DNA from: Streptococcus orisratti DSM 15617
Lineage (GTDB): Bacteria; Bacillota; Bacilli; Lactobacillales; Streptococcaceae
Direction of reading: 5' to 3'
Assembly: GCF_000380105.1 (NCBI RefSeq)
Contig: NZ_KB904482.1
Coordinates: 178-64,177 of the forward strand
Length of the DNA stretch: 64,000 bases
The translations under genes were made by a program, and so were the position numbers. A model generated the notes under the pieces. It saw nothing but the letters and a program-made list of their open reading frames with translations. It was not told the origin of the DNA and searched no databases. Below are positions 1-64,000 of the stretch, in pieces (positions within the stretch are counted from its first letter, which is position 1; each line of letters begins with the position of its first letter).

Positions 1-2
1 TA

Positions 3-641
3 TCACACTGGTTAAAATTTTTATCAGATTTACCAGATACACGAGCTAATCGTAGGTTCAAAGTCATTTGCAACACCCTACTTGCTTCAGCTTGCCGTAT
101 CAATGAATTGCTAGCATTGGAGATTCATGATTTAGATATAGAAACCAATGAAATTGTCGTAAATAAAACTCTAATGTGGAAAAGGGCAAATAAAAAGCTA
201 GGTTTAAAGGGTGAGATGGTTTGTAAACCAACTCCAAAAACCGACGCTGGAAATAGGCGAATTCCTGTTCCTAATGAAATAATTGTTACTTTAGTTAATT
301 TTCACAATGAGATGAATGCTTATTTTGAAAAACATGGCTTACCCAAATCTGATTTAATTTTCCCAACAATTTATGGAAACTATATGTGCGATAGAAATGA
401 GCGTGCTACACTCAAGAAGCGCCTGTCCTCACTAGGATTGCCTGATTATGGTTTTCACTTATTCCGTCACACTCACGCTTCTTTGATGTTAAATGCTGGA
501 GCAAACTGGAAAGAATTGCAAATCAGAATGGGACATAAGTCTATCACGACGACAATGGACACCTATGCTGAATTGGCACCTAAGCAAAAATTTAGAGCAG
601 TGGATATTTATCTTGATAAAGTTTCAAAATTAACAGCTTGA
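3..641 (+). CDS. Tyrosine recombinase/phage-type integrase, C-terminal part (runs off the left edge)
   Basis: The frame is open from the first bases, so the gene starts outside the window; 212 residues are visible. This is the catalytic domain of a lambda-type tyrosine integrase, which breaks and rejoins DNA at att sites. The box I arginine lies in ACRINELLAL (about visible residue 32), the H-x-x-R box is HLFRH (152-155), the box II histidine is in MGHKS (178) and the nucleophilic tyrosine is in MDTYAELAP (188). All four are present, so the domain looks intact. It presumably belongs to a prophage, ICE or satellite to the left. The 3' flank from 641 to 1250 holds only debris, consistent with an element edge. 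I cannot identify the att core. Confidence 0.85.
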   Translation, partial: SHWLKFLSDLPDTRANRRFKVICNTLLASACRINELLALEIHDLDIETNEIVVNKTLMWKRANKKLGLKGEMVCKPTPKTDAGNRRIPVPNEIIVTLVNFHNEMNAYFEKHGLPKSDLIFPTIYGNYMCDRNERATLKKRLSSLGLPDYGFHLFRHTHASLMLNAGANWKELQIRMGHKSITTTMDTYAELAPKQKFRAVDIYLDKVSKLTA

Positions 642-1254
642 TTTATCTCTACATTTTTCTCTACACATTAGATACGACTCGTTCTCAAACCTTGATTTAA
701 CAGGGTTTACAACCGCTAAAATAGACATTATTAGACCTTTACTGATCTAACATGACTTTTCCCCTTTTATTTTTAGTGTACCATAGAAAAAAACTAACCT
801 ACCACAAAACGTGATAGGTTAGTTAACTTAATGACATTGGGCACAGATCCAGCCTTTTCTTAACTGTTGAGGTATTGTTGGTCACGTTCAGGGATATTTC
901 TTGGTCGGAGCGGTAACGCTCGGCCCGAACCATCAAACCATATTTTTCCCTCAGGTCTAAGATGACCTGCATCATGGGGAGACATGGTGCAGGCTGTCCG
1001 CTTTGTCATACAATATCCTGATTGTAGGAACACTAGTTATCAACGCTAAAGATACCATTGTCTCTATTCTACAAAATATGACTAGGCCTATCAATTATAA
1101 GATCTAGCAAAATTGAAAATTACAGATGAACAATATGGGGAGACTTTACATCTATGGAAAAGAAGCCTCAATTATCCAAATTATTGTATTTGTAGGAGTT
1201 TGTCTACGTTCCAACATCTTCATACAAAGGTGTCTTTATCTAGCCCTAAAATGA
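642..1254. other. Gene-poor stretch with coding debris beside the integrase
   Basis: No intact gene is convincing here. A short reverse frame, roughly 826-1000, contains VILDLREKYGLMVRAERY and ends in TAA just before a hairpin. It looks like the tail of a lost gene, but I cannot name the family. A rightward frame near 1020-1100 (GTLVINAKDTIVSIL) is likewise a fragment. GC is locally higher than in the neighbours (900-1010). Best read as remnants left by integration or deletion. Confidence 0.4.
786..824 (-). terminator. Intrinsic terminator (leftward)
   Basis: Perfect 10-bp arms AACTAACCTA (792-801) and TAGGTTAGTT (815-824), with an inner CAC/GTG pairing. On the reverse strand the hairpin is followed by a run of about eight T. 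It would end a leftward transcript, although only a gene remnant now lies upstream of it. Confidence 0.6.
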
Positions 1255-1884
1255 TTATTTGTTCAACCCAGTTTGACTTTTTTGAGTCAACGCATCGTTT
1301 TCAAAACTTAGTGTGATACTAGCTGAACGACTTTGGTCAGAATTTGATTCTGATTTAAATCCGCTAACCCACATTGCTTGTAGTTCTACCTTATCAGAAG
1401 AAGCTGCTTGAGAAAAATCATCAGGTTCTCCTAAAATCTCAATTGCTTGTTTAAAAGTCATTCCATTTTCAAGTTTGTCATACATTTTCTGATCAATAGT
1501 AGCTTTTCGCGAAAAAACAAAGTTTGAAATAGAGCGAGCAATAGAACTATTTTCAAATAATTGAACTGTTACCACAACAGAGTCAAAGTTCCATGTATAA
1601 GAATCCAATGTTACATCGCCAGCGGGAGTCTGACTTTGAGAAGTTGGCTCACCGTACATCGCTTTTAATTCTTCAAGGGTTGTACCTCCCTTAAATTCAT
1701 TGGCAGCCTGAGCAAGAACAATTTTATTGAAATTAAGTCGAACATCCTCATGTTCAGTTTTTGAACTGGAAGTTAACAATTCAGTATCGGAGCTAGGTGA
1801 AGTAGCCTCCTTATTTTTGTTAGAGCAGGCGGTGAGACTAATTAGTAAGAGACTCAATGTCACGAGATAAAATCCTTTTTTCAC
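1255..1884 (-). CDS. DUF3862-type lipoprotein
   Basis: A 209-residue exported lipoprotein. It has a short basic N-terminus, a hydrophobic stretch and a lipobox LTAC with Cys20 as the lipidation site, then a Ser/Thr-rich linker. Two similar modules follow (about 62-135 and 135-205), each opening with a G-x-T-x-x-x-(L/A)-x-x-x-(Y/L)-G-(E/P)-P pattern (GTTLEELKAMYGEP and GMTFKQAIEILGEP). This is the SmpA/OmlA or BLIP-like fold seen in streptococcal DUF3862 proteins. The start is GTG with AAAGGA upstream on the reverse strand. Function is unknown; a role in envelope protein interaction is inferred from the fold only. Confidence 0.75.
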   Translation of the reverse strand: MKKGFYLVTLSLLLISLTACSNKNKEATSPSSDTELLTSSSKTEHEDVRLNFNKIVLAQAANEFKGGTTLEELKAMYGEPTSQSQTPAGDVTLDSYTWNFDSVVVTVQLFENSSIARSISNFVFSRKATIDQKMYDKLENGMTFKQAIEILGEPDDFSQAASSDKVELQAMWVSGFKSESNSDQSRSASITLSFENDALTQKSQTGLNK

Positions 1885-1940
1885 TTGATTTTCCTTTTTA
1901 ATCTTTTTTTTTATTGTATCATATTTGAAGAGTGACAGAG

Positions 1941-2636
1941 CTATTTTAGGATAATTTGTGCAACGATTGGGCTAACTAGGACATAAGTCATCCCCGTGAT
2001 ACCGATAGCTAACCCAGCCATTGCTCCCTCAACACGACCATATTTTAAAGCAGTTCCTGTTCCAATAGCATGCCCTGTTCCACCTAGGGCTAGTCCGATG
2101 GCAACAGGATCATCAATTTTTAATAGGGAGAGAAAGACTGGTCCCAAGACACTTGTTAGGATGCCAGTAATCACAACGACAACTAAGGTAATTGTTGTAA
2201 TTCCTCCCATTTTATCGGTAATCCCAATTGCCATAGCTGTTGTCACCGACTTAGGGAAAAGAGAAATGGCAAGGAAATATTTCATCCCAAAGAGTTTGGC
2301 AATAAAAGCCGTAAAACTAGTGTTAATGACACAAGAGATAAGAATACCAAGTAAAATACTCCTAATATGATGTTTCATCAAATGAAAGGAGCGATAGAGA
2401 GGAATTCCGAGAGCAACTGTTGACGGTACAATTAACATATTGAGATAACTGCCACCAACATAATAATCCTTGTAAGAAATGCCAGTTGTTTTTAGAAAAA
2501 TAATGATAAAAGCAGTGGCCAAGAGGAGTGGTGTTGTAATTGGATGAGGAAATCGTCGAAAAATTAGTATTCCAAATAGATAGGCTAAGATGGATAACAT
2601 AATACCAAAAATAGGATTAGAAAAAAGTTCAGTCAT
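1941..2636 (-). CDS. lrgB: LrgB family murein-hydrolase export regulator
   Basis: A polytopic membrane protein with repeated hydrophobic segments and the small-residue-rich C-terminus typical of LrgB/CidB (GLALGGTGHAIGTGTAL). It works with LrgA to modulate autolysin activity, cell death and probably pyruvate or small-molecule flux. I chose the ATG at 2636 (MTELFSNPIF) because AAGGAG sits seven bases upstream. A longer frame back to 2711 would run deep into lrgA. lrgB overlaps the end of lrgA by eight bases, so translation is likely coupled. Confidence 0.85.
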   Translation of the reverse strand: MTELFSNPIFGIMLSILAYLFGILIFRRFPHPITTPLLLATAFIIIFLKTTGISYKDYYVGGSYLNMLIVPSTVALGIPLYRSFHLMKHHIRSILLGILISCVINTSFTAFIAKLFGMKYFLAISLFPKSVTTAMAIGITDKMGGITTITLVVVVITGILTSVLGPVFLSLLKIDDPVAIGLALGGTGHAIGTGTALKYGRVEGAMAGLAIGITGMTYVLVSPIVAQIILK

Positions 2637-3009
2637 GACGTGCTCCTTTGTCAATATAGTCTCCTTCGAAATTTTTCTTAATGATTTGAACAACGAAACC
2701 AATGACAGCAATATTGATGAAAATGGCTGCTAAAATTATCAATGAGATAGGAAGTAAGTAAGGTTTGATATCTGAAAATTTTTCCATAATACCTACCGCT
2801 GCAGGCAAGAAGAGAATGGTCATATTAGCCAATAAAAAATCACCAACTAGAGTAATATGTCTAAGACGAATGATTTTAAATTCTAAGGCTAGAAATAGCA
2901 AAGTTAGTCCAATAATACTTCCTGGCACAGGAAGGTGAAAAATGGATGAAATAGCTTCTCCAAGAAAGGAGAAGACAAGAATAATCATAAATTGAACGTA
3001 TAATTTCAT
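2629..3009 (-). CDS. lrgA: LrgA/CidA family holin-like protein
   Basis: A 126-residue protein with four hydrophobic segments and the family signature FSFLGEAISSIFHLPVPGSI near the N-terminus, the classic CidA/LrgA pattern (P-x-P-G-x-I-x-G). It is a holin-like partner of LrgB in the control of murein hydrolases and carbon overflow. A good AAGGAG lies upstream of the ATG. It is the first gene of a two-gene reverse operon. No LytTR operator was recognised with confidence in the upstream gap. Confidence 0.85.
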   Translation of the reverse strand: MKLYVQFMIILVFSFLGEAISSIFHLPVPGSIIGLTLLFLALEFKIIRLRHITLVGDFLLANMTILFLPAAVGIMEKFSDIKPYLLPISLIILAAIFINIAVIGFVVQIIKKNFEGDYIDKGARHD

Positions 3010-3504
3010 ATAAAACTCCTTCGTTTATAAGTCTACTACTCTACTTATTTTTTTCAAGCACCTGAAACGTTTACATGAAAAACTTTCTGAAAAATTTGAA
3101 ATAAACAGGCAATTTACAGAAAATATAACAGTATTCACCCAAAAAATAAAACGAATCTGTTCCTCAAAACCATCACCACGAAAATAGTAGTAGGAAGGTC
3201 GTAGTACTATCAAAAATGAAAGAGAAAGTCTGTTCATTTCACTGATTTAAACTTGCTAAAACCATATATCCTGTTCAATATGCCATTGTCACCGAATCTT
3301 AGAACCTGTATTCACAGTTCAGCACTCTCATCTCTTATATAAAAGCACTTCACTTGTAAATACAGGTTATTAGTGCATTAAGATAAGATTTACTTTTAAG
3401 TATAAAATAAATCAGCAAATGGCTTGACTTTTTGGTAACATTTTTGTATCGTTTAAATGGTACAAATGTTTTTACTTATTTAATATATCAGAAGGAGGCA
3501 CCGT
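3010..3504. other. Intergenic gap between divergent lrgA and the GntR operon
   Basis: About 495 bases without a convincing gene. It contains promoters for both sides and a short terminally inverted repeat element (3299-3368, listed separately). A 70-codon reverse frame inside it has no recognisable motif, no good ribosome site and biased composition; I do not call it. Confidence 0.5.
3299..3368. repeat. Short (about 70 bp) internally deleted copy of an AGAACCTGTATT-ended repeat
   Basis: Begins TTAGAACCTGTATTCACAGT and ends TTGTAAATACAGGTT, so the ends are imperfect inverted repeats. The same left end occurs at 6489 and 16564, where it opens elements of about 250 bp. This copy keeps the two ends but lacks the 102-base core, as expected for an internally deleted MITE-like element. 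Confidence 0.6.
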
Positions 3505-3873
3505 ATGTCCTGGAAATTTGATGAAAAATCGCCGATTTATGCACAAATTGCGCAGCATGTTAAAATGCAAATTATCAGTCAAGAAATCAAAAGTGGCGAG
3601 CAACTTCCGACTGTTCGTGAGTTAGCAGAGATTGCCGGAGTTAACCCTAACACCATGCAACGTGCTTTCTCAGAACTAGAACGCGAAGGTATGGTCTATT
3701 CACAAAGAACGTCTGGTCGATTTGTAACAGATGATACAGAAATTATTGCACAAAAACGTAAAGAAGTAGCTGAATTAGAACTGAGAAATTTTGTTGACAA
3801 TATGGCCAAGATTGGTTTTGACACTCAAGATATCCCCTCAATACTAGAAACTTATCTCAAGGAGGTTGACTAA
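3505..3873 (+). CDS. GntR family regulator, YtrA type
   Basis: A 122-residue DNA-binding protein with an N-terminal winged helix (SPIYAQIAQHVKMQII, then LPTVRELAEIAGVNPNTMQRAFSELEREGM) and a short alpha-helical tail without a sugar or fatty-acid effector domain. That is the architecture of the YtrA subfamily, whose members repress the ABC exporter operon they head. AGGAGG lies just upstream of the ATG. The stop is one base before the ABC ATPase start, so it is the first gene of a three-gene operon and probably autoregulatory. Confidence 0.85.
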   Translation: MSWKFDEKSPIYAQIAQHVKMQIISQEIKSGEQLPTVRELAEIAGVNPNTMQRAFSELEREGMVYSQRTSGRFVTDDTEIIAQKRKEVAELELRNFVDNMAKIGFDTQDIPSILETYLKEVD

Positions 3874-3874
3874 G

Positions 3875-4573
3875 ATGACCCAACTTTTGCAACTACATCA
3901 TGTCACAAAATCATATAAAAAACAAGTTGTGATCGATGATTTGAGCCTTACTTTGCCAACTGGAAAGATTATAGGTTTGCTTGGTTCAAACGGTAGTGGT
4001 AAGACTACTTTGATAAAATTAATTAATGGCTTGCTACAACCGGATTCAGGGGATATTGTTATTGATGGTTACCGTCCTTCTATTGAAACAAAAAAGATTA
4101 TTTCTTATCTCCCAGACACAACTTACTTTAGAGATTGGATGAAAATTAAAGATATTATTGACTATTTTGAGGATTTTTATGATGATTTCTCTCGTGAAAA
4201 AGCCAATTGTCTGTTGAAAGATTTAGATTTAGATCCTAATGCACAATTGAAAAATCTTTCTAAGGGAAATAAGGAAAAAGTTCAGCTCATCCTTGTCATG
4301 AGTCGTCAAGCAAAATTGTATATTCTAGATGAGCCGATTGGAGGAGTTGATCCTGCAGCGCGTGACTATATTTTGCGCACAATAATAAACAACTATTCTG
4401 AAGATGCATCAGTGATTATTTCAACTCATCTCATTGCAGATATTGAGTCAGTTCTTGATGAAGTCATCTTCCTTAAAGAAGGACGGATAATTTTGCAAGG
4501 AAATGCAGATGATATACGTGAAGAATATGGCGAGTCAATTGATTCGCTGTTTCGTGATAAGTACAGGGTATAG
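3875..4573 (+). CDS. ABC transporter ATP-binding protein (YtrB-like)
   Basis: A 232-residue ATPase with Walker A GSNGSGKT (37-44), signature LSKGNKEK and Walker B LYILDEPIGGVDP, followed by an ISTH switch motif. Start chosen at 3875 because AAGGAGG sits nine bases upstream; the TTG at 3866 lies within this region. It pairs with the next gene, an ABC-2-like permease, and with the YtrA-type regulator. Such modules respond to cell-wall stress in Bacillus; the substrate here is unknown. Confidence 0.85.
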   Translation: MTQLLQLHHVTKSYKKQVVIDDLSLTLPTGKIIGLLGSNGSGKTTLIKLINGLLQPDSGDIVIDGYRPSIETKKIISYLPDTTYFRDWMKIKDIIDYFEDFYDDFSREKANCLLKDLDLDPNAQLKNLSKGNKEKVQLILVMSRQAKLYILDEPIGGVDPAARDYILRTIINNYSEDASVIISTHLIADIESVLDEVIFLKEGRIILQGNADDIREEYGESIDSLFRDKYRV

Positions 4574-4582
4574 GAGGATAAT

Positions 4583-5338
4583 ATGTTTGCAAAACTCTTA
4601 AAATACGAATTCAAGTATGTGGGAAAGTGGTATTTTGCCTTAAATAGTGCAATCCTTGTTATTGCTCCCATTTTAGGATTTTTCTTAAAATCGCTGATGG
4701 AACGAACAGATAATTTGACTTCGTCTATTATTCCTTTCTCCTTATTTTTAATTTTAGGTGCTTTAATTGCAAGTTCGTGGGCGGCGACCATATTCATTAT
4801 CATCAAACGCTTCTATAACAATATTTTTGGTAGAGAAGGTTACCTAACATTAACCCTACCAGCCTCGATTCACCAGATTATCTTATCTAAGTTAGTAGCA
4901 TCAATAATTTGGAGTTTCTTCAATGCTCTGGTTATTATCATCGCAATTTTATTGGTTGTCATTCCTTCTGTAGGTGTTAAAGAACTGTTGATTGTCTTAC
5001 CTTATATCCATGAAATATTTCCTGAAAGCAATACGTTTTTCTTCAGTTTATATGTGCTACTATCTGCTATTGCAGGAACCTTGATGATTTACCTAGCCAT
5101 AGCTTTAGGACAATTATTTACTGATCGTCGTGTGTTAATGGGCTTTGTTTTCTATGTCGTCTTAGCCATTTTGCTTTCTATTCTGTCAGTGATGTTTGTT
5201 GATAATAATCTTCTCATCAATGACCAAATTTATTCTACACGATTTTATTATTACTACTTTGTGCAGTTTATCGTTGAGATTGCTATTTTTTACAGTGGCA
5301 CATACTTTATTATCAAGAATAAATTAAATATTCAATAA
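4583..5338 (+). CDS. ABC transporter permease of the GntR-linked exporter
   Basis: A 251-residue integral membrane protein with about six hydrophobic segments. It begins with the cytoplasmic MFAKLLKYEFKYVGK element typical of ABC-2 permeases that partner single ATPases. It starts nine bases after the ATPase stop and has its own AGGAGG. It ends just before a strong bidirectional terminator. The substrate cannot be told from the sequence. Confidence 0.75.
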   Translation: MFAKLLKYEFKYVGKWYFALNSAILVIAPILGFFLKSLMERTDNLTSSIIPFSLFLILGALIASSWAATIFIIIKRFYNNIFGREGYLTLTLPASIHQIILSKLVASIIWSFFNALVIIIAILLVVIPSVGVKELLIVLPYIHEIFPESNTFFFSLYVLLSAIAGTLMIYLAIALGQLFTDRRVLMGFVFYVVLAILLSILSVMFVDNNLLINDQIYSTRFYYYYFVQFIVEIAIFYSGTYFIIKNKLNIQ

Positions 5339-5340
5339 AA

Positions 5341-5380
5341 AAAGCCATCAGATGTGTTAATCCATGTCTGATGGTGTTTT
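5341..5380. terminator. Bidirectional intrinsic terminator
   Basis: Arms CCATCAGA (5345-5352) and TCTGATGG (5367-5374), with a T-rich tail on the right and an A-run on the left. It can therefore end both the rightward ABC operon and the leftward TVP38 gene. Confidence 0.7.
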
Positions 5381-5992
5381 CTATTTTAAAAATATTTTAA
5401 CTAAATCACCGCCGAAGATCCAAAGGTAACTATAACCAATGATAGATAGCGGTTTTGCAATGATGTTGATAATCATGAACTTTCGGAACGACATTTGTGT
5501 CAATCCAGTAATCATGACCATGACATCTGCTGGAGAAATAGGAGAAGCCATGCAAAAAATGAAGAATCGCTCATAACCAGGAGTTTCTAGTTTCGCTTCG
5601 TAGCGATAAAAAGTTTCTTCTGATACAAAAAGAAGAATGAACTTTCGGCCAAAGATACGAACCAATTGAAAAAGAATACCACTCCCCACTAGGATACCTA
5701 TGTAGTTATAGATAAAACCCAAAACTGGACCAAAAATAAGAAAACCAGCGATGGTTGTAACTCCCCCAGGTATAACTGGAAAGACAACTTGTATAATCTG
5801 AATCAAGATAAAAACAAGTGGTCCCCAAAAACGATAGTGCTTAACAAGACTTTTCAATTCATTACTGTCATTAAGTATGCCCTGACGGTAGAGCCAGATA
5901 ACAAAAACGCCTGAGGCAATGAGTGCTAATACTCCCAAAACTTTAATGACTTTTTGCCAAAATAGATAACGTTGTGACAATTTCATTTTCAT
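5381..5992 (-). CDS. TVP38/TMEM64 (DedA-like) membrane protein
   Basis: A 203-residue multi-spanning protein with the VTT/SNARE-associated domain. Signs are the FPVIPGGVTTIAGFLIFGPVLGF motif region, a glycine-rich re-entrant segment and a second half with SPISPADVMVMITGLT. DedA/VTT proteins act in lipid carrier or phospholipid scrambling and in membrane homeostasis; the exact role of this one is unknown. The start has only a weak ribosome site. The gene is monocistronic and convergent with the ABC operon. Confidence 0.75.
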   Translation of the reverse strand: MKMKLSQRYLFWQKVIKVLGVLALIASGVFVIWLYRQGILNDSNELKSLVKHYRFWGPLVFILIQIIQVVFPVIPGGVTTIAGFLIFGPVLGFIYNYIGILVGSGILFQLVRIFGRKFILLFVSEETFYRYEAKLETPGYERFFIFCMASPISPADVMVMITGLTQMSFRKFMIINIIAKPLSIIGYSYLWIFGGDLVKIFLK

Positions 5993-6021
5993 GCTTCTAT
6001 CATAACATATCTACTATTTTT

Positions 6022-6050
6022 TTGCTATTTGAAACATTATTTGCTATAAT
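6022..6050 (+). promoter_or_regulatory. ssrA promoter
   Basis: TTGCTA (6022-6027), a 17-base spacer and TATAAT (6045-6050). The start would fall near 6057, a short distance before the mature tmRNA end at 6082. Confidence 0.6.
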
Positions 6051-6081
6051 GTACAGGTGAGTGTATCACATTGTCTTGTCT

Positions 6082-6427
6082 GGGGTCGTTACGGATTCGA
6101 CAGGCATTATGAGGCATATTTTGCGACTCGTGTGGCGACGTAAACGCTCAGTTAAATATAACTGCAAAAAATACAAACTCTTACGCTTTAGCTGCCTAAA
6201 AACCAGCGGGCGTGACTTCTGTTGACTTATCTGTGGTTAGCTAGAGGTCTTATTATTAGCAGATTACGTTTGGTTATTGCCTAGCTGACCAAAAAGAGAT
6301 TGATAGGCTCGCTGTGACAAGGGTTGAGTTATGTGTCGTGTCTCAGTTAAATCAAATGCATAACCTATGGTTGTAGACAAATATGTTGGCAGGTGTTTGG
6401 ACGTGGGTTCGACTCCCACCGGCTCCA
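6082..6427 (+). ncRNA. ssrA: Transfer-messenger RNA (tmRNA)
   Basis: The 5' end GGGGTCGTTACGGATTCGAC and the 3' end GGTTCGACTCCCACCGGCTCC form the tRNA-like acceptor and T arms; GGGGTCG pairs with CGGCTCC. The resume codon and tag lie at 6164-6199 and translate to AKNTNSYALAA followed by TAA, the usual streptococcal tag. The discriminator A is at 6427 and CCA is not encoded. With SmpB it rescues stalled ribosomes and marks the peptide for proteolysis. SmpB is not in this window. Confidence 0.97.
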
Positions 6428-6448
6428 TTTAAGGTTTTTAAAACTTCT

Positions 6449-6475
6449 AAACCCTTTTAGTTAAAGGGTTTTTTG
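6449..6475 (+). terminator. tmRNA terminator
   Basis: AACCCTTT (6450-6457) and AAAGGGTT (6463-6470) around a five-base loop, followed by a T run. Confidence 0.85.
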
Positions 6476-7224
6476 CTTATATTTGTTTTAGAACCTGTAT
6501 TCACAGTTCATACTCTTCGAAAATCAAAATTATCCGTTGTCAACTTGCCTTGATGAACTCAAGTTCTATCGTCGGCTTCGTTTCCTAGGCTACTTTTGAT
6601 TTTCATTGAGTATCAGCGCTTCTATCCAAGGCTAGTTTTGAGTTACTCATCCGTAGTTTTTTTCAAAATACAGTCAATATTCTCTCCAAAAACTGCCTTG
6701 ATTAGCGAAAAACTATCTTTTATCTATAAGCACTTCGCTTGTTAGGTATCGGGTCTTAAAAATGGAAGTGGGAAAATGCGGAGTTTAGAGAAAGTTGATA
6801 TTTTGTATTTTTTTCTAATCTTCTCAAAGTCTAGCGCTGTTAGATGACCTCTAATCAGTGGAAAATGATTTGCTTTTTCTACAATTTGGCACATTTCATA
6901 GTATAATAAAGATGTTGATATACAAAAAGAGTAGAAGATAGTACTTGTTACTTTCTTAATGTCATACAATTAAAAGCAGTCTTCACATTTAATGAAAATT
7001 AAATCAAGTTAACAGGGTCTGAATTTGGTTTTTGAAGAGTATCAGTTGAAATGCTATTACCCTTCACCTAGGCTCAAGTAAAATTTGTGAGTGAATTCTT
7101 TTATTTTTGTTAAAGGATGAAATAGCCTACTTGTGTGCGAATACAATCAAGATTGACCAGTGTACAAGGAAATGATTTTCAGATATTGAACTAAATAGAT
7201 ATAACTAATCGAGAAGGAGAAATT
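6476..7224. other. Long non-coding gap before dnaE
   Basis: About 750 bases. The first third is a repeat element (6488-6740). The rest holds AT-rich sequence with no supported gene. The 75-codon reverse frame at 6742-6969 has no motif, no plausible ribosome site and partly derives from the repeat edge, so I leave it out. The dnaE ribosome site (GAAGGAGAAATT) closes the gap. Confidence 0.5.
6488..6740. repeat. Repeat element, copy A (about 250 bp, with a 102-bp core)
   Basis: Starts TTAGAACCTGTATTCACAGT and ends near the CACTTCGCTTGTT sequence. The core 6511-6612, bounded by TACTCTTCGAAAATCAAA and TTTTCATTGAGTA, is the exact reverse complement of 16615-16716. The outer flanks also match copy B in reverse, including AAACTGCCTTGATTAG and ATTCTCTCCAAAAACTG. 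No protein is encoded, so this is a small non-autonomous repeat of the streptococcal BOX/RUP kind, family not named here. Confidence 0.8.
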
Positions 7225-10200
7225 ATGTTTGCCCAATTAGATACCAAAACGGTTTATTCATTTATGGATAGTCTAGTTGATTTGAAAACTTACATTGCTA
7301 CGGCAAAGACTTTGGGATATAAGACCATTGGTATTATGGACAAAGATAATTTGTATGTGGCTTATCATTTTATCAAAGAAGCTCAAGCGAGTGGTTTGCA
7401 ACCTGTTCTTGGTTTAGAGTTAAAAATCCTATTAGAGACGACAGAGTTATCTCTTTATTTGATTGCCTTAAATACAAACGGTTATCAAAATTTGATGAAA
7501 ATCTCGACCAGACAAATGACCGAGAGAATTTCGTTGGAAGAATTACCGACCTATCTGTTAGATATTGCCGTTATCCTTCCAGAGGATTTAGAAGCTGATA
7601 ATCTAAACTTGCCATTTCAATACTACATTGGTGTGTGGGAAGACTCACCTCAAAAGAATTACACAAAACCGATTCTTCCCTTACAACCTGTTCGCTATTT
7701 TAACAGTGATGATGTTGAGACGCTACACATGCTACATGCCATTCGGGATAATCTTCCCCTGAAAGATGTTCCGCCAGCACCGAATAATCAAAACCTGAAA
7801 GATTGTGCTATAGTTACCCAAGTTTTTCAGGAGAAATTTCCAGAAGCCTTGATAAATTTAGAAAAATTGGTTGCAGAAATTTCTTATGAGTTTAACACTG
7901 AATTAAAATTGCCACGTTTCAATCGTCAAAAATTGGCAGTAGATGAGTTGGCAGAGTTAACTGAACAGGGCTTGAAAAAGAAAAACCTTTGGTTACCTGC
8001 TTATCAGGAAAGGCTGAAGCATGAACTGACTGTTATTCACAAAATGGGCTTTGATGATTATTTTCTTATCGTTTGGGATTTACTGCGTTTTGGTCGTAGC
8101 CGCGGTTACTATATGGGAATGGGCCGTGGTTCTGCTGCTGGAAGTCTAGTTTCCTTTGCATTAGATATCACGGGTATTGACCCCGTCAAAAATAATCTAC
8201 TTTTTGAACGTTTTCTAAACGAAGAGCGTTACAGCATGCCTGATATTGATATTGATTTGCCAGATATTTATCGTAGTGAATTTTTACACTATGTTCGCAA
8301 TCGTTATGGTAGCTTGCATTCTGCGCAGATTGTGACTTTTTCTACATTTGGTGCCAAACAAGCTATTCGTGATGTTTTTAAACGTTTTGGCGCCCCCGAA
8401 TATGAATTGACCAATATCACTAAAAAAATAGGTTTTCGAGATAATTTGACGAGTGTTTATGAAAACAATCTAGCTTTTCGCCAAATTATCAACAGTAAAA
8501 TGGAATACCAGCGTGCCTTTGCTATCGCCAAGCGAATTGAAGGCAATCCACGACAGACCTCCATTCATGCAGCAGGCGTTGTGATGAGTGATGACAATTT
8601 GACTGATCACATTCCGCTTAAAGCAGGCGAGGATATGATGATTACACAATATGATGCCAGCGCTGTTGAAGCAAATGGTTTGCTAAAAATGGACTTTTTA
8701 GGATTACGTAATCTGACCTTTGTTCAAAAAATGCAGGAAAAACTTGCCAAAGAATACGGTCAAGTCATTGATATTAAGTCTATCAATTTAGAAGATGAGG
8801 CAACAATGGCCCTTTTTGCTTCAGGGAAAACTAAGGGAATTTTCCAGTTTGAGCAAAGCGGAGCAATCAATCTTTTAAAACGAATCAAACCTAGGAAATT
8901 CGAAGATATTGTTGCAACAACGAGTCTTAATCGTCCAGGAGCCAGTGATTACACAGAAAATTTTATTCGGCGTCGTTTTGGTCAGGAAGCGGTTGATTTG
9001 ATTGACCCGGCCATCTCATCTATCCTTGAACCAACTTATGGCATCATGCTTTACCAAGAGCAGGTTATGCAAATTGCGCAGATTTATGCTGGATTTACAC
9101 TTGGAAAGGCCGATTTACTTCGTCGTGCAATGTCAAAGAAAAATTTGACAGAGATGAAGAAAATGGAAGCTGAATTTTTGAGCGGTGCCCAACAACTAGG
9201 TCATCCTTTGGAGACTGCTCAAAATTTATTTGAACGCATGGCTAAATTTGCTGGTTATGGTTTTAATCGAAGTCATGCTTTTGCATACTCGGCCTTAGCT
9301 TTTCAGCTTGCTTACTTCAAAACACACTACCCAAGTGTTTTCTTTGATGTTATGTTGAATTATTCCAGTGCTGATTACATCACTGACGCTATGGACTTGG
9401 GATTTACTCTAGATGGATTTGACATCAATAACGTTCCTTACTCTGATAAAATTTCCAATGGTCGTATATCTTTGGGGTTACGGAACATTAAAGCGATTTC
9501 TCGCGACATGGCATACTGGATCATTGAAAACCGCCCATTTAGTAATGTTGAAGATTTTCTAACACGTTTGCCTGCGAATTATCAAAAGAACGAATACATC
9601 TTACCTTTGATTAGAGTAGGAGCCTTTGATAAGTTTGATGGAAACAGACACAAAATAGAGGAAAATCTCGAAAATCTTTTTGTGTTTGTTAATGAATTGG
9701 GGAGTCTTTTTGCGGATACATCCTATAATTGGATTGAACTTGATGATTATTCTTTGGCAGAAAAGTACCAGATGGAGCAGGAGATTCTTGGTGTAGGACT
9801 TAGTCCCCATCCACTTGCGGAGATTGCCAAACGTTCTAGTCAGAAATTTACAGCCTTAGCTGATTTACAAGAAAATACCCAGACAACTGTTTTAGTTGAG
9901 TTGATTGACAATCATGTAATTCGTACTAAATCGGGTCAACAAATGGCTTTTCTCAAAGTAACAGATACCCATAAAAAGACAGATGTTACCCTATTTCCAG
10001 AAACATTTGCACAATACAGGGATCAGTTGAGGGTGGGAGCGTATTACTACTTGACTGGGAAAATTCAGAAGCGTGATGGTCGTCTACAAATGGTGATGAC
10101 ACGGGCACAAGAAGTTAGTTCGGAACGGCTATGGCTACTATTAGAAAATCATCAAAATGACCAAGTAATCTCTGAGTTGTTGGAAGAATACCCAGGAAGC

Positions 10201-10326
10201 TACAACGTTGTTCTTCACTATCAAGATAGTAAGCAAACCTTGCAATTACAGAATATTTCAGTAAAAAAATCGCAAGAACTGCTTGAAAAGCTAAACCCCT
10301 ATGTTATGAAAACGATTTTTCGGTGA
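7225..10326 (+). CDS. dnaE: DNA polymerase III alpha subunit, DnaE type
   Basis: A 1033-residue error-prone-type replicative polymerase that works beside PolC in Firmicutes, extending RNA primers on the lagging strand. An N-terminal PHP domain (about 1-200) lacks the usual L-H-x-H-S metal site: it reads QLDTKTVYSFMDS and then IMDKDNLY, so it is a structural rather than catalytic PHP. The polymerase active site aspartates lie in MPDIDIDLPD (338-347); GMGRGSAAGS precedes it. A C-terminal OB fold follows at about 880-960. The length is normal for streptococcal DnaE. A good GAAGGAG precedes the ATG. Confidence 0.95.
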   Translation: MFAQLDTKTVYSFMDSLVDLKTYIATAKTLGYKTIGIMDKDNLYVAYHFIKEAQASGLQPVLGLELKILLETTELSLYLIALNTNGYQNLMKISTRQMTERISLEELPTYLLDIAVILPEDLEADNLNLPFQYYIGVWEDSPQKNYTKPILPLQPVRYFNSDDVETLHMLHAIRDNLPLKDVPPAPNNQNLKDCAIVTQVFQEKFPEALINLEKLVAEISYEFNTELKLPRFNRQKLAVDELAELTEQGLKKKNLWLPAYQERLKHELTVIHKMGFDDYFLIVWDLLRFGRSRGYYMGMGRGSAAGSLVSFALDITGIDPVKNNLLFERFLNEERYSMPDIDIDLPDIYRSEFLHYVRNRYGSLHSAQIVTFSTFGAKQAIRDVFKRFGAPEYELTNITKKIGFRDNLTSVYENNLAFRQIINSKMEYQRAFAIAKRIEGNPRQTSIHAAGVVMSDDNLTDHIPLKAGEDMMITQYDASAVEANGLLKMDFLGLRNLTFVQKMQEKLAKEYGQVIDIKSINLEDEATMALFASGKTKGIFQFEQSGAINLLKRIKPRKFEDIVATTSLNRPGASDYTENFIRRRFGQEAVDLIDPAISSILEPTYGIMLYQEQVMQIAQIYAGFTLGKADLLRRAMSKKNLTEMKKMEAEFLSGAQQLGHPLETAQNLFERMAKFAGYGFNRSHAFAYSALAFQLAYFKTHYPSVFFDVMLNYSSADYITDAMDLGFTLDGFDINNVPYSDKISNGRISLGLRNIKAISRDMAYWIIENRPFSNVEDFLTRLPANYQKNEYILPLIRVGAFDKFDGNRHKIEENLENLFVFVNELGSLFADTSYNWIELDDYSLAEKYQMEQEILGVGLSPHPLAEIAKRSSQKFTALADLQENTQTTVLVELIDNHVIRTKSGQQMAFLKVTDTHKKTDVTLFPETFAQYRDQLRVGAYYYLTGKIQKRDGRLQMVMTRAQEVSSERLWLLLENHQNDQVISELLEEYPGSYNVVLHYQDSKQTLQLQNISVKKSQELLEKLNPYVMKTIFR

Positions 10327-10354
10327 AAAAAATAAAGCTTTTTGTTAACGAATG

Positions 10355-10363
10355 TGCTATAAT
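10355..10363 (+). promoter_or_regulatory. pfkA promoter, extended -10
   Basis: TGCTATAAT (10355-10363) is an extended -10 with no good -35, about 30 bases before the pfkA start. It allows glycolytic transcription independent of dnaE. Confidence 0.5.
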
Positions 10364-10394
10364 AGGGACGTTAGATTAATAATAAGGAGTATAG

Positions 10395-11411
<1,017 letters not shown>

Positions 11412-11487
11412 GAAGTCTGTTTTACCTATTCATTTTAGTTATCAATGTCGTAAATCGACAAAAAAATAAAGGGAGTTTCATATTATC

Positions 11488-12990
11488 ATGCATAAACGTG
11501 TAAAAATTGTTGCTACACTCGGACCTGCGGTAGAAATCCGCGGCGGTAAAAAATTTGGTGATGATGGTTATTGGGGTGAAAAACTCGATCATCAAGCATC
11601 AGCTGAAAAAATCGCTGAATTGATTAAAGAAGGAGCTAATGTTTTCCGTTTCAACTTCTCACACGGGGACCATGCTGAACAAGGTGAACGTATGGAAGTC
11701 GTTCGTAAAGCAGAAGAAATCGCTGGTCAAAAAGTTGGTTTCCTTCTTGATACTAAAGGACCTGAAATTCGTACAGAATTGTTCGAAGGTGATGCTAAAG
11801 AGTACTCATACAAAACTGGTGAAGTGATTCGTGTTGCTACAAAACAAGGTATCAAATCAACTCGTGAAGTTATCGCTTTGAACGTTGCAGGTGCACTTGA
11901 TATCTTTGACGATGTTGAAGTTGGTAAACAAGTTCTTGTTGATGATGGTAAACTTGGACTTAAAGTTATCGAAAAAGATGCTGACAAACGTGAATTTGTC
12001 GTTGAAGTTGAAAATGATGGTATCATTGCTAAACAAAAAGGTGTAAACATTCCTTACACTAAAATTCCTTTCCCAGCACTTGCTGAACGTGATAACGCTG
12101 ATATCCGTTTTGGTCTTGAACAAGGTCTTAACTTCATCGCTATCTCATTTGTACGTACTGCAAAAGACGTTAACGAAGTTCGTGCAATCTGTGAAGAAAC
12201 TGGTAACGGACACGTTCGTTTGTTCGCAAAAATTGAAAACCAACAAGGTATCGACAACATCGATGAAATCATCGAAGCAGCTGATGGTATCATGATTGCT
12301 CGTGGTGACATGGGTATTGAAGTACCATTTGAAATGGTGCCAGTTTACCAAAAAATGATCATTACTAAAGTTAATGCAGCTGGTAAAGCAGTTATCACAG
12401 CAACAAACATGCTTGAAACAATGACTGATAAACCACGTGCAACTCGTTCAGAAGTATCTGACGTCTTCAACGCTGTTATCGACGGTACAGATGCAACAAT
12501 GCTTTCTGGTGAGTCAGCTAACGGTAAATACCCAGTTGAATCAGTTCGTACAATGGCTACAATTGATAAAAATGCTCAAACTCTTCTTAAAGAGTATGGA
12601 CGTCTTGATTCATCTAAATTCCCACGTGAAACTAAAACAGAAGTTGTTGCGTCAGCAGTTAAAGATGCTACAAATTCAATGAACATCAAACTTGTTGTTG
12701 CCCTTACAGAATCTGGTTCAACAGCACGTGCTATTTCTAAGTACCGTCCAGAAGCTGATATCTTGGCAGTAACATTTGATGAGAAAACTCAAAAATCACT
12801 TATGATTAACTGGGGTGTTATTCCAGTTGTTACTGAAAAACCAGCTTCAACAGATGATATGTTTGAAGTAGCTGAAAAAGTTGCTCTTGAATCAGGCCTT
12901 GTTGAATCAGGTGACAACATCATCATCGTGGCAGGTGTTCCAGTAGGATCAGGTGGAACTAATACAATGCGTATCCGTACAGTAAAATAA
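11488..12990 (+). CDS. pyk: Pyruvate kinase
   Basis: A 500-residue protein that makes pyruvate and ATP from phosphoenolpyruvate. Visible motifs are KIVATLGPAV at the N-terminus, RFNFSHGDH, LLDTKGPEIRT, the catalytic lysine segment VRLFAKIENQQGI, and MIARGDMGIEVP. The C-terminal allosteric domain (about 370-500) is complete. Codon bias is very strong. GGGAG lies before the ATG. It is the second gene of the pfkA-pyk pair and ends at a terminator near 13140. Confidence 0.97.
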   Translation: MHKRVKIVATLGPAVEIRGGKKFGDDGYWGEKLDHQASAEKIAELIKEGANVFRFNFSHGDHAEQGERMEVVRKAEEIAGQKVGFLLDTKGPEIRTELFEGDAKEYSYKTGEVIRVATKQGIKSTREVIALNVAGALDIFDDVEVGKQVLVDDGKLGLKVIEKDADKREFVVEVENDGIIAKQKGVNIPYTKIPFPALAERDNADIRFGLEQGLNFIAISFVRTAKDVNEVRAICEETGNGHVRLFAKIENQQGIDNIDEIIEAADGIMIARGDMGIEVPFEMVPVYQKMIITKVNAAGKAVITATNMLETMTDKPRATRSEVSDVFNAVIDGTDATMLSGESANGKYPVESVRTMATIDKNAQTLLKEYGRLDSSKFPRETKTEVVASAVKDATNSMNIKLVVALTESGSTARAISKYRPEADILAVTFDEKTQKSLMINWGVIPVVTEKPASTDDMFEVAEKVALESGLVESGDNIIIVAGVPVGSGGTNTMRIRTVK

Positions 12991-13097
12991 GGCGGTAAGT
13001 CAGAAATCTTTGATTTTGTTGACGTATCCCTGTCAGTAGTGCTAGGATACTTACAATTCAGAAAATGAAGAGTATCCAGCCGTTTACGACGAAAAAA

Positions 13098-13142
13098 GTC
13101 TATCATATCAAGCGTTTAGAGCTTGTTTGATAGGCTTTTTTG
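13098..13142 (+). terminator. Terminator after pyk
   Basis: GTCTATCATATCAAGC (13098-13113) pairs with GCTTGTTTGATAGGC (13121-13135), with one small bulge, followed by TTTTTTG. Confidence 0.75.
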
Positions 13143-13262
13143 CTTTGAAGAGTAAACTAGAGTTTGGATGATAAGTTTTATTGCAAAGTTTCAATTAGAA
13201 TTGAGGGCTTTTTTTATTGTCTAAAAAATGATATACTATTCAAGTATAGAATTGGAGTTGTT

Positions 13263-13820
13263 ATGGTTAAACGTGATTTTATTAGAAATATTATCCTAGT
13301 TTTATTAGCGATATTAGTTTTTATTTTGATGAGAATTTTTATTTTCTCCACCTTTCGTGTTCATGAAGATGCTGCGAATCAATATCTGAAAAATGGCGAT
13401 GTGGTTTTAGTGAACCGCAACAAGCAGCCCCAGTACAAAGACTTTATTGTTTACGAAGAGGATGGTATTTTCTATATTAGCCGAGTCATTGCTACACAAG
13501 GGCAATCGGTGACTTACATGGATGATATTTTTTATTTGGATAATGCCATTGAAACTCAGGATTACATAGAGTCGTTGAAGAGTAGTTACCTTTCCCAAGC
13601 ACCAGCGGGTTCCCTCTTTACCGATGATTTCACAGTTGAGACAATTACTGGCAAGACTGGTAATGTTGTTCCAAAAGGGAAATATTTGGTTCTGAATGAC
13701 GATCGACAAAATACGAATGATAGTCGGAAATTTGGTCTGATTAGTAAATCACAAATCAGAGGTGTAGTAACCTTTAGGTTGCTTCCGTTGGGTAATTTTG
13801 GTTTTATTGATGTGGAGTAG
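13263..13820 (+). CDS. Signal peptidase I-like protein lacking the catalytic Ser and Lys
   Basis: A 185-residue membrane-anchored S26 family protein: one N-terminal transmembrane helix (7-30), then the type I signal peptidase fold. The conserved box E motif survives as LNDDRQNTNDSRKFG. In the expected S-M-x-P-T-L-x-x-G-D motif this protein reads AANQYLKNGD, so the nucleophilic serine is Ala37. In the K-R-V-I-G motif it reads SRVIATQGQ, so the general-base lysine is Ser73. It should be inactive as a classical peptidase and may act as an adaptor or chaperone. Start at 13263 rather than 13164 because TTGGAG lies upstream and the translated extension has no similarity. It sits between pyk and glmS. 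Confidence 0.75.
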   Translation: MVKRDFIRNIILVLLAILVFILMRIFIFSTFRVHEDAANQYLKNGDVVLVNRNKQPQYKDFIVYEEDGIFYISRVIATQGQSVTYMDDIFYLDNAIETQDYIESLKSSYLSQAPAGSLFTDDFTVETITGKTGNVVPKGKYLVLNDDRQNTNDSRKFGLISKSQIRGVVTFRLLPLGNFGFIDVE

Positions 13821-13852
13821 TTTTTGACTACTCTTTTTTAATTTGATAAACT

Positions 13853-13868
13853 GACTATACCAATTCTT
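13853..13868 (-). promoter_or_regulatory. NagR (GntR/HutC) operator-like site 1 upstream of glmS
   Basis: GACTATACCAATTCTT; its complement AAGAATTGGTATAGTC matches the ATTGGTATAGA core of NagR/YvoA dre sites. It lies just before the -35 of the glmS promoter, where bound repressor or activator would affect polymerase. Confidence 0.6.
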
Positions 13869-13871
13869 TAG

Positions 13872-13900
13872 TTGACAAAAAAAAAATAAAGTTATATACT
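13872..13900 (+). promoter_or_regulatory. glmS promoter
   Basis: TTGACA (13872-13877), a 17-base spacer and TATACT (13895-13900). Flanked by the two NagR-like sites. Confidence 0.7.
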
Positions 13901-13931
13901 GATTTCATCAAGTTTTGGTGGTGGATTATTA

Positions 13932-13947
13932 GACTGTACCAATTCTT
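13932..13947 (-). promoter_or_regulatory. NagR operator-like site 2 in the glmS leader
   Basis: GACTGTACCAATTCTT, one base different from site 1 and in the same orientation, about 25 bases downstream of the predicted start. A downstream operator suits roadblock or loop repression. Confidence 0.6.
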
Positions 13948-13970
13948 AAATTTAACTTAAGGAGAAAGTA

Positions 13971-13997
13971 GTGGGCATATTTGCCGACTATCAGTAA
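13971..13997 (+). CDS. Possible 8-codon leader ORF before glmS
   Basis: GTG GGC ATA TTT GCC GAC TAT CAG TAA, preceded by AAGGAG (13959-13964) at normal spacing. The stop is five bases before the glmS ATG. The AAGGAG is 38 bases from the glmS start, too far to serve it directly, and I see no other ribosome site for glmS. The mini-ORF may therefore feed ribosomes to glmS by reinitiation. It could also be chance. Confidence 0.35.
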   Translation: MGIFADYQ

Positions 13998-14002
13998 AAA
14001 AT

Positions 14003-15817
14003 ATGTGTGGTATTGTAGGTGTCGTTGGAAGTCGTAACGCGACAGATATTTTAATGCAAGGTCTTGAAAAACTGGAGTATCGTGGCTATGATTCGGCAGG
14101 GATTTATGTTCTAAATGGTGCTGCTAATGGTCGTTTAATCAAGTCGGTTGGTCGTATCGCTGATCTTCGATCGAAAATTGGGATTGACGTTGCAGGTTCT
14201 ACTGGTATCGGGCATACACGTTGGGCGACACACGGACCTGCATCAGAAGAGAATGCTCACCCACACACTTCAGAAACAGGACGTTTTGTCCTGGTTCATA
14301 ATGGTGTGATTGAAAATTACCTTCAAATCAAAGATGATTATCTTTCAAATCACACCTTGAAAGGACAAACAGACACTGAAATTGCTGTTCACCTTGTTGG
14401 TCAATTTGTAACAGATGGTTTGTCTGTCTTGGAAGCTTTCAAAAAAGCTTTGCATATCATCGAAGGATCATACGCTTTTGCCCTTGTTGATGCAGAAGAT
14501 GCAGATACGATTTATGTTGCTAAAAATAAATCACCACTTTTGATTGGTTTAGGTGATGGTTACAACATGGTATGTTCAGATGCGATGGCAATGATTCGCG
14601 AAACCAGCGAATTTATGGAAATTCATGACAAAGAACTAGTTGTCTTAACTAAAGATAGCGCGATAGTAACAGATTATGATGGTAATGCGATTGAACGTGG
14701 TAGTTACACGGCAGAACTTGATTTGTCTGATATCGGTAAAGGAACTTATCCTTACTACATGCTCAAAGAAATCGATGAACAACCTACTGTAATGCGTAAA
14801 TTGACCAAGGCTTATACAGATGACGATGATAAGATTATTGTTGATCAAGAAATTATTGATGCTGTCAAAGAAGCAGACCGTCTCTATATTATTGCAGCAG
14901 GGACTTCTTATCATGCTGGTTTTGCAGCTAAAACCATGCTCGAAACTTTAACAGAAACACCAGTTGAATTAGGAATTTCGTCAGAATGGGGTTATAATCA
15001 ACCACTGCTCAGCAAAAAGCCTTTGTTTATCTTCATTAGTCAGTCGGGTGAAACTGCTGATAGCCGTCAGGTTTTGGTACGTGCCAATGAACTAGGTATT
15101 CCAAGCTTAACAGTGACCAATGTTCCAGGTTCAACGCTTTCTCGTGAAGCGACCTATACTATGCTTCTTCATGCTGGTCCAGAGATTGCTGTTGCTTCAA
15201 CCAAAGCCTATACAGCTCAAATTGCAACTCTTGCTGTACTGGCTAAGGCAGTAGGTGAGGCTATTGGTAATCAAGCTGCTAAAGATTTTGATTTAGTACA
15301 TGAATTTGCCATTGCAGCACAATCAATTGAAGCGACCTTAACCGAAAAAGATCTGATTGCTGAAAAAGTTGAAAAACTTCTCAGTACTACTCGCAATGCT
15401 TTCTACATTGGTCGTGGGAATGATTACTATGTTGCAATGGAAGCATCTTTGAAATTAAAGGAAATTTCTTACATTCAGTGTGAAGGTTTTGCAGCGGGGG
15501 AATTGAAACACGGTACTATTTCATTGATTGAAGATGGCGTGCCTGTGTTAGCACTTATTTCAGGCTCAGAACGTATTGCAGCACATACTCGCGGAAATAT
15601 CCAAGAAGTTGTAGCACGCGGTGCTAATGTGTTAACGATTGTTGAAGAAGATTTGGCAAAAGAAGGTGATGATATCATTATAAACAAAGTCCACCCATTC
15701 TTGACAGCGATTTCGATGGTTGTGCCAACACAGTTAATCGCATACTTTGCAACCCTACAACGTGGTCTTGATGTTGATAAACCACGTAATCTAGCCAAAT
15801 CAGTTACAGTTGAATAA
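14003..15817 (+). CDS. glmS: Glutamine-fructose-6-phosphate aminotransferase (isomerising)
   Basis: A 604-residue enzyme making glucosamine 6-phosphate, the first step to UDP-GlcNAc for the cell wall and for exopolysaccharides such as Pel. The N-terminal Ntn-type glutaminase begins with the catalytic Cys2 (MCGIVGVVG). TRWATHG and the HNGVIENY segment are conserved. Two SIS domains follow (about 280-420 and 450-590), and the C-terminus ends DKPRNLAKSVTVE as usual. Regulation by NagR-type sites is indicated upstream; no glmS ribozyme is present. Confidence 0.97.
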   Translation: MCGIVGVVGSRNATDILMQGLEKLEYRGYDSAGIYVLNGAANGRLIKSVGRIADLRSKIGIDVAGSTGIGHTRWATHGPASEENAHPHTSETGRFVLVHNGVIENYLQIKDDYLSNHTLKGQTDTEIAVHLVGQFVTDGLSVLEAFKKALHIIEGSYAFALVDAEDADTIYVAKNKSPLLIGLGDGYNMVCSDAMAMIRETSEFMEIHDKELVVLTKDSAIVTDYDGNAIERGSYTAELDLSDIGKGTYPYYMLKEIDEQPTVMRKLTKAYTDDDDKIIVDQEIIDAVKEADRLYIIAAGTSYHAGFAAKTMLETLTETPVELGISSEWGYNQPLLSKKPLFIFISQSGETADSRQVLVRANELGIPSLTVTNVPGSTLSREATYTMLLHAGPEIAVASTKAYTAQIATLAVLAKAVGEAIGNQAAKDFDLVHEFAIAAQSIEATLTEKDLIAEKVEKLLSTTRNAFYIGRGNDYYVAMEASLKLKEISYIQCEGFAAGELKHGTISLIEDGVPVLALISGSERIAAHTRGNIQEVVARGANVLTIVEEDLAKEGDDIIINKVHPFLTAISMVVPTQLIAYFATLQRGLDVDKPRNLAKSVTVE

Positions 15818-15828
15818 AGATTAACAAC

Positions 15829-15862
15829 ATAAAAGTTAGGTAGAAGTACCTAGCTTTTATAT
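15829..15862 (+). terminator. glmS terminator
   Basis: AAAAGTTAGGTA (15831-15842) pairs with TACCTAGCTTTT (15847-15858) around GAAG, with one G-U pair. The A-rich left arm allows bidirectional action. Confidence 0.75.
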
Positions 15863-15867
15863 TGTCT

Positions 15868-16233
15868 CCTTAGAACTTTTAAATAAGAGATCGTTTTTCG
15901 CTAATCAAGCCATTTTTTTGAGAGAATACTGACTGTATTTTGAAAAAAAGTTCTTGAGTCTTTGGAAATCAGAATCAGTCAACAAAGTCTAAAAAATGAT
16001 GAAATGCAAACCAAAAGACTAGCTCGGTTCTTCCAATCGTGTAGATACAGGAGTAATATGTTTAGTTGGTTATAAGAAATTGTGATTTACTCAGATACCG
16101 AAGGTCTGAGAGTTAACCATTTTTACTTCGCTTTTATCTTTTTGATGTTTGAAAACAATTTCAGAAACCTGTTGTCTTGCTAAATACTCATGAGTACAGT
16201 AGAATAAAGGTATATCGTTTTAAAGGAGAATTT
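15868..16233. other. Intergenic gap with a degenerate repeat copy
   Basis: About 365 bases before the PhnA start. 15885-15960 (AAGAGATCGTTTTTCGCTAATCAAG, then TTTTGAGAGAATACTGACTGT) matches the right half of repeat copies A and B but lacks the 102-bp core. No gene is supported. A ribosome site AAAGGAG lies at the right end. Confidence 0.5.
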
Positions 16234-16566
16234 ATGTCGTTACCAAATTGCCCAAAATGTAATTCTGAATATGTTTATGAGGACGGCATCTTGCTGGTTT
16301 GTCCAGAATGTGCTTATGAATGGGATCCAAATGAAGTCGCAGAAGAAGAGGGACTTGTTGTCCTTGATAGCAACGGAACTCGCTTAGCTGACGGTGATAC
16401 TGTAACAGTTATCAAAGATTTGAAAGTAAAAGGTGCTCCCAAAGACATCAAGCAAGGCACTCGTGTTAAGAATATCCGTCTTGTTGAAGGTGATCATAAT
16501 ATTGATTGTAAAATTGATGGTTTTGGTGCCATGAAACTCAAATCAGAATTTGTTAAAAAAATTTAG
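16234..16566 (+). CDS. PhnA/YjdM family zinc-ribbon protein
   Basis: A 110-residue protein. The N-terminal zinc ribbon has CPKC and CPEC pairs ([28 protein letters not shown]). The PhnA C-terminal beta domain ([17 protein letters not shown], ending [14 protein letters not shown]) follows. Historically annotated as alkylphosphonate utilisation, but no phn genes are nearby and the true role is unknown. Start 16234 chosen for AAAGGAGAATTT upstream; the upstream extension to 16177 is not protein-like. Confidence 0.85.
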
Positions 16567-16830
16567 AACCTGTATTCACAAGTAAAGTGCTTTTAGATAA
16601 GAGATAGTTTTTAATACTCAATGAAAATCAAAAGTAGCCTAGGAAACGAAGCCGACGATAGAACTTGAGTTCATCAAGGCAAGTTGACAACGGATAATTT
16701 TGATTTTCGAAGAGTATAACTAATCAAGGCAGTTTTTGAGAGAATACTGACAGTATTTTAAAAAAACTAACAATGAGTAGCTGAAAACCTAGCCTTAGAT
16801 GGAAGGGTTGAACTGTGAATACAAGGTCTA
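16562..16830. repeat. Repeat element, copy B (inverted relative to copy A)
   Basis: Starts TTAGAACCTGTATTCACAAG right at the phnA stop and ends near TGAACTGTGAATACAAGG, the inverted end. Its core 16615-16716 is identical, base for base, to the reverse complement of 6511-6612. Outside the core the copies diverge, so the core is recent or under gene conversion. Confidence 0.8.
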
Positions 16831-16956
16831 AGTGAGACAGCAGCTATTTCATTTTAAGTGAAGTAGCTGTATTTTTATAAGCTTTTTTTCTTTACGACTC
16901 TTCTAAATCGTCTGAAAATTTGCTATAATGTCATTATATCGAAAATAGGAGAGGCT

Positions 16957-17598
16957 ATGTCATATATATTACAAGTTTTGCCTAGCTTGTTGAACGGCGC
17001 TGTGGTGACTTTACAGGTTTTCTTTATTGTCATTGTTTTGTCTATTCCGCTAGGTGCGATTCTTGCTTTTTTGATGCAAGTAAAATTTAAACCTTTGCAG
17101 TGGTTATTGACCCTCTATGTCTGGGTCATGCGTGGAACTCCTCTGCTCTTGCAGTTAATCTTCTTTTATTACGTTTTACCTAGCGTTGGTATTACTTTTG
17201 ACCGTATGCCAGCTGCAATTTTAGCCTTTGTGATGAATTATGCAGCCTACTTTGCTGAGATTTTCCGCGGCGGTATCGAGGCTATCCCTAAAGGGCAGTA
17301 TGAAGCGGCAAAGGTTTTGAAATTTACCCAGTTACAAACGATCCGTTTCATCATCTTGCCTCAAGTGATTAAGATAGTTTTACCAAGTGTTTTCAATGAA
17401 GTCATTAACCTTGTCAAAGATTCTTCATTGGTTTATGTTCTTGGTGTTGGTGATCTTCTTTTGGCAAGTAAGACTGCGGCAAATCGTGATGCAACTTTGG
17501 CGCCAATGTTTATCGCAGGAGCTATTTACCTCATCTTGATTGGTGTGGTGACAATCTTGTCTAAGCGTGTCGAAAAGAAGTTTAGTTTTTACAAATAA
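16957..17598 (+). CDS. Amino acid ABC transporter permease
   Basis: A 213-residue HisM/GlnP-type permease with about five transmembrane segments and the family signature MRGTPLLLQL plus the EAA loop EAAKVLKFTQLQTIRFIILPQ. First gene of a permease-ATPase-binding protein operon for polar amino acid uptake. AGGAGAGG precedes the ATG and an extended -10-like TTGCTATAAT lies at 16921. Specific substrate not determinable from the sequence. Confidence 0.9.
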   Translation: MSYILQVLPSLLNGAVVTLQVFFIVIVLSIPLGAILAFLMQVKFKPLQWLLTLYVWVMRGTPLLLQLIFFYYVLPSVGITFDRMPAAILAFVMNYAAYFAEIFRGGIEAIPKGQYEAAKVLKFTQLQTIRFIILPQVIKIVLPSVFNEVINLVKDSSLVYVLGVGDLLLASKTAANRDATLAPMFIAGAIYLILIGVVTILSKRVEKKFSFYK

Positions 17599-17609
17599 GA
17601 GGTGACCAG

Positions 17610-18239
17610 ATGTTAGAATTAAAAAATATTTCAAAACAATTTGGTCAGAAACAGATTTTTGACCACTTTAATCTCATCATTGAGGACGGTAAGGTTTTAT
17701 CACTTGTCGGCCCTTCAGGTGGAGGTAAGACAACCCTTCTGCGTATGCTTGCTGGTTTGGAAAAGATTGACTCTGGAGAAATTATTCATAACGGCAAAGA
17801 GGTTCCAATCAATCATTTGGAAAATCTCAATTTGCTTGGTTTTGTTTTTCAAGATTTCCAGCTTTTCCCTCATTTGACTGTTTTAGATAATTTGACACTT
17901 TCACCAGTTAAAACAATGAACATGGACAAAGAAACTGCCAAGAAAAAAGCTATGGATTTACTTGAACGCTTAGGTCTTGGAGAACATGCTGACGTCTATC
18001 CGTATTCGCTCTCTGGTGGGCAAAAACAACGTGTTGCCTTGGCGCGTGCTATGATGATTGACCCACAAATTATCGGCTATGATGAGCCGACCAGTGCTCT
18101 GGATCCTGAGTTACGTCAGGAAGTTGAAAAGTTAATCTTGCAAAATCGTCAAGCTGGCATCACTCAGATTGTTGTCACACACGATTTGCAATTTGCAGAA
18201 AACATTTCAGATAATATTTTAAAAATCAATCCAAAATAA
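17610..18239 (+). CDS. Amino acid ABC transporter ATP-binding protein
   Basis: A 209-residue ATPase, short for the family (about 240). Walker A GPSGGGKTT, signature LSGGQKQRVALARAM, Walker B IIGYDEPTSALDP and the switch VVTHDLQFA are all present, so it should be active. It starts 11 bases after the permease stop. The C-terminus stops soon after the switch histidine and lacks the usual tail; the next gene follows directly. Confidence 0.9.
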   Translation: MLELKNISKQFGQKQIFDHFNLIIEDGKVLSLVGPSGGGKTTLLRMLAGLEKIDSGEIIHNGKEVPINHLENLNLLGFVFQDFQLFPHLTVLDNLTLSPVKTMNMDKETAKKKAMDLLERLGLGEHADVYPYSLSGGQKQRVALARAMMIDPQIIGYDEPTSALDPELRQEVEKLILQNRQAGITQIVVTHDLQFAENISDNILKINPK

Positions 18240-18258
18240 GAAAGTTCTAGGTGTGTTT

Positions 18259-19092
18259 ATGAAGTTGAAAAAAGTTTTATTAGGTGCAGTAACCTTGTTT
18301 GCGGCAGTTTCTCTAGCAGCCTGCGGGTCAAAAAGTTCGACAAGTAAGGATAATTGGGAAACCTACACGTCTAAAAAATCAATCACGATTGGTTTTGACA
18401 ATACCTTTGTGCCAATGGGGTACGAAGATGACAAGGGCAATAATGTCGGCTTTGACATTGATTTGGCAAATGCAGTCTTCAAAGAATATGGCATCAAAGT
18501 TAAATGGCAACCAATCAATTGGGATTTGAAAGAGACTGAATTGAAAAATGGCAAAATCGACTTGATTTGGAATGGCTATTCTATCACAAAAGAGCGTCAA
18601 GCCAAAGTAGCTTTCACAAATCCTTACATGAAAAATGAACAAGTTCTTGTGACCAAAAAATCATCAGGCATTGATAGTTTTGAGGGTATGAAGGACAAGG
18701 TTCTTGGGGCTCAGTCTGGTTCATCTGGATATGATGCTTTTACATCTAAGCCTGAAGTTTTGAAAGACCTTGTAAAGGATAATGACGCGACACAATATGA
18801 AACGTTCACGCAGGCACTTATTGACCTTAAAAATGATCGTATTGACGGACTTTTGATTGACCGTGTGTATGCAAATTACTACCTCGCTCAGGAAGGTGAA
18901 CTCGACCAATACAATATCATTGAAAGCAAATTTGACGGTGAAGACTTTGCCGCAGGTGTACGCAAAGAGGATAAGACGTTAGTAAAAAAAGTTAATGCTG
19001 CCTTCAAGAAACTATATGAGACTGGAAAATTCCAAGAAATCTCTAAAAAATGGTTTGGCGAAGACGTTGCAACGGATGAGGTTAGCAAATAA
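18259..19092 (+). CDS. Amino acid ABC transporter substrate-binding lipoprotein
   Basis: A 277-residue family 3 solute-binding protein. It has a signal peptide with lipobox LAAC (Cys about 22 from the chosen start). Then come the SBP_bac_3 pattern ITIGFDNTFVPMGYED, GFDIDLANAVF, the LIWNGYSITKERQ loop and the C-terminal KKWFGEDVATDE. ATG 18259 preferred over GTG 18253 because AGGTG lies five bases upstream. Last gene of the operon. It binds an amino acid, probably polar or charged; not more precise than that. Confidence 0.88.
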   Translation: MKLKKVLLGAVTLFAAVSLAACGSKSSTSKDNWETYTSKKSITIGFDNTFVPMGYEDDKGNNVGFDIDLANAVFKEYGIKVKWQPINWDLKETELKNGKIDLIWNGYSITKERQAKVAFTNPYMKNEQVLVTKKSSGIDSFEGMKDKVLGAQSGSSGYDAFTSKPEVLKDLVKDNDATQYETFTQALIDLKNDRIDGLLIDRVYANYYLAQEGELDQYNIIESKFDGEDFAAGVRKEDKTLVKKVNAAFKKLYETGKFQEISKKWFGEDVATDEVSK

Positions 19093-19130
19093 GTGTCTTC
19101 TATGGACGAAGCATACCTTAATTGTTAGAT

Positions 19131-19171
19131 AAAAATCAGCTATTCACGATTATTGAACAGCTGATTTTTTG
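19131..19171 (+). terminator. Terminator of the amino-acid ABC operon
   Basis: AAAAATCAGCT (19131-19141) and AGCTGATTTTT (19159-19169), with an inner TTCA/TGAA pairing and a T run. Confidence 0.8.
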
Positions 19172-19312
19172 TTAAGTAAGAGTTTTTGTTCCAGATTCTG
19201 ACATTTTGAACATCCTCTTATCAAAATGACTTGTTAGGCAGATGGTTGTGTTTCGGTATTAGATTAGAGGCATTTAGATTAATCTATAAAAGAAATGAAT
19301 ATTTTTGCGTCA

Positions 19313-20962
19313 TCACTGCTTCATAGATTGAATTTTTTCTTCGGTAGGGGTAACGCGTAATGTTTTTTGACCAGTATAGGTTACAAAGCCTGGTTTGCCA
19401 CCAGTTGGTTTGTTGAGTTTTTTAGCTTCAATCATATCAACTTGAACAAGGTTTGATAAGCGAGCCTTGGAGTAGTAGGCAGCTAGTTCAGCCGCATCTG
19501 TTTTGACTTCATCACTTGGGTTGAGGTTATCCTTAATAAGGACATGGCTACCTGGAATATCTTTGGCATGGAACCAAAGTTCCCCTTTTTTTGCCATTTT
19601 AAAAGTTAATTCATCATTTTGCAGGTTGTTACGCCCAACCATGATAATGGTCTTGCCATCTGAAGCCAGATACTGTTCTGGTTTTTTACGTTTGTGACGT
19701 TTGTCTGTTGACCGTCTCTTCATAAAGCCTGCTTGAACGAGTTCTTCTCGGATATCCTCAATTTCATCCATATTGGCCTGAGAAAGGCTATACTCGACAC
19801 TTTCAAAATAATGGATGCTTTGTTTGGTTTCCTCAATTAACCCAGTTAAATGCTTCACAGCTTCTTTTAACTTTTGATATTTTTTAAAATAACGCTGGGC
19901 ATTTTGATTAGGTGTCAAAGCTTTATCTAGTGCAATCGTAATTTTTTGACCAGTATAGTAGTTGTCTAGTTCAACGCTATCTTGATTGTTTGGAACTAAA
20001 CTTAAAAAAGTGGTTAACAGCTCCCCTTTTTGTCGAAATTCTTCGGCATTGTCTGTGTCTGATAATTCTTTTTCTTGCTTGGCAAGTTTTTTCCGATTTT
20101 TATCTAGTTCGTTTTGTACTCGGTGAATCAAATCACTGGCTTGCTGAGCGATGCGATCGCGTTCGGCTTTTTCTTGGTAGAAGTAGTCCATTACTTCAGA
20201 TAAGGTGTGGAAGTTTTGGAGACTATCAGAAAATAGCACAGCAGCAAAGCTATTTTCAGTCAGGTTAGGCTGACAACTTTGAGCAAAAAAAGTCCTAAAC
20301 TGTTTTAGTTTGTTATCAGTTAGCTGCGCAGCTAATTGACTGGCGGTATCGCGTCCAAGTCCTTGAAAGAGCCTTTGAAGGTTTTTAGGTGACAAGTCCT
20401 CTGTCTGTAAGATTTCAAAGAGTTTCTCATCAACGATGGTAAAGGGATTTCTCGCGTCAGTTTGAGGTGGCGCGATGTAGGTAGAGCCAGGCAAGATAGT
20501 ACGGTAGCTATTTTGTGAGAAACCGATGTGTTTGATTGACTCGATAATTTTATTTTCAGACTTATCAATCAAAATGATATTGCTATGTTTGCCCATGATT
20601 TCGATAATCAAAGTGACTTTAATGTGATCACCAATCTCGTTTTTATTAGAAAATGCGATTTCTAAAATACGGTCATTTTCAATCTGCGTAATGTTTTCAA
20701 TGACTGCCCCTTGAAGGTATTTTCGCATAATCATGGTAAACGTATTTGGTATCTGGGGATTAGGCAGATCTGCTTTTGTAGTTTGAATACGTCCAAAAAC
20801 AGGGTGAGCAGAAATGAGAAGTTTGTAATTTTGGTAATTGTTACGAATAGTTAAAACCAACTCACGCTCAAAAGGCTGATTGACCTTTTGAATGCGTCCG
20901 TAAAGTAGCTCTTCTTGTAATTCTTTTGTTAAATGGTGTAGAAAAAAACCATCAAATGACAT
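19313..20962 (-). CDS. rqcH: NFACT protein RqcH / fibronectin-binding protein family (FbpA/PavA)
   Basis: A 549-residue protein. NFACT-N opens MSFDGFFLHHLTKEL; a coiled-coil region spans about 270-420; the NFACT-R domain follows (KKGELWFHAKDIPGSHVLI). In Bacillus RqcH recruits alanyl-tRNA to obstructed 50S subunits and adds alanine tails in ribosome quality control. Streptococcal members are also known as surface adhesins Fbp54/PavA without a signal peptide. Monocistronic and leftward. Confidence 0.9.
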   Translation of the reverse strand: MSFDGFFLHHLTKELQEELLYGRIQKVNQPFERELVLTIRNNYQNYKLLISAHPVFGRIQTTKADLPNPQIPNTFTMIMRKYLQGAVIENITQIENDRILEIAFSNKNEIGDHIKVTLIIEIMGKHSNIILIDKSENKIIESIKHIGFSQNSYRTILPGSTYIAPPQTDARNPFTIVDEKLFEILQTEDLSPKNLQRLFQGLGRDTASQLAAQLTDNKLKQFRTFFAQSCQPNLTENSFAAVLFSDSLQNFHTLSEVMDYFYQEKAERDRIAQQASDLIHRVQNELDKNRKKLAKQEKELSDTDNAEEFRQKGELLTTFLSLVPNNQDSVELDNYYTGQKITIALDKALTPNQNAQRYFKKYQKLKEAVKHLTGLIEETKQSIHYFESVEYSLSQANMDEIEDIREELVQAGFMKRRSTDKRHKRKKPEQYLASDGKTIIMVGRNNLQNDELTFKMAKKGELWFHAKDIPGSHVLIKDNLNPSDEVKTDAAELAAYYSKARLSNLVQVDMIEAKKLNKPTGGKPGFVTYTGQKTLRVTPTEEKIQSMKQ

Positions 20963-21098
20963 GATTAAAGTTGCCGCAAGTTTAGTTTGTAAAGAATATC
21001 AAAATATTAACTAATCTGGCGACGTCTCCTTTCTAATCTCATGTATTCAATTCCTTTATTATACCATATCCTTTCAAGAATCTGTCATTTAGAATAAG

Positions 21099-21377
21099 CT
21101 ATGATTTTAATTTTTGGATGATAGAAATGAGTTCTTGGTAATGAGGATTATCCATTTTGATGATGGCATAGGTTTTAGTAGAGATATCTTTAAACTTTTG
21201 AGAACTAGTAACGATATCTTTGTTTGCTAAGATACGTTCGGCGATAACTTGACTAACAATCGTAATTCCGGTACCTGATAAGACCTCGTGTTCAATGAGT
21301 GATAAATTGTCAATGGAAAGGTGATGTTGTGTGGGGAGGTGGTTGATTTCTCTGTGTGACTTAACAAGTGGGGACAA
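21099..21377 (-). pseudogene. C-terminal remnant of a LysR family regulator
   Basis: The 92-codon frame matches only the end of a LysR effector domain (LIEHEVLSGTGITIVSQVIAERIL is the usual G-x-G-I-x-x-(L/V)-P-type strand). The N-terminal helix-turn-helix and first half of the effector domain are absent, and the frame opens straight into the trp leader promoter region. Probably a truncated gene rather than a functional short protein. Confidence 0.55.
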
Positions 21378-21408
21378 GAAATAAAATTAAGAAAATTTCG
21401 AAAAGTGC

Positions 21409-21436
21409 TTGCAATTTTCAGAATATAGTGTATAAT
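21409..21436 (+). promoter_or_regulatory. Promoter of the trp-type transporter operon
   Basis: TTGCAA (21409-21414), a 16-base spacer and TATAAT (21431-21436). Start expected near 21443, just before the leader peptide ribosome site. Confidence 0.65.
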
Positions 21437-21463
21437 TATAGAAAAACACAGGAGGAAGCTAAG

Positions 21464-21511
21464 ATGAACATGACACAAACTCTTACGAATTGGCAAAGCT
21501 GGCGTATGTAA
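21464..21511 (+). CDS. Tryptophan leader peptide
   Basis: A 15-codon ORF, MNMTQTLTNWQSWRM, with AGGAGG eight bases upstream. Two Trp codons lie near its end (NWQSW). It is followed by mutually overlapping hairpins and a terminator, then by a tryptophan-type ABC transporter. This is the classic layout of ribosome-mediated attenuation: stalling at the Trp codons when tryptophan is scarce favours the antiterminator. Confidence 0.75.
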   Translation: MNMTQTLTNWQSWRM

Positions 21512-21528
21512 AGGTTGTGTTTATGTGT

Positions 21529-21635
21529 GTGCATAGATACGACTTTTGGAGTACTTCTAAAAAGTATCTGTGCGCTAGGTCTTAGTTCAAGGTAAAAGGC
21601 GCGTAGTAAGGGTTACTAGGCGTTTTTCTTTTTAG
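21529..21635 (+). promoter_or_regulatory. Trp attenuator: pause hairpin and intrinsic terminator
   Basis: First hairpin: GCATAGATAC pairs with GTATCTGTGC (about 21529-21573), with extra CTTTT/AAAAG pairing. Second: CGCGTAGTAA (21600-21609) pairs with TTACTAGGCG (21613-21622), one mismatch, followed by TTTTTCTTTTT. CGCTAGG between them (21572-21579) partly matches the terminator's left arm and could help form an alternative fold. The antiterminator is inferred, not proved. Confidence 0.65.
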
Positions 21636-21694
21636 TAGGCTCAATTGATTGATAAAAAGAATATTATGAAATGTTTTACGAGAGGAGAAAGTTT

Positions 21695-22705
21695 ATGAAA
21701 AATAAAGCACTTATTGGAACACTTATTGCCCTTGGACTTGTCGTTGTTGGCTCTTTTGCTTATAATAATTTGTCAAAAAGCAACTCACAAGCAGGTGATA
21801 CAAAAGATGTTGTAAAAGTTGGTATTTTACAATACGTTACACACGATGCCCTTGATCAGATTGAAAAAGGAATTGAAGATGGACTGGCCGATGCAGGTTA
21901 TGATGGGGATAATATTGATTTGACAGTCTTAAATTCTGAGGGCGATCAAAGTAAAATTCAAACCATGAGTAAAAAGTTAGTCAATGATAAAAATGATGTT
22001 TTGATTGGTATTGCAACCCCAGCTGCTCAAGGTTTGGCAGGTGCTACAAAGGATATTCCAGTGGTTATGGGAGCTATCTCAGACCCAGTTGGAGCCAAAC
22101 TAGTGAAGAATTTGAAAAAACCAGAAGGAAACGTTACTGGGACGTCTAATCATGTACCACTGAAGCAAACGGTTGAACTTATTCAGGATATTACCCCAAA
22201 TGCTAAGACCATAGGTATTTTATACGCTAGTAGTGAGGATAACTCCGTTTCACAGGTAGCAGAATTTAAAAAATACGCTCAAGCATCTGGTCTCAGTGTT
22301 ATTGAATATGCTGTACCATCAACCAATGAAATTACAACTACAATGTCAGTCATGACAGGAAAGGTTGATGCTATCTTCGTACCACAGGATAATACTATTG
22401 CCTCAGCCTTTCCAACAGTTGTTTCTTCAGCAAATGCTGCTAAAATACCTGTCTATTCAAGCGTGGATACTATGGTAGAACAAGGCTCCATCGCTTCTGT
22501 TGCTCAGAGTCAATATGATCTTGGTGTTGAAACAGCCAAAATTGCTGTCAAACTTCTAAACGGTAAATCTGTTAAGGAGGTTCCAGTTAATGTCATTGAT
22601 ACAGGAACACCAACAGTTAATCTAAAGGCTGCTAAAGAGCTTGGTATCACTATTCCAGACAGCGTTTTAGAAGAGGCTGATATTGCAGTCAAAGAAAATG
22701 AATAG
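21695..22705 (+). CDS. trpX: TrpX-type ABC transporter substrate-binding protein
   Basis: A 336-residue ABC_sub_bind family protein (COG2984). It has one N-terminal hydrophobic segment, likely a signal anchor, and no clear lipobox. VKVGILQYVTHDALDQIEKGIEDGL opens the binding domain; GIATPAAQGLAGATKDIPVVMGAISDPVGAKLV is characteristic. Streptococcal homologues head trpXYZ operons for tryptophan uptake, and the Trp leader here supports that substrate. AGGAGAAAG precedes the ATG. Confidence 0.82.
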   Translation: MKNKALIGTLIALGLVVVGSFAYNNLSKSNSQAGDTKDVVKVGILQYVTHDALDQIEKGIEDGLADAGYDGDNIDLTVLNSEGDQSKIQTMSKKLVNDKNDVLIGIATPAAQGLAGATKDIPVVMGAISDPVGAKLVKNLKKPEGNVTGTSNHVPLKQTVELIQDITPNAKTIGILYASSEDNSVSQVAEFKKYAQASGLSVIEYAVPSTNEITTTMSVMTGKVDAIFVPQDNTIASAFPTVVSSANAAKIPVYSSVDTMVEQGSIASVAQSQYDLGVETAKIAVKLLNGKSVKEVPVNVIDTGTPTVNLKAAKELGITIPDSVLEEADIAVKENE

Positions 22706-22720
22706 AAAGAAGCAACACTT

Positions 22721-23590
22721 ATGATTATCTCATCAGTATCACAAGGATTACTTTGGGGCGTACTCGGGTTGGGAATTTACCTTACCTTTAGAATTTTAAA
22801 TTTTCCAGATATGACAACAGAAGGCTCTTTTCCATTAGGCGGAGCAGTGGCAGTGACTTTGATGAACAACGGTACTCATCCATTGTTTGCGACATTAGCA
22901 GGAACATTAGCTGGATGTTTGGCAGGACTTGTGACAGGTCTCCTCTACACCAAAGGAAAAATCCCAACCTTACTGGCAGGAATATTGGTTATGACATCTT
23001 GTAATTCCATCATGCTCATGGTTATGGGGCGAGCTAATCTTGGACTACTTGATATTAAAACCTTACAAGATTTATTTCCCTTTACAAAGGAAAGTAATCT
23101 ATTGATTTTAGGTTTAATTGTGGTGATTTTGGTCATTGCTACACTGATATATTTCTTGTACACCCGACTTGGCCAAGCCTATATTGCTACGGGAGATAAT
23201 CGTGAAATGGCAAAGAGTTTTGGGATAAACACTGATCGCATGGAAGTGATGGGCTTGGTAGTATCAAATGGTTTGATTGCTCTTTCAGGTGCCTTGGTTA
23301 GTCAACAAGATGGCTATGCCGATGTTTCTAAAGGGATTGGTGTTATTGTTATCGGACTAGCCAGTATTATCATTGGTGAGGTTCTCTATTCCACAGGATT
23401 GACGTTGTTAGAGCGCCTGATAGCTATTGTCATTGGTTCGATTTTCTATCAATTTTTAATAGCAGCTGTCATTGCGCTTGGCTTTAATACGAATTATCTA
23501 AAACTTTTTAGTGCTCTTGTCTTAGCCATCTGTCTAATGATTCCTGTTTTGAGGCAAAAATTCTTTAAAGGAGTGACCTTATCACGATGA
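22721..23590 (+). CDS. trpY: TrpY-type ABC transporter permease
   Basis: A 289-residue permease of the BPD_transp_2 type with about eight hydrophobic segments. NFPDMTTEGSFPLGGAVAV and FGINTDRMEVMGLVVSNGLIALSGALVSQ are typical of the permeases paired with COG2984 binding proteins. Starts 15 bases after trpX and overlaps trpZ by four bases. Confidence 0.82.
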   Translation: MIISSVSQGLLWGVLGLGIYLTFRILNFPDMTTEGSFPLGGAVAVTLMNNGTHPLFATLAGTLAGCLAGLVTGLLYTKGKIPTLLAGILVMTSCNSIMLMVMGRANLGLLDIKTLQDLFPFTKESNLLILGLIVVILVIATLIYFLYTRLGQAYIATGDNREMAKSFGINTDRMEVMGLVVSNGLIALSGALVSQQDGYADVSKGIGVIVIGLASIIIGEVLYSTGLTLLERLIAIVIGSIFYQFLIAAVIALGFNTNYLKLFSALVLAICLMIPVLRQKFFKGVTLSR

Positions 23591-24345
23591 AAAAAATCAT
23601 TGAACTAAAAAATGCAACTGTGCAAGTTAATAATGGTTTTGATGAGGTCAAAACAATACTTGACCATGTTAATTTGGACATTTATGAACATGACTTTTTA
23701 ACGATCCTTGGTGGAAATGGTGCGGGGAAATCTACTCTATTCAACGTCATTGCCGGAACCCTCATGTTAACCAGTGGCAGTGTTGTCATTTTAGGAGAAG
23801 ATGTGACAGCTCTTCCAGCTGAAAAAAGAGCCAAATATTTATCCCGCGTTTTTCAGGATCCCAAAATGGGGACGGCACCTCGTATGACAGTTGCGGAAAA
23901 TCTCCTAATTGCTAAGTATCGTGGCGAGAAGCGCAGCTTTTCTCCACGAAAAATTCACGCTTTTACCGAAGAATTTACCCATCTGATTAGCAAGACGGGC
24001 AATGGTTTGGAAAAACATTTAGAGACTCCAACAGGGCTACTATCAGGTGGTCAACGTCAGGCGTTGAGTTTACTGATGGCAACGCTCAAACGCCCAGAAC
24101 TCTTGCTCTTGGATGAACATACAGCAGCTTTGGATCCAAAAACTAGCGTGTCTCTTATGCAGTTAACAGATGATTTTGTGAAACAGGATAAGCTAACTGC
24201 TCTGATGATTACTCATCATATGGAAGACGCTCTTAAGTATGGTAACCGCCTCATTGTAATGAAGGATGGAAAAATTATCCAAGACCTCAAGCAAGCTGAA
24301 AAAGAAAAAATGAGTATTTCTGACTATTACCAACTATTTGAGTAG
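23587..24345 (+). CDS. trpZ: TrpZ-type ABC transporter ATP-binding protein
   Basis: A 252-residue ATPase: Walker A GGNGAGKST, signature LLSGGQRQALSLLMA, Walker B LLLLDEHTAALDP, switch ITHHMEDAL. The ATG lies inside the end of trpY (ATGA overlap), so translation is coupled. It powers the tryptophan-type importer. Confidence 0.85.
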   Translation: MKKIIELKNATVQVNNGFDEVKTILDHVNLDIYEHDFLTILGGNGAGKSTLFNVIAGTLMLTSGSVVILGEDVTALPAEKRAKYLSRVFQDPKMGTAPRMTVAENLLIAKYRGEKRSFSPRKIHAFTEEFTHLISKTGNGLEKHLETPTGLLSGGQRQALSLLMATLKRPELLLLDEHTAALDPKTSVSLMQLTDDFVKQDKLTALMITHHMEDALKYGNRLIVMKDGKIIQDLKQAEKEKMSISDYYQLFE

Positions 24346-24376
24346 GTTAGATTTAGTGGGATTTACAATGGTGAAT

Positions 24377-24405
24377 AAGGCTAGAACATTAGTTCTGGTC
24401 TTTTT
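24377..24405 (+). terminator. trpXYZ terminator
   Basis: GGCTAGAAC (24379-24387) pairs with GTTCTGGTC (24392-24400), including two G-U pairs, followed by TTTTTAC. Confidence 0.65.
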
Positions 24406-24593
24406 ACGTGCTTTTTTAGAAATATGTATTAAAAAATGTGAGTAGTAAAAGAAGTAACCTATTTTGATTAGTATGATTAATAGTCAACTTGCCTCTGATT
24501 TTAGGAATTCTGAGAAAAATATGGTACAATAAAAGTGCTGTAATTCGACTTGCTCACTCTGGACACAAATTCTTTGGAGCAAGGACCGTTTGT

Positions 24594-24653
24594 ATGAAAA
24601 AGGAGCTAAAAAGCTCTGTTATTAAAAAAACACAGAAAAAGGAGAAAAAATGA
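24594..24653 (+). CDS. Possible lysine-rich 19-residue ORF overlapping the rnjB start
   Basis: ATG to TGA encodes MKKELKSSVIKKTQKKEKK, nine lysines in 19 residues. AAGGA precedes it, and its TGA overlaps the rnjB ATG (ATGA). Translation of rnjB could be coupled to it. A GAGCT-AAAA-AGCTC hairpin lies inside it. It may be a leader peptide or chance; nothing else is known. Confidence 0.35.
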   Translation: MKKELKSSVIKKTQKKEKK

Positions 24654-26308
24654 GCGATATCAAAATTATCGCCCTTGGAGGTGTCCGTGAAAACGGAAAA
24701 AACCTCTATGTGGTTGAAATTAATGAGTCTATTTTTGTGCTTGATGCCGGTCTTAAATACCCTGAAAATGAACAATTGGGTGTTGATGTGGTCATTCCAA
24801 GTCTTGATTATCTCATTGAGAATAAAAAACGTGTACAAGGGATTTTTCTAACACATGGTCACGCGGATGCCATTGGAGCTCTACCTTACTTGATTTCAGA
24901 AGTGAAAGCACCTGTTTTTGGATCACCTCTGACTATTGAGTTGGCTAAGCTTTTTGTGAAAAATAATGGTCCTAAGAAATTTAACAATTTTCATGTGGTT
25001 GATGCGGAAACCGAAATTGAGTTTGAAGATGCTGTAATTTCATTTTTCAAAACAACACACTCAATTCCTGAGAGCTTAGGGATTGTCGTAGGGACGGACG
25101 AAGGAAATATTGTCTATACTGGTGATTTCAAATTTGACCAAGCTGCTCGTCCTTACTACAAGACAGATTTGGCTCGTCTGGCTGAAATTGGCCGTGAAGG
25201 TGTTTTGGCTTTAATGTCTGATTCTGCTAATGCCACCAGCACAGTACAGACTGCTAGTGAATCAGAAGTCGGCGTAGAAATCGACCATATTATCGCGGAT
25301 GCTGAAGGTCGCGTCATTATTGCAGCAGTAGCTAGCAATCTAGTGCGTATCCAACAAGTCTTTGATTCAGCAGCTGATCATGGTCGACGTGTCGTCTTGA
25401 CGGGTCTGGATGTTGAAAATATTGTCCGTACAGCTATTCGCATGAAACGTTTGCGTATTGCTGATGAAAAGCTGATTATCAAACCAAAAGAAATGGATAA
25501 ATTTGAGGATCATGAACTTATTATTTTAGATGCTGGGCGAATGGGTGAGCCTATTAACAGCCTCCAAAAAATGGCTCTTGGTCGTCACCGTCATGTCCAA
25601 ATTAAAGAAGGAGACCTTGTGTATATTGTGACAACGCCAAGTATTGCGAAGGAAGCTGTCGTTGCGCGTGTTGAAAACCTTATTTACAAGGCAGGTGGAT
25701 CAGTTAAACTAATTACCCAAAATCTCCGAGTGTCTGGACATGCGAATGGACGTGACTTGCAACTCATGCTAAATCTTTTGCGTCCTAAATATCTCTTTCC
25801 TGTACAAGGAGAATATCGTGACTTAGCAGCACATGCGGAATTGGCTCAAGAGGTTGGTATGTATCCTGAAACTATCTACATCGTCAAACGTGGAGATATC
25901 ATGGTTTACAGCAAGGATGGTTTTCTTCATGAAGGGGGCGTTCCAGCTGGTGATGTGATGATTGATGGAAACGCCATTGGTGATGTGGGAAATATTGTTC
26001 TTCGTGACCGAAAAGTTTTATCTGAGGATGGAATTTTTATCGTGGCTATTACCGTTAATAAAAAGGAAAAGAAAATTATCGCCAAAGCTAAAATTCACAC
26101 CAGAGGTTTTGTTTATGTGAAGAAAAGCCGTGACATTTTACGTGAGGCAGCGGATTTAGTCAATACGACTGTTGAGAATTACCTAGCTCAAGATACTTTT
26201 GATTGGGGAGAACTCAAAGGTGCTGTTCGTGACGACCTCTCTAAATTCCTCTTTGATCAAACGAAACGACGTCCAGCAGTCCTACCAGTTGTCATGGAAG
26301 TTCGCTAA
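24650..26308 (+). CDS. rnjB: Ribonuclease J2
   Basis: A 552-residue beta-CASP metallo-beta-lactamase ribonuclease that forms the RNase J1/J2 complex for mRNA decay and rRNA maturation. The metal motif is T-H-G-H-A-D-A-I-G (His69, His71, Asp73): the usual final D-H pair reads D-A, the degenerate form expected in J2 rather than J1. The beta-CASP domain and the C-terminal domain (about 450-552) are complete. AAAGGAG lies at the end of the overlapping short ORF. Confidence 0.88.
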   Translation: MSDIKIIALGGVRENGKNLYVVEINESIFVLDAGLKYPENEQLGVDVVIPSLDYLIENKKRVQGIFLTHGHADAIGALPYLISEVKAPVFGSPLTIELAKLFVKNNGPKKFNNFHVVDAETEIEFEDAVISFFKTTHSIPESLGIVVGTDEGNIVYTGDFKFDQAARPYYKTDLARLAEIGREGVLALMSDSANATSTVQTASESEVGVEIDHIIADAEGRVIIAAVASNLVRIQQVFDSAADHGRRVVLTGLDVENIVRTAIRMKRLRIADEKLIIKPKEMDKFEDHELIILDAGRMGEPINSLQKMALGRHRHVQIKEGDLVYIVTTPSIAKEAVVARVENLIYKAGGSVKLITQNLRVSGHANGRDLQLMLNLLRPKYLFPVQGEYRDLAAHAELAQEVGMYPETIYIVKRGDIMVYSKDGFLHEGGVPAGDVMIDGNAIGDVGNIVLRDRKVLSEDGIFIVAITVNKKEKKIIAKAKIHTRGFVYVKKSRDILREAADLVNTTVENYLAQDTFDWGELKGAVRDDLSKFLFDQTKRRPAVLPVVMEVR

Positions 26309-26588
26309 GATAGACTTTTAGTGTATCTTTTATGACTGTGACAGCTGAGAAAATATGATTTCCTAATTTCTCATTTCCAATAATTCACCTTATTATTGGA
26401 ACTCTCTTTGTCATAATGTAATATAGCTTACGGACATTGTTTCGTGCCAAAGATTGCGTAAAGAATGGTGTACGCCAATTGTTCTCGTTTTGATGAATGA
26501 TTGAGCTGTAGGTGTGACAGTGAGTAAAATATTGACAGAATAGAAAAAGACTGGGAAACTAGTCTTTTCTCGTAAATTGGAGGTTAAA

Positions 26589-27380
26589 ATGGCTTTTTTT
26601 AAAATTGAGTACAATTCTAAAGTTTTAGGCATGGAAAGACAGGTGAATGTTATCTATCCTGATGCTTCTGAACTAACTGCGGCTGAAGTAGATGATAATG
26701 ATATTCCAGTCTTGTATTTGTTGCATGGAATGGGAGGTAATGAAAATTCTTGGCAAAAACGCACCAATATTGAACGCCTGCTGCGGCACACTAACCTAAT
26801 CGTGGTCATGCCATCTACAGATTTGGGGTGGTACACTAATACCGCATCAGGACTACCTTATTATGATGCCATCGCAATAGAACTACCGAGGGTTCTCAAG
26901 CGTTTCTTTCCCAATATGACCAATAAGCGTGAAAAGACTTTCATTGCTGGACTTTCAATGGGAGGTTATGGGGCTTATAAAATCGCTTTAAGCACAGACA
27001 AGTTTTCTCATGCCGCTTCTTTTTCGGGAGCATTAGCCATGGGGATGGATGGGCAAGATCCAGCGGCAGTCGTTGGTGAAAGTGTTGCTTATTGGCAAGG
27101 TGTTTTTGGTGACTTATCTAAAAATGTTGCGCGTCAGCACGCCTTATCCACCCTTGCGGAATCTTCAGATAAGAAAACAAAATTTTACGCTTGGTGTGGC
27201 TATGAAGATTTTCTTTATCAGGCCAACGAATTTGCCATCAAGGAATTAAAGGCTTTAGGTCTGGACATTACTTATTGTAATGATCGTGGTAAACATGAAT
27301 GGTACTATTGGAATCAGCAGTTGGAATCTTTACTGGAGTGGCTTCCTATTAACTATGTTAAGGAGGAACGCCTGTCCTAA
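26589..27380 (+). CDS. estA: Serine esterase, EstA (tributyrin esterase) family
   Basis: A 263-residue alpha/beta hydrolase of the esterase D type. The nucleophile elbow [10 protein letters not shown] holds Ser123; [14 protein letters not shown] supplies the oxyanion region; the C-terminal KHEWYYW carries the catalytic histidine. Homologues in lactic streptococci act on short acyl esters, and pneumococcal EstA deacetylates sialic acids. Start 26589 follows GGAGG. No signal peptide, so cytoplasmic or leaderless. Confidence 0.85.
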
Positions 27381-27401
27381 ATAGCAAGCCAATATTTTGA
27401 T

Positions 27402-27482
27402 TGATACTCAATGAAAATCAAAATCAGACTAGGCGATGCAGATAGAACTGAACTTCATCAAATCAAGTCAACGATGTCTGAG
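27402..27482. repeat. Partial copy of the TACTCAATGAAAATCAAA repeat
   Basis: Begins TACTCAATGAAAATCAAAAT, like the end of core copies A and B, then diverges (AGACTAGGCGATGCAGATAGAACTGAACTTCATCAAATCAAG), still recognisably related to the core. The far end is missing. Confidence 0.6.
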
Positions 27483-27509
27483 CGGTTTTTCATTTCTTTT
27501 GACTAATAA

Positions 27510-27557
27510 AAAACACTTGGAACGGCTAGGGCTAGCTAGCATGTTTCCAAGTGTTTG
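27510..27557 (+). terminator. Terminator after estA
   Basis: AAACACTTGGAA (27511-27522) pairs with TTCCAAGTGTTT (27545-27556) around a GGCTAGGGCTAGCTAGC loop that can itself pair. The A-run on the left also allows leftward stopping. Confidence 0.7.
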
Positions 27558-27633
27558 ATGCTCTATTTTCTTGGTTTTGACAGACTATCAACAGATTGTA
27601 TGTTAATGATTAAGTTTCTGAGTATCTTTTGAT

Positions 27634-27662
27634 TTGCTGAGAATTTTACTTTTTTGTATAAT
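27634..27662 (+). promoter_or_regulatory. Promoter placed for a leaderless transcript
   Basis: TTGCTG (27634-27639), a 17-base spacer and TATAAT (27657-27662). The expected start, seven bases downstream, is 27669, the A of the ATG of the next gene. Confidence 0.55.
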
Positions 27663-27668
27663 GACACT

Positions 27669-27863
27669 ATGAGTATTTTACAATTTTTAGTGATGGCCGT
27701 TGTCTGTGCCTTTGAAACTTATTTTTTTAATGAAGCTGTCTTTAATGGTGATTATTTATTAGCTATCTTGTGGGGAATCTTTTTGGTGCGTGACTTGCAA
27801 CGTGTTTACCGTGTGACAAAGTTTACCAAATCACTTTTAGCTGCTACCAAGAAGAAAGACTAA
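27669..27863 (+). CDS. DUF3272 family small membrane protein
   Basis: A 64-residue protein, MSILQFLVMAVVCAFETYFF..., with two hydrophobic segments (3-19 and 27-41) and a basic tail. It resembles streptococcal DUF3272, function unknown. The ATG is seven bases after a TATAAT and has no ribosome site, so the mRNA may be leaderless. Its last 20 bases overlap the 3' end of birA on the other strand. Confidence 0.65.
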   Translation: MSILQFLVMAVVCAFETYFFNEAVFNGDYLLAILWGIFLVRDLQRVYRVTKFTKSLLAATKKKD

Positions 27864-28779
27864 TTTCACCACTTTTTAGTGTCTGCTTGCTACCATCTGG
27901 GAGACTAACAATTAGATGTCCCTTATTGGTGATATCTTCCACGAAAGCTGATTTTATCTGCTCATTTTCAATAAAGGTCACTTGCTTATCTAGGACAAGT
28001 GATTTTTCTTTGTAAACTTTGACTAAGTCATGTTCTGGGATAGTAAAAAACAACTGCCAGATTTCAGTAATAAGCTGATTGCGACTAATACTAGGTTGTT
28101 CTTTGAAAAGACTAGTTGCCTTGTTCTGCAATTCTTCAGGGAAGGATGTGATATTAACATTGATACCGACGCCGATGATGATATCTGTCACCAAACCTGT
28201 TTCGACAGAGGAGATGGCTTCAGTTAAGATACCGGCAACCTTTTTGCCATCAAGGTAAATGTCATTAACCCATTTGATATCTGTCTCGATACCAGTCAGG
28301 CGTGAAACGGCCTTAACGATACTGGAGGCAACCATGAGTGTATAAGGTGGAACTTGGTCAAAAGGGCAGTTTGGACTTAGATGGAGAGACATATAAATAC
28401 CTCCTTGATTAGAAGTATAAAAATCTCTCCCAAACCGCCCTTTAGCTTTTTTCTGATCGGTGGCTAGATAGAGGTGGGGGGCTGGATAAGCTTTTTGGAT
28501 ACCCAATTTGGCATCAATTTGAGTTGATTCACTTTTTTCATTGAGACTGACAGTGATGCCAAGTTTGCTACCAATCTCCTCTGGAAGCAGTAAATCACCG
28601 GACAAAATTTTGTAGCCACGATTTTTAATGGATTCAATGTTAATTCCCTTGCTTTCAAGGGTCTGGATGGCCTTCCAAATAGCAGTTCTGGATACTTGAA
28701 ATTGTTGCGCTAATTTTTCGCCACTGCAAAAATCGTCCTGTTGGCTGAGGTAATCATAGAGTTTTTCATAGGTTTTCAT
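27844..28779 (-). CDS. birA: Biotin-protein ligase / biotin operon repressor
   Basis: A 311-residue bifunctional BirA. An N-terminal winged helix (about 1-62, SRTAIWKAIQTLESKGI) marks the regulatory class. The catalytic domain has KGRFGRDFYTSNQGGIYMSL (biotinyl-AMP loop) and DIKWVNDIYLDGKKVAGILTE. A C-terminal SH3-like domain begins near 265. It charges carboxylase biotin domains and may repress biotin uptake genes, none of which are in the window. Confidence 0.9.
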   Translation of the reverse strand: MKTYEKLYDYLSQQDDFCSGEKLAQQFQVSRTAIWKAIQTLESKGINIESIKNRGYKILSGDLLLPEEIGSKLGITVSLNEKSESTQIDAKLGIQKAYPAPHLYLATDQKKAKGRFGRDFYTSNQGGIYMSLHLSPNCPFDQVPPYTLMVASSIVKAVSRLTGIETDIKWVNDIYLDGKKVAGILTEAISSVETGLVTDIIIGVGINVNITSFPEELQNKATSLFKEQPSISRNQLITEIWQLFFTIPEHDLVKVYKEKSLVLDKQVTFIENEQIKSAFVEDITNKGHLIVSLPDGSKQTLKSGEISLSSW

Positions 28780-28898
28780 AAGATTAGTATAGCATAAAAG
28801 TAGATAATTTCTTTTAAAAAAGGTGATAAGGAAATTTTGTTAGTGCGATTATAAAAAAATATCACCAAGCTGATGGAAAACGTGGTATAATGATTGAG

Positions 28899-29293
28899 TT
28901 ATTAAGTCCCGATAAGACAATCTGGCTTCTTACTATCTTGGTAGCTTTTGTTAGCTAACCTTGGGACACTTCAGTTTTACCTGTGGTTTTGCTACCTTGG
29001 CTGAGAAGATATTCGCTGTTTCATCTTCTGAACGGAAGATAGTGGTTAGGTTGGTACTTTGTAACTCACTGGAAAACCTGTTCAATTGGACTAATAGAAC
29101 TTTAATACTCTTTGAAAATCTAAACGATAGACCAAGTTTAACCTTGATTCACGGTTGTTTAAGTCGGTATTTCGTCTGATTTTCTTCAAGTATAAGATAT
29201 TAGTTTAGTTGTTAGGGTATTTCATGGAAATCACTTTCCAACTTTTTAGTGCAGTGGTGTGCTAAAAATAATCTTTAATGAAAATGGGGGGAC
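28899..29293 (+). promoter_or_regulatory. SMK-box (SAM-III) riboswitch with a long insertion
   Basis: 5' core TTATTAAGTCCCGATAAG (28899-28916) and 3' core CTTTAATGAAAATGGGGGG (29273-29291) match the SMK arrangement. The P1 helix TTATTAAG pairs with CTTTAATGA allowing one bulge. Anti-Shine-Dalgarno GTCCC (28906-28910) pairs with the GGGAC of the ribosome site GGGGGGAC (29286-29293). SAM binding would hide the ribosome site and stop metK translation. The 360-base spacer is much longer than in the Enterococcus form. Conserved core visible by eye; not tested with a covariance model. Confidence 0.7.
29106..29202. repeat. Repeat element inside the metK leader
   Basis: Begins AATACTCTTTGAAAATCTAAA and ends GATTTTCTTCAAGTAT, imperfect inverted ends of the same GAAAATC-type repeat family as the cores at 6511 and 16615. 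It sits between the two halves of the SMK box. Confidence 0.5.
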
Positions 29294-29299
29294 ATTTTT

Positions 29300-30490
29300 A
29301 TGTCAGAACGTAAACTTTTCACGTCTGAATCTGTATCTGAGGGGCACCCAGATAAGATTGCAGACCAAATTTCCGATGCGATTTTAGATGCGGTTTTAAG
29401 TCAAGATCCAGACGCACACGTTGCTGCTGAGACAGCAGTCTATACTGGGACAGTTCATGTCTTTGGTGAAATTTCCACAACGGCCTATGTTGATATTAAT
29501 CGTGTGGTTCGTGATACAATTGCTGAGATTGGTTATACTAATGCTGATTATGGCTTTTCAGCTGAGTCAGTTGGTGTGCATCCTTCGCTTGTTGAGCAGT
29601 CTCCAGACATTGCTCAAGGAGTTAATGAAGCGTTGGAGGTCCGTGGTGCTAGTGATCAGGATCCGCTTGATTTAATTGGTGCGGGTGACCAAGGACTCAT
29701 GTTTGGCTTTGCGGTTGATGAAACGCCAGAACTCATGCCACTACCAATTTCATTGTCTCATAAATTGGTCAAAAAATTGGCAGATCTTCGCAAATCGGGT
29801 GAGATTGCTTATCTGAGACCAGATGCCAAGTCGCAGGTCACGGTTGAATACGATGAAAATGATAGACCTGTTCGTGTGGATACGGTTGTTATTTCTACCC
29901 AACACGATCCAGACGTTAGTAATGACCAAATCCATGATGATGTCATCGAGAAGGTGATTAAGGCGGTTATTCCAGCAACATACTTGGATGATAAGACCAA
30001 ATTCTTTATCAATCCAACGGGGCGTTTCGTGATTGGCGGTCCTCAAGGAGATTCTGGTTTAACAGGACGTAAGATTATTGTGGACACTTATGGTGGTTAC
30101 GCTCGCCACGGTGGTGGTGCTTTTTCTGGTAAGGATGCGACCAAGGTTGACCGTTCAGCCTCCTATGCAGCTCGCTATATTGCTAAAAATATCGTAGCAG
30201 CAGGTCTAGCCAGCAAGGCGGAGGTGCAGTTAGCCTATGCCATCGGCGTAGCTCATCCTGTTTCAGTCCGTGTGGATACTTTTGGAACAAATGTTATCGC
30301 TGAAAGCACGATCGAGGCAGCAGTTCGTCACATTTTTGATCTACGTCCGGCAGGCATTATCAAGATGCTTGACCTTAAACGTCCAATTTATCGTCAAACA
30401 GCGGCCTATGGACATATGGGTCGGACCGATATTGATCTACCTTGGGAAAAATTAGACAAGGTAGAAGCTTTAAAAGCAGCTGTCAAATAA
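29300..30490 (+). CDS. metK: S-adenosylmethionine synthetase
   Basis: A 396-residue enzyme making SAM from methionine and ATP. Motifs: [24 protein letters not shown] at the N-terminus, [12 protein letters not shown], and [17 protein letters not shown] (P-loop-like region). The GGGGGGAC ribosome site is unusual and is explained by the SAM-responsive leader. Monocistronic, with a terminator behind. Confidence 0.96.
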
Positions 30491-30496
30491 TACATA

Positions 30497-30538
30497 CAGA
30501 ACATCGCCACATCCTTTGATGGGACGGTGTTTTTTGCA
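30497..30538 (+). terminator. metK terminator
   Basis: AACATCGCCACATC pairs with GATGGGACGGTGTT (about 30501-30533, imperfect), followed by TTTTTTG. Confidence 0.65.
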
Positions 30539-30747
30539 GTGATAAAACTAGTAAGAATCCCATAATCTTTGTTCAAAAAATCTGGGGCAAGCCCATCTGA
30601 TTTTTGTTATACTGTTTATGAGAGGTGAAGAAAGGAATCGATCCCTAAAGGAAAGCAAGGAATTTAGATAACTCGCCGTTGAAATCAGGATTTCGCGTCG
30701 CGTTCCTAAAATTACTTTCACTTTCACATCGGTACTGGTATTTGAAA

Positions 30748-31581
30748 ATGATGCATCACTTTAACCAAACCATGAAATATTTGGAGACTATCTTGGATTC
30801 GGAAATTGATCCCAAGAAAGTCCATCAACTGTCGGGCTATCCTTATGCTATGTTCAGCAGGCTTTTCTCCATTTTGGCAGATATGACCTTGGCAGAATAC
30901 CTAAGAAATCGCAGGCTTTCGCAAGCTGTTCATGATTTGACCCAAACATCTGCCAAGATAATCGAGATTGCTTTCAAATACGGCTATGATTCGGCTGATG
31001 CCTTTAGTGCGGCCTTCAAAAAATTTCATGGGGTGACACCTTCTCAGGTTAGGGGCGGAAGTGCCTATAAAGTGTTCCCGCCCCTGCAACTCTCTTTGAA
31101 AATCACAGGAGGAAAAAATATGGATATCAAAATTGAACAAAAACCAGCCTTTGCTGTAGCTGGTGTCTTGCTAGAAGCTATTGATAATAGTCTCTGTCCC
31201 TCTGCTTGGGATCAGCTTTATAAAAATCAGTCTTTTGAAAGTCTTGAAGCGCTTGGAAATGGTCAGTCTTATGGTGTCTGCACAGATGTCAAAGAAGGGG
31301 GAATTATCAACTACATGGCTGGCTATGATGTGACCGATCAGAGAAAAGCCAAAGCATTGGGTCTGACTATCATGGAAATTGAGGCAGCAGAATATGCTGT
31401 TATTCCAGTTAAAGGTCCAATCCCAGGCTCCATTCATCGAGCTTGGAAGTATGTCTTGGAAGTTTTCTTTCCTGAAACGGGTTATCGTCATTCCGGAACT
31501 CCGGACTTTGAAGTCTATGCAGAAGGAGATATGTATAGCCCTGACTACGAAATGGAACTCTGGATTCCGATTAGTAAATAA
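30748..31581 (+). CDS. AraC family regulator with GyrI-like effector domain
   Basis: An N-terminal AraC double helix-turn-helix (FNQTMKYLETILDSEIDPKKVHQLSGYPYAMFSRLFS, then ADAFSAAFKKFHGVTPSQVR, about 1-105) is followed by a linker and a GyrI-like small-molecule domain (about 128-277, AVIPVKGPIPGSIHRAWKYV and YEMELWIPI). Such proteins sense drugs or metabolites; the target is unknown. The start is uncertain: the frame extends to a TTG at 30679, but no good ribosome site is seen for either. ATG ATG at 30748-30753 begins the recognisable domain. Confidence 0.75.
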   Translation: MMHHFNQTMKYLETILDSEIDPKKVHQLSGYPYAMFSRLFSILADMTLAEYLRNRRLSQAVHDLTQTSAKIIEIAFKYGYDSADAFSAAFKKFHGVTPSQVRGGSAYKVFPPLQLSLKITGGKNMDIKIEQKPAFAVAGVLLEAIDNSLCPSAWDQLYKNQSFESLEALGNGQSYGVCTDVKEGGIINYMAGYDVTDQRKAKALGLTIMEIEAAEYAVIPVKGPIPGSIHRAWKYVLEVFFPETGYRHSGTPDFEVYAEGDMYSPDYEMELWIPISK

Positions 31582-31620
31582 CAAATGATGTAAAGTTTAT
31601 TTACGATATTTCTTACTCTA

Positions 31621-31675
31621 AACAGTCAATTGGACTGTTTGAGACATTTGGGCTCCATTTTTGGAGCTTTTTTGG
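31621..31675 (+). terminator. Terminator after the AraC regulator
   Basis: Two hairpins: AACAGTC/GGACTGTT (31621-31639) and GCTCCA/TGGAGC (31652-31667). The second is followed by six T. Confidence 0.8.
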
Positions 31676-31766
31676 GTCTGACTACCTTTTTAAGATTACT
31701 ATATGATGAATATTTATTTTCAATTATATAAAATTTTATTTTTTCTGTTATATTTTAGGATATCTG

Positions 31767-31798
31767 TGCTATAATATAACAGGATGCAACCGATTGCG
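31767..31798 (+). promoter_or_regulatory. Amylase promoter with overlapping LacI-type (MalR or CcpA) operator
   Basis: TGCTATAAT (31767-31775) is an extended -10. ATGCAACCGATTGCG (31784-31798) starts at about +2. It resembles cre and MalR sites (A-A-x-C-G centre, near-palindrome GCAACCGATTGC). Confidence 0.6.
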
Positions 31799-31900
31799 AA
31801 AAATATTTTTGGAGAAGGAGGATGAAGGGTATAAGTTTAAATGTGATAAATGAAAGGAAGATATAGCCAAAATTATTTGGTGTTTTATTTTACATAATCA

Positions 31901-31915
31901 AGAAAGCGGTTGCAT
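31901..31915 (-). promoter_or_regulatory. Second LacI-type operator / cre in the amylase leader
   Basis: On the reverse strand ATGCAACCGCTTTCT, which fits the cre consensus WTGNAANCGNWNNCW at every position. It shares ATGCAACCG with the first site but is in the opposite orientation, 117 bases downstream. Confidence 0.6.
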
Positions 31916-31920
31916 TATAA

Positions 31921-34737
<2,817 letters not shown>

Positions 34738-34794
34738 GACTGCTATTGGAAAAGTCTAAGATGAATCAAATAAACATCTGTAGAAGAAAGTTAA

Positions 34795-34887
34795 AACTCA
34801 AAGAAAATCAAAGCACAATAACTGCAACCAGTGCTGATATTAGCAAGGCGAAGCCAACAATAACATTTTGATTTTCAAAAAGCATAA
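34795..34887. repeat. Divergent GAAAATCAAA-type repeat
   Basis: Starts AACTCAAAGAAAATCAAAGC and ends ATTTTGATTTTCAAAAAGCATAACT, with an AAGGCGAAGCC core like the GAAGCCGACG stretch of the 102-bp core. A degraded family member between two genes. Confidence 0.5.
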
Positions 34888-34888
34888 C

Positions 34889-34932
34889 TAAAAAGTCCTC
34901 ACTAAGAATAAAAATTAGCGAGGACTTTTTGT
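34889..34932. terminator. Bidirectional terminator between amylase and the reverse esterase
   Basis: AAAAGTCCTC-A-CTAA (34891-34905) pairs with TTAG-C-GAGGACTTTT (34915-34929). T run on the right, A run on the left. Confidence 0.8.
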
Positions 34933-34997
34933 CTTACTTTGATAGTTTTCTTTTTATTAATTCCTTATTTTCAGATTATTCGATGACTTAAATTAGG

Positions 34998-35837
34998 CTA
35001 TTTTTGATTTTCATCTAGTACAAACTGCAGAAATTCAACAAAATGGTCTGCCCAATATTTTTCATGATGGATTTCATTGGCCATGATGAGCAATTTAATA
35101 CTATTCATAGGAAGTCCAGTTTTGAGCAATGATTGGTAATAGTGTAAGGTACAATCAATGTAGGCTTGATTCATGTTAGGAGCAAATTGTTCATCCGCTT
35201 CATCACCTTCCTTGGTGCCGACTTGGATAAAGACTTTACTGTCATTGTTAAGAGGGTGACTGTCGCAAAAGCGCAAAAAATCACGCTCACTAAACCAAGA
35301 TGCTAACGAAAAGACACCTAGATTTCCAAAAATGTCAGGGTAGGCCGCTCCCATATAAGCGGTGATAACCCCTCCCATAGATGAACCTGCAAGAATAGTA
35401 TTCTTGCGATCTGGTTTAGTTCGATAGGTTTCATCGATAAAAGGTTTAACCGTATGAACAACCCAGTCACCATAAACCATACCATCGCCACCAACACTTG
35501 CTGTTTCAGGAGTTGACCCTACATCAGTCATCCACGGAGCATATTCATTGAGACGATTATCCTCAGCGTTATCAATGCCAACAACGATAATTTTTGGAAA
35601 TTCTTTATGGTTTTTAAGGGTAGGAATAATCTTCCAAGAATAGCCAGAAAAAGACTCTTTACTGTAGAAAATATTTTGACCATCGTGCATGTAAAGCACA
35701 GGATAGCTAGCCCACTCTTCCTTATCATAATCTTTTGGAAGTAGCACGCGAATACGGCGTTCTTCATTGTAATAAGGAACTGTCAGGTAATGTTCCTTCA
35801 TCTCAAGATAGTAGTTATTGAGTTTTGTTTTTCTCAT
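34998..35837 (-). CDS. Alpha/beta-hydrolase esterase (esterase D/Fes-like family)
   Basis: A 279-residue hydrolase with YPVLYMHDGQNIF (oxyanion region), the nucleophile elbow AGSSMGGVITAYMGA, and HHEKYW near the C-terminus for the catalytic histidine. No signal peptide. The family covers acyl esterases and siderophore esterases; the substrate here is not determinable. Leftward and monocistronic. Confidence 0.75.
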   Translation of the reverse strand: MRKTKLNNYYLEMKEHYLTVPYYNEERRIRVLLPKDYDKEEWASYPVLYMHDGQNIFYSKESFSGYSWKIIPTLKNHKEFPKIIVVGIDNAEDNRLNEYAPWMTDVGSTPETASVGGDGMVYGDWVVHTVKPFIDETYRTKPDRKNTILAGSSMGGVITAYMGAAYPDIFGNLGVFSLASWFSERDFLRFCDSHPLNNDSKVFIQVGTKEGDEADEQFAPNMNQAYIDCTLHYYQSLLKTGLPMNSIKLLIMANEIHHEKYWADHFVEFLQFVLDENQK

Positions 35838-35962
35838 AAGCGCTCCTAAAGGGTAGTTGCCTTTATTATATCACAATGCAAATGATTTTTTAGAATTTTC
35901 AGTTCATTTTTGAAAAATAGCTGCCCTCGTTAGCAAATACATTAAGAAAACGACTGGGAATG

Positions 35963-35971
35963 TGATATAAT
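35963..35971 (+). promoter_or_regulatory. dinG promoter, extended -10 close to the start codon
   Basis: TGATATAAT (35963-35971) is an extended -10. Transcription would start near 35978, three bases before ATG ATG at 35981. Confidence 0.5.
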
Positions 35972-35980
35972 TTAGATGTT

Positions 35981-38443
35981 ATGATGGAAAACACACCACG
36001 AAAATATGCTATTGTTGATTTGGAGGCGACGGGTGCCCATGCTTCGGCAAGTATTATTCAAATCGGAATAGTTATCATTCAAGATAATCAGATTGTCCAT
36101 ACTTATCAGACAGATATCAACCCACATCAGAAATTGTCTGAGCATATCATTCATCTCACAGGAATAACAGATGCCCAGCTAGGTAAAGCTCCAGAGTTTT
36201 CTCAAGTAGCCAAAGACATTTATGAGCTGATTGCAGACTGCACCTTTGTGGCACACAATGTCAAATTTGATGCAAATTTGTTGGCAGAGCAGCTTTTTCT
36301 TGAAGGCTTTGAGTTAAGAACGCCTCGTGTGGATACGGTGGAATTGGCTCAGGTTTTTTATCCGACTTTTGAAAAGTACTCTCTAACAGATTTGTCTAAA
36401 CTGCTTGATTTGGAGCTTTCTGATGCTCATACAGCTATTGCAGATGCCATGGCAACCGCTCAGCTATTTTTAAAATTAAAGAAAAAAATAGCAAGCCTGC
36501 CTAAAGAAACCTTAGAAAAAATTTTGTCTTTAGCTGACAATCTTTTATTTGAGACACGTCTAGTAATTGAAGAGGGCTTTGAAGAGGCTCAATTATTGTC
36601 AAATCAAACCCATCATCTAGTCGGTGGTTTAGTATTGAAACAAGAGGAAGAACAGGCTTTTGAACGGCACTTATCAAACCATTTTGAAGTCAATATGGGA
36701 CTGCTGGGACTGGATGCTAGAGAAAAACAGATTGTTTTTGCAGAGATGGTTGAGAAGTCTTTTGAACAATCTCTACCAACTTTTCTGGAAGCTCAAGCAG
36801 GTCTCGGAAAAACCTACGGCTATCTTTTGCCTCTCTTGAAACAAGCTCACAATGAGCAAGTCATTGTTTCTGTGCCTACCAAGGTTCTTCAAGATCAAAT
36901 TTCATCAAATGAAATGAAGAAAATCAGAGAGGTTTTTCAAATTTCTTGCCACAGTCTCAAAGGTCCTCGAAATTATATTAAATTAGATTCTTTTTATGAT
37001 AATTTGGCATCAGAAGGAGATAATCATCTGGTCAACCGATATAAAATGCAGATTCTAGTCTGGCTGACGGAAACAGATACGGGTGACCTGGATGAAATCA
37101 AGCAAAAACAGCGCTTTGAAGCCTATTTTGATCGGATTAAACATGATGGAAAATTGAGTAAAAAATCACTTTTTTATGATGTTGATTTTTGGCAACGTTC
37201 TTATGAAAAGGCGCGACATAGTCGCCTCTTGCTGACTAATCACGCTTATTTTTTGGAACGTGTTCAAGATGATAAAGCATTTGCTCAAGGGAAAATTCTT
37301 GTCTTTGACGAGGCACAGAGATTATTTTTGAATTTAGAAAATTTCTCACGCAAACAGGTCAATCTGACGCAAATTTTGTCAAAATTGGAAAAACAACTAG
37401 TAGAAACGCACTCTTTGCTAGAACAGAGATTATTAGAAAGTTTAAGTTTTGACTTGTCGCAAGCTATCCTATCCTTTCACCGTAATCAGAAGTTTCAATT
37501 GTCAGATAAGCAGATAGCATCAATTAAACAAGCGTTGTCTGAACTTACTCTACCAGAGTTAGCCGAATTACAAGATTGTTTTCAAGATTATTTTAGCGAC
37601 TTTTGGCTAGAAAGCCGATTTGAAAATGAAAAACGCACCGTCTATCTGAATGCTGCCAGTCAGGCTTTTCTAAATTTCAAAGACTTTCTTCCAGAGACGC
37701 GCAAAACTTATCTGATTTCAGCAACACTCCAAATCAGCCCACGAGTAAGCGTGGCAGAGTTGCTAGGTTTTGAGAATTATGAGTTTCTTAGCATTCCTAA
37801 AGAAAAAAATCCAGATCAAAAAATCTGGATTGACGATACCATGCCAAGCATAGATGAAGTGGCAGAAGAAGAATATGCCAGAGAAATCGTCAATCGCCTG
37901 CTTACTATGAGAGAGATTGGCCAGCCTATTTTGGTACTTTTTAATGCAAAAAAAATGATGTTACAAGTATCAGAGATATTAGATGGTAAAGAAATACGCC
38001 ATTTAACTCAGGAAAAAAATGGCTCTGCTTATAATGTTAAACGACGATTTGACCGTGGAGAAACTTCTATATTGCTTGGTACAGGCTCATTTTGGGAAGG
38101 TGTAGATTTTGTACATGCAGACAAAATAATAGAAGTGATTGTTCGCTTGCCCTTTGATAATCCAGGGGATATGTTTATGAAAAAAATGAGTGATCACTTA
38201 CTTGCCCAATGCAAAAGCCCTTTCTACGACTACTCTCTACCATTAGCTATTCTCAGAATCAAGCAGGCTGTCGGTCGAACCATGCGTAGAAAAGGTCAGA
38301 AGTCAGCAGTATTGATTTTAGATAAACGCATTTTTACCAAGACGTATGGACAAATCATTCACAAGGCTTTAAATGAAGAATTTTACTTGTCTAATCAAAA
38401 AAGTCAGAACTGCATGCTTGAAATAGCAAATTTTTTGGTATAA
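35981..38443 (+). CDS. dinG: DinG-type helicase with N-terminal DnaQ-like exonuclease
   Basis: An 820-residue protein. The exonuclease domain (1-170) has DLEATGAHASASIIQIG, AHNVKFDANLL and HTAIADAMAT. The XPD/DinG-like helicase has Walker A EAQAGLGKTYGYL (about 265-277), a FDEAQRL box II and C-terminal GSFWEGVDF and QAVGRTMRR. The four-cysteine iron-sulphur motif of E. coli DinG is not evident, as in Bacillus DinG, which works mainly as a nuclease. It heads the conserved dinG-ypmB-aspB-asnS block. No ribosome site is visible before the start. Confidence 0.9.
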   Translation: MMENTPRKYAIVDLEATGAHASASIIQIGIVIIQDNQIVHTYQTDINPHQKLSEHIIHLTGITDAQLGKAPEFSQVAKDIYELIADCTFVAHNVKFDANLLAEQLFLEGFELRTPRVDTVELAQVFYPTFEKYSLTDLSKLLDLELSDAHTAIADAMATAQLFLKLKKKIASLPKETLEKILSLADNLLFETRLVIEEGFEEAQLLSNQTHHLVGGLVLKQEEEQAFERHLSNHFEVNMGLLGLDAREKQIVFAEMVEKSFEQSLPTFLEAQAGLGKTYGYLLPLLKQAHNEQVIVSVPTKVLQDQISSNEMKKIREVFQISCHSLKGPRNYIKLDSFYDNLASEGDNHLVNRYKMQILVWLTETDTGDLDEIKQKQRFEAYFDRIKHDGKLSKKSLFYDVDFWQRSYEKARHSRLLLTNHAYFLERVQDDKAFAQGKILVFDEAQRLFLNLENFSRKQVNLTQILSKLEKQLVETHSLLEQRLLESLSFDLSQAILSFHRNQKFQLSDKQIASIKQALSELTLPELAELQDCFQDYFSDFWLESRFENEKRTVYLNAASQAFLNFKDFLPETRKTYLISATLQISPRVSVAELLGFENYEFLSIPKEKNPDQKIWIDDTMPSIDEVAEEEYAREIVNRLLTMREIGQPILVLFNAKKMMLQVSEILDGKEIRHLTQEKNGSAYNVKRRFDRGETSILLGTGSFWEGVDFVHADKIIEVIVRLPFDNPGDMFMKKMSDHLLAQCKSPFYDYSLPLAILRIKQAVGRTMRRKGQKSAVLILDKRIFTKTYGQIIHKALNEEFYLSNQKSQNCMLEIANFLV

Positions 38444-38473
38444 TGGTATAGATAATGTTTAGAGGAGTGCTCA

Positions 38474-38944
38474 ATGAAAAAATTAACACCAGTAAAGCAA
38501 TATTTACTGGGCTTTAGCTTTGTCTTTATCGCTCTTCTGATTGCAACAGTTGTCATGTTTTATTCAGCCATAAAACCTCGTAAAGATGCGGAGAGAGAGG
38601 CTGTCAGCGTAGCTCAAAATTATGCTAAGTTGACTAAGGTAACCTCTGTCGATGTTTACAATGGTAGCAGTGCTTATTATAGTGTCCATGGTAGTGATAC
38701 CAAAGGAAAGAGCAAGGTTGTTGTTATTTCCAAGAAAAATCAGAAAATTTATATTTTTGATTTGTCATCTGGCATTACCCAGAAACAAGCCAAAGCATCC
38801 GCTAAGAAAGAAGGTGCTAAGACAATCTCACGAGTGGTTTTTGGTCTTCGTGATGGAAAGCCGATTTGGGAAGTTAAGGCAGAAAATGGCTATTATCTTA
38901 TTGATTTTGAAACAGGTGAACTCGTTAAAAGGGAGGGTATATGA
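38474..38944 (+). CDS. YpmB-like membrane-anchored protein (DUF5590)
   Basis: A 156-residue protein with one N-terminal transmembrane helix (11-32) and an outside domain of two PepSY-like repeats (AVSVAQNYAKLTKV; KQAKASAKKEGAKTISRVVFGL, then PIWEVKAENGYYLIDFETGEL). The position between dinG and aspB matches ypmB in Bacillus. Function unknown. It overlaps aspB by four bases (ATGA). Confidence 0.75.
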   Translation: MKKLTPVKQYLLGFSFVFIALLIATVVMFYSAIKPRKDAEREAVSVAQNYAKLTKVTSVDVYNGSSAYYSVHGSDTKGKSKVVVISKKNQKIYIFDLSSGITQKQAKASAKKEGAKTISRVVFGLRDGKPIWEVKAENGYYLIDFETGELVKREGI

Positions 38945-40125
38945 CGAAACTATCAAACCGTGTTTTGGAAATGGAAGAAAGTGTGACCTTGGCAGCCAGT
39001 GCGCGTGCGAAAGCATTGAAAGCGCAAGGACGTGATATTTTATCTTTAACTCTGGGGGAGCCAGATTTTGTAACACCAAAAAACATCCAAGATGCTGCGA
39101 TTAAGTCAATTCAAAATGGACAGGCAAGTTTTTATACTGTAGCTTCAGGTCTACCAGAATTAAAAGATGCTATCGGAACCTACATGGAAAACTTTTATGG
39201 TTACACTGTTCCACGAAATCAAATAGTGGTAGGAACAGGGGCAAAATATATCTTGTATGCCTTGTTTGCCACAGTCTTAAATCCAGGTGATGAAGTCATT
39301 ATTCCAACTCCTTGCTGGGTTTCTTATGTTGATCAAGTGAAGATGGTTGATGGCGTACCTGTAACAGTCCAAACAAAGGAAGCCAATCATTTTAAGGCAA
39401 CAGTTGAACAATTAGAAAATGCACGAACTGATAAATCTAAGGTCCTTTTGCTCAATTCACCATCTAATCCGACAGGTATGATTTACAGCAGAGAAGAACT
39501 ACAGGCCATCGGTGACTGGGCTGTAAAACATGACATCCTTATTTTGGCTGATGATATTTACGGGCGTCTCGTTTATAATGGCAATGAATTTACAGCGATT
39601 TCAAGCTTGTCTGAGGCCATTCGGAAACAGACTATTGTTGTTAATGGGGTGTCCAAGACCTATGCTATGACCGGTTGGCGTGTTGGTTTTGCAGTTGGTG
39701 ATTCAGAAATTATCTCTGGCATGGCTAAAGTTATCAGCCAAACAACCTCAAATCTTACGGCTGTTTCACAGTATGCTGCCATTGAAGCTTTAACTGGTGA
39801 TCAATCGTCCATTGAAACCATGCGTCAAGCTTTTGAAGAACGCCTAAATACTATTTATCCTCTATTAGCTGAGATTCCTGGCTTTGAGGTGATTAAGCCA
39901 CAAGGTGCCTTTTACCTTTTCCCAAATGTCAAAAAAGCTATGGAGATGAAAGGTTATACAGACGTGACAGCATTTACGAATGCTATTTTAGAAGAAGCAG
40001 AAGTTGCCTTGGTAACAGGTGCAGGGTTTGGTGCCCCTGAGAATGTTCGTTTGAGCTATGCAACTGACCTTGATACCCTTAAAGAAGCTGTTCGCCGTAT
40101 TAAAGAGTTCATGGAAAAGAACTAG
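38941..40125 (+). CDS. aspB: Aspartate aminotransferase
   Basis: A 394-residue class I PLP aminotransferase interconverting aspartate and oxaloacetate. NSPSNPTGMIYS, LADDIYGRLVY and the PLP lysine in VVNGVSKTYAMTGWRVG are present; the C-terminal arginine motif NVRLSYAT is intact. Coupled to the upstream gene by ATGA overlap. Supplies aspartate for the downstream asparaginyl-tRNA synthetase branch. Confidence 0.92.
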   Translation: MTKLSNRVLEMEESVTLAASARAKALKAQGRDILSLTLGEPDFVTPKNIQDAAIKSIQNGQASFYTVASGLPELKDAIGTYMENFYGYTVPRNQIVVGTGAKYILYALFATVLNPGDEVIIPTPCWVSYVDQVKMVDGVPVTVQTKEANHFKATVEQLENARTDKSKVLLLNSPSNPTGMIYSREELQAIGDWAVKHDILILADDIYGRLVYNGNEFTAISSLSEAIRKQTIVVNGVSKTYAMTGWRVGFAVGDSEIISGMAKVISQTTSNLTAVSQYAAIEALTGDQSSIETMRQAFEERLNTIYPLLAEIPGFEVIKPQGAFYLFPNVKKAMEMKGYTDVTAFTNAILEEAEVALVTGAGFGAPENVRLSYATDLDTLKEAVRRIKEFMEKN

Positions 40126-40133
40126 GGTGTTTT

Positions 40134-40509
40134 ATGATTGACCACTTTAGCATTTGTTTTAAAAATCTACAGTCTCAACAGCCTTCTATCGAAAAACTCT
40201 AGAGCCACATGGTTATAAATTAAGATTCGACAATGAATATGCTGTTAGCTTTGGTTAGCTTAGAGGAAGTGCTCCTGCTGGAGATTTTTGGTTGGAGAGT
40301 GGTCAAGCAAATCCCCGTCACTTTGCTTTTAATACAAAGATGCATAAGAAGTTGAAACCTTTTACCATACAGGTTTAGCTGCTGGTGACAAAGATAATGG
40401 CGCTCCTTAGGAACGTCACCATTATCATGAGGGGATGACGCAGCTTTTATCATTGATCCAGACAGTAATAATATCGAGGCTGTTTGTCACAAAGAGGAAT
40501 ACAATTAGA
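40134..40509 (+). pseudogene. Decayed VOC (glyoxalase-fold) family gene
   Basis: ATGATTGACCACTTTAGC opens a typical VOC start (MIDHFSI). Fragments in several frames follow: PHGYKLRFDNEYAVSFG, SAPAGDFWLESGQANPRHFAFNTK, and at the end [23 protein letters not shown]. In-frame stops and frameshifts separate them, so no full protein can be made. It lies between aspB and asnS and probably still passes their transcript. Confidence 0.8.
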
Positions 40510-40525
40510 AAAGAGAAAAAAATTA

Positions 40526-41872
40526 ATGTCTAGAAAATTAGTAACGATTATTGATGTGCCTAAGCATGTAGGAGAAGAAGTGACTATTGGTGCTTGGGTT
40601 GCCAACAAATCTGGGAAAGGTAAGATCGCCTTTCTTCAACTCCGAGATGGCTCTGCTTTTTTCCAAGCAGTTGCTTTTAAACCAAATTTCCTTGAAAAAT
40701 TTGGTGAAGAAGAAGGAGCTGCTAAGTTTGATACCATCAAACGTTTGAGCCAAGAAACGTCTGTTTATGTGACTGGTATCGTCAAAGAAGACGAACGTTC
40801 AAAATTTGGTTATGAACTTGATGTGACTGATCTTGAAGTGATTGGCGAATCGGTTGATTACCCTATCACACCAAAAGAACACGGTACAGACTTCTTGATG
40901 GACAATCGTCATCTCTGGTTGCGTTCACGTAAGCAGGTTGCCATTCAGCAAGTTCGTAATGCGATTATCTATGCCACTTATGAATTTTTCGAGAAAAATG
41001 GCTTTATCAAGTTCGATAGCCCAATCCTTTCTGGAAATGCTGCTGAAGATTCAACAGAGCTTTTTGAAACAGATTATTTTGGAAGCCCAGCCTACCTCAG
41101 TCAATCAGGTCAGCTTTACCTAGAAGCTGGTGCTATGGCACTTGGTCGTGTCTTTGACTTTGGTCCTGTTTTCCGTGCGGAAAAATCTAAAACTCGCCGT
41201 CACTTGACAGAGTTCTGGATGATGGATGCCGAGTATTCCTTCCTCTCACATGAGGAGTCGCTTGATTTGCAAGAAGCATATGTTAAAGCTTTGATGCAAG
41301 GTGTTATCGACCGTGCTCCACAAGCACTTGAAACTCTTGAGCGTGATGTTGATGCTCTTAAACGCTACATTGCAGAGCCATTTAAGCGCGTGTCTTATGA
41401 TGATGCCATTAGCCTTCTTCAAGAGCATGAGGCAGATGAAGATACAGATTATGAACATTTGGAGTATGGGGATGACTTTGGATCACCTCATGAAACATGG
41501 ATTTCAAATTACTTTGGTGTCCCAACCTTTGTGGTTAACTATCCAGCAAGTTTCAAAGCTTTCTACATGAAACCAGTTCCTGGTAATCCAGAACGCGTGC
41601 TTTGTGCGGACCTTTTAGCCCCTGAAGGTTACGGTGAAATCATTGGTGGTTCTATGCGTGAGGATGATTATGATGCCCTTGTTGCTAAGATGGATGAGCT
41701 TGGTATGGACAAGTCAGAGTACGAGTTCTACCTTGACCTTCGTAAGTACGGATCAGTGCCACACGGCGGCTTTGGTATCGGAATCGAGCGAATGGTGACC
41801 TTTGTTGCTGGTACAAAACACATCCGCGAAGCCATCCCATTCCCACGTATGTTGCACCGCCTCAAACCTTAA
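40526..41872 (+). CDS. asnS: Asparaginyl-tRNA synthetase
   Basis: A 448-residue class IIb synthetase. The N-terminal OB fold ([24 protein letters not shown]) binds the anticodon. Motif 2 [23 protein letters not shown] and motif 3 GFGIGIERM are complete. Start 40526 chosen as it begins the family N-terminus ([11 protein letters not shown]). The ribosome site is weak (AAGAGAAAA). No T-box is seen. Follows aspB across the dead VOC gene. Confidence 0.95.
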
Positions 41873-41895
41873 CAGTCTGGTAAGACAGACAATAA

Positions 41896-41932
41896 TAAAA
41901 ATCCTTTGGTATTGAAACCAGAGGATTTTTTG
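41896..41932. terminator. Terminator shared by asnS and the convergent ECF gene
   Basis: AAAATCCTTTGGT (41898-41910) pairs with ACCAGAGGATTTT (41917-41929) around a six-base loop, with T run on the right and A run on the left. Confidence 0.8.
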
Positions 41933-41933
41933 A

Positions 41934-42482
41934 CTAATCAAGCAGACTAGGGGTATATTTTTTCAATGATTTGACAACTGCGATGACGATGATGAGGCTA
42001 AGTAGTCGGTCAATGTAGTCGGTACTTGCCTGTACCAAAACAAGGCTAGTTGTCATGTCAACCCCCATGCTGTGCAGAAATTGGGCAAGTAGGCTCGACC
42101 CGCTTGATGTGATTCCATGAAAAAGAATAACAGTGATGGCTGATGACACAATGGTTCCTGGTAGGGAAACGAGTAAGCTTTTCCAAATCAAGCTCGTAAC
42201 TTTGCTATTTTTCTTAACCAAAAAACCAGCAATGACAGCCACAATGATGGCAACTGGAGAAAAATAGAGGGAGAAGATATCCATCGTCATCCAGCTCAGC
42301 AAAGCGCTGATGATAGCAGCGGCAGCTCCAAGCCAAGGACCGAAGACAACTGCAACGAGTAGCGTGCCGATGGTGTCAAGGTAGAGGGGCAGGCGCAGGA
42401 AAAGCGCGATATTGGCTCCAACATAATTGATGGCAATGGCGATAGCCATAAAGGCAATCAGGCGGGCGTGTGATTTTTTCAT
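41934..42482 (-). CDS. ECF transporter S component, probably for a queuosine precursor
   Basis: A 182-residue membrane protein with about six hydrophobic segments and the S-component pattern (AIAIAINYVGANIALFLRLPLYLDTIGTLLVAVVFGPWLGAAAAIISALL). It binds a small substrate and works with shared EcfA/EcfT modules encoded elsewhere. Five bases after the nucleoside hydrolase and under the same preQ1-I riboswitch, so preQ1, queuine or queuosine is the likely substrate. That is inference from context. Confidence 0.75.
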   Translation of the reverse strand: MKKSHARLIAFMAIAIAINYVGANIALFLRLPLYLDTIGTLLVAVVFGPWLGAAAAIISALLSWMTMDIFSLYFSPVAIIVAVIAGFLVKKNSKVTSLIWKSLLVSLPGTIVSSAITVILFHGITSSGSSLLAQFLHSMGVDMTTSLVLVQASTDYIDRLLSLIIVIAVVKSLKKYTPSLLD

Positions 42483-42487
42483 GTATT

Positions 42488-43468
42488 TTATCCTAACTGT
42501 AAATTATTTAGGTCATGTGCGATGACCTCTTTTTGTGCATTGAGAATGACAGTTAGAAAATCCGTCCAGAATAAGTGGGTATTGACTGAGGTTAAAATGG
42601 TGCTATTACTAGGTTTGTGGTGGAAGTGATACTGATCAACCACGGTTTGGCCTATGGCAAGACCATCCGTTACGACATCAGTGTAGCTATCAAAACCAGT
42701 GCAAATATCGTCATTGATAAAATGGGCAATTGCTAAAGGATCATTGATGACACAACCAATGATATGCTCGTACTCCCAGTGAAAATCAAAGTAAAAGCGG
42801 GTAATTTTGGCAATGAAGTCAACTATTCTAGAATTGAGGTGGCTCATGTACTCTAGGTGATTAGGGGTTAGGACAATGCTGCGCGTGACATCAAGTCCTA
42901 CCATTTCCACCTGACGACCGAGCATTTGGAAAACTTGCTGGGCAGCATGGGGATCACACCAATAGTTGTATTCCGCAACAGGTGAACAGTTACCATGGGA
43001 TTTGAAGCTACCGCCCATACTGATGAAGCGGCTGCAGTGCTGACCCAAGTTTGGGTTACGCTCAATGGCCTTAGCGATATTTGTTAGTGGTCCAAGAGCA
43101 ATGATGGCCGTGTCTTGCTCACTAGCGAAATAGTCCGCTAAGAAAGCATCAGCTGATTGCTCCTGAACCCGATAACTAGTCTTAAGCTGGAAATCATTTT
43201 CTCCTAGACCATCCATGCCATGGGTGTCCTGTGCAGACACATAGTTACGAACTAGTGGTGTAGCTGCTCCCTTATAAACAGGTATGTCCAAGCGGTTCAG
43301 CAATTCCAAACTGACAAAGGCATTTTTGACACCAAGTTCAATAGGGCTATTGCCAGCCACAATGGTCACAGCCACCACCTCAAGCTCTGGGTGCTGCAAA
43401 GCATAGAGCAGAGCCAAAGTGTCATCAATGCCTGGATCGCAGTCAATGATAATTTTTTTCTTGGTCAT
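42488..43468 (-). CDS. Nucleoside hydrolase, candidate queuosine (QueK-like) hydrolase
   Basis: A 326-residue inosine/uridine-preferring nucleoside hydrolase family protein. The Ca2+-binding DCDPGIDDTLALLYAL motif is at the N-terminus, followed by TIVAGNSPIELGVKNA and ALGPLTNIAKAI; late acidic and histidine residues complete the pocket. It splits N-glycosidic bonds of nucleosides. The preQ1-I riboswitch upstream and the S component downstream point to queuosine salvage (release of the queuine base). Start 43468 chosen because GGAGAA lies eight bases upstream. Confidence 0.8.
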   Translation of the reverse strand: MTKKKIIIDCDPGIDDTLALLYALQHPELEVVAVTIVAGNSPIELGVKNAFVSLELLNRLDIPVYKGAATPLVRNYVSAQDTHGMDGLGENDFQLKTSYRVQEQSADAFLADYFASEQDTAIIALGPLTNIAKAIERNPNLGQHCSRFISMGGSFKSHGNCSPVAEYNYWCDPHAAQQVFQMLGRQVEMVGLDVTRSIVLTPNHLEYMSHLNSRIVDFIAKITRFYFDFHWEYEHIIGCVINDPLAIAHFINDDICTGFDSYTDVVTDGLAIGQTVVDQYHFHHKPSNSTILTSVNTHLFWTDFLTVILNAQKEVIAHDLNNLQLG

Positions 43469-43496
43469 TGTATTCTCCTTTCCTTTCAAATTAAAA

Positions 43497-43519
43497 GAGC
43501 CTTGTTAAAAACAAAGCTC
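43497..43519 (-). terminator. Leader terminator under the preQ1-I riboswitch
   Basis: Read leftward: GAGCTTTGTT, a TTT loop and AACAAGGCTC, followed by TTTT. It lies between the aptamer and the ribosome site, so it can serve as the expression platform. Confidence 0.7.
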
Positions 43520-43565
43520 CTCAAAAACGGCCTTACACGAGACCTTTTATGTTTTTTGCAGTCAC

Positions 43566-43598
43566 TTAGTTTTTTATTCTGGGAAGTTTTCGAACCAG
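43566..43598 (-). promoter_or_regulatory. preQ1-I riboswitch aptamer
   Basis: Leftward RNA: CUGG, UUCGAAAACUUC, CCAG, then AAUAAAAAACUAA. This has the small P1 hairpin with GGUUC in its loop and the conserved A-rich AAAAAACUAA tail that forms the H-type pseudoknot, essentially as in the Bacillus queC leader. It senses preQ1, the queuosine precursor, and should turn the operon off when preQ1 is plentiful. Confidence 0.85.
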
Positions 43599-43633
43599 TC
43601 CAGAAGCGAACTTCTGATTTATGCACGGTTATT

Positions 43634-43662
43634 ATTATAATACGGATTGGTAGATTTGTAAA
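43634..43662 (-). promoter_or_regulatory. Promoter of the preQ1-controlled operon
   Basis: Leftward TTTACA (43662-43657), a 17-base spacer and TATAAT (43639-43634). The start falls about 30 bases before the aptamer. Confidence 0.75.
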
Positions 43663-44034
43663 CTAAGCGTGAAAAAGAAGTGTCACCTTTCAAAAAATCC
43701 TACTCATATTGACTTCAACAGTGGGGAGGCATTAGAAAATTGGAAATGAAGATAAAAATCGAGGCTGGGACAAAAAGATTTTGATGTTTGAAATTCTTTA
43801 TCGCCCACTCTTCAAATTGATAAATTAGCTATAAAAAGCGAACAAGATAGAATTCTGAGTGTCAGAAAACTAATTTTGTTCGCTTTTTATAGTCTTTTAG
43901 TTTGCTTTTAGTACAAGGCAAGGAGCTGCAGGCAGTACTGGAGTACGGCAAGGCGAGTTAACGAAGTAATAAAAGATAAACTAGTTGACTATATATTTAG
44001 GATTGGACTTTTGTTCCAGCCTCGAAGTTAGCTT
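43663..44034. other. Gap occupied by a MITE-like repeat
   Basis: About 370 bases between the queuosine operon and the reverse dehydratase gene. Nearly all of it is the 263-bp repeat listed next. No gene is supported. Confidence 0.6.
43761..44023. repeat. MITE-like element with GAGGCTGGGACAAAA inverted ends
   Basis: Left end GAGGCTGGGACAAAA (43761-43775) and right end TTTTGTTCCAGCCTC (44009-44023) are inverted repeats with one mismatch. An internal hairpin ATAAAAAGCGAACAA / TTGTTCGCTTTTTAT lies at 43832-43891. No coding capacity. Elements with this end sequence are common between streptococcal genes. Confidence 0.75.
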
Positions 44035-46620
44035 TTATGCTTGAGTTTTGTTCATTTTCTTAGCAGTAGTCATCATGAGACGAATACGATTGAGTTGGTT
44101 GACTTCTGATGATCCTGGATCGTAATCGATTGGAGCGATGTTTGCGCCCTTGTATTGACGGCGCAATTCTTTGACCATCCCTTTTCCGACGATATGGTTA
44201 GGCAGGCAACCAAATGGTTGTAGGCAGACGATGTTCTTGACATCGTTATTGAGCAGTTCAATCATTTCACCGGTCAGGAACCAACCTTCACCAGTGTGGT
44301 TACCAATTGAGATAATCTTAGAAGCACCTTCTGCGATGTCATAAATAGACTCAATACCTTCAAAGCGTTCAGATTTTTCTAAAGCCTTGTTCATTGGTTT
44401 TTCAAGGAGCTTGATGACATCAATACCTAGTTTGGCAAAGCGGCGAGCCTTTTGACTCATGTTAAGTTCGTCAGCTTTCCAGATTTGGTTAAAGAGTGAG
44501 TAATTCATAAATCCAATTAGGTCAGGGACAACAGCTTCGCCTCCTTCACGTTCGATAATCCCCACGATATCATTGTTAGCCGTTGGGGCGTATTTGACGA
44601 GGATTTCACCGACGACACCAACCCGCGGTTTGCTGTCAAAGTCGATAGTTTCAAGAGTGTCAAATTCTTTAATAATACGTTTCATGTTGCGGTTGAACTC
44701 AAAGTATGAGCCTGTCTTGATGTTGTGTTTGGCGGTGCTCAGCCATTTATCATAAAGGGCATTGGCAGAGCCAGGGACAGCCTCGTAAGGGCGGACACGG
44801 TAAAGGACACGCTCAAAGAGGTCACCATAGAGGACGCTGATGAGTAGGCGCTTAACAAAGGGAAGGGTGAGGTTCCAACCTGGAGTTTCCTCAGTCCCTT
44901 GGTTACCCATAGAGATGGAAACAACGGGAATTTGTGGGAAGCCAGCATCTTTAAGCCCTTTGCGAAGGAGTGGGATATAGTTGGTAGCACGACAGCCACC
45001 ACCAGTTTGCGTCATCATGACACTGGTATTGTCAAGGTCGTACTTGCCAGATTGAAGGGCTTCAAGGATTTGTCCGATAGAGATGATAGCAGGATAGCAG
45101 GCATCGTTGTGGACAAATTTGAGGCCGACCTCAACGGCTTGACGATCCATTGCTGGCAGAATTACGACATTGTAACCGGCTTGCTTGAAGGCTTCTTCGA
45201 TAAGACCGTTTTGGTGGATAGGCGAGAGCATTGGCATAAGCAGCGTGTGGGTCTTCTTCATTTCCTTAGTGAAGGCTGGCTCTGGCTTGTGTTCTTCCTC
45301 CTCTAGTTTTTTTGAAAATTGCGGAGCTTGATTGAAGATGTGGTCTAGGTTGCCTTTTTTCAACTTGGCATCTCGTTCTTCCACGGCAGCCTTGAGCGAA
45401 CGTAGGCGAATGCGGATGGCCCCCATATTGCTGCCTTCATCAATTTTTAAGACAGTATAGAGTTTGTTGTGACCACGCATGATTTCTTCAACTTGATCAG
45501 TGGTAACGGCATCCAATCCGCAGCCGAAACTGTTAAGTTGAACCAATTCCAGATTAGGATTTTTTGCAACAACTCTAGCTGCTGCATAAAGACGCGAATG
45601 ATAGACCCATTGATTGACAACACGCAAGCCATTGACTTCCTCTAAGCCTGAGACCATGTCTTCGGTAAGCACATGAAAGCCCTCTTGGGTGATGATGTTG
45701 GCAATTCCATGATTGATTTCAGGGTCGAGGTGATAAGGGCGGCCAGATAGGACAATGGCTTTTTCGTTTTTCATGGCAAGACTGGTTAGCAATTCGTCTG
45801 CTTTATCTTGAAGGTCTTTTTTGAAGTCATCAAGAGCCTTATAACCATTATTAACAGCTGTACGAATTTGTTCGATGGTGATGTCCTTGTAGGTGGCAAA
45901 AGCTTTTGATAAAGAATGCACCAAGGTTTCAGGGTCAGCCAGATTGACGAAAGGATGGTAGAAAGTCACTTCACCATCACGGATAGGATCCATATTCTTT
46001 TCAATAACTTCTGGATAGCCTTGAACAATAGGGCAATTATAGTGGTTAGGGGCCTTGCTATTTTCGATGCGTTCGTAGATAACACTAGGATAAAAGATGG
46101 CATCTACTTGCTTGTCAATCAAGGCTTGGATGTGACCGTGAACCAGCTTAGCAGGGTAGCAGACTGTATCAGATGGGATGGTCTCAATTCCTTTTTCGAA
46201 TAAAGTTTTGTCTGATTTGGGTGAAATCTGTACACGAAAGCCAAGGTCAGTCAGGATAGTATGCCAAAGTGGATAGTTTTCATACATGTTCAGCACACGT
46301 GGAATACCAATTGTGCCATGAACTGCGTCACGTTTTGATAAGGTTTTGAATTTAAAGAGTTTCTTGTATTTGTAATCAACGAGATTTTCTTTGGCATTGC
46401 TACGGTCAAATTTGATTTTGGTGACTTTTTCAGCACCGCGTTCGCAGCGGTTTCCTGTAACGAATTTTGAACCATCAGGAAAAATGGTGACTGTTAGTGC
46501 ACAGTTGTTTTCGCAGAGACCGCAGCGGGTGAATTCTTTCTCAGATGTGAAGCTATCTAGTTCGTCCAAGCCCATCAGGCTAGAACCAGCTCTGCTATTT
46601 TTAAATTTATCTTCAACCAT
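44035..46620 (-). CDS. 2-hydroxyacyl-CoA dehydratase-like protein (DUF2229/DUF2848-type activase partner)
   Basis: An 861-residue cytoplasmic protein. A cysteine cluster near the N-terminus (RCGLCENNCALTV, GNRCERG) and others (DTVCYPAKLVHGH, NDACYPAIISIGQ, QTGGGCRATNYI, CLQPFGCLPNHI) suggest iron-sulphur clusters. The DUF2229 and HgdB-like folds are seen in many anaerobes. In streptococci the role is unknown. It lies 10 bases behind the activase, with its own AAGGAG, so they form one operon. In many genomes the two are fused into one long polypeptide. Confidence 0.75.
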   Translation of the reverse strand: MVEDKFKNSRAGSSLMGLDELDSFTSEKEFTRCGLCENNCALTVTIFPDGSKFVTGNRCERGAEKVTKIKFDRSNAKENLVDYKYKKLFKFKTLSKRDAVHGTIGIPRVLNMYENYPLWHTILTDLGFRVQISPKSDKTLFEKGIETIPSDTVCYPAKLVHGHIQALIDKQVDAIFYPSVIYERIENSKAPNHYNCPIVQGYPEVIEKNMDPIRDGEVTFYHPFVNLADPETLVHSLSKAFATYKDITIEQIRTAVNNGYKALDDFKKDLQDKADELLTSLAMKNEKAIVLSGRPYHLDPEINHGIANIITQEGFHVLTEDMVSGLEEVNGLRVVNQWVYHSRLYAAARVVAKNPNLELVQLNSFGCGLDAVTTDQVEEIMRGHNKLYTVLKIDEGSNMGAIRIRLRSLKAAVEERDAKLKKGNLDHIFNQAPQFSKKLEEEEHKPEPAFTKEMKKTHTLLMPMLSPIHQNGLIEEAFKQAGYNVVILPAMDRQAVEVGLKFVHNDACYPAIISIGQILEALQSGKYDLDNTSVMMTQTGGGCRATNYIPLLRKGLKDAGFPQIPVVSISMGNQGTEETPGWNLTLPFVKRLLISVLYGDLFERVLYRVRPYEAVPGSANALYDKWLSTAKHNIKTGSYFEFNRNMKRIIKEFDTLETIDFDSKPRVGVVGEILVKYAPTANNDIVGIIEREGGEAVVPDLIGFMNYSLFNQIWKADELNMSQKARRFAKLGIDVIKLLEKPMNKALEKSERFEGIESIYDIAEGASKIISIGNHTGEGWFLTGEMIELLNNDVKNIVCLQPFGCLPNHIVGKGMVKELRRQYKGANIAPIDYDPGSSEVNQLNRIRLMMTTAKKMNKTQA

Positions 46621-46630
46621 TTAATTCTCC

Positions 46631-48406
46631 TTATGTCATGGCAACTGCTTCATGAGCTTGTGCATGGATCTCATCTTCGTATTTTTCTTGAGCAATGAGA
46701 GCGCAGCCATAAGCTCCCATGAGTCCGGCAATACTTGGGCGGACAACTTCGCGGCCAGAGACAAGTTCAAAGGCACGCAGAACGGCTTCGTTATAAAAGG
46801 TACCGCCTTGCACAACAATTTTTTCACCGAGGTCTTCGGGGCGTTTGAGTTTGATAACTTTGTAGAGAGCATTTTTGATGACTGAGTAGGAAAGCCCTGC
46901 AGAAATGTCAGCAACGGTTGCCCCTTCTTTTTGGACTTGTTTAACTTTAGAGTTCATGAAGACCGTACATTTAGAACCGAGGTCAACAGGGTGCTCCGCT
47001 AGCAAGGCAACCTGAGCAAAGTCTTTAACATCGTATTTAAGCGATTTTGCAAAGGTTTCAATAAAGGAGCCGCAGCCAGACGAGCAAGCCTCGTTGAGTT
47101 GGATACTTGAGAGGGCTCCGTCTTGGACAGACATGGCTTTCATGTCTTGTCCACCGATGTCAAGGATAAAGTCAACGCCGGGATTGAAGTAGTTGGCAGC
47201 CTTGAAGTGTGCTACCGTTTCAACTTCACCGTAATCTACACGAAGCGCAGCCTTAATCAGATTTTCACCGTAGCCCGTCACACAAGAACGAGCAATATAG
47301 GCTTCTTCTGGCAACTGATGATAGATTTCCTTGATAACGGCAATGACAGATTCCAGAGGTTGTCCCTTGTTGCTGCCGTAGTGTTGGAAAAGAATATTGC
47401 CATCTGAGTCGGTCAGGATGAGCTTAGAAGTGGTGGATCCTGCATCAATTCCGAGAAAGACTGGACCAGAAGCATTAGCGATATCTTTATATTGAGCGCT
47501 AGCTTCATTATGGCGTTGGCGCCAAATATCTAACTCATTTTGATCTTTGAAAAGGACATCCAAAGTATTTTTAGGCACCAGTGATTCCGAGGTATTGTGA
47601 TTGAGGTTATCAATAATTTGTGATATTTTGAGCACCGTTTGGTCTTCGTCAAAGGCTGCCCCCATGGCAACGAAGAGTTGTGGATTTTCTGGGAAAATCA
47701 CATTTTCAGGTGCGATATTGAGCGTTTCAATGAAACGTTGGCGCAATTCACTCATGAAGTAGAGTGGTCCACCTAAAAAAGCAATATTTCCGGTAATTTT
47801 ACGTCCTGATGCTAGACCTGCTATGGTTTGATTGACTACCGCTTGGAAAATGGAAGCAGCGATGTCTTCCTTGCGGGCTCCTTCATTGATAAGGGGTTGT
47901 ACGTCAGTTTTGGCGAAAACCCCGCAGCGACTGGCGATAGGATAGATAGTTTCATAACCCTTAGCTAATTCGTTAACGCCATTAGCATCTGTTTTGAGTA
48001 GTTCTGCCATTTGATCAATGAAGGCACCTGTCCCACCAGCACAAGTTCCGTTCATGCGTTGCTCAAGTGCGTCACCAAAGAAAGTCATCTTAGCATCTTC
48101 ACCACCCAACTCAATAACGACATCAGTTTGTGGGATAAGCTTCTCAACAGTAGTTGTAGCCGCAATAACTTCTTGAACAAAAGGAATTTCAGCAGCGTCA
48201 GACAAACCCATACCACCTGAACCTGTAATGGCAATGGAGACCACTTGGTCACCAATTTCTGAGATAGCTTCTTGCAAAACTTTAATGGTTGCCATCTTGA
48301 CATCTGAGTAATGACGTTCATAGCGAGCAAAAAGTAGATTATTATCTTCATCGAAAACAACGACTTTGACCGTTGTTGACCCAACATCTATACCAGTTTT
48401 GTACAT
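46631..48406 (-). CDS. Acyl-CoA dehydratase activase, tandem BadF/BadG/BcrA/BcrD ATPase domains
   Basis: A 591-residue protein with two ASKHA ATPase domains: [16 protein letters not shown] at 4-20 and [16 protein letters not shown] at about 316. Each is followed by a GG(E/Q)D(A/M)K motif, and by cysteine motifs [14 protein letters not shown] and [15 protein letters not shown] that ligate a 4Fe-4S cluster. It transfers an ATP-driven low-potential electron to a 2-hydroxyacyl-CoA dehydratase. First gene of the reverse pair. Divergent from a TetR gene whose likely operators lie between them. Confidence 0.85.
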
Positions 48407-48448
48407 TTATCTTTCCTCATTTTCTAGGCGACAATTTGTCAGTCTATC

Positions 48449-48478
48449 AACATTCTGTTGCTTATTCAACAGAGTGTT
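48449..48478. promoter_or_regulatory. TetR operator 1 (inverted repeat)
   Basis: AACATTCTGTTG (48449-48460), spacer CTTATT, CAACAGAGTGTT (48467-48478), one mismatch between the arms. It covers the -35 (TTGCTT, 48458-48463) of the rightward promoter whose -10 is TATAAT at 48482-48487. Confidence 0.65.
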
Positions 48479-48537
48479 TGCTATAATATTATTATAAAAC
48501 TATGCTTGTCAAATACAATCGTTGATTTTGGGGAATC

Positions 48538-48574
48538 TGTTGTTTAAACAACACCTAACTAACAATTTGTTGTT
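48538..48574. promoter_or_regulatory. TetR operators 2 and 3
   Basis: Perfect palindrome TGTTGTTTAAACAACA (48538-48553), then AACAA-TTTG-TTGTT (48561-48574) just before the ribosome site of the regulator. All share the GTTG/CAAC half-site with operator 1. Confidence 0.65.
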
Positions 48575-48592
48575 TATCTTAGAGGAAAATCT

Positions 48593-49201
48593 ATGAAATT
48601 TACTGATATTCGCTATTTAAGAACTGAAAAGTTAATTTTTGATGCATTTACAAAATTGCTGAGTCAGAAAGATTATGAAAAAATTACGGTTCAGGATATT
48701 GCTGATGAAGCTATGATTAACCGTGCCACCTTTTATGCCCATTACGCCGATAAAGAAGCCCTTCAGCAAGGTATTCAGCAGCAAATGTTGCAGCAAATGT
48801 CTGACATGATTGATGCTGCTCAGATTGCGACAGAAGATACGGTTATGGTAAAAAAGGCAGAGCAACTTTTGACTGACTATTATCGAACACTTGAAAAAAA
48901 TAGTTCTTTGGCTCAAATTGCTCTAAAGAGTATTTCACAAGAAATTATGCAAAAAGGATTCGGGGACTTAGTTAGGGAAAAGTATGCCCATATCTTAAGC
49001 AGGCTTAATGTGACAGAGTCAGGCCAGCCAGTCCCGACTGATTTTATCGTTGCCTATCTAACTAGTATTTTTACAGGAACTTTATCGTGGTGGATAAAAT
49101 CTGGTTTTGACATGCCAGCTAAGGAACTAGCTCGTTTGGTGATTACTTTAATTAGCAATGGTCATCTGACTGTTCTTGGTATTAGCATCAATAGAAACTA
49201 A
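48593..49201 (+). CDS. TetR family regulator
   Basis: A 202-residue protein with an N-terminal TetR helix-turn-helix (KITVQDIADEAMINRATFYAHYADKEAL, about 28-57) and a helical ligand/dimer domain with the C-terminal TetR_C pattern (FTGTLSWWIKSGFDMPAKELARLV). Divergent from the activase operon; palindromes between them indicate autoregulation and control of that operon. Ligand unknown, perhaps an acyl-CoA or fatty acid. Confidence 0.85.
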   Translation: MKFTDIRYLRTEKLIFDAFTKLLSQKDYEKITVQDIADEAMINRATFYAHYADKEALQQGIQQQMLQQMSDMIDAAQIATEDTVMVKKAEQLLTDYYRTLEKNSSLAQIALKSISQEIMQKGFGDLVREKYAHILSRLNVTESGQPVPTDFIVAYLTSIFTGTLSWWIKSGFDMPAKELARLVITLISNGHLTVLGISINRN

Positions 49202-49261
49202 ATAGTGCTGAGAATTCAGTGATTTTTTGCTATAATAAGTCATGGAAAGAAGGTGGATCCT

Positions 49262-50011
49262 ATGTTAGAGGAAGAGTGGATTATTGATGGAATTGATCAT
49301 CTTAACTACCGTGCAGTTGAGGGTGTTTACTTATCTGAATTAAATGTCGGACTTAAAAAGCTGATTTTACATGATTATCCGGAGTTATCTGATAGTAGTT
49401 TTGTGAGTAATGTTCATTTGGTGAAGTATCGTTTGATATTTATGAAAAACGTTATTGATAAAGCTAATAAAAAGAACGACTATGTTCGTGAGACTGTTTA
49501 TGAAGTTACAAAAAATCAAGCCTATGAAACAATGGATGTGCAGGAAGAGTGGGACAATACGATTACTTTTGGTCAGAAAATAGCTGACATTGTCGCACGT
49601 TTTGGAGGTTCTTGGACATTTATTATCTCCTTTGTTTTTTTAATGGCGGTTTGGATGGCGTTCAATGTTTTGAAACCGTTTGGTCTTGTTTTTGATGCTT
49701 ATCCCTTCATTTTATTGAATTTGGCTCTGTCAACACTAGCTGCCATTCAGGCTCCTTTAATTATGATGAGTCAGAATCGTTCTTCTGATTATGATCGTTT
49801 GCAGGCTAAAAATGACTATAGGGTTAATCAGAAATCAGAGCAAGGTATCCGACTTTTGCACACCAAGATTGACCACCTTGTGCAGCAAGATCAGTCAGAT
49901 TTGTTGGAAATTCAGAAGTTACAAACAGAAATGCTCGCTTCCATGACCCAGCAAATAGCTGATTTGCAGGCTAGTAATCAAGAATTACTTGGGAAAATTA
50001 ATCAACTATAA
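49262..50011 (+). CDS. DUF1003 membrane protein
   Basis: A 249-residue protein. The DUF1003 core (GQKIADIVARFGGSWTFIISFVFLMAVWMAFN, two transmembrane helices, then LNLALSTLAAIQAPLIMMSQNRSSDYDR) lies at about 104-190. A coiled-coil tail (190-249) follows. Function unknown. Promoter -10 TATAAT at 49231. ATG 49262 chosen because AGGTGG lies six bases upstream. Confidence 0.8.
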   Translation: MLEEEWIIDGIDHLNYRAVEGVYLSELNVGLKKLILHDYPELSDSSFVSNVHLVKYRLIFMKNVIDKANKKNDYVRETVYEVTKNQAYETMDVQEEWDNTITFGQKIADIVARFGGSWTFIISFVFLMAVWMAFNVLKPFGLVFDAYPFILLNLALSTLAAIQAPLIMMSQNRSSDYDRLQAKNDYRVNQKSEQGIRLLHTKIDHLVQQDQSDLLEIQKLQTEMLASMTQQIADLQASNQELLGKINQL

Positions 50012-50066
50012 AAATATCAGGTTAGACTATATTGTTGCTTAGAATAAGTTGTTTGAAAGGTATGGG

Positions 50067-51431
50067 ATGAAGAAGAAGGTTATTATAGCCGTGATATTAG
50101 TGTTAATTATGGTTTTTGCGACAATATTTTGTACTTATTTGTTTAAAGTTGCTTATTATCAAAGAAATTTTTCTTATTCGGAAAAAACTTTCGGTAATGC
50201 TTTGATAGGATATGCCCCCTCGGCATTGGAACAAACTGTTTCAGATGATATTAACCTTCTTTATGTGGATGTTACATGGAAAGAATTGGAACCAGAAAAA
50301 GGCTGTTATCAATGGGAAGATATAGAGAAGGAGAACCAATTTGATAGATGGCGAAGTGAGGGAAAACATATTGTTCTGCGCTTTATATTAGACTATCCTA
50401 GCACAGAAAAACATCTAGATATTCCTAACTGGTTGTATGAATCTTTAGAAGATCCAGGAGACTGGTACAACTCTTCCTCAGGAAAAGGATTTTCACCCAA
50501 TTATGCTAACTCCAAGTTACTTACCTATTATCAAAAAGCAATTGAAGCTATGGGAGATCGTTGGGGGCATGATAGTTTAATCAGTTATATTGAACTTGGA
50601 AGCCTTGGACATTGGGGGGAATGGCATGTTGAACAGGAAGCAGGTATTCGAGCGCTTCCTAAGAATACTGTTCGTGAGAAGTATGTTGAACCATGGTTAT
50701 CAGCATTTCCACAGGCTTCTATTTTGATGAGACGTCCCTTTACAACTGCCAAAAAACACCACTTAGGTCTCTATAATGATATGACTGGAAATGTAGAGAG
50801 CACAAATGAGTGGTTAGATTGGATAGAATCAGGAGGCGCTTATGATCAAACTGGGGAACAAGATTTAACTGCTATGCCGGATGGATGGAAGACTTCACCA
50901 ATAGGTGGGGAATTTACGAGTGCCAATTCAATGTGGGTACTTATGGGAAGAGATTTACAGCAAACTATAAGCCTTGTCAAAAAATCACATACAACTTTTT
51001 TAGGACCTAAAATTGCTGAAGATATTAATGATGAAAAATCGGGATATAACCAAATTTTAAACAATATGGGTTACCGTATTTGGATTTCTTCGGCAAAAAT
51101 GACGAAGTTTGGGAAAAAAACAAGATTAACCATGACTTGGAAAAACTCAGGAGTTGCTCCTTTTTACAAAGATTGGAAGGCCTATGTTTATGTCAAAAAC
51201 TGGGCAGGTATAATCGTAGAAAAAGTTGAAGTTCCGATTAATATCAAAAAAATACTTCCTAACGAGTCGGTAACAGTGTCGGTTTACCTAACCTCAAAAA
51301 ATGTGGCTGAAGCAACTAAAAACTATTATCAAATTTCGTTGGGAATTGTCGACCCAATGACTAAAAAAAACGCAGTGAATTTTGCTGTTAAAGGACAAGA
51401 AAATCAAAAAGAGCTAACTTTATTTGAGTGA
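50067..51431 (+). CDS. Membrane-anchored DUF4832-type putative glycoside hydrolase
   Basis: A 454-residue protein with one N-terminal transmembrane helix (4-27) and a large outside domain. It looks like a TIM-barrel hydrolase: LYVDVTWKELEPEKGCYQWEDI, then GKHIVLRFILDYP, SYIELGSLGHWGEWHVE with a candidate acid/base Glu, and QASILMRRPF. A DUF4832 beta-sandwich follows (about 345-454). It lies just before the pel operon but a very strong terminator separates the two. A role in trimming an exopolysaccharide is possible but unproved. Confidence 0.6.
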   Translation: MKKKVIIAVILVLIMVFATIFCTYLFKVAYYQRNFSYSEKTFGNALIGYAPSALEQTVSDDINLLYVDVTWKELEPEKGCYQWEDIEKENQFDRWRSEGKHIVLRFILDYPSTEKHLDIPNWLYESLEDPGDWYNSSSGKGFSPNYANSKLLTYYQKAIEAMGDRWGHDSLISYIELGSLGHWGEWHVEQEAGIRALPKNTVREKYVEPWLSAFPQASILMRRPFTTAKKHHLGLYNDMTGNVESTNEWLDWIESGGAYDQTGEQDLTAMPDGWKTSPIGGEFTSANSMWVLMGRDLQQTISLVKKSHTTFLGPKIAEDINDEKSGYNQILNNMGYRIWISSAKMTKFGKKTRLTMTWKNSGVAPFYKDWKAYVYVKNWAGIIVEKVEVPINIKKILPNESVTVSVYLTSKNVAEATKNYYQISLGIVDPMTKKNAVNFAVKGQENQKELTLFE

Positions 51432-51448
51432 TAATATTTACCTATTCT

Positions 51449-51503
51449 AAATAATAAGCATACCATATGGTGAAAAATTAGCATATGGTATGCTTATTAC
51501 TTT
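51449..51503 (+). terminator. Very strong terminator before the pel operon
   Basis: Perfect 17-bp arms AATAAGCATACCATATG (51453-51469) and CATATGGTATGCTTATT (51482-51498), followed by a T-rich stretch. Confidence 0.85.
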
Positions 51504-51575
51504 TTGTTTGAAAAAACAAAAAAATATCATTTCGATGTCGAAAGTTACAAAACAGATATTCCGAGAGTATTTATT

Positions 51576-51603
51576 TTGATAGATGACATTCCTTTGTTAC
51601 AAT
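51576..51603 (+). promoter_or_regulatory. Candidate pel operon promoter
   Basis: TTGATA (51576-51581), a 16-base spacer and TACAAT (51598-51603), about 60 bases before pelD. Only promoter seen between the terminator and pelD. Confidence 0.4.
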
Positions 51604-51668
51604 AATATGTTAGAATGCTTTTGTATATAAAATAATTTGATTAAAAGAATTAATATGGAGTTAAAAAG

Positions 51669-53717
51669 ATGACAGTTTTACTAGTAGGAGAAGTTAATAA
51701 TTTTTCAGCGGATAATCTAATTTCCTCTTTTCCTGATGAAAAGTTAATTGTTTTAGGAAAATTGGAAAAGTCGTCTAAAAAAATCAGAGAAATAGATATT
51801 AACACTTTTTCTAGCTTTGAGTGGTTATGTAAAACATATAATATCCGAGAAGTTGTATACTGCTCAGATACTCTCAATGAATTTAATCAGGGAGAGGATG
51901 AGATTAAGAAATTAAGAGTATTTTTAGAAGGTATCAAAAAAATACGCAGGATTAAGATGATTTATCTAACTGGTCCTGATGTTAATTTTAGAAATGAGAC
52001 GAGTCGGAGTATTGTGATGAAAAGCGCCGAGGAGTTATGCTATTTTTATGCTGAACAATGTCAGTTTTCTTTAAAGATTTTGCGCTCTTTGTACACTTAC
52101 AATATTTCCCAAACTACAAGTCGTTTGGGGCAGTTGATTGCCAAAGATCAATTTGGAGAAGAGATAGATTTTGTCTTAAACCCAGAACAATTAGCTTACT
52201 ATATCTATCCTAATGATCTGTTTAGTTTATGTTATCGCATCTTTGATAATTGGGATTATCAGTTTGAATGTCTCTCTGTTCCTGATGTCTTTCATATTAG
52301 GTACAGTGACATTCTTGAAAAATTAAATTTATCAAAACGGTCATTATTTTTTATAGAGTATCCTCTTTTTGAATTAGGTGATGTTAGCGCTAGTCAGTTA
52401 AAGGATCAGTATGGTTGGTTTCCTAAAGTATCAGTTTTAGATGAGTTGCAAAATAATGTTACTCCGAAAAGTAGGCGACAGACAGGGCGAAAAGAATATT
52501 TGTTGCATGTTTACCAGAAACTTGGTTTGCAGAAAAATTATGTAAAAATTGTAGAATTGATATTACTGTTTTTTATCAGTGAAGCGCTATCTCATATTTT
52601 AAGTCAGCAGGTTTATTTCAAAGTAGTTGATTTTCGTCTTTTCTTTATTTTAGTTATTGGGCTTAATTTTGGAATAGCCTATGGGTTGCTAGCAGCATTA
52701 TTAGCTAGCTCAGGTTTAGTTTTTCAAAATGTTAGTGCCGGAAATAATATTATGACGCTCTTCTTTGAGCCTTTGAATTGGATTTCTTATATAATTTACA
52801 TTGTCTCTGGTTTGGTGAGTGGCGCCGTAAAAGAAAACAAACTTGAAGAGCTAACTACTCTAAAATTAGATAATGCAAATCTAGAGGGACAGTTAAATGT
52901 TGAACGTCAATTTATTGAAGACTTACTAGTTGAAAAAACAGAATTGACTCATCAAATTTTGGGTAGAGACGATAGTTATGGAAAAATTTATCAATTTCTC
53001 AAGCAATTGGATGTACCTTATTTAGATGTTTTTACGATTAATTTGCTTCATTATTTGTCAGAAGTTTTTGGAACAGATGCAATTTTCGTCTATTCCGTTG
53101 AAAAGGGAGAACTAGGAAAACGTCAGCTAGGTATTGAAGTTAATACTGACTATTTTACAAAAGGTTCTCAACAATTTGATTTATTACAAGCACAGATAGC
53201 CGAAAATCAGATATGGGTAAATCATCGCTTGAAGGAGAATCTTCCCGCATACATGTCTTCCTTAACATATAAAGGCCATAATGAATTTTATATTATTATT
53301 CAGGAGGTTTCATTGGAAAAAATGAATCTTTACCATCAAAATTTATTTAAAGTTTTAACTAATTTGGCTAACATGTCCTATCAACGTATAAATTCCAAGC
53401 AGTCGTTTTTAGAGGGGGAGCATCTTATTCAAAAATTGGAAACGTTGAGAAGTTTAGGTGAGCATCGTTTTGCAGGAGAGGTACTTACCTTACATCTTAC
53501 GCGACCAGAGTCTTTGAATCATATACATTCAAAAATGACTATTTTTGATACCTTTGGTCAGGTTGGCGGAAAATTTTATCTCGTAATCAATACTCGCTAT
53601 GGTTTTTCAATTCAAGAATGGACGGAGTATTTGATGAAGAGTGATATTCAAATTCAAATGGCGGAAAGTATTGAAGATGCCATTGAAAATATCCAGTTTG
53701 ATCAGATGGTTTCATAA
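51669..53717 (+). CDS. pelD: PelD-like protein (SDR-like N-terminus, membrane segments, GAF, degenerate GGDEF)
   Basis: A 682-residue protein. The N-terminal 280 residues resemble an epimerase/SDR fold that has lost its glycine-rich nucleotide motif. Four hydrophobic helices (about 297-400) are followed by a coiled coil (400-435), a GAF domain (about 440-570) and a degenerate GGDEF-like domain (about 575-682). This is the PelD layout that scaffolds the Pel synthase. No R-x-x-D c-di-GMP site is visible in the last domain. GGAG precedes the ATG. First gene of the operon. Confidence 0.75.
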   Translation: MTVLLVGEVNNFSADNLISSFPDEKLIVLGKLEKSSKKIREIDINTFSSFEWLCKTYNIREVVYCSDTLNEFNQGEDEIKKLRVFLEGIKKIRRIKMIYLTGPDVNFRNETSRSIVMKSAEELCYFYAEQCQFSLKILRSLYTYNISQTTSRLGQLIAKDQFGEEIDFVLNPEQLAYYIYPNDLFSLCYRIFDNWDYQFECLSVPDVFHIRYSDILEKLNLSKRSLFFIEYPLFELGDVSASQLKDQYGWFPKVSVLDELQNNVTPKSRRQTGRKEYLLHVYQKLGLQKNYVKIVELILLFFISEALSHILSQQVYFKVVDFRLFFILVIGLNFGIAYGLLAALLASSGLVFQNVSAGNNIMTLFFEPLNWISYIIYIVSGLVSGAVKENKLEELTTLKLDNANLEGQLNVERQFIEDLLVEKTELTHQILGRDDSYGKIYQFLKQLDVPYLDVFTINLLHYLSEVFGTDAIFVYSVEKGELGKRQLGIEVNTDYFTKGSQQFDLLQAQIAENQIWVNHRLKENLPAYMSSLTYKGHNEFYIIIQEVSLEKMNLYHQNLFKVLTNLANMSYQRINSKQSFLEGEHLIQKLETLRSLGEHRFAGEVLTLHLTRPESLNHIHSKMTIFDTFGQVGGKFYLVINTRYGFSIQEWTEYLMKSDIQIQMAESIEDAIENIQFDQMVS

Positions 53718-53729
53718 GAAAGGAAAAAT

Positions 53730-54629
53730 GTGTTAATTATTTTGTTTTTTGCTCTCCACTTTGTTGTTGTCATTTATTTTTTACTTGCCGAGAAAAATAA
53801 TAAAGTGAATCTGGACGTTTACCTAAGGTTTCTGTTGCTCTTTCTTCCTTTTGTAGGAGCAATTGCGGTTTATAATATCGATAAAGATAGAAAAGGAAAA
53901 GCAGGTCATTCTCGTCTAAGCTTTAAAGATGCTATCCCTTGGATGGCAGAGGATGAATTTGAAGATGATGAGGTGACACAATTCAATAATATTTCAAAAA
54001 TTAACAATATTGTTCCTTTTCAAGAAGCACTGATTTTAAACAATGCAGGAATTAAGCGTGAACTTATTATTGATGTCATTTTTGAATACCCTGATCAGTT
54101 TGTACCATTGCTTCATCAAGCTCGTCTTAATGAAGATGTAGAGGTTGTTCATTATGCTACAACGATCTTATCGGAACTTGTTGCAAAATATGATAGTCAA
54201 CTTCATGCATTAGAAGAGAAAATAATGGATAATCCAAATAACACGGAATTACAAATGGAGTACATTTCTTTCTTGAAAAGATATATAGAAAGTGAAATTG
54301 CAGAGGGGTTTTATGGTAGCACCTTAAAGAAACACTACATAGGACACCTTCAAAGGCTATTAAATCAAGGCATTGTTCCGGAAAAAGAGTTTTGTTTGGA
54401 ACTTGCCAAAATTCATCTTGAAAATAAAGATGAGCGAGTTCTTAGTCAGTTGTTAAATTTACTTTTTCAATTGTTTCCTAATGATGAAGATATCTGGATG
54501 TTGAAATTAGAAGTAATTGTTTCAAAAAAATCTAGTCAGGAATTAGAAGACTTTTTAACAGAAATAAAGAATAAAAGTGTATACTTCTCAGCTAAAAATC
54601 GGGAAGTACTTGCTTTTTTCCAACAGTAA
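53730..54629 (+). CDS. pelE: PelE-like membrane/TPR protein
   Basis: A 299-residue protein with two N-terminal transmembrane helices (2-20 and 28-45), then a helical region of TPR-like repeats (about 90-290), as in PelE. It would join PelD and PelG in the inner-membrane complex. The start is GTG at 53730 after AAAGGA; the ATG two bases earlier is out of frame. Confidence 0.7.
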   Translation: MLIILFFALHFVVVIYFLLAEKNNKVNLDVYLRFLLLFLPFVGAIAVYNIDKDRKGKAGHSRLSFKDAIPWMAEDEFEDDEVTQFNNISKINNIVPFQEALILNNAGIKRELIIDVIFEYPDQFVPLLHQARLNEDVEVVHYATTILSELVAKYDSQLHALEEKIMDNPNNTELQMEYISFLKRYIESEIAEGFYGSTLKKHYIGHLQRLLNQGIVPEKEFCLELAKIHLENKDERVLSQLLNLLFQLFPNDEDIWMLKLEVIVSKKSSQELEDFLTEIKNKSVYFSAKNREVLAFFQQ

Positions 54630-54635
54630 GGAATT

Positions 54636-56458
54636 ATGATAAAAAAAAGAAAATATAAGTTTACAAGTTTGCTGTTTGCTTTTGGAATTCTTGTGGTATT
54701 AGCTATTGGTCTGTTTATTGAGCGTAATGGCATAAATTACACTAGCAAACAATCTTCTTATTATTTGAATGTCTCGCAGGTAAAGACAAAATCGGAGGCA
54801 CTTTCAGCTATACCAGTTAACAATTTAGTAATTTTTAATTCTAGTAACGAAACTTCTGCCAGTGCTATTAATAATTTTAAGCAGATTTTTGAAGATATGA
54901 AAGTTAGTACGGCCTATGTTGATGTTGCTACAGAAGCGATCCCAGATTTTACGAGCTACAAATCAGTAGTTGTTTTGACTCCCGATATTGAGCCACTTGG
55001 GGTAAAGGCAATTGAGCTAATGGACTGGGTTGAAGCCGGTGGTAATGTCATGTTTGCCATGACAATCCAAAAGATAATATGAGTTCAATTATTGAACATA
55101 AGTTAGGAGTTGTCACCTCTGCCTATGAGTATGCCTTAGTAAATAAGGTTCATATCAAAGATGGCTTTATGCTCGGTGGCGGAAAAGATTATAAGATTGA
55201 TGAAGCTTTTGAATCTGCTTGGGGAGTTGAATTAGATAGTTCAGCTCATGTTCACATGACTACTGCTGATGACAATAAAACTCCGCTTATTTGGGATTAT
55301 CAATTAGGAAGTGGTCGAGTTGTTGTTGACAATTTTGGTATTTATGTCAAAGCAATGCGTGGTTTTTATTCAGCTTCTTATTCACTTTTAGATGATGTAG
55401 GAGTTTATCCAGTAATCAACTCAGCAGCTTTTACATTGGATGATTTCCCATCGCCAGTTCCTAACGGTGATGGGAAATATATTAAACATGATTATCATAT
55501 GAATATTTCAGAATTCTATACTAATGTTTGGTGGCCAAATATGATTAGTTTATCTGAAAAATATGGTATTAAATACACCGGTGTCGTTATTGAAAATTAT
55601 GAGAATGATACCTCTGGTAAGATAAAACGTCAATCTGATTCATCACGTTTTACTTATTTTGGGAACATGCTTTTGCAAATGGGTGGGGAAATTGGCTATC
55701 ATGGATATAACCACCAACCATTTAGTTTGTCTAATGTTGATTATGGTGATGCTTTTGAGTATCATACATGGCCAAATACTAAGGCAATTGGTAATTCTCT
55801 GAATGAACTAATTCGATTTACAAATAGTTTATTTCCAACAGAAGAAAAATCTGTCTATGTTCCACCGTCAAATATTTTATCAGTAGAAGCGCGTGATTTT
55901 ATTGTTAAAAAGTACCCCCAAATTAAGGTTATCGCAAGTAGCTATTTTTCAAAAACATTTGAATATGAACAAGAATTTGCTGTTGCAAACGATGGGATGA
56001 TTGAGGAACCACGTATTAGTTCTGGGACTATCATTGATGACTACATCAAATTAACCATGGTTTCTGAGTTAAACATGCACTATGTCAGCCACCATTTTGT
56101 TCATCCAGATGATCCACTTGATGTTGATCGCGGTGCTAAATTGGGTTGGGATAGGATGTTTGAAAACCTTTCTAAGCAAATGGACTGGCTTTATAAGGCA
56201 GCTCCCAACATTCGGAATCAAACTGAATCGCAGATGGGTGGTGCTATTCAACGTTTTTCTAGTATTACTGTTACAAAAGAAGTTACAGATGCAGCATTTA
56301 CATTTAAACTAGGTAATTTTGTTGATGAGGCTTATCTCATGGTTCGTATCAATAAAGGGGAAATAGGGAAAGTGAGTGGAGGAGAGTTAGAACATTTAAC
56401 GGGAAATCTTTATCTCCTTCACGCCACCAACAATACCGTGACTATTCAAAGAAAATAG
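54636..56458 (+). pseudogene. pelA: PelA-type deacetylase (DUF2194) split by a one-base frameshift
   Basis: Two adjoining frames form one protein of about 607 residues. Frame 1 (54636-55082, 148 codons) carries the membrane anchor (FTSLLFAFGILVVLAIGLF) and a GATase-like start. Frame 2 (55079-56458, 459 codons) carries the CE4-like deacetylase (TLDDFPSP, GGEIGYHGYNHQP, YVPPSN, HFVHPDDP). The break lies at the four-A run 55069-55072: adding one A reads QKDNMSSII and restores the whole frame. The stop of frame 1 and the ATG of frame 2 overlap as ATGA, so a separate soluble deacetylase part might still be made. Could also be a sequencing error. Confidence 0.75.
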
Positions 56459-56497
56459 AAATTCTGTAACTTTAAGGAATTTTAGAAAGGAAAAATC

Positions 56498-57901
56498 GTG
56501 AGGATTTGCTTAATCTTAGAAGGATGTTACCCTTACGTTAATGGTGGGGTATCTTCTTGGATGCACAATTATATTAATGAGATGACAGAACATGAGTTTG
56601 TTCTAGTTACCATTGGTGCTAATGCTAAAAGTAAAGGGAAGTTTAAATATCAACTAGCTGACAATGTGGTGGAAATTAAAGAAATTTTTCTTGATGATGC
56701 TTTTTCTTTAACTACAAAAAAAGATAAGCTAACGTGTGATTTTACGTCAGAAGAACGTCAGGCCTTAAAACATTTGATTGCCTGTAAAAATCCCAATTGG
56801 GAAATACTTTTCAATATTTTTAACGCTCATCATCTATCACCAATTGATTTTTTAGAAAGTCCGATTTTTTTAGAACTTCTGATAGAAGTTATGGAAAAAG
56901 AACATAGTAATCAGGCTTTTTCAGATGTGTTTCATTCAACCCGATCGATGCTTTTACCTGTTTTGTATTTGATGGGAACTGAAATGCCTAAGGCAGATAT
57001 TTATCATTCCATTGCAACAGGCTATGCAGGGTTGATTGCTAGTTTAGGAAGCTTCCAGCACCATGCTCCTCTCCTATTGACAGAACATGGTATTTATACG
57101 CGTGAACGTGAGGAAGAGATTCTTCGGTCAGATTGGGTTTTGCCAAGCATGAAGCGACAGTGGATTCGATTTTTCTATATGTTGTCAAACTTAATCTATT
57201 CTCGTGCTAATCGTGTGACTAGCCTCTATACAAAAGCGAAATTTATCCAAGAGGAAGTAGGGTGTGATATTGAGAAATGTCAAGTGATTTCGAATGGTAT
57301 TCACTACGAACGTTTTTCAAAAATTCCTTTAAAGGAAGAAGATGGCTGGGTTGATATTGGGGCAATTGTCCGAATTGCACCTATTAAGGATATTAAGACG
57401 ATGATTTATGTTTTTTACGAATTATCTCAGCGTTATCCTAAAACACGATTACATATTTTAGGCGGTGTTGATGATAAGGACTACAATAAAGAGTGCCATC
57501 AACTTGTGAAACAATTAGGACTTAACAATGTTATTTTTACGGGTCAAGTTGATATCGTGCGGTATATGGAAAAATTAGATTTCACGATTTTAACTAGTAT
57601 TTCAGAAGCACAACCTCTATCTGTCATTGAATCAATGGCTGCTAAACGTCCTTGTGTAACCACTGATGTTGGATGTTGTCGTGAACTACTTGAAGGAGGA
57701 CCGGGGGATAAGTTTGGAATAGCTGGTTATTGCATTCCACCAACTTATCGATTAGGATTAACGCACGCTATGGAAAAAATGTGCAGTTCTCGTCAACTAA
57801 GGGAGAAAATGGGGCTAATTGCTCAAAAGCGTGCCCAAACTTACTACCTTTATGAGACCATGATTCAGCAGTATCGAGACTTATATGAGGAGGTGATATA
57901 G
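56498..57901 (+). CDS. pelF: PelF glycosyltransferase (GT4)
   Basis: A 467-residue GT-B enzyme, the cytoplasmic polymerase of Pel. MRICLILEGCYPYVNGGVSSWMHN at the N-terminus is the family hallmark. The C-terminal half has IGAIVRIAPIKDIKTMIYVF and the nucleotide-sugar motif SISEAQPLSVIESMA (E-x7-E). Start GTG after GAAAGGA. Ends one base before pelG. Confidence 0.9.
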   Translation: MRICLILEGCYPYVNGGVSSWMHNYINEMTEHEFVLVTIGANAKSKGKFKYQLADNVVEIKEIFLDDAFSLTTKKDKLTCDFTSEERQALKHLIACKNPNWEILFNIFNAHHLSPIDFLESPIFLELLIEVMEKEHSNQAFSDVFHSTRSMLLPVLYLMGTEMPKADIYHSIATGYAGLIASLGSFQHHAPLLLTEHGIYTREREEEILRSDWVLPSMKRQWIRFFYMLSNLIYSRANRVTSLYTKAKFIQEEVGCDIEKCQVISNGIHYERFSKIPLKEEDGWVDIGAIVRIAPIKDIKTMIYVFYELSQRYPKTRLHILGGVDDKDYNKECHQLVKQLGLNNVIFTGQVDIVRYMEKLDFTILTSISEAQPLSVIESMAAKRPCVTTDVGCCRELLEGGPGDKFGIAGYCIPPTYRLGLTHAMEKMCSSRQLREKMGLIAQKRAQTYYLYETMIQQYRDLYEEVI

Positions 57902-59374
57902 ATGGCAGGTATTGGGTTTTCAATCAATAAGCTTGTTAAGGAAAAAAATTTTTCTTCTAAGCCTAGGGCTTTTGCTTATGCAGCTATCGTAACAATAGGC
58001 CCACTTTTATTTGGCGAACTCGTTTTAGTGGCTGTTTATGCTTTAACTAATTTCTCAAAAGTGATAGTCGCGGATAGAAATTTAATTGTGGCCATTATTA
58101 CTTATGGCTTATTAGCATCGTTAATCATCAATGGCGCTTCGTCATTAGTAATTTCCAGATACCTATCTGATAAGCTTTATGCTAAAAAAATTGGAGATAT
58201 TTTGACTACTTACTGGGGAAGCCAACTTTTCTTGCTTACGGTAGGTGGACTCATTTATGGAATTTTTATTATTTTTTCAGGGATAGGGATTTTTTATAGC
58301 GTTTTGGCTTGGCTTTTGTTTTGTGAATTGTTGCTTTCGTGGAATGCTTTGAATTTTTTAACTATTTTGCGAGATTATCAGGGGCTTTTTAAATCTTTTA
58401 GTTTGACTATTGTTACTACATGTGCAATGGGAGGGATTTTCTTTTTGATTGGGATGGCCCCAGTTGCGGCCTCTATTGGAGGAATGATTATGGGTTACGC
58501 CAGTTTCTTTATTCAAACAACTCAGTTATTATATAGACAGTTTTCGGGACGTATTCATTTTAAACGCTTGTTCTCGTTTCTTGACTATTTTGATGAATTT
58601 TGGAAGTTGTCTGTTATTGGTTTGTCGACTCAGCTAGGCTTGTTGGGACATGTCATTTTGATTTGGTTTAGCCCTATTGGACAAAAAGTGAAGGGGTTAT
58701 TCTATATTGCACCTTATTACGATTTGACTATTTTCTTAGCATCGTTAAGTATGTTAGCAACAATAATTAGTTTTACTATTTTTTTAGAAGTTGATTTTTT
58801 CAAGATTTATCGAAAGTATTACCAAAGTCTTGATAAGGGTGCTACTCTAAATCAAATTAAGAAAATAGAAACTGATATGATAGACTGCTTAAAAAATGGT
58901 TTAAGAAAGGCCTCTTGGATACAAACCATTGTGACTTTATTATCAATTTCAGTTGGTACAGCTATTTTGAATAATCTTCCCTTAGGTTTCAACAGTACAA
59001 TGGGTGGTTATTTCAGGATACTTTGTGTAGCTTATGCCATCTATGGTATTGCTAATATCTTATCCTTGTCGTCTATGTATTTCGGAAATGTAGAGGGAAG
59101 TTTTCAGTCAGGAATAGTCTTTGTTCTGATTACCTTATTGATGACCGTTGCTGTTATGTTTATCAATGACCTATTTTATGGTTTTGGTTTTTTAATTGGA
59201 TCTGCAGTTTATTTTATCTTAGTGTGGTGGCAGTTAGAAAAAACTACGAGTAATGTGCTCTATCAAATTTTAGGAAAGCAGCCAATTATTCAACAGACAC
59301 ATCAAGGATTTTTTTATCGCCTATCAAAAACGTTGAATAAAAAAGTAAGAATTTTGGTAAGGAGAGGTTCATGA
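57902..59374 (+). CDS. pelG: PelG membrane transporter
   Basis: A 490-residue MATE/MVF-like polytopic protein with 12 or so hydrophobic segments, opening MAGIGFSINKLVKEKNF as PelG proteins do. It exports the polymer across the membrane with PelD and PelE. GAGGAGGTGAT sits at the end of pelF, and the ATG directly follows the pelF stop. The last codons (RRGS) lie in a 35-bp tandem duplication. Confidence 0.88.
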   Translation: MAGIGFSINKLVKEKNFSSKPRAFAYAAIVTIGPLLFGELVLVAVYALTNFSKVIVADRNLIVAIITYGLLASLIINGASSLVISRYLSDKLYAKKIGDILTTYWGSQLFLLTVGGLIYGIFIIFSGIGIFYSVLAWLLFCELLLSWNALNFLTILRDYQGLFKSFSLTIVTTCAMGGIFFLIGMAPVAASIGGMIMGYASFFIQTTQLLYRQFSGRIHFKRLFSFLDYFDEFWKLSVIGLSTQLGLLGHVILIWFSPIGQKVKGLFYIAPYYDLTIFLASLSMLATIISFTIFLEVDFFKIYRKYYQSLDKGATLNQIKKIETDMIDCLKNGLRKASWIQTIVTLLSISVGTAILNNLPLGFNSTMGGYFRILCVAYAIYGIANILSLSSMYFGNVEGSFQSGIVFVLITLLMTVAVMFINDLFYGFGFLIGSAVYFILVWWQLEKTTSNVLYQILGKQPIIQQTHQGFFYRLSKTLNKKVRILVRRGS

Positions 59375-59426
59375 AAAAGAATAGAAATTTGGTAAGGAGA
59401 GGTTCATGAAAAAGAATAGAAATTTG
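59353..59426 (+). repeat. 35-bp tandem duplication at the pelG-cotH junction
   Basis: 39 bases at 59353-59391 match 59388-59426 exactly (period 35). Each copy holds AAGGAGAGGTTCATGAAAAA, the ribosome site and ATG of the CotH gene. The period is not a multiple of three. Confidence 0.95.
59371..59409 (+). CDS. 12-residue ORF created by the duplication
   Basis: ATG (overlapping the pelG stop as ATGA) to TGA encodes MKKNRNLVRRGS: the CotH start fused to the PelG end. Its TGA overlaps the true CotH ATG at 59406, again as ATGA. It has a full ribosome site. Probably an accidental relay ORF rather than a functional peptide. Confidence 0.5.
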   Translation: MKKNRNLVRRGS

Positions 59427-61178
59427 TTAGTGGTTGTTTTCCTTTTCTTAACCGCAGCAGCCCTAGTCTGTTTGGTTGGAGTTCTTACAGTGAAAGATAA
59501 GGAAGATTCTAGTCTTAAAATAAAAAAAGAAAAAATAAGCTACTCTAAGAAAAATTATCATTTAGCAGACAATGAGGCTCTGTATGAAACTCAAGATAAT
59601 AAAAGTGTTGAAACGATGTACTTGACTGTCAGACGTGGCAGTGATTCAGAAAATACTAATCATTCTTGGTCAGAAATTAATGGTCTCTCAGTCTATGACT
59701 ATGAAAAAATGGGGGTTAATCGTTATAAAATTTTAGGCCTACTCCAAGTTGGAAATGAAAATGGACCACAATCAGGAAAATTAGGCTATGGTGAGGTCGT
59801 GCCAAATGCTACTGTCCAAGTTCGGGGACAGACCTCAAGTAGAAATTCACAAAAGAATTTCAAAATTGAGATAAAAGATGGTAAGGGATCTTGGTATGGT
59901 CAAAAAACAATCAACCTTAATAAACATCAAACAGAAAGTCTCCGTTTTCGTAATAAACTATCCTATGCTTTGTTGGAAAAAATTCCTCAAGTTTTAAGTT
60001 TGCGAACTCAATTTGTTCATCTCTATGTTAAAGACACTACAGGCGATAAACCAAATGAATTTGTCGACTATGGTTTATATACACAAGTTGAGCAACTAAA
60101 CAAAGCAGGGATGAGGGCTCACAATTTAGATAGCAGTGGGCAACTTTATAAAGTTAACTTTTTTGAGTTTATGGATGAGAACAATGTTATTAAATTAACA
60201 AGTGATCCTGATTATGACAAAGAAAAATTCGAAGAAATGCTTGAAATAAAAGGATCAAGTGATCACAGCAAATTGATTAAGTTAATCAAAAAAGTTAATG
60301 ACAGTTCCAGCAGTTTTTACGGTATTTTGGAAAAATATTTTGATATAGATAATTTATCTTATTGGATGGCGTTTCAAATTTTAATGGGGAATCATGATAC
60401 TCAGAATCGAAATATGTATCTATACAGCCCTCTAAATTCTCAGCGCTGGTACATTATTCCTTGGGATAATGATGCATCACTTTTTGAAACGGAGTATGAA
60501 ATAAAAGGTTTTACTGGAAGTTCCGATTGGGAGTCGGGTATTAGTAATTATTGGGGTAATGTCCTTTTTAGACGGGCATTGAAAACAAAGGAATTCCGCA
60601 AGGCTCTTGACAATGCTATTGAAGATTTACGGAAAAATTACCTTACAGATAATCGTATCACGGAACTATCAAATGAGTTAGCCGCCACAGTGGAACCCTA
60701 CATTACTGAAACCCCTGATTCTACTTATTTAGGAGTTTCTATGGCAAATCATGAAAAAATACTAAAAGCCTTACCTTCAGAAGTTGAAAGTAATTATCAA
60801 AAATATTTTGAAAGCTATCAAAAACCAATGCCGTTCTTTATTGCAACACCAGAAAAAACCTCTGATAAATTAAAATTAAGTTGGGAGAGTGCTTATGATT
60901 TTAACTCTGAAGACATTACCTACACGGTTGAGGTTTCAAAAAATTATGATTTTTCAGATACCATTTTAAAACAGGAAAATCTTAAATTGACTAGTATTAA
61001 TATGGATATGCTAGAAGAAGGACAGTACTTCATCCGAGTTAAGGCAACAAATACTTCAGGTAAATCTCAATACGCTTTTGATTACTACGTAGCAGATAAT
61101 TTAGGTAAAGTCAGTGGTATTAAATCTTTTTATGTTAATTCGGATAAAACAGTTAGTGAGGACAAATATGAAGAATAA
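59406..61178 (+). CDS. CotH-type protein kinase-like protein, membrane-anchored
   Basis: A 590-residue protein with one transmembrane helix (6-27) and an outside CotH kinase domain (about 65-430). MGNHDTQNRNMYLY holds the catalytic-loop Asp and Asn, and YIIPWDNDASLF the metal-binding Asp, as in spore-coat CotH. VRGQTSSRNSQKNFKIEIK is a typical N-lobe strand. A fibronectin-like domain follows (about 475-560). It would phosphorylate an extracytoplasmic protein or glycan. Overlaps the VTC gene by 11 bases. Confidence 0.82.
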   Translation: MKKNRNLLVVVFLFLTAAALVCLVGVLTVKDKEDSSLKIKKEKISYSKKNYHLADNEALYETQDNKSVETMYLTVRRGSDSENTNHSWSEINGLSVYDYEKMGVNRYKILGLLQVGNENGPQSGKLGYGEVVPNATVQVRGQTSSRNSQKNFKIEIKDGKGSWYGQKTINLNKHQTESLRFRNKLSYALLEKIPQVLSLRTQFVHLYVKDTTGDKPNEFVDYGLYTQVEQLNKAGMRAHNLDSSGQLYKVNFFEFMDENNVIKLTSDPDYDKEKFEEMLEIKGSSDHSKLIKLIKKVNDSSSSFYGILEKYFDIDNLSYWMAFQILMGNHDTQNRNMYLYSPLNSQRWYIIPWDNDASLFETEYEIKGFTGSSDWESGISNYWGNVLFRRALKTKEFRKALDNAIEDLRKNYLTDNRITELSNELAATVEPYITETPDSTYLGVSMANHEKILKALPSEVESNYQKYFESYQKPMPFFIATPEKTSDKLKLSWESAYDFNSEDITYTVEVSKNYDFSDTILKQENLKLTSINMDMLEEGQYFIRVKATNTSGKSQYAFDYYVADNLGKVSGIKSFYVNSDKTVSEDKYEE

Positions 61179-61896
61179 CAAAGAGGTTTATAGACATGAA
61201 CAAAAATACTTGATTTCTAAAAAGGATCAATATCTCATACGTCAACGTTTACGGGAGTTGATGATTTTGGATAAGCATGTTAGGGAAAATAGCTATACCA
61301 TTCGGAGTCTGTATTTTGATGATTATTGGAATAGTGCTTATGAAGATAAGCAAGCGGGGGTGCTTAAACGGAAAAAATACCGTATTAGAATATATAATTT
61401 CTCAGCAGATATCATTAAACTTGAAAGAAAACGGAAGCATGGAGCATATATTTACAAGGAGGATGCTCCTCTAACTCAAGAAGAATTTTATAAGATTTTG
61501 GATGGTGACTACACTTTCTTGCTGCACAGTCCTTACCAACTTTGTCAAGAATTTTATGTAGAATGTATCGCAAACGCTATGAAACCAAGGACAATTGTTG
61601 ACTATGAACGAGAACCTTGGACCTTGAATGCAGGAACGGTTCGAGTCACTTTTGATGAAAATGTGCGGGCAGCGATAGGGAGCTTTGATATTTTTGATGC
61701 TAATCTTCCTGCATTAGAAGTTTTAGAGCCAGATAAACTTGTCATGGAAGTTAAATATACGGAATTTTACCCAGAAATTATCAAGGAAATTATTCCATCG
61801 GACGCTATGGAATACACAGCAGTTTCCAAATATGTCCTTTGCTACGATAAAAGTAATTACAATCGCAGTTTTAATGATTATTGGTATGATCATTAG
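61168..61896 (+). CDS. VTC-domain (polyphosphate polymerase-like) protein
   Basis: A 242-residue cytoplasmic protein with the VTC tunnel fold: YRHEQKYLISK at the start, RSLYFDD, RKKYRIRIYNF and KLERKRKHGAYIYKE giving the basic tunnel lining, then EVKYTEF and AVSKYVLCYD. Yeast VTC4 makes polyphosphate from ATP; bacterial members with CotH and DUF4956 neighbours are uncharacterised. Start 61168 chosen for GTGAGG upstream and the family N-terminus. Confidence 0.82.
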   Translation: MKNNKEVYRHEQKYLISKKDQYLIRQRLRELMILDKHVRENSYTIRSLYFDDYWNSAYEDKQAGVLKRKKYRIRIYNFSADIIKLERKRKHGAYIYKEDAPLTQEEFYKILDGDYTFLLHSPYQLCQEFYVECIANAMKPRTIVDYEREPWTLNAGTVRVTFDENVRAAIGSFDIFDANLPALEVLEPDKLVMEVKYTEFYPEIIKEIIPSDAMEYTAVSKYVLCYDKSNYNRSFNDYWYDH

Positions 61897-61928
61897 TCCT
61901 ATTAGATAATAAAGAAAAGAGAATAATA

Positions 61929-62594
61929 ATGAGTATTCAAGATGTTTTGAAAAAGTCGTTTGTCAGTTCGTTTTCGGGGGAAGATCTTCAGAAAGTTCTT
62001 TTGTCCCTCTTAATCTCAATTATCATGGGAGCTATCATTTACTTGATTTATAGACAGTTTTACACAGGAGTTGTCTTCTCACGCAGCTTTGCCATTACTC
62101 TGGTTGGCATGACTGTTTTGACTTGTATGGTGACTTTAGCCATTAGCTCAAATATTGTTATTTCACTTGGTATGGTTGGAGCCTTGTCTATTGTACGTTA
62201 TCGGACAGCTATCAAAGATCCAATGGATTTACTCTATATCTTTTGGGCGATAACTACCGGAATTACTATTGGTGCGGGAATGTACCTTCTGGCTTTAATT
62301 GCTGCTGTTGTCATGGTTGGACTTTTTATTGTTTTTTACCATTATCAGCAAACAGGAAAAGTTTATATTGCTGTCATTCATTATAAAAATACTGATATAG
62401 AAGAAAAGGTACTGCAAGCATTTGGGAAGATGAAATATTTTTTGAAAGCCAAAACAGTCCGTAAAGGTTTAGTAGAGCTATCTGTGGAAATATTCTGCAA
62501 GGATGAAAACCTTGCCTTCTCAGAGAAAATTCAAGCCATTGAAGGAGTGGAAGATATTACTCTTATCCAATATAATGGTGAATATCATGGCTAA
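61929..62594 (+). CDS. DUF4956 membrane protein
   Basis: A 221-residue protein with four hydrophobic helices (about 20-135), containing the family motif GMVGALSIVRYRTAIKDPMDLLYIFW, then a small C-terminal alpha/beta domain. It nearly always accompanies VTC-domain genes and is a candidate channel or partner for the VTC enzyme. Function unproved. Confidence 0.8.
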   Translation: MSIQDVLKKSFVSSFSGEDLQKVLLSLLISIIMGAIIYLIYRQFYTGVVFSRSFAITLVGMTVLTCMVTLAISSNIVISLGMVGALSIVRYRTAIKDPMDLLYIFWAITTGITIGAGMYLLALIAAVVMVGLFIVFYHYQQTGKVYIAVIHYKNTDIEEKVLQAFGKMKYFLKAKTVRKGLVELSVEIFCKDENLAFSEKIQAIEGVEDITLIQYNGEYHG

Positions 62595-62629
62595 GGAAAC
62601 AAATTATAACGAAAGTGAGGAGTAATCTT

Positions 62630-63640
62630 ATGTCAATCTTATTAACAGGCGGGGCCGGTTACATAGGCAGTCATACTGCTGTTGAATTAATTACAGCAGG
62701 TTTTGAAGTTATCATTGTTGATGATTTTTCAAATAGTTCCCCAGAAGTTTTAAATCGTTTGAAAACTATAACAGGGCAAAATATTCCTTTCTACGAGGGA
62801 ACTATTCTTGATAAGACCTTTTTAAATAATATTTTTTATGAAAATGATATTGAAGCAGTTATTCATTTTGCGGCTTTTAAGGCGGTTGGAGAGTCTGTTG
62901 AGCAACCTTTAAAGTATTATAAAAATAACATTACTGGTACGATTACCCTTCTTGAAGTCATGAATGCACATAAGGTGAAAAACATTGTTTTTAGCTCAAG
63001 TGCAACGGTTTATGGAATAAATAATATTTCACCACTGACAGAAGAACTACCAACTTCGGCTACAAATCCATATGGCTATACCAAGGTTATGATGGAACAA
63101 ATTCTCATAGATGTGGCAAAAGCTGATCCAGAGTGGTCTGTTACCCTGCTGCGTTATTTTAACCCGATTGGTGCTCATGAAAGTGGACTAATTGGCGAAG
63201 CGCCAAATGGTGTTCCTAACAATCTCGTCCCCTATATTACACAAGTTGCAGTTGGAAAACTTAAAGAGTTAAGTATTTTTGGAGATGATTATAATACGTT
63301 AGATGGTACAGGGGTTCGGGATTACATCCATATTGTTGATCTTGCTAAAGGTCACGTTTTAGCTCTTAAACAGAATCTTGGTGCACAAGGTAGTGATATT
63401 TTCAATCTTGGTACAGGTAAAGGGTACAGTGTTTTAGAGCTTGTGAAAGCTTTTGAAGCGGAAAATCATGTTGCGATTCCTTATGTGATAAAACCACGAC
63501 GTGCGGGAGACATTGCAACCTGTTACGCAGATGCTTCAAAGGCCAACAAAAAATTAGGCTGGAAAGCCCAAAAGACTCTTCAAGATATGATGAGAGATTC
63601 TTGGAGATGGCAAAGCCAAAATCCAAATGGTTACCAGTAG
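62630..63640 (+). CDS. galE: UDP-glucose/UDP-GlcNAc 4-epimerase
   Basis: A 336-residue SDR epimerase. GGAGYIGSH (NAD site), SSSATVYG, then YGYTKVMMEQ with the catalytic Tyr and Lys, and RYFNPIGAHESG. In a Pel operon it would make UDP-GalNAc from UDP-GlcNAc, the sugar Pel requires. Dual specificity is inferred from context. Start 62630 chosen because AGGAG lies upstream. Last gene of the operon. Confidence 0.9.
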   Translation: MSILLTGGAGYIGSHTAVELITAGFEVIIVDDFSNSSPEVLNRLKTITGQNIPFYEGTILDKTFLNNIFYENDIEAVIHFAAFKAVGESVEQPLKYYKNNITGTITLLEVMNAHKVKNIVFSSSATVYGINNISPLTEELPTSATNPYGYTKVMMEQILIDVAKADPEWSVTLLRYFNPIGAHESGLIGEAPNGVPNNLVPYITQVAVGKLKELSIFGDDYNTLDGTGVRDYIHIVDLAKGHVLALKQNLGAQGSDIFNLGTGKGYSVLELVKAFEAENHVAIPYVIKPRRAGDIATCYADASKANKKLGWKAQKTLQDMMRDSWRWQSQNPNGYQ

Positions 63641-64000
63641 TAAATTATTGGCTACTTCACTATCTGGGGTGCCTTAGCAATCTATAATTGATACCATAGT
63701 CATTCAGCTTATCTTTTATTACTTCAACGAATGGGAATTCTGTTTCCATATTTTCAACCTTCGGCAATCACTACAATGACTGTTTGACATGAATTTTGTT
63801 TTACTATCCTACTCCACTAGTCTTTTTGCGGATTGGTGGAGTCGGTACTAAAAGCAAATTGAAAGACTATAAAACTTGCTTCATCATTAAACGAGTTTGG
63901 AATAGGCCTAGTTCCAAACTCATTTTAAGTTTAACGGACATGATATAAGATTTATGCGTTCAAATCTTAGTTTAGAACTAATACTCAAAGAAAATCAAAT
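63641..64000. other. Non-coding tail after galE with a hairpin and a truncated repeat
   Basis: 360 bases with no supported gene. A perfect hairpin GAGTTTGGAA (63893-63902) / TTCCAAACTC (63912-63921) is followed by a weak T run and may terminate the pel operon, although it is 250 bases away. ATACTCAAAGAAAATCAAAT at the very end is the start of another repeat cut by the window. Confidence 0.55.

Follow-up and report, generated by a model that had tools for sequence, protein, structure and literature searches.

Pel is a polymer of biofilms and of virulence. Operons of the type pelDEADAFG with the accessory genes cotH-PPP-DUF4956-DUF4832 are already in print (PMC7112168, 2020), and in Streptococcus intermedius each gene of the trio encoding CotH, VTC and DUF4956 was furthermore deleted and assayed (PMC12345266, 2025). 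In the latter paper, aggregation in 10 % artificial sputum fell by more than half without CotH or DUF4956, and the Pel signal was lower without CotH and higher without DUF4956; for the VTC deletion, neither aggregation nor the Pel signal is reported to have changed. The same paper suggests a Pel made predominantly of GalNAc in S. intermedius, describes a PelD that has no GGDEF domain and cannot bind c-di-GMP, and reports that the trio arrangement was not found outside Pel. An earlier sequence-only reading of the locus discussed here knew of no characterised activity for the trio in this setting, a view that these deletion phenotypes have overtaken.

The window, that is, the whole stretch analysed, comprises 64,000 nt of the forward strand of Streptococcus orisratti DSM 15617 (GCF_000380105.1, NZ_KB904482.1, positions 178-64,177). 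Its own gene arrangement is already published and not new; in the following, we highlight what the proteins of the trio and their distribution imply for a role at the Pel exporter.

The pel operon of S. orisratti

The region contains the following features (positions in the window):

50049-51431, + strand: DUF4832 glycoside-hydrolase-like gene, 5' of pel and related to SIR_1591 (Pfam DUF4832, 1.9e-21)
51452-51509, + strand: strong terminator-like hairpin with T-run in the gap between the DUF4832 gene and pelD (sequence; stem 51452-51499, -26.6 kcal/mol)
51576-51603, + strand: promoter-like site TTGATA-16-TACAAT, second hexamer preceded by TG (by consensus alone, 10 of 12 positions matching)
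51669-53717, + strand: pelD, with N-terminal SDR-like part, membrane helices and GAF-like part (position; window-seeded profiles)
53730-54629, + strand: pelE (position; window-seeded profile)
54636-55082, + strand: pelA_DA (DUF2194), first part of a split frame (Pfam 6.3e-16, profile 1-123 of 582)
55079-56458, + strand: pelA_DA (DUF2194), second part of the split frame (Pfam 2.8e-138, profile 130-582)
56498-57901, + strand: pelF glycosyltransferase, DUF3492 plus GT (Pfam DUF3492, 4.2e-77)
57902-59374, + strand: pelG exporter (Pfam PelG, 1.2e-102)
59356-59426, + strand: 35-base tandem duplication at the pelG/cotH junction, creating a 12-codon mini-frame (sequence)
59406-61178, + strand: CotH kinase-like gene, one N-terminal hydrophobic helix and C-terminal fn3 (Pfam CotH, 1.8e-73)
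61168-61896, + strand: VTC polyphosphate-polymerase domain gene, 242 aa, starting at about 61168 inside the 3' end of cotH (Pfam VTC, 5.1e-35)
61929-62594, + strand: DUF4956 membrane protein gene, helices followed by an ACT-like domain (Pfam 2.8e-11)
62630-63640, + strand: galE, UDP-glucose 4-epimerase type, start probably at 62630 (NCBIfam TIGR01179, 1.1e-135)
63893-63921, + strand: terminator-like hairpin 3' of galE (scan; -14.6 kcal/mol)

The order pelD-pelE-DUF2194-pelF-pelG running into CotH-VTC-DUF4956-galE, as first proposed from the letters, was confirmed by Pfam, with GalE assigned by NCBIfam and PelD and PelE by position and window-seeded profiles. The latter two gave no Pfam match at E 0.01 and received no name from NCBIfam either; the profiles were seeded with proteins of the window itself, and they and the gene positions match what is seen at other pel loci. 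The SDR and GAF naming of the PelD parts was taken from PMC7112168 and PMC12345266. The DUF2194 gene occupies two frames here, as compared to a single frame of 587-632 aa in 14 relatives; this split may be a sequencing error, and the assembly is a draft.

Intergenic gaps from pelD to galE measure -11 to 39 bases, and pelF and pelG, both recognised by Pfam, adjoin with a gap of 0 bases as in Gram-positive pel operons. Within the pelD-galE run, the terminator scan returned only two weak sites on the + strand, located within pelF and pelG. Because the scan missed the strong hairpin upstream of pelD, the junctions were folded separately in addition, which gave -11.6 kcal/mol for the most stable hairpin followed by a T-rich stretch within the run, as compared to -26.6 kcal/mol upstream of pelD. 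By scan and junction folding, no strong terminator lies between the pel genes and the trio here. The DUF4832 gene, in turn, is separated from pelD by the hairpin and the promoter-like site at 51576, promoter-like sites in this region being no more numerous than in shuffles.

The VTC-DUF4956 pair and the CotH protein

VTC is the sole Pfam domain of its 242-aa protein, whose profile matches Vtc4 (3g3q) at 2e-21. In the alignment, 19 columns are invariant in 49/49 sequences, among them R72, R74 and E194 of the window, which align with R264, R266 and E426 of Vtc4 (equivalence via the HMMER alignment). With the tunnel domain and these catalytic residues, the protein is a predicted VTC polyphosphate polymerase. 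Its neighbour appears to be a constant companion: in a survey of 398 genomes of one phylum, the 64 genomes with VTC are also those with DUF4956, and VTC adjoins DUF4956 at 73 of the 75 DUF4956 loci, these 73 copies including at least one mere fragment (G386:C1, L063). Judging from gene neighbourhoods, DUF4956 is probably the membrane component that goes with a VTC polyphosphate polymerase in prokaryotes. Carbohydrate-binding proteins of the Cthe_2159 type, two of them verified by Pfam, furthermore lie beside the pair at 25 of the 75 loci.

The AF2 model of DUF4956 (pLDDT 84.8) gave ACT-like structural matches in fold searches for residues 142-220, and for that part only; the basic residues R90 (59/60 sequences) and R92 (60/60) lie where a helix of the model ends. 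A profile search by sequence against solved structures in the PDB found no Vtc protein, its sole match being to an ACT domain at E 0.4, and among the fold matches listed there was no Vtc1, with MgtC represented by its C-terminal domains only. Alternatively, DUF4956 might regulate phosphate or Mg homeostasis in the manner of MgtC and not be a polyphosphate path, the direction taken in PMC12345266. In line with this, Pfam returned a weak MgtC match (0.0068), and MgtC C-terminal structures ranked 9 and 15 in Foldseek for the ACT-like C-terminal domain. However, the Pfam match of 17.2 bits stays below the 31.4-bit cut-off, and a general homeostasis regulator would not need the VTC that accompanies DUF4956 in 64 of 64 genomes, so that we regard this alternative as very unlikely.

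CotH was modelled with a pLDDT of 89 and an N-terminal hydrophobic helix, and its model superimposes on Bacillus cereus CotH (5jd9) with Z 35.1 and an rmsd of 2.7 over 342 aligned residues; the fn3 match (1.4e-4) is slightly below its Pfam cut-off. D331 and D354 are conserved in all 35 aligned sequences and presumably correspond to D228 of Bacillus subtilis. By domain, kinase fold and conserved active-site aspartates, this is a predicted CotH kinase, and the N-terminal helix of the model should place the kinase domain outside the cell.

Distribution of the trio and its link to PelG

In the phylum sample, the VTC-DUF4956 pair lies beside 3 of 12 strong PelG loci, with approximately 0.016 expected from a rough density that assumes a mean genome of 2.9 Mb, and the linkage thus exceeds chance (weak PelG matches were dropped, namely G281, the thirteenth genome over the cut-off, G040, G352, G391 and G336). 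Rather than being confined to this lineage with a promoter and a terminator in between, pel and trio are also linked in Bacillaceae, Paenibacillaceae and Clostridia. The trio is missing at the pel locus in 9 of the 12 pel genomes (eight of these show no DUF4956 match anywhere, and the ninth, G136, carries the trio on another contig), and Pel therefore does not need the trio. Conversely, every pel locus read that has the pair also has CotH, fused or separate.

Trio loci without pel are common. PelG is missing from 38 of the 41 CotH-VTC-DUF4956 loci of the phylum sample, 30 of these 38 having at least 3 kb visible on both sides, and from 52 of 57 trio loci (31 with both sides seen) in a second locus set, which represents the best 80 of 554 confirmed stretches and is not an even draw. 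Both sets rule out that the trio occurs only with pel, and they contradict the statement in PMC12345266 that the trio was not found outside Pel. In a careful tree, 20 pel rows group together with 5 others at a support of 41/17, and pel rows alone as one clade were rejected (p-AU 1.9e-7); given this support, a single recruitment of the trio into pel would be too strong a claim. L076, which has a PelF-like glycosyltransferase only, was excluded from the pel rows when the first tree was read.

A closer link emerged in Paenibacillus (family of G105): of the 33 genomes read, 24 have CotH fused to PelG, and in the other 9 it follows PelG. Among 29 short PelG loci of the family, 24 have the PelG-CotH fusion and 5 a separate CotH, while CotH, VTC and DUF4956 lie downstream of PelG in 23 of 23 full loci. 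Three Paenibacillus pel loci that had appeared to be without CotH were ruled out as such, CotH being fused to PelG there. These counts derive from 44 genomes with strong PelG, 11 of which were left out (4 with frames of 1034-1172 aa and 7 of 475-524 aa); weak matches were dropped (G779, the 45th genome over the cut-off, G542, G665, G543 and G790), and 20 of the PelG loci examined are the best-scoring ones and hence a biased draw. The two fusion sets overlap, G520 (L323) and the P. abyssi locus (L227) being on contigs of identical length (460996), and their counts were therefore not summed. An internal lipobox and a D..PWD motif are kept in 18 of 18 full-length fusions, and signal peptidase II could conceivably cut the chain at this conserved lipobox. 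The fusion turns a hint from gene neighbourhood into a physical link.

This bears on the idea that the trio is a mere passenger, in other words a widespread module related to phosphate that at one time inserted behind pelG and owes its co-transcription to chance. Such a scenario would account for the 38 of 41 trio loci outside pel and for the 9 of 12 pel loci without the trio; nevertheless, the linkage of 3/12 against about 0.016 expected, its presence at all 23 full loci of one family, the fusion and the S. intermedius mutant phenotypes (PMC12345266) speak against it, and it is already disfavoured as highly improbable.

The fusion would likewise put a kinase next to its target if CotH were a protein kinase on Pel proteins that regulates Pel output without c-di-GMP, as suggested in PMC7112168, with VTC-DUF4956 tuning phosphate supply only. 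The S. intermedius PelD described above and the lower Pel without CotH (PMC12345266) would fit. A CotH domain outside the cell, however, as its N-terminal helix would imply, should be out of reach of the cytosolic PelD and PelF parts, and pel is missing from 38 of the 41 trio loci in the phylum sample. We consider this regulatory role rather unlikely.

A further possibility is that the pair exports polyphosphate as an anionic matrix component that binds partly deacetylated, cationic Pel, with CotH as a separate regulator. In Pseudomonas aeruginosa, DNA binds cationic Pel. The varied partners of the pair, such as Cthe_2159 proteins at 25 of 75 loci, look as if its product were used outside in several ways. 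On the other hand, the presence of CotH at every pair-bearing pel locus read speaks for a joint role, no aggregation loss is reported for the S. intermedius VTC mutant in PMC12345266, and the predominantly GalNAc Pel suggested there would be near neutral. On balance, such a matrix role seems rather unlikely.

Phosphate at the Pel exit and comparison with known systems

The best reading, to which we assign a rough probability of 0.4, is a self-standing VTC-DUF4956 system for polyphosphate synthesis and export combined with an outward CotH kinase at the PelG exit. Cytosolic VTC would polymerise phosphate from ATP, and membrane DUF4956, as its dedicated partner, would be the probable exit path for the polyphosphate. 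CotH, membrane-anchored and outward-facing, would act at the outer mouth of the PelG exporter; its job in pel operons would most likely be to phosphorylate either the emerging Pel chain or a protein at the exit site, and exported polyphosphate might supply the phosphate in this ATP-free setting. The active-site residues, the VTC-DUF4956 pairing, the recurrent pel linkage and the PelG-CotH fusion in relatives are features of the sequences themselves. In light of the invariant VTC and CotH residues and the fusion, the phosphate or polyphosphate role put forward by the sequence-only reading is still the best guess; the more specific proposals of that reading, namely that phosphate is added to Pel or that Pel is anchored in the wall, are tentative.

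This two-part reading is supported by the aggregation loss without CotH or DUF4956 in S. intermedius (PMC12345266) and by the rarity of PPK1, which turned up in just 2 of the 118 genomes sampled from the genus of the window. Against it stands the VTC deletion, for which PMC12345266 reports no change in aggregation or Pel signal. A second DUF4956 locus is present in 6 of 6 trio-bearing pel genomes sampled from the genus, and a second pair might mask VTC loss; it should then mask DUF4956 loss too. Moreover, the losses of CotH and DUF4956 shift the Pel signal oppositely, as would not be expected from a simple linear pathway. An extended version, in which VTC-DUF4956 is a two-gene complex threading polyphosphate out as ATP-free donor for secreted CotH kinases and CotH on the exporter phosphorylates emerging Pel, is unlikely.

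PMC7821199 calls the ATP source for CotH phosphorylation in spores an unanswered question. For an extracellular bacterial kinase without ATP, the VTC-DUF4956 pair, a constant neighbour of CotH here, provides a directly testable answer to the question of the phosphate source. If true, the proposal would furthermore provide a role for a domain of unknown function (DUF4956), a polyphosphate polymerase for a genus in which 116 of 118 genomes show no PPK1, and a chemical handle on Pel.

Streptococci form no spores. With the spore-coat kinase CotH (5jd9, 5jda), the window protein shares the fold and active-site aspartates; it differs by its N-terminal hydrophobic helix and fn3 domain, and pel-linked CotH lies beside a polysaccharide exporter, to which it is fused (as PelG) in many Paenibacillus. 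The eukaryotic VTC complex (Vtc1/Vtc3/Vtc4; 7YTJ, 8I6V) has the tunnel domain and catalytic residues in common with the window VTC, and each system has a separate membrane partner. However, the eukaryotic catalytic subunit carries SPX, which Pfam did not find in the window VTC, and the probable partner here is DUF4956, for which a PDB sequence search and the fold matches listed (ACT-like part only) revealed no relation to Vtc1.

The operons in PMC7112168 contain the same genes, the DUF4832 gene upstream here matching the S. gallolyticus variant there; in contrast to them, the window has pelA in two frames and the 35-base duplication before cotH. The S. intermedius locus (SIR_1591-1594, PMC12345266) has the same trio, with the DUF4832 protein SIR_1591 numbered beside it, whereas its relative in the window lies upstream of pelD. 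"Paenibacillus" and "fusion" are absent from the main text of both papers, and among the matches listed in the open-licence PMC literature, none dealt with a PelG-CotH fusion or with a complex of VTC and DUF4956 in prokaryotes. As compared to these described systems, it is the VTC-DUF4956 pairing and the PelG-CotH fusion, both established by survey, that are new here.

The pel-to-galE run and its probable transcript

The gene order claimed by the sequence-only reading, from pelD to galE, was borne out. Features of the run and its surroundings are:

51669-63640, + strand: genes for PelD, PelE, a DUF2194 protein (PelA deacetylase type), PelF and PelG, and behind PelG for CotH with fn3, VTC, DUF4956 and GalE (galE end 63640)
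51576: promoter-like site, of a kind no commoner than in shuffles
54636-56458, + strand: pelA (DUF2194) frame, in two pieces
59356-59426: perfect 35-base tandem duplication at the pelG/cotH junction

From pelD onward, neighbouring genes overlap or are separated by at most 39 bases. A terminator scan returned no convincing site within this run, but it overlooked the strong hairpin 5' of pelD as well, and every junction was therefore folded. Among hairpins followed by a T-rich tail, the most stable one within the run reached -11.6 kcal/mol, as compared to -26.6 kcal/mol before pelD. The tight series of pel and the trio (cotH, VTC and DUF4956 genes) stands, with no convincing terminator between them by scan or folding. 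Given the short gaps, the weak internal hairpins, the site at 51576 and a hairpin 3' of galE, the trio very probably shares the pel transcript. A DUF4832 gene lies 5' of the hairpin that precedes pelD.

Through the tandem duplication, ribosome site and start occur twice, and a 12-codon mini-frame precedes cotH. The two pelA halves jointly come close to the length of intact relatives. The split is either a lesion or a draft error. Since pelA is a single frame in 14 relatives, the window's strain may not produce normal Pel, barring a sequencing error at this point of the 90-contig draft assembly.

The trio inside and outside pel loci

In a sample of 398 genomes of the phylum, PelG exceeded the cut-off in 13, of which one weak case was dropped. 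Among the 12 kept, three show the trio beside pel versus roughly 0.016 pairs expected (rough density), a linkage above chance. Of the nine genomes whose pel locus lacks the trio, eight have no DUF4956 match genome-wide, and the ninth (G136) has a trio on another contig. Within the genus (118 genomes), PelG was found in seven and DUF4956 in 70. Six of the seven carry the trio behind pelG, each with at least one further DUF4956 locus; the seventh (G507) has neither a trio behind pelG nor pelA. The linkage of trio and pel is real and not universal. Four pel loci without the trio (L166-L169) bear a gene of 714-1194 aa directly 3' of pelG, and at locus L177 PelD lies in two frames, one SDR-like and one membrane/GAF-like.

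VTC and DUF4956 each occur in 64 of the 398 genomes; the two lists, compared by eye, are identical, and both searches matched the same three of 14 control genomes. VTC adjoins DUF4956 at 73 of 75 DUF4956 loci (at least one of the 73 VTC copies being a fragment); in the remaining two it is two genes off or, at a contig end, absent. The few VTC copies without a DUF4956 neighbour lie at G383:C36, G270:C23 (partial) and G308:C2 (two pieces). CotH is found within three genes of 41 of the 75 loci, a Cthe_2159-like carbohydrate-binding protein within three genes of 25 (in one together with CotH), and neither at 10, with two Cthe_2159 and three CotH proteins spot-checked by Pfam.

The analyses described in PMC12345266 did not find CotH, VTC and DUF4956 in such an arrangement outside the Pel locus. 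This confinement does not hold in the wider set examined here. Three of the 41 CotH trios of the phylum sample belong to a pel operon. Among the best 80 of 554 confirmed stretches, 57 have the trio and five of these PelG within the locus, while some others are cut off where the contig ends. Within the window's genus, one genome that lacks a PelG match has VTC-DUF4956-CotH (L198, G418), and in a second genome lacking PelG, CotH lies two genes further on (L195, G487). The trio forms a separate module. The window's own genome holds a second VTC-DUF4956 pair on another contig (L032:7472-10343), divergent from a Cthe_2159 carbohydrate-binding protein and with CotH not adjacent. A divergently oriented two-component system (by Pfam, a response regulator plus a histidine kinase) flanks the pair at L046:11307-13213 and at comparable loci. 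One merged cluster of neighbours extends over 33 of the 75 loci; on the opposite strand, places -2 and -3 account for 18 members each.

PelG-CotH fusion in the Paenibacillus family

Three loci named Paenibacillus (L226, L227 and L282) were considered as pel with VTC-DUF4956 and no CotH, which was ruled out: their PelG frames of 1035-1088 aa have a PelG front and a CotH rear by our own profiles and Pfam. Across the family of G105, PelG exceeded the cut-off in 45 of 295 genomes. PelG and CotH are fused in 24 of 29 short loci (a separate CotH follows in five) and in 18 of 23 full loci (separate in five), 20 of the latter coming from the same genomes as short loci; by genome, 24 of 33 including G105 have the fusion and nine separate genes. 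VTC and DUF4956 follow in all 23 full loci, with DUF4956 in two pieces at L332 and L335 and PelG and CotH also broken at L335.

All 18 full fusions keep the D..PWD kinase motif and show a permissive lipobox pattern between the two parts, preceded by a stretch that is hydrophobic as judged by eye. As separate pel CotH proteins often have a lipoprotein-signal-like N-terminus (by eye), the fusion may be one chain cut by signal peptidase II; a cut chain of this kind has a precedent in the cytochrome b/c1 precursor of Bradyrhizobium. In nine of the 18, the linker contains a start in frame and, with it, a weak Shine-Dalgarno-like stretch, and in those CotH might therefore be initiated separately. 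Two CotH genes, or a fusion and a second CotH, were seen within one pel operon at L072 and L328.

Working parts and comparison with published systems

The VTC profile best matched Vtc4 structures (2e-21). Its 19 invariant columns across 49 sequences include those aligned with Vtc4 R264, R266 and E426. In yeast VTC, these residues were mutated to abolish activity, and synthesis is described as coupled to transit through a channel with a lining of basic residues (PMC9911596). As PPK1 is present in two of the 118 genus genomes and none was found in the window's, VTC may, judged on PPK1, serve the genus as its main polyphosphate polymerase. The DUF4956 model consists of six helices, of which the first is short, and an ACT-like domain (pLDDT 84.8); four membrane segments are given for a relative (PMC12345266). 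Its basic residues R90 (59 of 60 sequences) and R92 (60 of 60) sit at and just past the end of modelled helix 76-90, a region that may form the entry of a polyphosphate path. In the CotH model, residues 5-28 form a hydrophobic helix and the domain resembles B. cereus CotH with Z 35.1, followed at Z of 13 or less by lipid kinases, HipA-like and Fam20 secretory kinases.

In S. intermedius, the four extra genes were each deleted (PMC12345266). According to that report, aggregation in 10% artificial sputum dropped to less than half on loss of the DUF4956 gene SIR_1592 or of the cotH gene SIR_1594, and the Pel signal rose without SIR_1592 and fell without SIR_1594; it mentions no change for deletion of the VTC gene (SIR_1593). 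The silent VTC deletion and the opposite Pel-signal effects weigh most against a simple chain in which VTC acts through DUF4956 and CotH on Pel.

The window's operon is a published arrangement in a published lineage: cotH, DUF4956, DUF4832 and a gene for a polyphosphate polymerase are described as directly adjoining pel in both streptococci and clostridia, with DUF4832 upstream in the S. gallolyticus variant, as in the window (PMC7112168). To this, the survey adds the constant VTC-DUF4956 pair, the widespread trio outside Pel and the PelG-CotH fusion, on account of which we favour a module for phosphate handling, with its outward-facing kinase placed at the Pel exporter.
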